Shown here: positions 1-21,180 of the stretch, piece after piece
Position numbering within the stretch: the stretch's first letter is position 1
How the letters are laid out: every line of letters starts with the position of its first letter
IMG/VR virus record: IMGVR_UViG_3300023179_000589
Location: 1-21,180 of that record
From: a virus
Length of the DNA stretch: 21,180 nucleotides
Reading direction: 5' to 3' (one strand)
Translations under genes and position numbers: made by a program
The notes under the pieces: model-generated
Told to the model about the DNA's origin: nothing
Seen by the model: the letters and a program-made list of their open reading frames with translations, nothing else
The model's database searches: none

Positions 1-433
1 CAGCAGGAGTTTTATCAACTGCCATATGATTCCATGTTATGCCACCAAATTCAAACAATCCGTTGTCTTTAATAAAATAAATGTTTGGATTCTTGATAAC
101 ATCTAATACTGGAGATATTGCATCAATCCTATGCATATTATTTAGATTCATGTCATGATTGCCTAGAATAACAATTGTAGGAATTGTGAATCCATTAAAA
201 AAATCTACAAGCATTTGAACTAGTTCTGGTGACATATCTAGTTTGCTATGCACAATATCGCCAGTAACTACAGCAACGCTATTTTCCGTTGCATGTGTTT
301 CAATATGATCAAATAATGTTTCAAATACTTGTCGATATTCTCGATGCCGTTTCAATGTACGTATATGTACATCGGAGATATGAAAAATTTTGTCAATTTT
401 TTCTAAAGGAGAATCTATTTGTTTTATGTCCAT
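1..433 (-). CDS. 47: gp47/SbcD/Mre11-like recombination nuclease subunit (partial, C-terminus outside window)
   Basis: The minus-strand frame starts at ATG 433-431 and is open to the window edge, giving the first 144 residues. It shows calcineurin-like phosphoesterase motifs in order: D21-V-H23, T-G-D59-I, and G-N-H93-D94, the metal-binding set of the SbcD/Mre11 nucleases. In T4 this subunit (gp47) works with the ATPase gp46 to process DNA ends for recombination-dependent replication; a gp46 homologue would be expected next, beyond position 1. The start codon overlaps the end of the primase gene by 10 nt, typical of translational coupling, and no strong ribosome-binding site is visible. Other calcineurin-like phosphatases share these motifs, but the GDIVHSK segment and position beside a primase favour gp47. 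The gene symbol is by analogy with T4. Confidence 0.78.
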   Translation of the reverse strand, partial: MDIKQIDSPLEKIDKIFHISDVHIRTLKRHREYRQVFETLFDHIETHATENSVAVVTGDIVHSKLDMSPELVQMLVDFFNGFTIPTIVILGNHDMNLNNMHRIDAISPVLDVIKNPNIYFIKDNGLFEFGGITWNHMAVDKTPA

Positions 434-1365
434 AACATGTCCATTTTGAGGGCCATAATGCCTTCAAAAGTTAATATATTAGTATTGTTGATGATTTCTG
501 TAATTTGTTCAAAACCTAATTCAGCTGCATCAGCATTTTGAAGTTGTATAAAATAAACATTTAATCCTTCTGCCATGAATCGTTCTGCAATTTGTATGGC
601 ATTTCGAAGTGCATCAGCATCCAAGCAAATATAGATATCACGTACGCGTTTTTCAATGATTTTTTTTTGCAATGCCGGTTGAATAATTTTACCAAATAAT
701 GGAATTGCATTGCGTTTAATTGCAATTGCATCAAATGCACCTTCACACAGAATGATTGGCTGTGACCAATTTATTGTTAAATCAAATCCAACGATGTCTT
801 TTGAAATTTTAGGATTCTTATGTTTTTGTTTGTCAGATTTATAAAATGCTCGCGATACAAAATAATTTAATTGTCCCGTATCATCGTAACTAGGAATAAT
901 TATTTTACCACCATATTCTCCATGCTCGCAATAACCAATTCGATACTTTAAAATATCTAACATGGTGACTCCACGTTGTTTTAGATAATGCATTGCATTG
1001 CGATAATCTGGTGTTGATTTTTTATGCCACAACGGTGCATAATGTTCCGGCAATGTGATTGCAGTTACCGTTTTTATTTCAGTGGAGTTTCGATATCGCG
1101 ATGATTCAATTATCTTTGCCAGCTGTTCAAAACGTTCTTTAGGCAATCCTATTTGTTTAAACAAACTAGATATTGTTCGTCCTTTTTTATCAGAAATCCA
1201 ACAATGCCATGGATTTTCTCCAGCTGTATTGGTATTGATGTCAATTTCTAATTTGGGTTTGTAATGTGAAGTAAATGGAGAAAAGAATGCAATATTGTTG
1301 CCGGAAGTAGATTTACCTTTACCTAAAACAGATTCTAATAATTGTAACAGTTTAAGGTTCTTCAC
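424..1365 (-). CDS. DNA primase, TOPRIM type (T4 gp61-like), with degenerate zinc ribbon
   Basis: This 313-residue protein has a TOPRIM catalytic core: E208 in ILCEGAFDAI, and D249-x-D251 in ICLDADA, preceded by a KIIIPSYDDTG strand (154-164) typical of the phage primase core. These phage primases make RNA primers for lagging-strand synthesis together with the replicative helicase. The N-terminal region (25-70) aligns by eye with a primase zinc ribbon (CPxC ... CWxC), but the expected cysteines read S29, T32, C55 and S58, so only one of four remains. The start is GTG at 1365: there is no ATG upstream before the in-frame stop, and the first internal Met is at 125. No clear Shine-Dalgarno precedes it. 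It follows a 176-nt gap and overlaps the downstream nuclease gene. The primase call is firm at fold level; exact gp61 orthology is inferred from context. Confidence 0.8.
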   Translation of the reverse strand: MKNLKLLQLLESVLGKGKSTSGNNIAFFSPFTSHYKPKLEIDINTNTAGENPWHCWISDKKGRTISSLFKQIGLPKERFEQLAKIIESSRYRNSTEIKTVTAITLPEHYAPLWHKKSTPDYRNAMHYLKQRGVTMLDILKYRIGYCEHGEYGGKIIIPSYDDTGQLNYFVSRAFYKSDKQKHKNPKISKDIVGFDLTINWSQPIILCEGAFDAIAIKRNAIPLFGKIIQPALQKKIIEKRVRDIYICLDADALRNAIQIAERFMAEGLNVYFIQLQNADAAELGFEQITEIINNTNILTFEGIMALKMDMLWT

Positions 1366-1541
1366 AATTATAATATAAAGAAATTTCGTACGTAATCCAA
1401 TTATATTAATAAATAATATATGTTAAGCACATACATTTCATTACTGGCTTAACGATTGAATCAATAAATTCTTCAATCTATTAATAAAATAAATTTCATT
1501 AATTTTCATAAATATATTAAATTTTTTTTAAAAAACAAACC
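1366..1541 (-). promoter_or_regulatory. Intergenic leader before primase with two adjacent inverted repeats
   Basis: This is the largest truly non-coding gap (176 nt). It holds two neighbouring inverted repeats: gttaagc 1422-1428 with gcttaac 1447-1453 (18-nt loop), and gattgaa 1454-1460 with ttcaatc 1472-1478 (11-nt loop). Near the endonuclease end, 1502-1515 matches the phage's leader 14-mer at 11 of 14 positions. It probably holds a transcription start or processing signal for the primase/nuclease genes, but no T-run follows either stem, so a classical terminator is not supported. The surrounding sequence is extremely AT-rich, so short matches are weak evidence. Confidence 0.35.
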
Positions 1542-2024
1542 TTAACCGAAGAAACGTTTCGGATCTGCTGGATGTTCTCCCAATTTAACACATTCCGTTA
1601 ACCATTCTGCAGGTATATCTTTTTTTGCAACATGCACAATGCCTAATTTACGAGCATATGCTTCATATGTTGTTAGAGAAGTTTTTGACAAACGTTGATT
1701 TGGATTTTGAAACACCATGCGAATATCAATACCTGGATTTGATTGCAATACATGTTTCATCTTTGTGCGATCTGCAGTAGTCCAACGTCCTTTTGTTTCA
1801 ATGTACATTGTAGCTCCGTTGCGTTTTATGAACACAAAATCTGGTGTATATTTTGCTTTGCGTTCCGGCACCGTATACGATAATGTTTCAGTTTCATAGC
1901 GAAGTTCATATTCAGTTTGTTTGATTCGTTCAGATATTTCAAGTTCTAAACCAGATTTATAACCATGTTTAAGTGCATTAGTTCGTTTAGAATTTGATGT
2001 GCTATGAAAATGATTTCGTTTCAT
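1542..2024 (-). CDS. Endonuclease I, T7 gp3-like Holliday-junction resolvase
   Basis: This 160-residue protein closely follows phage T7 endonuclease I, which cleaves branched DNA such as Holliday junctions and is needed for recombination and for clearing branches before packaging. Visible landmarks in order are S24-G-L-E27, YTPD62F, E76-T-K78-G-x-W, the D-R pair after it, a DIRMVF strand, and IPAEW near residues 137-141. E27, D62, E76 and K78 match the PD-(D/E)XK catalytic set of the T7 enzyme. T7 endonuclease I is 149 residues, so the length fits. ATG 2024 is the start. Its leader (2025-2064) is a 40-nt A/T-rich gap with no clear Shine-Dalgarno. T4 itself uses gp49 (endonuclease VII) for this job, so the gene type is unusual beside gp47/gp6/gp25-like genes. 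Confidence 0.92.
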   Translation of the reverse strand: MKRNHFHSTSNSKRTNALKHGYKSGLELEISERIKQTEYELRYETETLSYTVPERKAKYTPDFVFIKRNGATMYIETKGRWTTADRTKMKHVLQSNPGIDIRMVFQNPNQRLSKTSLTTYEAYARKLGIVHVAKKDIPAEWLTECVKLGEHPADPKRFFG

Positions 2025-2064
2025 ACTTAAATATAAACTAATTTTATTTATTTTTTTTTAAATT

Positions 2065-2871
2065 TTAATTAAAATCAAACCAATCTGACAAATAATCAAA
2101 TACAAACTTTTTAGATAGTATTACATATTTGTTAGTTGATGAATTCCATTTATAATATGTTAAGTTGGCTGTAAATTTACGGCCATTGTATATTGCTTGA
2201 TATAGTGCATTGTAAAATTTTATAAATGCATCCATATTTGCACGTTCTGACTTTGTGCAGTTGTTGTAATATTTTTTTATGTACGGATCATATACTAGTT
2301 GATTGTATGCATTTTTCAATTGTTCTGCAGCACCTTCTTCATCATCGCCGATACCTTTTGAAAGAGGATTCCAACTACGATATTCTGAAAAATATTTTTC
2401 AGGATTTGTAACGATAACATAATACATATCATCTAATGCAGTTTGAAATTTATCATTTATTAGTTTTGCGTTTTTGTAGTTTGATAAATTTGATTGTTTG
2501 TTTATTTTAAAATCAACATGTACGTGAGTTATATGAGGATTTACGCCGTTATATGAGTGCCATCCTTTGCCTTCATTCCATATCAGTCTGTTGTAAATTA
2601 AATTTTCAATATTGTAAAAATATCTGTTTGTATATAAATAATCTGTTAATTGTTGCATTACAGGATCACCTACTCCTTTTTTTCCAAACCAATCGATTGC
2701 ATTACCCGTTGCATGTTGTGACGTTGTATTAGAACCTGCAATTTTTCTATTACTCCAAATTTGTATGGAAGACCATTTATCTGCAGAAAATTGTGATTTA
2801 GATAATATGTCTTTTTTACAAAATTTTGTAAATTCTGTTTGTTCTGTAAGTAAATGTTTTAATACAATCAT
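2065..2871 (-). CDS. M15-like (ARB_07466-type) zinc peptidase with capsid-targeting-like N-terminus
   Basis: This 268-residue protein carries the LAS/M15 metallopeptidase signature S51-x-H53-x-x-G-N-A-I-D60-W, followed by H113-x-x-H116-V-H118-V-D. H53, D60 and H118 are the expected zinc ligands. Family members cut peptidoglycan cross-links, so likely roles are wall digestion at entry or at lysis. About 150 further residues after the catalytic part match nothing I recognise. No signal peptide or membrane segment is visible. The first ten residues, MIVLKHLLTE, resemble a T4 capsid-targeting peptide ending in a gp21-type (L/I)xE cleavage site. That would make it a head-packaged protein rather than a classical endolysin, but this is inference. 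ATG 2871 lies only 10 nt after the TAG that ends the coding-like tail of the upstream gene. Confidence 0.75.
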   Translation of the reverse strand: MIVLKHLLTEQTEFTKFCKKDILSKSQFSADKWSSIQIWSNRKIAGSNTTSQHATGNAIDWFGKKGVGDPVMQQLTDYLYTNRYFYNIENLIYNRLIWNEGKGWHSYNGVNPHITHVHVDFKINKQSNLSNYKNAKLINDKFQTALDDMYYVIVTNPEKYFSEYRSWNPLSKGIGDDEEGAAEQLKNAYNQLVYDPYIKKYYNNCTKSERANMDAFIKFYNALYQAIYNGRKFTANLTYYKWNSSTNKYVILSKKFVFDYLSDWFDFN

Positions 2872-2881
2872 TGTTTTAAGT

Positions 2882-3094
2882 CTATTTTTTACCTATTTTT
2901 TTTTGTATGTCATCAATTTCTGTTGCTGTCATTACTTTCATGTTGTCTGCATTGTTAAACCAAGCATAATCGGCTTTAGTATCTGCTATATTGAATTCAT
3001 CGGTTTTGGCTTTATACCAAATTGTGTTATCTTGTTGACGGTTTAAATACGTAAATCCATCAATATCCCATCGATCATACTGTTTATTATCATA
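2882..3094 (-). other. In-frame coding-like continuation of the MORN-like gene beyond its TGA
   Basis: Directly after the TGA at 3095-3097 the same reading frame stays open for 70 codons and ends at TAG 2882-2884. The translation begins YDNKQYDRWDIDGFTYL and ends with the lysine-rich TEIDDIQKKIGKK. Its composition (W, Y, D, N, Q, K mixed, with a helical charged end) looks like real protein rather than random A/T-rich sequence. Its end lies 10 nt before the next start codon, matching the tight packing elsewhere. It has no convincing start of its own: the first in-frame Met codon lies 22 codons before the stop. It is most simply the C-terminus of the upstream gene, lost by a point mutation, reached by stop read-through, or cut off by a base error. 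Confidence 0.6.
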
Positions 3095-4486
3095 TCATTT
3101 CCAAGTAGATGCAGGTGTTGAACTAGATCCAGCGACGCCGCTACCATCAAATTCACCATTAATAAATTTACCCGCTTCTTTTGTTTTTGTAGAATCTTCC
3201 CATATGGTACCATTAACAAATTTTAAATTTGCATCAATCGTTCCTTCGTAATATGCGTTTTCTTTTTTTGTTGTTGCATCAAATTGTGAAATTTTAAATT
3301 GTTTTGTAGTATCTATGTTGCCACCCGTTTTAAAACCTTGGTATGTACGATACACAGTTTTACCACTACTGGTAAATTGATTGCCAATTGCATAATATTC
3401 GCCATCTTGCAATTTTTTATTTACATCAAAAGTACCTTTTTCATATTGGCCGTCGGATGCTGTTTTTGTTCCATTAGAAAGCCGATACGTATTAGTTGCT
3501 GCATCATACGTCCATGTTCCATCATAAATCCGGCCGTCGGTATATGTCATTTTACCAGTTACTGGATGTCCCTTTGTATTATTCCAAGTTCCGGTAAATG
3601 TATTACCATTTTTTAATACTTTATCAGTGACTTTTTGTATATCATCTTGTACATTATCGGTTTCTTCTTGATCTTCTGGGTCATCTGTTATATCATCCTC
3701 GTATCCGAGGGTGGCTACCGCCGTTACTCCAGGAAACTCATTTTTTGCAAAGTCATACCAAGCTTTCGGAGGCATTGGAAGTTCTGGTTCATTCTTTCTA
3801 TACCATTTCAGATCGCGATTGTCGATTCTATGTTCTATTAAATTTAGCATCGATTTCATGCTCTTAACTGTTGCAGTCCCTACCAAAATACGTAAGTTAT
3901 CTGTATTAAGGGCATCACTTTGATTACGTCCTTGGTGGGTAGCCATATATTTAAGCAGTGTGTTTTTCGTATTCATTACAAGTACAGTAACGCGATATCG
4001 TTCACCTAGTTGTTTGACATTTCCATGTAGATAGTAATATGCAGATATAAATTCAATCTGATCAGGGTCATCTAAATTCGGAGCATACTCAATATCCGGT
4101 GCTGTTGCATATTTACCAACCGGACCAACATCTTCTTTTTTACTTTTTGGATCACCTCCTGACACATTACATGCTGCTTCCACAGCTTCGGATAATCTTG
4201 ATTCTGGTAATCGTTTTGTAACAACTGCAAATACATGATCCGCACCACATTTTTTTGCTAATTCAAACTCTTCTTTCTTAGTTCTTACTATTTTAGATAA
4301 ACCTTCTGTTAATAGTGTTTTCTTGATAATGTGTTCTAAAATTGCACCGGGTTTAAATTTAGTTGTTATTTTGTTTTGTTGTGACGGTGGTATTAATGCA
4401 TGTTTAATAATATTTTCCAACAATGCATCTTGTTGACTTCGTTTTAACATCAATTGCCGGATAGCAGCTTCTATTCGATTACTCAT
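3095..4486 (-). CDS. Virion-associated protein with MORN-like repeats, ending at an in-frame TGA
   Basis: The product is 463 residues from ATG 4486. That start is preceded by AAAAAAGGA and a 4-nt spacer, and is preferred over an in-frame TTG at 4510 that would overlap the kinase gene. The N-terminal 65 residues are helical and carry three (L/I)xE sites (E24, E51, E61), the last in KKTLLTEG. An acidic linker (about 260-285) follows. Residues about 293-450 form imperfect Gly/Tyr/Thr/Trp-rich beta repeats such as FTGTWNNTKG, YDGTWTYD, YYEGTID and GKFINGEFDG, resembling MORN motifs. The middle (about 85-260) is unrecognised. It is the only gene here ending in TGA; the others whose end is in the window end in TAA, or TAG for one. 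The frame continues for 70 codons, so this may be a truncated form of a 534-residue protein. Function is unknown. Confidence 0.62.
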   Translation of the reverse strand: MSNRIEAAIRQLMLKRSQQDALLENIIKHALIPPSQQNKITTKFKPGAILEHIIKKTLLTEGLSKIVRTKKEEFELAKKCGADHVFAVVTKRLPESRLSEAVEAACNVSGGDPKSKKEDVGPVGKYATAPDIEYAPNLDDPDQIEFISAYYYLHGNVKQLGERYRVTVLVMNTKNTLLKYMATHQGRNQSDALNTDNLRILVGTATVKSMKSMLNLIEHRIDNRDLKWYRKNEPELPMPPKAWYDFAKNEFPGVTAVATLGYEDDITDDPEDQEETDNVQDDIQKVTDKVLKNGNTFTGTWNNTKGHPVTGKMTYTDGRIYDGTWTYDAATNTYRLSNGTKTASDGQYEKGTFDVNKKLQDGEYYAIGNQFTSSGKTVYRTYQGFKTGGNIDTTKQFKISQFDATTKKENAYYEGTIDANLKFVNGTIWEDSTKTKEAGKFINGEFDGSGVAGSSSTPASTWK

Positions 4487-4490
4487 AGCA

Positions 4491-4495
4491 TCCTT
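4491..4495 (-). promoter_or_regulatory. Shine-Dalgarno deciding the start of the MORN-like gene
   Basis: AAGGA on the minus strand, 4 nt before ATG 4486. It lies inside any reading that starts at the upstream TTG 4510, so it argues for ATG 4486 as the true start. The spacing is slightly short. Confidence 0.6.
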
Positions 4496-4503
4496 TTTTA
4501 TAA

Positions 4504-5046
4504 TTACCAATCAATCATTACTAATTTGTTGTTCCAAACCATAATGTTATCAGTTTTAAAATCTAAATCCAAATCTAAATTAGAAATTCCTGTTTTTTGT
4601 ACATCTCGTTGCAATGCCCGTAAAAAATTAACAAAACGAACATCTGTATTGCGAGCACCATCGGCATCTAAATAATCAAAAATAGAAACTTCCCCACCTT
4701 CACTACGCGCGTAATTTTTATATTTTTCAACAAATTGATCAATATTGTCACGTTGCATTCCTGATAAATCCGATGCTTTTGCCATAACGTACATGTTGTT
4801 ACCATCAACATAATATACAGGAATAAACGTTGAAAATTCTGAATATCTATCAACAATTAGTTCTGCAACTTGATATTCATCTTGTTCCGTTGTTATTTTA
4901 AACAATTTATCTTCACCATCAATTTCATACACACGACCATTATCTCCTTGCCCAAACAATCTAAATTGTTTGCTACGTATTTTTTTCAAAATGCGCTGCA
5001 AATCATCATCAGTCATTTCATGAATAAGTTGTTTCAATCGAATCAT
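4504..5046 (-). CDS. Minimal protein-kinase-fold protein with capsid-targeting-like N-terminus
   Basis: This 180-residue protein shows kinase-fold landmarks: a glycine loop G32-Q-G34-D-N-G37-R-V-Y, the ATP-anchoring lysine K50 (KLFKIT), a candidate helix-C glutamate E62, a catalytic loop D162-F-K-T-D-N167-I-M, and I178-D179-W180 in place of DFG. IDW occurs in aminoglycoside-phosphotransferase-like kinases. The protein stops at this metal-binding motif, so the activation segment and most C-lobe helices are missing. Either it is a minimal kinase or a remnant with a binding role. The N-terminus MIRLKQLIHE has the same form as that of the peptidase at 2065-2871 and ends in IxE. ATG 5046 follows AAAGGA with good spacing. 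Its last codons overlap an alternative TTG start of the next gene. The substrate is unknown; phage kinases such as T7 gp0.7 modify host proteins. Confidence 0.6.
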   Translation of the reverse strand: MIRLKQLIHEMTDDDLQRILKKIRSKQFRLFGQGDNGRVYEIDGEDKLFKITTEQDEYQVAELIVDRYSEFSTFIPVYYVDGNNMYVMAKASDLSGMQRDNIDQFVEKYKNYARSEGGEVSIFDYLDADGARNTDVRFVNFLRALQRDVQKTGISNLDLDLDFKTDNIMVWNNKLVMIDW

Positions 5047-5048
5047 TA

Positions 5049-6629
5049 TTATCCTTTAGGCAAAACATTGGCATCTAAATCTAATCGTATCAAAAAATTC
5101 ATATCAACATCGCTGCGTTTACGTACGGGTTGTGCTAATTTTGCAATTGCTACCATTTGTCCGGCATCATTATACAATCCAATTGTTGTGATATACGGAG
5201 AAAATGCACTACTAGTTGCAAATGTACGATACGTAGAATCATCATCTGCTGTCAATGTTATGTTAGTAGACATATTAAAATCGCCAGCATCTAATTTTGT
5301 TACAACATTTAATTCATAAATTGTAACAGTGCTTCTATAAGATGCAGTAAATGGTGTTAATAATAAATCATTGATTCGATAATCTGCAGATGAAAAAACA
5401 ATGATTCCATGTTTTGCAAAAACGTTTCCTACATATGGTGTTTGCAATGCAGTTCCACCCTCACTACGGTCCGATAACGCACTTATCTGCGACCCGGATA
5501 ACGCGTTATTAAAGATTCTTATTTCATCTAAATAACCTTGTAGATTCAAACTATAGGGGCTAAAACCACCAATTTTTAATGAGTCTTTGTTATCAATTCT
5601 GGAAGATGCCGTTAACGGCGAATTATAAACTCCTAATAACGTGCTAGATGCAGATGAATGTAATACGCCATTAACATACATTTGCAATGAACTTCCTGTT
5701 TTTTGGCAAACAACATGTGTCCAACTTGATGTAACATATGTAGACGAAGTAATTGTTGTTTTGTATGATGTACTTCCTTGTGTCGTAAATACAAGTTGAT
5801 TGCTACCACTCAATTCGATGCGAAATGGAAATGTAGGTGTCGTGCTTTGTGATGCTTTTGTTGCAATTAATTGATTTGCAGAAGTAGTATTGCCGCCGCT
5901 AATAAAAAACGATACAGCATAATCATGATCTCGGTCATACAATCCATTTAATTCAGATTCAATATATCCAGATCCTGAAAAATATGCAGCCATTCCCAAT
6001 GCACGTTGTTGTCCAGACGTTGTAACAATACCCGGTACATATGTAACGCCCGAGCTAATATATGTTGTTCTAGATGCATCAAAATATTCATTGAAACCTT
6101 CATACCATTTTGCATCAGGAATAATTAAACTGGTATTGTATGCTGAATCAATAATATTTCCATACCGATCACCATAAAATGATCCAGACACCGATGACGT
6201 AAATACGAATGATGCAGGTTTTATTCCTTCGCCAATTCGTACTTGTGGTATTGATAAAATAGAAGCAGTTTGAAACAATGCTTTTTTTGTGCGTATTAAA
6301 TTGGTAGGTCCATATGTTTTTGCAGGATCAGCTTTGTGTTTATAATATAAATGATTTACAGAAAAATACGTAACACTTTGTAAACTGTCATCTACGTTCT
6401 TTGCATCATTAAATGTTAATTCACTACCCAAAGCAGGTAACACTTCAATATCTGTATATATTCCTTGTAAAGGCAATGCGCTTGAAGTAGCACTACCTGA
6501 ATATATAGTCCAAGATTTATAAGCAGGAAATGGTGTAATTGCTACATCGGACATATCAATTTTTTTAAAAACCGATGGATATGTTCCTTTGTATGCGTCT
6601 TCTTGTTCTTGAATTTTTGATTGTGCCAT
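5049..6629 (-). CDS. Virion structural protein with LamG-like domain and conserved phage C-terminal domain
   Basis: This is a 526-residue, Ser/Thr/Gly-rich protein. Residues about 213-387 fit a laminin-G/concanavalin-like jelly roll: an AAYFSGSGYIE entry strand, DYAVSFFI, SSWTHVVCQK, LQMYVNGVLHS, LKIGG and the closing GYLDEIRIFNNALS. Such domains bind glycans or other surface ligands. Residues about 400-520 form a second domain with KLDAGDFNMSTN and SPYITTIGLYNDAGQMVAIA. The protein at 6688-7995 has a related version, so the two are paralogous at that end. The N-terminal 200 residues are unrecognised. The ATG at 6629 is preceded by CAGGG inside a hairpin (6635-6673) that also encloses the putative late promoter, so its expression may depend on which transcript is made. 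It ends 2 nt before the kinase gene. Likely a tail, fibre-base or baseplate surface component. Confidence 0.68.
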   Translation of the reverse strand: MAQSKIQEQEDAYKGTYPSVFKKIDMSDVAITPFPAYKSWTIYSGSATSSALPLQGIYTDIEVLPALGSELTFNDAKNVDDSLQSVTYFSVNHLYYKHKADPAKTYGPTNLIRTKKALFQTASILSIPQVRIGEGIKPASFVFTSSVSGSFYGDRYGNIIDSAYNTSLIIPDAKWYEGFNEYFDASRTTYISSGVTYVPGIVTTSGQQRALGMAAYFSGSGYIESELNGLYDRDHDYAVSFFISGGNTTSANQLIATKASQSTTPTFPFRIELSGSNQLVFTTQGSTSYKTTITSSTYVTSSWTHVVCQKTGSSLQMYVNGVLHSSASSTLLGVYNSPLTASSRIDNKDSLKIGGFSPYSLNLQGYLDEIRIFNNALSGSQISALSDRSEGGTALQTPYVGNVFAKHGIIVFSSADYRINDLLLTPFTASYRSTVTIYELNVVTKLDAGDFNMSTNITLTADDDSTYRTFATSSAFSPYITTIGLYNDAGQMVAIAKLAQPVRKRSDVDMNFLIRLDLDANVLPKG

Positions 6630-6634
6630 ATAGT

Positions 6635-6673
6635 AAAAACCCTGCTACATTTAATATAAATATAACAGGGTTT
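6635..6673 (-). promoter_or_regulatory. Hairpin sequestering a Shine-Dalgarno, with a putative late promoter in its loop (also terminator-like)
   Basis: Perfect 8-bp arms, AAACCCTG (minus strand, 6673-6666) and CAGGGTTT (6644-6637), enclose a 21-nt loop holding the 14-mer at 6650-6663. The right arm contains the AGGG Shine-Dalgarno of the gene at 6629. A run of five T (6639-6635) overlaps the arm's end, so a transcript entering from 6688-7995 could terminate or hide the ribosome site. A transcript started in the loop lacks the left arm and leaves the site free. Confidence 0.6.
6650..6663 (-). promoter_or_regulatory. Putative late promoter element, ATATTTATATTAAA
   Basis: One of four copies of the asymmetric 14-mer found in all gaps of 27 nt or more in the virion block. 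It lies 20 nt before ATG 6629 and is identical to the copy at 8661-8674. Its core is the reverse complement of the T4 late element TATAAATA, so the orientation of any promoter is uncertain. Confidence 0.5.
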
Positions 6674-6687
6674 AAATCAGTGTAATT

Positions 6688-7995
6688 TTAAAAATCTAAT
6701 TTGACTCGTATAAGAGCTTCTCGTTGAAATGATTTCAATAACGGTTTAGAAAGTTTCGCTACTGCTAACAATTGTTGACTATCATTGTACAATCCTACCG
6801 TAGTAATATATGTTTTAGGATCACCAACAAATGTTGATTGTGCTAATTGACCAACGCTTCCCGTTACATATGATGGATTATTTGAAAAATTATATTCTGC
6901 ATTTTTAATTCTTACAAAATAATGTGTACTAGTAACTTTTTCAGAATTCCTTGCAATAAATCCATATGGGTCAGAAGTTGTAGGATCAGTAAATTTTCCA
7001 GAGCCAGATATTGAATGATACAACACAAAATGATTGTTTCCTTCAGAACTTGAACCAGTATTTGTTGCAAATCCTAATTGTTGATCAAGCATCTTGCCAT
7101 CTAAAATCAATGTACCATAATCTGGATATGCTAATCCATAATACGTTGGTGCCGTTGGTTTATAAACTCCCGAATTAATAGATCCAGAAACAATATTATA
7201 AATTTTGCCCGAATCGCCAATTTTAGGTGATGCTAAAGAAGAATCATCAATAAGTGTTACTATACTAGAAGTTGCATGCAATGTTACAGAACCAGTTGCA
7301 TTTGTAGCTCTATTTGCAACGCGTTGCAATGGAATTTCAAAATTGCCTGCATCTAAACGTTCTTTCATTCTGTTACGTTTAAAGTTTACAACGTAAATAT
7401 AATCTGTACTGCCAGATCCTGCTGTTGTAAACCGCGTATCAGTTGGTGGCAATAAAAGTTGACGATATTGAGAATAAACAGCTTTTGATGGAGAATCATT
7501 AAGTTGTCCTTGTGAATCGGATCCACTACCCAATGCATGACCAAATGCTAATGCAAATTGTACTGCAGCACCATCTGCTGTAGGTGTGTCTTGATAAACA
7601 TCAACATAATATCTACGTTGTGTGGTAGTTTGTGTTGATGCAGTAAAATATGTAGTTAAACTTGCTAAATTATCACTCCACATACCTCCCGTTACAACTT
7701 CCGTTTGATTGGAAATAATATCATTTGCTGAATCAAATTTTGTATACGTTCTACCATTACGGGCTAATATCTGTGATTGTGCTTGTTCTGCTACAATTTG
7801 ATTAGCAAGTTGTTGAGCTAATTGTCTTACTTGTTCATTTATTGTAGAATCAGTAGCATTAACGTTAGTTGATCCGGCATTAGGAGTAGTTTGAGATGCC
7901 GGAACATTTATAGCAGAAATTCTTGGTACTCCGCCAATTCTAGGTTGTTGTTTTAATTGTGCAATGAATTCATTCATTTTCATATTTTTTTCCAT
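6688..7995 (-). CDS. Virion structural protein, paralogous at its C-terminus to the LamG protein
   Basis: This 435-residue protein has a Gln/Ala-rich N-terminal helix (about 45-80, QLAQQLANQIVAEQAQ) and a long Ser/Thr/Gly-rich body. Its C-terminus contains RLDAGNFEIPL, TYITTVGLYNDSQQLLAVAK and ALIRVKLDF. This end matches the corresponding part of the protein at 5049-6629, pointing to an old duplication of a tail or baseplate surface domain. Function beyond virion structure is not recognisable. ATG 7995 directly abuts the upstream stop codon (TAAATG). A second in-frame ATG at 7983 has a GGA seven to eight bases before it and is a possible true start, removing four residues. The transcript probably ends at, or continues through, the hairpin at 6635-6673. 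Confidence 0.62.
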   Translation of the reverse strand: MEKNMKMNEFIAQLKQQPRIGGVPRISAINVPASQTTPNAGSTNVNATDSTINEQVRQLAQQLANQIVAEQAQSQILARNGRTYTKFDSANDIISNQTEVVTGGMWSDNLASLTTYFTASTQTTTQRRYYVDVYQDTPTADGAAVQFALAFGHALGSGSDSQGQLNDSPSKAVYSQYRQLLLPPTDTRFTTAGSGSTDYIYVVNFKRNRMKERLDAGNFEIPLQRVANRATNATGSVTLHATSSIVTLIDDSSLASPKIGDSGKIYNIVSGSINSGVYKPTAPTYYGLAYPDYGTLILDGKMLDQQLGFATNTGSSSEGNNHFVLYHSISGSGKFTDPTTSDPYGFIARNSEKVTSTHYFVRIKNAEYNFSNNPSYVTGSVGQLAQSTFVGDPKTYITTVGLYNDSQQLLAVAKLSKPLLKSFQREALIRVKLDF

Positions 7996-8646
7996 TTATA
8001 TTGTTGCAGTAGTTGCTTTTTTAACTGTTAAATTAATAGTAACACTTCCGCCGGTTTCATTAGCAATTACAGTTACTGTTGCAGTTTTATCAGACAACAA
8101 TTGTGTTTTAGCAATAATGCGGAATTCAAATCCGGCAACTGCAATGCTTTGTGCATCTTCATTGTCCCCAATAAAACGAGGTGTAGTTGGGAGCACTGAA
8201 TTTTGTAATGCTCGAGTAACTTGTATGTCAGCAACCGTAGAATCAGACAATATTGCTGTATATCCTAATGTTGCATTACCACCTCGGAAATTGCTTGTAT
8301 TAGGAGCAATAATTGTAGAATCACCCGGAGCTGCTAATGTAATTGTAGTATTGCCTACAGTTACAACAGGTATATTAGTTGTTTGTTTTGGCAAAGTAAC
8401 TAATTTATATTTTAATGCTTGAGTTTCATCCGGAATTGCTTCAGTAATTGGCATATTTTCAATGATTGTTCCATAATATGCAGTACCAAGTGGATGATCT
8501 GGATTCCATAATGAATAATCAATTTCATCATCTCCTACCGCAAACTGCGTAATATTAAATGCGTTGCCGCCTCGTGCTAAAAGTTCACGGCCTTTTAATG
8601 TTAAAATTGCGTCTATTGTAACGCTTGAATTGTCTAAATATCCCAT
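7996..8646 (-). CDS. Virion structural protein of the LTxxGRxxLA...FAxGDDEI family
   Basis: This 216-residue protein has an N-terminal module MGYLDNSSVTIDAILTLKGR ... NITQFAVGDDEIDYSLWNP. I recognise it as a recurrent N-terminal domain of structural proteins in T4-like environmental phages, with no assigned function that I know of. The rest is beta-rich (Val/Thr/Ile repeats such as VTVIANETGGSVTINLTV) and could be an Ig-like fold. It lies between the giant baseplate protein and two surface proteins, so it may be an adaptor or decoration component. ATG 8646 is preceded by TAAGGT with 8-nt spacing, which in turn directly follows the 14-mer at 8661-8674. It abuts the next gene (TAAATG). Confidence 0.6.
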   Translation of the reverse strand: MGYLDNSSVTIDAILTLKGRELLARGGNAFNITQFAVGDDEIDYSLWNPDHPLGTAYYGTIIENMPITEAIPDETQALKYKLVTLPKQTTNIPVVTVGNTTITLAAPGDSTIIAPNTSNFRGGNATLGYTAILSDSTVADIQVTRALQNSVLPTTPRFIGDNEDAQSIAVAGFEFRIIAKTQLLSDKTATVTVIANETGGSVTINLTVKKATTATI

Positions 8647-8660
8647 ATGTTTTTACCTTA

Positions 8661-8674
8661 TTTAATATAAATAT
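8661..8674 (-). promoter_or_regulatory. Putative late promoter element, ATATTTATATTAAA
   Basis: Copy of the 14-mer 14 nt before ATG 8646 and directly next to the AAGG ribosome-binding site. Identical to the copy at 6650-6663, but without a strong enclosing hairpin; only a 5-bp CCATA/TATGG pairing is possible. Confidence 0.5.
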
Positions 8675-8694
8675 ACATGTTGTAGTTTTTATGG

Positions 8695-11600
8695 TTAAAC
8701 TAATCTAAAACTTCCTCGTGCATTATCTTGATTTTGATATATCAATTGATTTGGATTAGCTGTTTTAAATTCTGCTACAGGGCCGCCATCGACAGTTTGT
8801 GTTGAACTTATGTTGAAATCGGGGGAAGTCATTTTAGCACCAAAATAACGTTGATTTCCAATTCCACGTGGTAAATAATCTTGTACTTCTGCAAAACTAC
8901 CCGTAAATTTACGTTGAACATTTATTCCGTAACTAGAAGACCCATACGTACCCAATCCATAAATACCAATTGTTCCAGAACTAGTAATTGCACTGACACT
9001 TGCTGAAACATAACGCAATTCTGATGATATGCTACTAGTATAAGTTGGTTGAAACACATCACTTAACCAATATGGAGTTGATGCTGTTATATAAGTACTT
9101 CCAGATTTAATTAAATACGTATTTGAATAAGTAACGCCATTATATTTTTTTGCAGTCGATGCAGTTAAATACATTTGCCATTGGTCATCATCTTGAGCCG
9201 TAATTGTTAAAACTTTTGCATCCGTTTCGCCTAAGTATTGTAAATAATCTCCAGATGCTGTAACTTTAGAATTTGAAATCAATGAATTATAACTACTATC
9301 AAATCTAGTTAAATTTGGTAAAATTTTATCTTTGCTTCGTTCTAATACGTTTGGTTGTATTAGTATTCCTGTTAATTTATGTGCACGTGCTGGAAGTAAT
9401 TGATCTAATTGTCGAAAAAATGATAAATCAAACAACGTAAACATGTTGATATATGCATTTATATCGTTTCGATTTGCATATTTTTTCCAATATGTTTGTG
9501 CTGCCTGTATTAATTTTGGATATGACTTTGAATCTGTTTCTCCAGGATCGCCAATATATTGATCTAAATTAACAAATCCTAATTGTGCAATAACATCTTC
9601 ATCAATCATTGATTGTGGAGAAAAATATACACCTAACTTTTTGCTATCTAACGGTGCTTTATCAAATTGACTGCGTTCTGCACGAGTTTTTACATCTAAA
9701 CTACCAACTAATTCATTTTGTTCAATTCGTATTTTATTGTCATCAAATGTTCCGGCACCAAGTGATGGTGCATCATAGTATTGAGTTTCTTCATATGAAT
9801 CATACGGAGTGTTTAGTGACCAACCAGCAAATGATGCCGAAATAGTTGAAGCTTTTGGTTGTATGCCTGATAAACTACTCGTTAATGCGTGATTTATTTT
9901 TTGATTGAGCGGTAATCGAAATATCAATTCGGAATATGCATCTAAATTTGCATTATAAGCTCCTGGAGCTTTAACATGATTATCAAATGCAGAATCTTGT
10001 AAATTAGAAGACCATAATCGCAATTCTTGTAATTGCCCAACAAATCGATTTGCACCCGTACTAGTTCCGCCTAATACGATTGACCCAGTTGCACCAAATG
10101 ATGCGGTTGCAGATGACGAAACTGCAGCAACAATTTTACCATATTTAGATTTTTTTGTAATTAAATTTAAATTAGTACCATTTGTTTTTACCATGGTAGT
10201 TAACCATTCGTCATTGTATAATTCAATTAATCCGGATCCGGTGCCGTTAATTTTCATTACACCTTTATTGCCGCTATTAAATTCTAATGTTACTGCATTT
10301 GAGCCTATATTAAGCAGGTTCATCGTAGTTGGAATAGATGGATTTGCTACAACATCATCTGGTCTAAAACGAAGTTCTACGGTATTAATTGACTGTGAAT
10401 AATTTACTGTAACTGTTCCTGCCGTACTACCACTCAAATCTAATGCATAATCAAAATTGTATTTTTCATATATCGGAGCTCGATCTAGTCTAGGCCCTCC
10501 ATATTCATTGATACTTATAATTGATTGAGGAATTCCATAACAAGCTAATAATGCTTGTATGCTTCGTTTAGTTCCTTTTGATTTAAGTAATAATGGTAAA
10601 TTGTTAACAATGCGACGCCAAACGGCATACGTTGTATTTTGTCCCGACACGGCAGGATCGCCGACACTGACTGAACCAGTTAATGGTATTCCGGCAGAAT
10701 TAGTGCCCAATACATATTCCCATAATTCTTGATTTTGTTTTCCGTTAGTTAAAGTCCAACCAAATTGTTTTGCTACAGAATACAACAATTCATTTGGCAT
10801 ACCTAATTTAGGATTTTCTTCTCGTTTATGAATTAACGATGCATGATGTATGTATGTATATAAAATATCATAATGTTGTCCTAACATGTATACAAATGAT
10901 GTGAAATTGGTATTACTTGTATCTAATGTAAGAAATTCTGGTATTGTATATACCAGTGCATTGATGTTTGATTTATCATATAATGATGCTGTTTGTAATA
11001 AATTGTTATACCAACTTTTAAAAATTGAACTTGTTGTTGAAGTCAATATGTATGGTTTAGTATTTGTTGTTTTTGGTACTGGTTGTATGTAACTACCTGT
11101 TAATTCCGCAACATTAAATGTTTCATTAGGAATATTGTATGTAGTTAACATTGAAGATGATTCGTAATACAAATAATTTTCAAAATTATCAAATCCACTG
11201 ATTAAATTGGTTTTTAATACGGTAAAATCTTGTGCATTAGTAGTAGCAGTGCTACCAGATAATGTTGCAACAAACGCGCTTTGACTTGTATAATATTCAA
11301 TTAAATCTAATTTGTATTTGAAATTTTTTAAACGTTCGGTTGCTGAACTATAAAATACAAAATTATTGAAATCTGAATAATCAATATTTAATTTCATTCC
11401 AGATAAACTTCCAGAAAAATATGTATCAATTAGTTGCTGCGATGTTTGTGTTGTTGAACTTAATAGATCTGTCCAATTTTTTAAACCAGTTTCGGCAGAT
11501 GTATTATAAATTGCATTTGCTTGCCAATTTGGTTTTGCTAATGATTTAAATGTACGTAATGAACCTTTTGATGCAATATCAACGGTATCAATATATGTTG

Positions 11601-12276
11601 GTTTTTGTTCTTCTACAATCCAACATTTAAAATCTACTACAAAATTTTGAGGTAATGGTTCATAAAGTTTAACATATAAATATTCGCCAATTACAACACT
11701 ATTAACAAATAGTACACATTGATTTCTACTAAAATTTAATAGATATGTTTTATAAATTTCAGTTCCAGTTTGATTTACATTTTGTATGTAATTTGTAATT
11801 TGACGTAAAAATTCAGGATCTTCATCATCAATTGCACGTAAACGAATTTCCGTACGATCTGGAGATATTTCATCAATTCGTAAATGTTGTCGTTCATAAC
11901 TACCAATTAAATTTTTAAAAAAATTAATAGCAATTCTAAAATTTCCAGAAGTTAATTTGATTTTTTTTAATTCTGAAAATATATCAATTGCAATTGGATT
12001 AATTATTGGAATTGTTTTGTTAGTTGATTTATCAATATACTGTGGAATTTTTTTTTCAAGCTGAATTTTATGATTTCCAGTAATCCATGCATCATCAACA
12101 TAAACATGTAATTCTAATCTACAATCATCTGCAGAATTAACAATATCGGTATTAAAAAATATAGGCTGTTCCGTTGAGTAAGATACGGTATCCAATTTAA
12201 CTCGATCTATACGAGTTGCAGATATTGATTTGTTTGTAGATTTTATTTCATTGATATTTTTATACTGATTAAGCAT
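8695..12276 (-). CDS. Giant baseplate/tail protein (1193 aa) with tail-protein-I-like segment and LamG-like domain
   Basis: At 1193 residues this is the largest protein here. Residues about 60-240 form a beta-rich N-terminal region. Residues about 480-590 (NELLYSVAKQFGW ... WRRIVNNLPLLLKSKGTKRS ... LLACYGIP) resemble the tail-protein-I type of baseplate segment, in which a KGT motif precedes a helix and a Gly-Ile-Pro turn. Residues about 608-760 look like a LamG-type jelly roll ending in VGQLQELRLWSSNL. The C-terminal 350 residues include a DLSFFRQLDQLLPAR segment and a Ser/Thr-rich end. Position after gp25/gp6-like genes and size suggest a role like the T4 wedge protein gp7 (1032 aa), but I see no sequence proof. 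ATG 12276 overlaps the upstream gene by 8 nt and has a strong AGGAG four nt upstream, a coupled arrangement. Confidence 0.6.
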   Translation of the reverse strand: MLNQYKNINEIKSTNKSISATRIDRVKLDTVSYSTEQPIFFNTDIVNSADDCRLELHVYVDDAWITGNHKIQLEKKIPQYIDKSTNKTIPIINPIAIDIFSELKKIKLTSGNFRIAINFFKNLIGSYERQHLRIDEISPDRTEIRLRAIDDEDPEFLRQITNYIQNVNQTGTEIYKTYLLNFSRNQCVLFVNSVVIGEYLYVKLYEPLPQNFVVDFKCWIVEEQKPTYIDTVDIASKGSLRTFKSLAKPNWQANAIYNTSAETGLKNWTDLLSSTTQTSQQLIDTYFSGSLSGMKLNIDYSDFNNFVFYSSATERLKNFKYKLDLIEYYTSQSAFVATLSGSTATTNAQDFTVLKTNLISGFDNFENYLYYESSSMLTTYNIPNETFNVAELTGSYIQPVPKTTNTKPYILTSTTSSIFKSWYNNLLQTASLYDKSNINALVYTIPEFLTLDTSNTNFTSFVYMLGQHYDILYTYIHHASLIHKREENPKLGMPNELLYSVAKQFGWTLTNGKQNQELWEYVLGTNSAGIPLTGSVSVGDPAVSGQNTTYAVWRRIVNNLPLLLKSKGTKRSIQALLACYGIPQSIISINEYGGPRLDRAPIYEKYNFDYALDLSGSTAGTVTVNYSQSINTVELRFRPDDVVANPSIPTTMNLLNIGSNAVTLEFNSGNKGVMKINGTGSGLIELYNDEWLTTMVKTNGTNLNLITKKSKYGKIVAAVSSSATASFGATGSIVLGGTSTGANRFVGQLQELRLWSSNLQDSAFDNHVKAPGAYNANLDAYSELIFRLPLNQKINHALTSSLSGIQPKASTISASFAGWSLNTPYDSYEETQYYDAPSLGAGTFDDNKIRIEQNELVGSLDVKTRAERSQFDKAPLDSKKLGVYFSPQSMIDEDVIAQLGFVNLDQYIGDPGETDSKSYPKLIQAAQTYWKKYANRNDINAYINMFTLFDLSFFRQLDQLLPARAHKLTGILIQPNVLERSKDKILPNLTRFDSSYNSLISNSKVTASGDYLQYLGETDAKVLTITAQDDDQWQMYLTASTAKKYNGVTYSNTYLIKSGSTYITASTPYWLSDVFQPTYTSSISSELRYVSASVSAITSSGTIGIYGLGTYGSSSYGINVQRKFTGSFAEVQDYLPRGIGNQRYFGAKMTSPDFNISSTQTVDGGPVAEFKTANPNQLIYQNQDNARGSFRLV

Positions 12277-13138
12277 TTATCTCCTGATTCCAAAGATCTA
12301 CATTTTTACTTGCATCAGTTATCACCCAATATGATTGCAATGCATTGATGGTATGATACTCAGTATCATTATCTTGTCCAGCTTTTGCACCAATTTGAAA
12401 TTGATCTCCAATTTCAAACTCCAAATTTGGAATAACAATATCAATTTCTAAATTTTGAACTTCATAAAAATTTATTGATCCAGGTATGGTAGAATATACA
12501 TTTGAAGTATTTTCAAAAGTACGAAACGTTCTATCCAATCCTTGTTCCGATGCTCGTATTAAAGAAAAATATGCAGTTCCATATCCCGAAGGAGCATCAT
12601 AACGATGTTGTAATTTGATTCTAAAACGCAAATCTATACCAGAATTTTTAAGTTCTTTTGAAATAGTATATGAATTTGAAAATCTTTGTGATATACCATC
12701 TTGTACTTCACCAAATTCAATTCCAGAATAGTCTCCTATAGGAATTCGTTGATCGGATGCAGGACGATATCTTGCAAATACGGTATCTTGTAAATTTAAA
12801 TCTAAATCTAAATTTAAATTAGTTAATTCTTCATTTATTTGTACAGGGAATTTGTAATAGTTAAATTGTGTATCTAAAACACGCTGCACAGATTTAGTAG
12901 TTATTTGATTTGTTGTTGGTTCTATAATTAATAACGGATTGTTATTAACACCTTCTTGCAGTGCAATGTTACCATTTTCGTTTCTAGGAACAACATTAAT
13001 GTTATTTGAAACATATGTTAATCCTTGTTTTTGATATTTAATTTGAAATTCAGTTGTAATTGAATCTTTAATTATAGAAATTGATTGTTTAACTGAATTT
13101 GCTACGTTTAATAAACGATTGTTGTCTACATTAACCAT
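12269..13138 (-). CDS. Baseplate-region structural protein, unrecognised
   Basis: This 289-residue protein has no motif I can name. It has an N-terminal helix (about 8-27), a central acidic/Leu segment with alternating Leu-Asp (LNLDLDLNLQD, near 130-140), and a beta-rich second half (LEIDIVIPNLEFEIGDQFQI). Length and position in the operon could suit a wedge component such as T4 gp8 (334 aa), but this rests on context only. It begins 6 nt after the upstream gene's TAG stop with a TAGGT before ATG 13138, and its stop overlaps the start of the 1193-residue gene. It has no signal peptide and no membrane segment, as expected for a virion part assembled in the cytoplasm. Confidence 0.55.
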   Translation of the reverse strand: MVNVDNNRLLNVANSVKQSISIIKDSITTEFQIKYQKQGLTYVSNNINVVPRNENGNIALQEGVNNNPLLIIEPTTNQITTKSVQRVLDTQFNYYKFPVQINEELTNLNLDLDLNLQDTVFARYRPASDQRIPIGDYSGIEFGEVQDGISQRFSNSYTISKELKNSGIDLRFRIKLQHRYDAPSGYGTAYFSLIRASEQGLDRTFRTFENTSNVYSTIPGSINFYEVQNLEIDIVIPNLEFEIGDQFQIGAKAGQDNDTEYHTINALQSYWVITDASKNVDLWNQEINA

Positions 13139-13144
13139 TATTTT

Positions 13145-14323
13145 CTACCTAACTACTTTAAAATAAATTTGGTCGTTGATATACTGTTCCATAAATCCAT
13201 CTACTATTTTAAGATTTAAACGATAATTGCGTTCTGGCATAAATCCGTTCATATCTAAATAAATGAAATTACTAGTATTATCACAACTTACTTTAGTATA
13301 AATATCATCAAACGGAATAATGACTTCATCAGTCGCAGCATCCGAAATTGAATAATATGTAGTAGTTGGTAAATGTTTAACAGTTTGTATAGGAAATAAA
13401 TTTGTTGGAGATTTTCTAGGATATTTATCTCGACCATAAATTCTTATTTTTGCAATCTCTGTATCTTTGTATGTTGGTTTAATGTTTGTATATACAACAT
13501 ATGATTCCGTATCAATGTTTTGTAATGATCCAGTTGCAAAATTACTATCATCCCAATACATAGTTAATCTAGGAACATATATTGTATGAGTTTCTCTACT
13601 AAAAAATCTTATATATCCTGCAACATTAGTATTAGATTCATCTGCATCTGAAAATTTCAATAAGAAACCATTATTAGCAATTGTATGGCCACCGCTGCCG
13701 CTTTTCCAAAGCAAAACAGCTTCAGTAACATCCATATTAATATCAGTTGGCCGATATGAAAATCCTTCTGCTTCTTGAAGTCCTGGTTGATAAAAAAATA
13801 CTTGATTAAAAAATCCAGCATTAAAAACTCCAGAACCTGATTGAAACAACCAACTGCCGCCTTTACCAGATCCAGTAGCATACAAGCTTGAACCATTTAT
13901 TTGCACGTTGCTGCCAGATATCCAGCCGGTACCACCGTATGGAGAAAATGACCAAGATGCATGAGGTTCTGCCCAACTAACTCCATCTTGTGTTGCCGTA
14001 GTCGACGATAAAAATCCAGTACCATTAATCCATGGCTGTGCAACAATCTTTGCATCAATTGAATATTCAGCTGGTAAATTTTTTGCATGTGTCGTATACA
14101 ATTGCAACATAAATTTGCAATCATTTGCACTTAATGAATATTTTGCTAATACTGCGTTAATTTCATTTAAATCAAATTTGATTAATGCTCTAGATTTTAA
14201 ATAATTAGAACCATCTGTATTTAAACGTTTCCCTATTTCTAAAATTTCATCTAAACCTGTGTTATAATATTCAGCTGATTCGTATAATGTTGCATCTTTT
14301 TCTGCATAAAATATTCTGAACAT
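13145..14323 (-). CDS. DNRLRE-like beta-sandwich virion protein of the baseplate region
   Basis: This 392-residue protein opens with DATLYESAEYYNTGLDEILE ... SRALIKFDLNEI, the pattern of DNRLRE-type domains: a D-A-T-(L/I) start, a later N-x-G and G, then R-A-L-I/L-K-F-D. These are beta-sandwich domains common in extracellular and phage adhesion proteins. The middle (about 100-200) is rich in Trp, Gly and Ser (WINGTGF, WAEPHASWSFSPYGG, GGSWLFQSG), consistent with the rest of that fold. The end (about 280-392) is a separate beta-rich module. It is the only gene here ending in TAG. ATG 14323 lies 1 nt after the upstream TAA, with GGATAAT before it. A likely role is a wedge or fibre-attachment protein; this is inferred from its place between the fibre and the baseplate genes. 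Confidence 0.6.
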   Translation of the reverse strand: MFRIFYAEKDATLYESAEYYNTGLDEILEIGKRLNTDGSNYLKSRALIKFDLNEINAVLAKYSLSANDCKFMLQLYTTHAKNLPAEYSIDAKIVAQPWINGTGFLSSTTATQDGVSWAEPHASWSFSPYGGTGWISGSNVQINGSSLYATGSGKGGSWLFQSGSGVFNAGFFNQVFFYQPGLQEAEGFSYRPTDINMDVTEAVLLWKSGSGGHTIANNGFLLKFSDADESNTNVAGYIRFFSRETHTIYVPRLTMYWDDSNFATGSLQNIDTESYVVYTNIKPTYKDTEIAKIRIYGRDKYPRKSPTNLFPIQTVKHLPTTTYYSISDAATDEVIIPFDDIYTKVSCDNTSNFIYLDMNGFMPERNYRLNLKIVDGFMEQYINDQIYFKVVR

Positions 14324-14324
14324 A

Positions 14325-17300
14325 TTATCCTATTTTTTTCACTGTTAATCTAGGTGGTGTATTATAACTAGTAACAGTTGATATAGATGAATTTGACGGA
14401 TTGACCCATACTCGATAATATCCTGGTGCTGAGATATATTCAACAACTATTCCAGTTACGGTTTGATCATTTGTACCCTCAACTGATTTATAATCATTGA
14501 ATAATGATACTAATGAAAATGCGCCGCCGGTACTAGCACCAGTTACTAATTTTATTAATATATCAACATCTGCACCTAATCCGTTCAAATAAACCTGAGA
14601 AATAAATTCATAATATCCAGGTTGTTTTATATAAACCGCTGCAGTAGTTAATCCAGAATTAACTAATTCAAAGAATGATGAAGATGTATTATAATCAGTC
14701 GTATTAAATCTAATGTTATTATCTGTACTATTTGTCAATGTTACGTTGTTGATACTATTTGAAAATCTTGCAACTGGCATACTAAAATTAGATGCTGTAT
14801 ATGCAATTTGTGCTTGTGATGCAAACGATGATGTTCCAAACAATGACCCCGTAAATGAACCAGTTGCACTTAAACTTGCCGTTAACATCATAAACGATGC
14901 AGTTGCAGTTACAATTGAACTTCCAGTAATTGTTATTAAATTTGCAATGCTACTAGAAATAGTACCAAATTGTCCTAATGATCCAGTAATGCTACCACTT
15001 ACATTTCCTGTGACATTGCCACCAATTAAACTGCCAGTAACATCTCCTTTTAATGAACCAGTTATTGAAGTAAAGTCTGCACTAGTTCCAACAACATTAC
15101 CCGTAACATTACCCGTTAAATTACCTACAACTGCCGTAGTAGATATATTAGGAACAGATAACATATTGGTATTAGGATTATATTCAAACCCAGTGTCTGC
15201 TTTAAGATTATTAGGTCCGGTACTATTGTTTGTAAATACTATAAACCGATTTGCATTTGTTGAATCTAATTGTATTTGAGCATTTTCGGCATTAGTTGCA
15301 TACGATGCCGTTCCATTTAACGATCCAGATAATGATCCAGTAAATAATCCATTAATTGATAATGTACTATTTGGGGTTGCTATTGAACTACTAAATGATT
15401 GCAATCCAGTAATTCTAGTTGAAAAAGAAGCCGAATCTAATGGATAATTAACGGTATTCAATGCCAAACTAGCTGAAAATGAAGCAGAATTAATTAAATA
15501 CGAAGTATAATTTGCAGCAATACTAGAACTATTTGCGACGATGCTCGATGAAAATGAAGCTGATACATTTAAGAAGCTACCACTCAACGTGGCAATGCTT
15601 GCACTATTAATTATTATGTTTGCAGAAAATGATGAAGAATTGGTTAAAAAACTTCCACTCAAAGTGGCAATGCTTGAACTATTTGCGACGATGCTCGATG
15701 AAAATGAAGCAGAATTAATTAAATACGAAGTATAATTTGCAGCAATACTAGAACTATTTGCGACGATGCTCGATGAAAATGATGCTGAATCAATTAAATA
15801 CGAAGCATAATTTGCAGCAATGCTTGCCGAAAATGATGCTGAATTTAATAAATAATTGTTTTGGTTTGCGGCAATGCTTGATGAAAATGATGCTGAATCA
15901 ATTAAATACGAAGCATAATTTGCAGCAATGCTTGCCGAAAATGATGCTGAATTTAATAAATAATTGTTTTGGTTTGCGGCAATGCTTGCACTATTTGCAG
16001 CAATGCTTGCTGAAAATGATGCTGAATTTAATAAATAATTGTTTTGGTTTACAACAATACTAGAACTATTTGCAGCAATACTTGCTGAAAATGATGCTGA
16101 ATTAATTAGATATGAAGTTTGATTTGCTGCAATACTAGAACTATTTGCTGCAATACTAGAACTAAATGAAGCTAAATTTGCAAGATATACACTACTTGTC
16201 CATGCTGTAAAAGAAGCCGTTGTTAAAAACTCCGGAGTTATTGATATTGTTAATGTTTTTGTTGATGGGTTTGTTGTTAATGCAATATCATTTCCTGCAG
16301 TTAATGTAATAGTATCTGTTGCATTACTAGCAACAATAGCACTTTGTCCGGTTACTGCAAACGTTGTAAATGAACTACCCGAATAAACACCAGATCCAGA
16401 TACATTTCCATATAATGCTGCAGACGCAGTATAATATAATTGTCCAGTTCCTGTATCAATTACAACTACATTATTTAAATTTTGTTGCGATGTTGCAGGA
16501 ACAAATAAACTATTAGTAACTGTTAAATTGCCATTAATGTTTTGATTTCCTAATACATTAACAGAACCCGTAATATGTACATCGCCAACTTCAAATCTGT
16601 GACCGGCTAAACCAGCAATATATGAAATTCCCGAATTTGGAATAGTTTCTTCAATATGATTGGTAAACAAACTATATCCCGAATTAACTTCTATATAACC
16701 GTTAACGAATTGATTACCTACAAATGTATTAGATCCCGTTGTTGCAACTGAACCACTAAATACTTCTAATGCAGTTGATCTATTAGCAAATGATGCTGAA
16801 TTATTTTGGTATGATGCAGTGAATGATGTGAATTGTGTTTCGCTTGCATAATACGTATCTAAACTAGAACTAAAAGATTCTAATGCCGTAATTCTTGAGG
16901 AATTAGATGCAGAAACATTTAAGAAACTACCACTTAACGTAGCAATGCTTGCACTATTAATTATTATGTTTGCAGCAAATGATGCTGAGTTTGTTACGAG
17001 ATTAGCAATTCCGGAACTAAATGATGCTGATGTTGATAAATAACTAGATGATAATGTTGCAATGCTAGAACTATTAATAATGATTTTAGAAGCAAATGAT
17101 GCAGAATCAATTATATAATTGTTTTGATTTGTAACAATACTAGAACTAAATGAAGCTGAATCAATTAAATATGAAGTTTGGTTTGCTGCAATGCTTGAAC
17201 TATTTGCGGTAATTCTAGAAGAAAATGATGCCGAATCAATTAAATATGATCCACTTAAAGTAGCAATGCTTGAACTATTTGCGGTAATTCTAGAAGAAAA

Positions 17301-17621
17301 TGATGCCGAATCTACATTGTAAGTAAACGGACTTCCGGTTATCTCATAATTAGTACCAACTGTATTTATAATGATATTTGGCCCGGCAACTAAACTTACA
17401 TATGATGCAGTTATTGAATGATTTGACCAACTTGAAGTTCCTAAAAGGCTAGCAGTTACTCCTTGAGTAACAATTAGTGATCCGGTAATTTTCATTGAAC
17501 CAGTTAATTGTACCGATTCAGTAATTGCACCGGTAAATATATCATATAAATCAGATACAAAACTTGCTGAAATTAAACCGCCAGCAACAATTTGAGCACG
17601 ATTTGATGATAGTTTGCCCAT
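14325..17621 (-). CDS. Long repeat-rich tail-fibre protein (1098 aa)
   Basis: This protein is dominated by Ser/Ala/Asn/Gly-rich repeats. An N-terminal head (1-100) contains SMKITGSLIVTQGVTASLLG. Two blocks (about 103-285 and 470-750) repeat the short unit SASFSSSIAANSSSIA with N/Q-x-x-YL linkers, about twenty times in all. A GSLTG/VTGN-type beta segment (about 830-890) follows, and a compact C-terminal domain (about 950-1098) contains PGYYEFISQVYLNG, compatible with a C1q/TNF-like receptor-binding jelly roll. Hydrophobic spacing in the repeats suits a fibrous trimer. It would be the host-recognition fibre or a baseplate-mounted fibre. ATG 17621 has AAGGA nine nt upstream, and the 14-mer at 17636-17649 lies directly before that. 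DNA-level repeats (15475-15988) imply recent unit duplication. A chaperone gene is not seen nearby. Confidence 0.75.
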   Translation of the reverse strand: MGKLSSNRAQIVAGGLISASFVSDLYDIFTGAITESVQLTGSMKITGSLIVTQGVTASLLGTSSWSNHSITASYVSLVAGPNIIINTVGTNYEITGSPFTYNVDSASFSSRITANSSSIATLSGSYLIDSASFSSRITANSSSIAANQTSYLIDSASFSSSIVTNQNNYIIDSASFASKIIINSSSIATLSSSYLSTSASFSSGIANLVTNSASFAANIIINSASIATLSGSFLNVSASNSSRITALESFSSSLDTYYASETQFTSFTASYQNNSASFANRSTALEVFSGSVATTGSNTFVGNQFVNGYIEVNSGYSLFTNHIEETIPNSGISYIAGLAGHRFEVGDVHITGSVNVLGNQNINGNLTVTNSLFVPATSQQNLNNVVVIDTGTGQLYYTASAALYGNVSGSGVYSGSSFTTFAVTGQSAIVASNATDTITLTAGNDIALTTNPSTKTLTISITPEFLTTASFTAWTSSVYLANLASFSSSIAANSSSIAANQTSYLINSASFSASIAANSSSIVVNQNNYLLNSASFSASIAANSASIAANQNNYLLNSASFSASIAANYASYLIDSASFSSSIAANQNNYLLNSASFSASIAANYASYLIDSASFSSSIVANSSSIAANYTSYLINSASFSSSIVANSSSIATLSGSFLTNSSSFSANIIINSASIATLSGSFLNVSASFSSSIVANSSSIAANYTSYLINSASFSASLALNTVNYPLDSASFSTRITGLQSFSSSIATPNSTLSINGLFTGSLSGSLNGTASYATNAENAQIQLDSTNANRFIVFTNNSTGPNNLKADTGFEYNPNTNMLSVPNISTTAVVGNLTGNVTGNVVGTSADFTSITGSLKGDVTGSLIGGNVTGNVSGSITGSLGQFGTISSSIANLITITGSSIVTATASFMMLTASLSATGSFTGSLFGTSSFASQAQIAYTASNFSMPVARFSNSINNVTLTNSTDNNIRFNTTDYNTSSSFFELVNSGLTTAAVYIKQPGYYEFISQVYLNGLGADVDILIKLVTGASTGGAFSLVSLFNDYKSVEGTNDQTVTGIVVEYISAPGYYRVWVNPSNSSISTVTSYNTPPRLTVKKIG
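15475..15557. repeat. Perfect 83-nt direct repeat, copy 1 (copy 2 at 15700-15782)
   Basis: Starts gaaaatgaagcagaattaat and is identical in both copies at a 225-nt (75-codon) offset, including third-codon positions. This is much closer than the protein repeat requires and indicates recent copying or gene conversion. Confidence 0.85.
15700..15782. repeat. Perfect 83-nt direct repeat, copy 2
   Basis: Second copy of the 83-nt element at 15475-15557. Confidence 0.85.
15781..15988. repeat. Tandem 108-nt repeat, 100 nt identical in the two adjacent copies
   Basis: Copy 1 starts at 15781 and copy 2 at 15889; the first 100 nt of each are identical, starting gatgctgaatcaattaaata. The period is 36 codons. 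Identity extends upstream of both copies with a single mismatch. Confidence 0.88.
16770..17315. repeat. Coding repeat block 1 of the fibre gene
   Basis: About nine diverged copies of the SASFSS.I unit (residues about 103-285), more degenerate than block 2 and separated from it by about 190 non-repeat residues. Confidence 0.7.
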
Positions 17622-17635
17622 AATAAATGATCCTT

Positions 17636-17649
17636 TTTTGTATAAATAT
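17636..17649 (-). promoter_or_regulatory. Putative late promoter element, ATATTTATACAAAA
   Basis: Copy of the 14-mer 14 nt before ATG 17621. It is followed at once by the AAGGA ribosome-binding site (17635-17631), so a transcript started here would have a very short leader. Confidence 0.5.
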
Positions 17650-17653
17650 GGAA

Positions 17654-19534
17654 TTAGTAATTAATTACACGTCCTTTTATATCTTTATCTGGAAACTTAA
17701 TTTCAAAAATACTAGGATCTAACGAAGGATAAATAACTCCATTTTTTGTAGCTGAAGGCAGATCATATATATTGCCTGAATAATTTTGTGAAGTATCATA
17801 TAAATTATTAAATGTTACATTTACTACAGATTGTACTCCTTTGATATTTCCTAATAAATTTGTAACATCTGATTTCATAATTGGTTGATTAATTTGCCAG
17901 CGATCAATATTGAAATATGATTTAACAGCATCAATACATTTTAATAAAACTTCATTGCTATTATAATTAGATAACACTGTTATTTCAAATTGTACGCCAA
18001 TATTAATTACAAATGCATCTTTAATGTTTATTGCATCAGTTAATATACGATAATAATTTAAATAATTTTTTAAATTTTCTTTAACTGCCTGATTAAGTGC
18101 AATAAGTTGTTTGTTTTGATTGAATCCTAAAATATACAAATTCATTGCCAATGGATTTGCAATTTTAGTTTGTTCAAATTCTTGTTGTGAAATTTGATCA
18201 TCAGGAACAATATATGCTTTTGCAACACTACCAAATTTTGCCGGCATTGAATAAACACGAATAATATAATCATCTCGCGTTACTAAACGATTTTGTGTAG
18301 CAAAATTTCCCAATGCATTGTTTTTAATGTCTTCTAATGTATCTGCAGTTTTAGCCCCAACAGCTGGATTAACATTTGTTACTGCTACTGTGGATTTGAT
18401 AAATGTAGTTGTTCCTACATTAATATTAGAATTGATATCATCTGTAAATTGTATAGATACTATATTAGTTAATACACCTGCAGGTACATTATCAACAATA
18501 CCATTTCCAACCGTATATGTAACAGTTAGTGTGGTATTTGATGGTGCTTGACCATATGTTTTAGTATACAAAAAATTTGATGGATCAATATTTACATCTA
18601 TATTTTGGCGCAAAGCTGCCAATCCATTTCCTACATTAGTTGGATTTGGAATAATTTCTTGATCATTATTATCAGAAATACCAGAACCAAATTGCATTTC
18701 TAAACGATTATCGCTACGTAAACGCGTAACAAATCGTTTTGCAGTTTTACGCAATTTTAATAAACTAGGAGAACCTGATCGATATTGTGATAATTCTGGA
18801 TCATTTTCTGCTAAATTTGGAACTTCTTCAAAAATAGTATCTTGTGCTAAGTATGGAACTTCATGCCATTTATCACCATCAGATTCCGTAACAGAAATAA
18901 TTTCAATAATGTTTGATTCTGGTAAAACTACTTTATCATATGCAATAGCGTTAGTAAATGTAAATGATGTAGTTTTTACATCTCCAGATACTGCCATTAC
19001 TTGTTTTTTCAACAAATAATAAGTTGGTAATTTTGTAGTTGGATCAGATTCATATATTGTTATTTCGGTTGTATTAATTGACGATGAAAAAGAAAAATCA
19101 ATTGAATCCAATGTTCTAAAAATAGATGCACCATTGTTTTGTTGAACTCGCATACCTGGTTTGATTGATAATGCATAATCAAAATCTGGACGTACGTTTA
19201 CACCAGTGCCAACAGCAGGAAGTAATTGATACACATCCAATGTAACGTATGCAGGTACAACATTTTTTGGTTGATATCCTAAATTTTTTGCAATATCAAA
19301 TATATTGGATCGTTCAGATGCTTGATCTAATAATGATTCTCGCAAATTAACATCCATGTAATATGATAAAACATCACCTACATATGCTGACATTTCTAAA
19401 AACAAAGAACCAGGTGCTGATTGATTAAAATCAGTGTATGTTGTAGGAAAATACTGTTGTGCAAAATCAATTAAATTTTTTCTAAATTGATTAAAATCTT
19501 TGCCTAAATATGAAATATCTTTTTTTGTTTCCAT
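17654..19534 (-). CDS. 6: Baseplate wedge protein gp6-like (baseplate J family)
   Basis: This 626-residue protein has the N-terminal signature of T4-type gp6: YLGKDFNQFRKNLIDFAQQY, then NQSAPGSLFLEMSAYVGDVL ending SYYMDVN (37-63), and ERSNIFDIAKNLGYQPK. T4 gp6 is 660 residues. In T4, gp6 dimers form the continuous inner ring of the baseplate wedge, which rearranges when the sheath contracts. The C-terminal half is beta-rich and ends near IFEIKFPDKDIKGRVINY. I place the start at ATG 19534, not at an in-frame GTG 45 nt further upstream, because TAAGGAA sits 4 nt before this ATG and overlaps the gp25 stop codon. It lies directly downstream of gp25, the usual neighbour in contractile-tail baseplates. 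The gene symbol is by analogy with T4. Confidence 0.85.
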   Translation of the reverse strand: METKKDISYLGKDFNQFRKNLIDFAQQYFPTTYTDFNQSAPGSLFLEMSAYVGDVLSYYMDVNLRESLLDQASERSNIFDIAKNLGYQPKNVVPAYVTLDVYQLLPAVGTGVNVRPDFDYALSIKPGMRVQQNNGASIFRTLDSIDFSFSSSINTTEITIYESDPTTKLPTYYLLKKQVMAVSGDVKTTSFTFTNAIAYDKVVLPESNIIEIISVTESDGDKWHEVPYLAQDTIFEEVPNLAENDPELSQYRSGSPSLLKLRKTAKRFVTRLRSDNRLEMQFGSGISDNNDQEIIPNPTNVGNGLAALRQNIDVNIDPSNFLYTKTYGQAPSNTTLTVTYTVGNGIVDNVPAGVLTNIVSIQFTDDINSNINVGTTTFIKSTVAVTNVNPAVGAKTADTLEDIKNNALGNFATQNRLVTRDDYIIRVYSMPAKFGSVAKAYIVPDDQISQQEFEQTKIANPLAMNLYILGFNQNKQLIALNQAVKENLKNYLNYYRILTDAINIKDAFVINIGVQFEITVLSNYNSNEVLLKCIDAVKSYFNIDRWQINQPIMKSDVTNLLGNIKGVQSVVNVTFNNLYDTSQNYSGNIYDLPSATKNGVIYPSLDPSIFEIKFPDKDIKGRVINY

Positions 19535-19538
19535 GTTT

Positions 19539-19544
19539 TCCTTA
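19539..19544 (-). promoter_or_regulatory. Shine-Dalgarno of gp6 overlapping the gp25 stop
   Basis: AAGGAA on the minus strand, 4 nt before ATG 19534. It shares bases with the TAA stop of the gp25 gene (19544-19542), so gp6 translation is probably coupled to that of gp25, and this excludes the longer GTG start. Confidence 0.7.
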
Positions 19545-19991
19545 AGGCGTAATTGCCAACGTTCCATTTTGATTAACACCTAATGTTAATGTTTTTTCCT
19601 GAGCATCATATGTTGGTCTGAATGTTATTGTAACGATAACATCGTAAATTAAATTAGGATCATCGTCTGTTGTTTGTACATCAATGTTTATTAATTCAAT
19701 ATCAGGTAACCATTGATTAATTGGAGCTGTTATATAGTCAACAATATCTTGTTTTATTTCAGATGTATTTGGTTGAAATATAATTTTTAATAAATCTGTA
19801 CCAAATGTTGGCAACATAATACGTTCGCCTTTTCTTGTTAATAACAATGTTTTTAACTTAGCAAATTCCTGTTCAATACTAGTATATGTTGAATCAAATA
19901 CAGCAACGCCGTTAGCTCCCAACGAAACACCTAACGTAGATACATTGGTTGTTCGAATAACATCAGCAGCAACAACAACTTGATACCCCAT
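19542..19991 (-). CDS. 25: Baseplate wedge protein gp25-like
   Basis: This 149-residue protein matches the gp25/TssE-type family. Residues 39-74 read IEQEFAKLKTLLLTRKGERI followed by MLPTFGTDLLKIIF, the conserved core of gp25 (T4 gp25 is 132 residues). A later IELINIDVQTTDDDP and VIVTITFRP complete the typical beta sheet. gp25 joins the gp6-gp7 core of the baseplate wedge to the sheath and helps start sheath polymerisation. Its start overlaps the upstream stop by 1 nt (TAATG), with AAAGG six nt upstream. The N-terminal 35 residues are a variable extension. Position directly before gp6 supports the call. The gene symbol is by analogy with T4. Confidence 0.88.
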   Translation of the reverse strand: MGYQVVVAADVIRTTNVSTLGVSLGANGVAVFDSTYTSIEQEFAKLKTLLLTRKGERIMLPTFGTDLLKIIFQPNTSEIKQDIVDYITAPINQWLPDIELINIDVQTTDDDPNLIYDVIVTITFRPTYDAQEKTLTLGVNQNGTLAITP

Positions 19992-20494
19992 TACATACCT
20001 TTCTTTTTGTTAATTGCTTGCATTAATGCTGAATAATCTCGAGTCATTGCTTGTTGCACTTCTTGTGGAACTTCAAATGTTTTACCCGTTTCGGGGTCTT
20101 CTATTACTTTTGGTGCTGTAGGTGCAATGCCCATTGCTTCGCGCATATTTTGTCGCATTGTTCCAAAATCAACTGCATTCTGCGAATTCATTCGAATTTC
20201 TTCAATGCCTTCATTCATTAAATCTCGAAAATTATTCATAGCCAATGGTTCTTGTTCAAATAAACTATCCGTTTCATTTAAAACAGAAGCCCATTTATTG
20301 TCAGTAAATTGTACTTTGTTTTTAGATTGTTGAATTGGTTTAGAATTAATTTGTATAGGTGTTGTTGTTTTTTGTTCTTGATTTATTTCTGTAATTGTAG
20401 ATTGTAAACCTTCCCGAAGAATTTCAGTTAATTCTTCTTTTACAACTTCTCGCACGGCAGTTTTAAGTGCTTTTATCAATGTTTTTGAATCCAT
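19991..20494 (-). CDS. Charged, mostly helical hypothetical protein upstream of gp25
   Basis: This 167-residue protein has no recognised domain. Residues 1-45 form a strongly amphipathic, charged helix (TLIKALKTAVREVVKEELTE), probably a coiled coil. A Gln/Pro/Thr-rich linker (about 40-60) follows, then a second helical half with ETGKTFEVPQEVQQAMTRDY near the end. No signal peptide or membrane segment is visible. It shares a 1-nt overlap with gp25, suggesting joint expression and a role in baseplate assembly or the virion (an assembly factor such as T4 gp26 or gp51 is one possibility, not supported by sequence). ATG 20494 follows the 14-mer at 20503-20516 by only 8 nt and has at most a weak AAAG ribosome site. 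Confidence 0.6.
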   Translation of the reverse strand: MDSKTLIKALKTAVREVVKEELTEILREGLQSTITEINQEQKTTTPIQINSKPIQQSKNKVQFTDNKWASVLNETDSLFEQEPLAMNNFRDLMNEGIEEIRMNSQNAVDFGTMRQNMREAMGIAPTAPKVIEDPETGKTFEVPQEVQQAMTRDYSALMQAINKKKGM

Positions 20495-20502
20495 ATGAAT
20501 AC

Positions 20503-20516
20503 TTTTATATAAATAT
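20503..20516 (-). promoter_or_regulatory. Putative late promoter element, ATATTTATATAAAA
   Basis: Copy of the 14-mer only 8 nt before ATG 20494, in the 27-nt gap after the upstream gene. The short distance would give a nearly leaderless transcript if it is a T4-late-like element. Confidence 0.45.
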
Positions 20517-20521
20517 TGTGT

Positions 20522-21180
20522 TTAATAATTTATGCCCGGAGGCCATTTTTCATCTGTTAATTTTGGTCCATAAAAAATTAAATTTTGCGTATCAACATAA
20601 TAATCACCTTGTTTTCCAATGTCATTAGATGGAGGACCTTGTTGTTGTATTACTGTGCTAGGAGCTTCTCGTATATTAGATAATACATCCAATTGTTGTG
20701 AAATTAAATCTTGTATAACGTTAGCGCGATTCAATAAATCAGATTCCGATACATTGATATCTTGATAAAATTTTGATGGAAATAAATCATTGTAATTTGT
20801 TATGTTATTTGCATCTACTTCTCCAATTTTAGGTATAACAATTTCTGGTATATCTCCGTTGCACGAACTATTTAATTTAGATAATGCTTCTCGTATAGGG
20901 GGCATTATTAATGGTGGCAATTTGTTTATTAAAGAAATTGGATAATTAGCCAATTGATTAACACAAGTTAATGCATTAGTAATTGTAGCATTTTGTATTT
21001 CTTGAAGTTGTTGTGCAATAAATAGTGGTGCAGTAGCAGGATTAGAAAGTTGTGCAACCGTTATTGCAGTTTTTATTCCTTGTGCAATATTGATTACGGT
21101 TTTTGTAGTATTAACAACTTGTTGTACTTTAGGAACTAAAGCCTGTACTTGTTGAATTTGTTTTTGTATGTTTTCTAGAT
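20522..21180 (-). CDS. Virion protein with coiled coil and fibre-type GDYYVDT C-terminus (partial, N-terminus outside window)
   Basis: The frame is open from the window edge to TAA 20524-20522, giving the last 218 residues. A TTG at 20953 could open a 143-residue reading, but the frame upstream of it is clearly protein-like (IQKQIQQVQALVPKVQQVVN, then hydrophobic/Ala-rich helix), so the gene starts beyond 21180. The first half is helical, rich in Gln/Val/Ala, and contains a Pro-rich break (NKLPPLIMPPIREAL). The end reads GKQGDYYVDTQNLIFYGPK ... WPPGINY, a motif that recurs at the ends of phage fibre and collagen-like proteins. The exact role is unknown; location upstream of gp25 suggests baseplate hub, tail tip or a fibre attached there. 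Confidence 0.6.
   Translation of the reverse strand, partial: LENIQKQIQQVQALVPKVQQVVNTTKTVINIAQGIKTAITVAQLSNPATAPLFIAQQLQEIQNATITNALTCVNQLANYPISLINKLPPLIMPPIREALSKLNSSCNGDIPEIVIPKIGEVDANNITNYNDLFPSKFYQDINVSESDLLNRANVIQDLISQQLDVLSNIREAPSTVIQQQGPPSNDIGKQGDYYVDTQNLIFYGPKLTDEKWPPGINY

Follow-up and report, generated by a model that had tools for sequence, protein, structure and literature searches.

Two described arrangements place an open, coding-like frame behind a single stop codon. Nonsense-truncated phage genes may retain a leftover in-frame 3′ tail, and the RNA phages encode coat extensions of the Qβ A1 type. A third system, the internal head proteins of phage T4 (IPI–IPIII and Alt), bears on the block of genes treated below; the capsid-targeting propeptide of IPIII is processed at residue 10 (PMC9026906). 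Here, we compare these systems with a locus from an uncultured virus of bacteria, in which a gene is interrupted by one stop codon at the onset of its last domain. The window, i.e. the whole stretch of DNA that was analysed, is 21,180 nucleotides of the IMG/VR record IMGVR_UViG_3300023179_000589. Baseplate wedge families match positions 19542–19991 and 17654–19579, suggesting that the phage is probably contractile-tailed. In a 1098-aa structural protein (14325–17621), an S/A-rich motif (SASFSSSIAANSSSIA) recurs in many degenerate versions.

The interrupted gene and its in-frame tail

The interrupted gene lies on the minus strand (3095..4486) and has 463 codons. It is terminated by a TGA (3095–3097, minus strand), which is preceded by AAA and followed by T (U at position +4). 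As described in a first-pass annotation of the window, the frame remains open for 70 further codons (2885–3094, minus strand) and closes at a TAG (2882–2884), 10 nt ahead of the ATG at 2871 with which the downstream gene begins. The annotation also considered the tail to be protein-like, and coding statistics bear this out. In frame, the tail reaches +0.33 bits/codon (genes, 0.46 ± 0.15), against −0.07 to −0.89 bits/codon in the other five frames; 2.8% of off-frame 70-codon stretches reach the in-frame score. Under a dinucleotide Markov model, 70 codons without a stop have a probability of 0.0066, and the tail frame contains neither a second stop nor a frameshift. The TGA gene is the only one of 16 window genes with an in-frame extension that bridges its intergenic gap (70 codons, 223-nt gap), and none of 633 distinct genes of relatives has a comparable stop and gap-filling extension. 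Separate translation of the tail was considered and rejected: there is no usable in-frame start, and the ATG one base past the TGA lies in a different frame and opens just 16 codons. The description of the protein as ‘MORN-like’ was made by eye and found no backing in Pfam, where the protein has no MORN match and no family at E ≤ 1; we keep the term for the repeats as a label.

The stop codon itself is unremarkable. It had been singled out as the odd one, and within the window this is correct (14 genes end in TAA, one in TAG, and one in TGA). Across the phage group, though, TGA is a regular stop that ends 110 of the 633 distinct genes of relatives, among them the homologues in five close relatives. 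Reassignment of UGA (code 4 and similar) was rejected: TGG occurs 60 times in the 16 genes, where no further TGA lies in frame, which argues for the standard code, and TGA is regularly used as a stop in relatives. Selenocysteine insertion was likewise rejected, as no stable hairpin of the SECIS type follows the UGA directly.

Tail-less homologues and a C-terminal domain of distant relatives

The closest homologues of the interrupted gene lack the tail. In L002 (66% identical), L003/L004 (69% identical), L006, L012, and L018, the repeat gene lies between the same neighbours and ends shortly past the repeats, and its final TGA overlaps the downstream ATG (ATGA). Relative to these genes, the window has two additions: a Gly/Ser-rich linker, GSGVAGSSSTPAS, upstream of the TGA (3107..3145, minus strand, delimited by alignment) and the tail downstream of it. 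The hexamer AATGAT occurs at the TGA (3094–3099) and again where the next gene begins (2867–2872); a deletion between the two copies would leave exactly the ATGA-overlap layout of the tail-less relatives. Database searches found no uninterrupted close homologue. A direct search with the tail against IMG/VR, genomes, named phages, PDB, PHROGs, and Pfam returned nothing over noise, relatives contain no DNA relics of the tail, and a viral scan with the repeat-region alignment recovered only the known tail-less relatives.

More distant relatives tell a different story. We gathered these through the kinase-like neighbour gene, which gave about 150 loci, many with other versions of the repeat gene. 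A domain of ∼75 residues is common to 25 segments from these relatives (L029, L071, L072, L074, L079, L084, L099–L105, L108, L115, L116, L121, L122, L126, L128, L134, L140, L014, L021, and L023) and mostly stands directly behind the repeats. Its pattern is YPxxW...VY.....D.(aromatic)VY......W....K..F......D...I..LNK. Neither Pfam nor PHROGs gave a credible match to the post-repeat domain in the proteins scanned, and a PDB fold search with models of the window segment and of the family gave no significant match. The domain is undescribed. The first-pass annotation held that homologues all ending at the TGA would count against a split gene and proposed a search for an uninterrupted homologue. 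The closest homologues indeed end without any tail, whereas the distant relatives carry the ∼75-residue domain after the same repeat region. Because the domain occupies that place in more distant relatives, the tail-less close homologues do not refute the split. In a tree of the kinase-like protein, the window stands next to L006 and L002, both tail-less, and domain-bearing, tail-less, and other architectures are intermixed (support mostly weak), suggesting that the C-terminus is often swapped or lost.

The linker and tail of the window resemble this domain. The segment TPASTWK-stop-YDNKQYDRWDIDGFTYLNRQQDNTIWYKAKTDEF...VMTATEIDDIQKKI is collinear with the family in an alignment that crosses the TGA and matches, in order, P, W, Y, D, an aromatic residue, Y, W, and F; inspection by eye shows small residues in many family members where the window has the TGA. 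Read through the stop, the segment obtains an HMM score that 2–3% of shuffles and 4% of real segments also reach, the real segments including a few probable unrecognised members; with an earlier, smaller, and weaker profile, 10% of controls reached it. When added to the family alignment, the segment scores above 698 of 700 real C-termini, all 250 real internal segments, and 99.2% of shuffles. Its score of 7.5 lies below those of nearly all true members (23–103) and above that of the weakest (3.4). AlphaFold2, with the TGA read as Trp, gives a model with a mean pLDDT of 76, although the family alignment used as input biases it. This model has strands at residues 17–21, 24–31, 34–39, and 46–50 and helices at 60–66 and 77–87. 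When the window is left out, the family model (pLDDT 79) has strands at 11–14, 20–24, 32–37, and 40–45 and helices at 46–52 and 69–78. The order of elements, four strands followed by two helices, is identical in both, the window model being built on the family alignment. The TGA is residue 20, inside the predicted first strand (TWK-stop-Y; 3092..3106, minus strand), and the tail would form the remainder of the putative domain. Together, profile and model are suggestive of a divergent copy of the relatives’ C-terminal domain.

Neighbouring genes and the cargo block

The gene upstream (4504..5046, minus strand) encodes a small protein that is kinase-like by eye (GxGxxGxVY and LDFKxDNxMxW...IDW, here GQGDNGRVYEI ... 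LDFKTDNIMVW...IDW). It has relatives in about 200 IMG/VR stretches and matches none of 50,697 named phage records. The downstream gene (2065..2871, minus strand) is M15-peptidase-like by eye (HxxxxxxD...HxH). It has no SD-like sequence ahead of it and, in tail-less relatives, is coupled to the repeat gene through the ATGA overlap. In three other loci (L093, L094, and L095, at 6001–6808), the M15-like gene lies in two overlapping frames of 104 and 176 aa; an intact gene nearly identical to this split one is present in L087–L089. Beyond the M15-like gene, a T7 endonuclease I-like gene (1542..2024, minus strand; Pfam PF05367, E 2.6e-29) marks the border of a variable cargo block, which extends from the kinase-like gene to the endonuclease and whose gene content changes fast.

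Proteins of this block, both in the window (4504–5046, 3095–4486, and 2065–2871) and in the matching genes of about 100 loci, almost all begin with a short basic or amphipathic segment that ends in LxE or FE. Typical starts, such as MIRLKQLIHE and MIVLKHLLTE, are ten residues long. An [LIF]xE motif falls within residues 6–28 in 86 of 101 distinct cargo proteins and 80 of 82 kinase-like proteins, versus 93 of 331 other ORFs. By analogy with T4, this is probably a block of ejected proteins. Since the starts resemble the capsid-targeting sequence of IPIII, the truncated gene is probably one of a set of head-packaged proteins ejected into the host. In T4, such targeting sequences are cleaved by the prohead protease; no such protease was seen in the 21-kb window.

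Origin of the stop codon and comparison with known systems

We consider it probable, though well short of certain, that a recent nonsense mutation created the TGA within a longer gene, which would have had about 533 codons. Of the mechanisms listed in the first-pass annotation, a real truncation fits best. The annotation's core reading, a stop that splits a longer gene and a tail that is, or recently was, real protein, gains support from the coding statistics and from the likely homology of linker and tail to the relatives' C-terminal domain; no test made here lent support to read-through, to a UGA suppressor, or to reassignment of the codon. The full frame would run from an N-terminal region through the MORN-like repeats and the Gly/Ser-rich linker into the ∼75-residue C-terminal domain and close at the TAG at 2882. 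A nonsense mutation would have removed this dispensable domain; as the stop falls within the domain's first beta strand, the product would be a 463-residue protein without it. Loss of the domain is probably tolerable, given that the nearest relatives lack it, and we infer that the truncated protein is functional. The nonsense event would be recent, for the tail has acquired no further stop or frameshift. The TAG at 2882 would couple the downstream gene, as the overlapping stop does in tail-less relatives. Because that gene lacks an SD-like sequence of its own, the TGA may reduce its translation as well.

A lone recent nonsense codon in a single record, with no further damage, looks the same as a consensus error. 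An assembly or consensus error, whereby the phage population would have a sense codon at this place and produce the full-length protein, is the competing account to which we give some, if limited, weight. The locus is known from one metagenomic record, the tail is otherwise fully open and coding-like, and with the full frame, the spacing to the downstream gene, which has no SD-like sequence of its own, returns to 10 nt. Against this, all 15 other genes of the window are intact, which indicates good sequence quality in general, and substitution errors are uncommon in assembled consensus sequences. A genuine, old stop followed by the 3′ remnant of another gene, or by an insertion between two genes, is improbable. 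The AAATGATA at the TGA equals the AAATGATA of tail-less relatives, where it comprises the stop and the next start, but the AAA ahead of the stop is a common codon in an AT-rich phage. The two copies of AATGAT, one at the stop and one at the start of the downstream gene, could mark the end of a deletion or insertion. An old stop, however, leaves the linker, which calls for a domain behind it, without purpose; the apparent homology to the domain spans the TGA, and the tail agrees with the gene in frame and direction.

Programmed or leaky read-through, which would add the C-terminal domain to a minor share of the product in the manner of RNA-phage coat extensions, also seems doubtful. UGA is in general the leakiest stop codon, the tail has kept its coding signature and is predicted to be a foldable domain, and one relative of the group encodes a phage tRNA-Trp(CCA). 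Several observations weigh on the other side. The arrangement is not conserved, with close homologues tail-less and no second case in the 633 genes, and no stable hairpin is predicted downstream of the UGA (fold z 0.35 and −0.36). A search for a UGA-suppressor tRNA (anticodon UCA), which the first-pass annotation had raised, found none in the window, itself a genome fragment, or among the tRNA genes of relatives. The base after the UGA is U, a context that reduces read-through in E. coli (PMC5289835). We regard as very improbable the more specific version in which UGA read-through yields two versions of an ejected head protein, the major one stopping past the repeats and the minor one bearing the domain that close relatives have lost.

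The preferred reading, recent truncation, places the split gene beside nonsense-truncated phage genes, with which it shares a single stop, an open coding-like frame, and a lost part that is dispensable in relatives. It differs in being known from a single record rather than across a population. With the Qβ A1 type, it shares a UGA behind which a long coding extension continues in frame; unlike that type, the extension is not conserved in relatives, the +4 base is U, there is no stimulatory hairpin, and the long form is hypothetical. The gene most likely represents a single truncated allele within a phage gene block that changes fast, rather than a special decoding signal, and a lone coding-like tail calls for caution before read-through is invoked.

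Two by-products of the analysis are worth more than the TGA. One is the undescribed C-terminal domain, of which 25 diverse members were collected; the other is the cargo block, where almost all proteins have T4-style capsid-targeting starts. Like the T4 internal head proteins, this block shows starts of ∼10 residues that end in LxE in neighbouring genes, as in the IPIII propeptide (PMC9026906), and, as in T4, it is fast-changing with varying gene content. In contrast to the T4 case, the relation is a likeness of the starts, any sequence homology would be hypothetical, and packaging is predicted. The block suggests a large and unexplored set of phage-injected proteins.

Follow-up and report, generated by a model that had tools for sequence, protein, structure and literature searches.

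The window, i.e. the whole stretch of 21,180 bases of a virus record that was analysed, is one minus-strand virion/baseplate gene cluster. Within it, a hairpin lies in the 58-nt gap between the genes at 6688-7995 and 5049-6629. The minus strand of this gap reads TTTAAACCCTGTTATATTTATATTAAATGTAGCAGGGTTTTTACTAT-ATG, and positions 6673-6637 of this strand read AAACCCTGTTATATTTATATTAAATGTAGCAGGGTTT, followed by TTACTAT-ATG. The features of the locus are as follows:

19542-19991: gp25 family gene, member of the cluster
17654-19579: gene for a gp6-like wedge protein, member of the cluster
6688-7995, minus strand: gene upstream of the hairpin, an ORF of 435 aa, the transcript of which is predicted to end at the hairpin
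6637-6673, minus strand: hairpin with 5' arm 6657-6673 AAACCCTGTTATATTTA, loop 6654-6656 TAT and 3' arm 6637-6653 TAAATGTAGCAGGGTTT
6650-6663, minus strand: ATATTTATATTAAA, a promoter-like element with the consensus ATATTTATAWWAAA, within the hairpin's apical half
6648-6650, minus strand: predicted transcript start, which follows the first T of TATTTATA by ~13 nt
6640-6643, minus strand: AGGG, candidate ribosome site within the 3' arm, 10 nt before the ATG, with a predicted anti-SD pairing of -3.3 kcal/mol
6632-6639, minus strand: putative terminator tail TTTTTACT, its ACT being enriched after the hairpin-T-run sites of the phage group
5049-6629, minus strand: LamG gene downstream of the hairpin, start codon at 6629, encoding a virion-type protein of 526 aa with a Laminin_G_3 domain (Pfam PF13385, E 1.6e-17)

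Comparison of the 435-aa protein with Pfam and PHROG gave no match.

The initial annotation had described 8-bp arms separated by a 21-nt loop, with AGGG at 6640-6643 in the right arm and the 14-mer ATATTTATATTAAA between the arms. All of these elements are present on the minus strand; however, folding showed that the supposed loop is mostly paired, giving a stem of 17 bp with four G-C pairs and a loop of only 3 nt. The region folds at -20.7 kcal/mol (MFE z -4.36), and 0/200 shuffles were equally good. Moreover, the hairpin is the most stable 55-mer on the minus strand of the window, and it is the sole minus-strand site in the window that passes a scan for a hairpin followed by a T-run.

The conservation of the hairpin was examined in 57 distinct upstream contexts, which were obtained from 80 IMG/VR relatives of the LamG protein together with two further scans. 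Of these contexts, 57/57 contained the core ATATTTAT and 50/57 a GC-armed hairpin, with arms that take forms such as CCCTG/CAGGG, CCCCG/CGGGG, CCTCG/CGAGG and CCCG/CGGG. Among 36 distinct relatives, 93.2% of the stem cells were paired, vs 36-56% when the partner was slid. Compensatory arm changes, which the initial annotation had named as its own test, were found: two-sided changes occurred in 34 stem cells vs 8.7 in shuffles (0/500; 36 distinct sequences), these cells not being independent events. Changes were counted on the protein tree without these columns, giving 13 pair changes at stem position 1, nine at position 3 (C-G/T-A), three at position 4 and nine at position 6. The strand of the stem that bears the promoter motif is fixed, while the opposite strand varies mostly among letters that preserve pairing (A-U/G-U), and RNAalifold, unprompted, recovered the same helix. 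In total, these computations demonstrate a covarying RNA hairpin.

A T-run of at least 4 T follows the stem in 47 of the 50 hairpin-bearing contexts; in a few relatives the T tract is interrupted (GGGTTTATACT, GGGGCTTATTACT, GGGGCTTTTAACT). Two classes of relatives depart from this arrangement. Seven of the 57 contexts, which form one nested clade (100*), have AT-only flanks and have lost both the arms and the T-run while retaining the promoter core; the absence of GC arms in this clade reads as a derived loss, and these sequences have no SD at all. In this clade (L055, L062, L074, L282, L290, L292, L294), TAATAGA, which comes directly after the promoter core, is complementary to TCTATTA at the start codon and may form a start-codon hairpin like that of soc, the two strands showing no covariation in support of the pairing. 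In two other relatives (L300 class), the hairpin and T6 are kept; however, the ATG lies 23 nt beyond the AGG of the arm and, therefore, the arm cannot hide the ribosome site. In Mel-JY01, only ~1-2 nt precede the homologous gene and there is therefore no room for the element.

The promoter-like motif recurs in the window at sites without a hairpin:

8661-8674, minus strand: exact second copy of ATATTTATATTAAA, 5' of the gene at 7996-8646
17641-17649, minus strand: promoter-like ATATTTATA, 5' of the gene at 14325-17621
20503-20516, minus strand: copy with one mismatch, ATATTTATATAAAA, 5' of the gene at 19991-20494

Within the window alone, motif counts were not above those in shuffles, and a promoter signal became evident only when position and strand were considered in larger relatives. 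In six of these, which are 65-169 kb long, TATTTATA occurs preferentially between genes and on the coding strand; in G001, 26 matches fall in 13 kb of intergenic DNA vs 12 in ~147 kb of coding DNA, and the reversed motif has 3 intergenic matches. The sharp consensus ATATTTATAWWAAA was derived from 90 sites with nothing conserved at -35, and the distance from motif to start codon is mostly 18-35 nt at the sites across the group. The 14-mer, which had been proposed as a promoter-like signal, is thus recurrent, strand-biased, intergenic and located in the apical part of the hairpin, and the promoter consensus is group-wide. As had also been noted, it differs from the T4 promoter: ATATTTATAWWAAA is directional and, while its sites have the layout of T4 late promoters, reverse-complementing its core yields that of T4. 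The possibility that the motif is a T4 TATAAATA promoter on the opposite strand was rejected, the reverse orientation being rare in intergenic DNA. The predicted transcript start was derived from the geometry of T4 late promoters and the shortest common motif-to-ATG distance, 18 nt.

Nearly all copies of the motif, in 263 motif contexts, lie outside hairpins; the strong nested form occurs solely before the LamG gene, the rest being at control level, and a covariance-model search of ~750 kb found no second nested copy above noise. In immuto, a Flavobacterium phage (L125, L126), TATATTTAG is strand-biased (20 vs 2 reversed) and follows several terminators; it is possibly a cousin of the ATATTTATAWWAAA promoter class.

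An ORF family (e.g. L124:1465-2184, L086:10188-10886) with conserved members in Mel-JY01, immuto and each of the six larger relatives is a candidate for the late sigma factor, with a faint likeness to gp55 (hhalign E 0.035, probability 1.5%; AlphaFold model pLDDT 46). In the comparison with PHROG, phrog_234 was matched in immuto only (E 0.008).

The genomes of the same relatives contain 61 sites on the coding strand at which a stem precedes a run of at least 5 T. ACT comes next at 30 of these 61 sites, five of the 30 being LamG copies, vs 14 of 1,222 other T-runs (Fisher p 4e-33); on the opposite strand, an ACT tail was found at 2/32 sites. The tail is typically TTTTTTACTGTT; it was not among the commonest tails of immuto, Mel-JY01 and the stretch of T4 examined, the numbers in this comparison being small. 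In the TTTTTTACTGTT tails (L085-L120, e.g. L088:10192, L089:4727, L090:18029, coding strand), the ACTG after the T-run is conserved though it lies beyond the usual RNA 3' end. Because ACT marks the hairpin-T-run sites of the group, TTTTTACT of the LamG hairpin is, as judged from sequence, the group's own terminator tail. As expected of an intrinsic terminator, a stable GC-bearing stem leads directly into a T-run at the LamG site. Together with the interrupted T tracts of a few relatives, three points count against the explanation preferred below: short T-runs are common in AT-rich DNA; ACT adjoins the start codon at the LamG site, so that leader constraints could help to preserve it; and the TTTTT in the window overlaps the stem's own TTT.

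Tandem units, in which a terminator is followed after 8-12 nt (~9) by a promoter, were found at 12 other sites in these phages. The LamG site comprises the same two parts; however, here they are nested, an arrangement found only before the LamG gene, and the site is apparently a nested form of the terminator and promoter pair that the group elsewhere carries in tandem. Compared with an intrinsic (Rho-independent) terminator, the element shares the A-tract, the GC stem, the T-run and the group's TTTTTACT tail; it differs in that the promoter of the next gene lies inside the stem-loop and in that it ends ~6 nt before a start codon.

The likeness to T4 gene e that was pointed out in the initial annotation is real. 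In the T4 record, the e hairpin carries TATAAATA in its loop and GGAGG in its 3' arm, with no T-run after the stem, while in soc the start codon is hidden. As in e, and also in soc, I-TevI and Aeh1 mobE, the LamG element has a promoter in a hairpin so placed that RNA started there, here at the predicted start, would not contain the 5' arm; a putative SD lies within the 3' arm and a late gene comes next. Unlike in e, the gp55-type TATAAATA is replaced by ATATTTATAWWAAA, the promoter forms part of the stem itself, which has 17 bp and a 3-nt loop, the stem is succeeded by a T-run and terminator tail, the SD is weaker and farther from the ATG, and RNA from upstream would be expected to originate at a promoter of this class as well (8661-8674). 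Altogether, the element is most likely a promoter nested in a terminator, and a variant of the gene-e design.

Our preferred explanation, which we consider probable, is that the transcript of the upstream virion gene ends at an intrinsic terminator, the apical half of which contains a phage promoter of a -10-only type that serves the next gene. Promoter firing, the start site, the efficiency of termination and translational masking are predictions of this model. RNA arriving from upstream would form the whole hairpin and halt in the TTTTT tract, and in any read-through RNA the LamG ribosome site would be locked in the 3' arm. By contrast, polymerase starting inside the element (~6649) would leave out the 5' arm; because this arm is missing, the resulting RNA could neither terminate nor mask its own ribosome site, and the gene would be translated. 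As a net effect, the LamG virion gene would be isolated from transcription upstream of it and would rely on its own promoter. In support of this model, the tandem units at 12 other sites indicate that the two parts belong together, and loss of the GC arms in one derived clade went along with loss of the T-run but not of the promoter core.

A stronger version of this model would hold that the element is a self-insulating switch under direct selection, with one hairpin serving as terminator, silencer of read-through and carrier of the promoter, with sigma fixing one strand while the partner follows by compensation, with conservation across a large uncultured clade and with a promoter class that mirrors that of T4. 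We regard this version as tenable, if somewhat doubtful. A literature search for a promoter inside a terminator loop returned nothing usable, which is weak evidence of absence.

The main reading in the initial annotation was a pure translational gate like that of T4 gene e, in which the promoter lies in the loop and the hairpin merely hides the ribosome site with no real termination. This design has precedents, as e, soc and I-TevI have been described as gates that keep early RNA silent (PMC3014915, PMC2988022). It also fits the finding that the 3' arm holds the only purine-rich ribosome-site candidate: SD use in the group is moderate (mean -2.6 vs -1.2 kcal/mol shuffled, with a G peak at -11 to -7), and the LamG arms pair with the anti-SD at -3.2 to -7.1 kcal/mol. 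The part of the proposal that places the sole SD candidate in the right arm stands, while the block to translation itself is weakened by the anti-SD pairing, which is modest and at the far edge of the usual spacing range, and by the L300 class, which keeps the hairpin where masking of the SD is impossible. Moreover, the T4 e stem has no T-run behind it, whereas 47 of the 50 hairpins examined here do, in most cases with the tail typical of terminators in the group. Finally, the T4 timing logic, i.e. that early read-through is silenced, does not fit: the nearest promoter-like element upstream, at 8661-8674, belongs to the class of the nested one and, therefore, no early/late contrast would have to be enforced. 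We consider a pure gate unlikely. The evidence for termination in the T-run, to which the initial annotation gave only a brief mention, is no weaker than that for blocked translation, given the TTTTTACT tail and the L300 class. Because the L300 class keeps the hairpin and T6 far from the ATG and the AT-rich clade is without an SD, we rank termination and insulation first and masking second; masking of the ribosome site in read-through RNA is plausible. Likewise, because the upstream promoter is of the same class, the likely purpose of a promoter nested in a terminator would be independence from upstream transcription, not timing.

Termination is usually incomplete, and the convincing hairpin and T-run could be a terminator only, with the promoter-like motif unused and the LamG gene expressed by read-through; this is very improbable, as the core motif is unchanged in all contexts, even in the clade without arms and T-run, and the same element precedes many other genes. 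The least probable reading is an RNA operator or processing site, where the hairpin with its fixed upper strand is bound by a protein of the phage or host, either an autogenous repressor or an RNase. Protein-RNA recognition is likewise compatible with covariation in a stem whose apical strand is invariant; however, this strand is the promoter consensus that occurs elsewhere without hairpins, little is invariant outside this consensus, and no second such hairpin was present in ~750 kb.

In this group of uncultured T4-like phages, a stretch of ~40 bases thus seems capable of terminating one message, masking any read-through and initiating the following message. If true, this would be a natural part of ~40 bp able to close one transcription unit and open another with no read-through between them, and the T4 gene-e trick would recur, combined with termination and with another promoter, in a distant group of phages. 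The covariation set makes the design directly testable, and the promoter consensus together with the terminator signature allows operon mapping in a large uncultured phage group.

Two observations concern other proteins of the window. The gene at 14325-17621 encodes a fibre-like protein of 1098 aa with ~25-aa repeats (75-nt direct repeats) that is rich in SASFSSSIAANSSSI. The proteins of the adjacent genes at 6688-7995 and 5049-6629 have a C-terminal motif in common (TTVGLYND.. / TTIGLYNDAGQ..AKLAQP), which suggests a common attachment domain.
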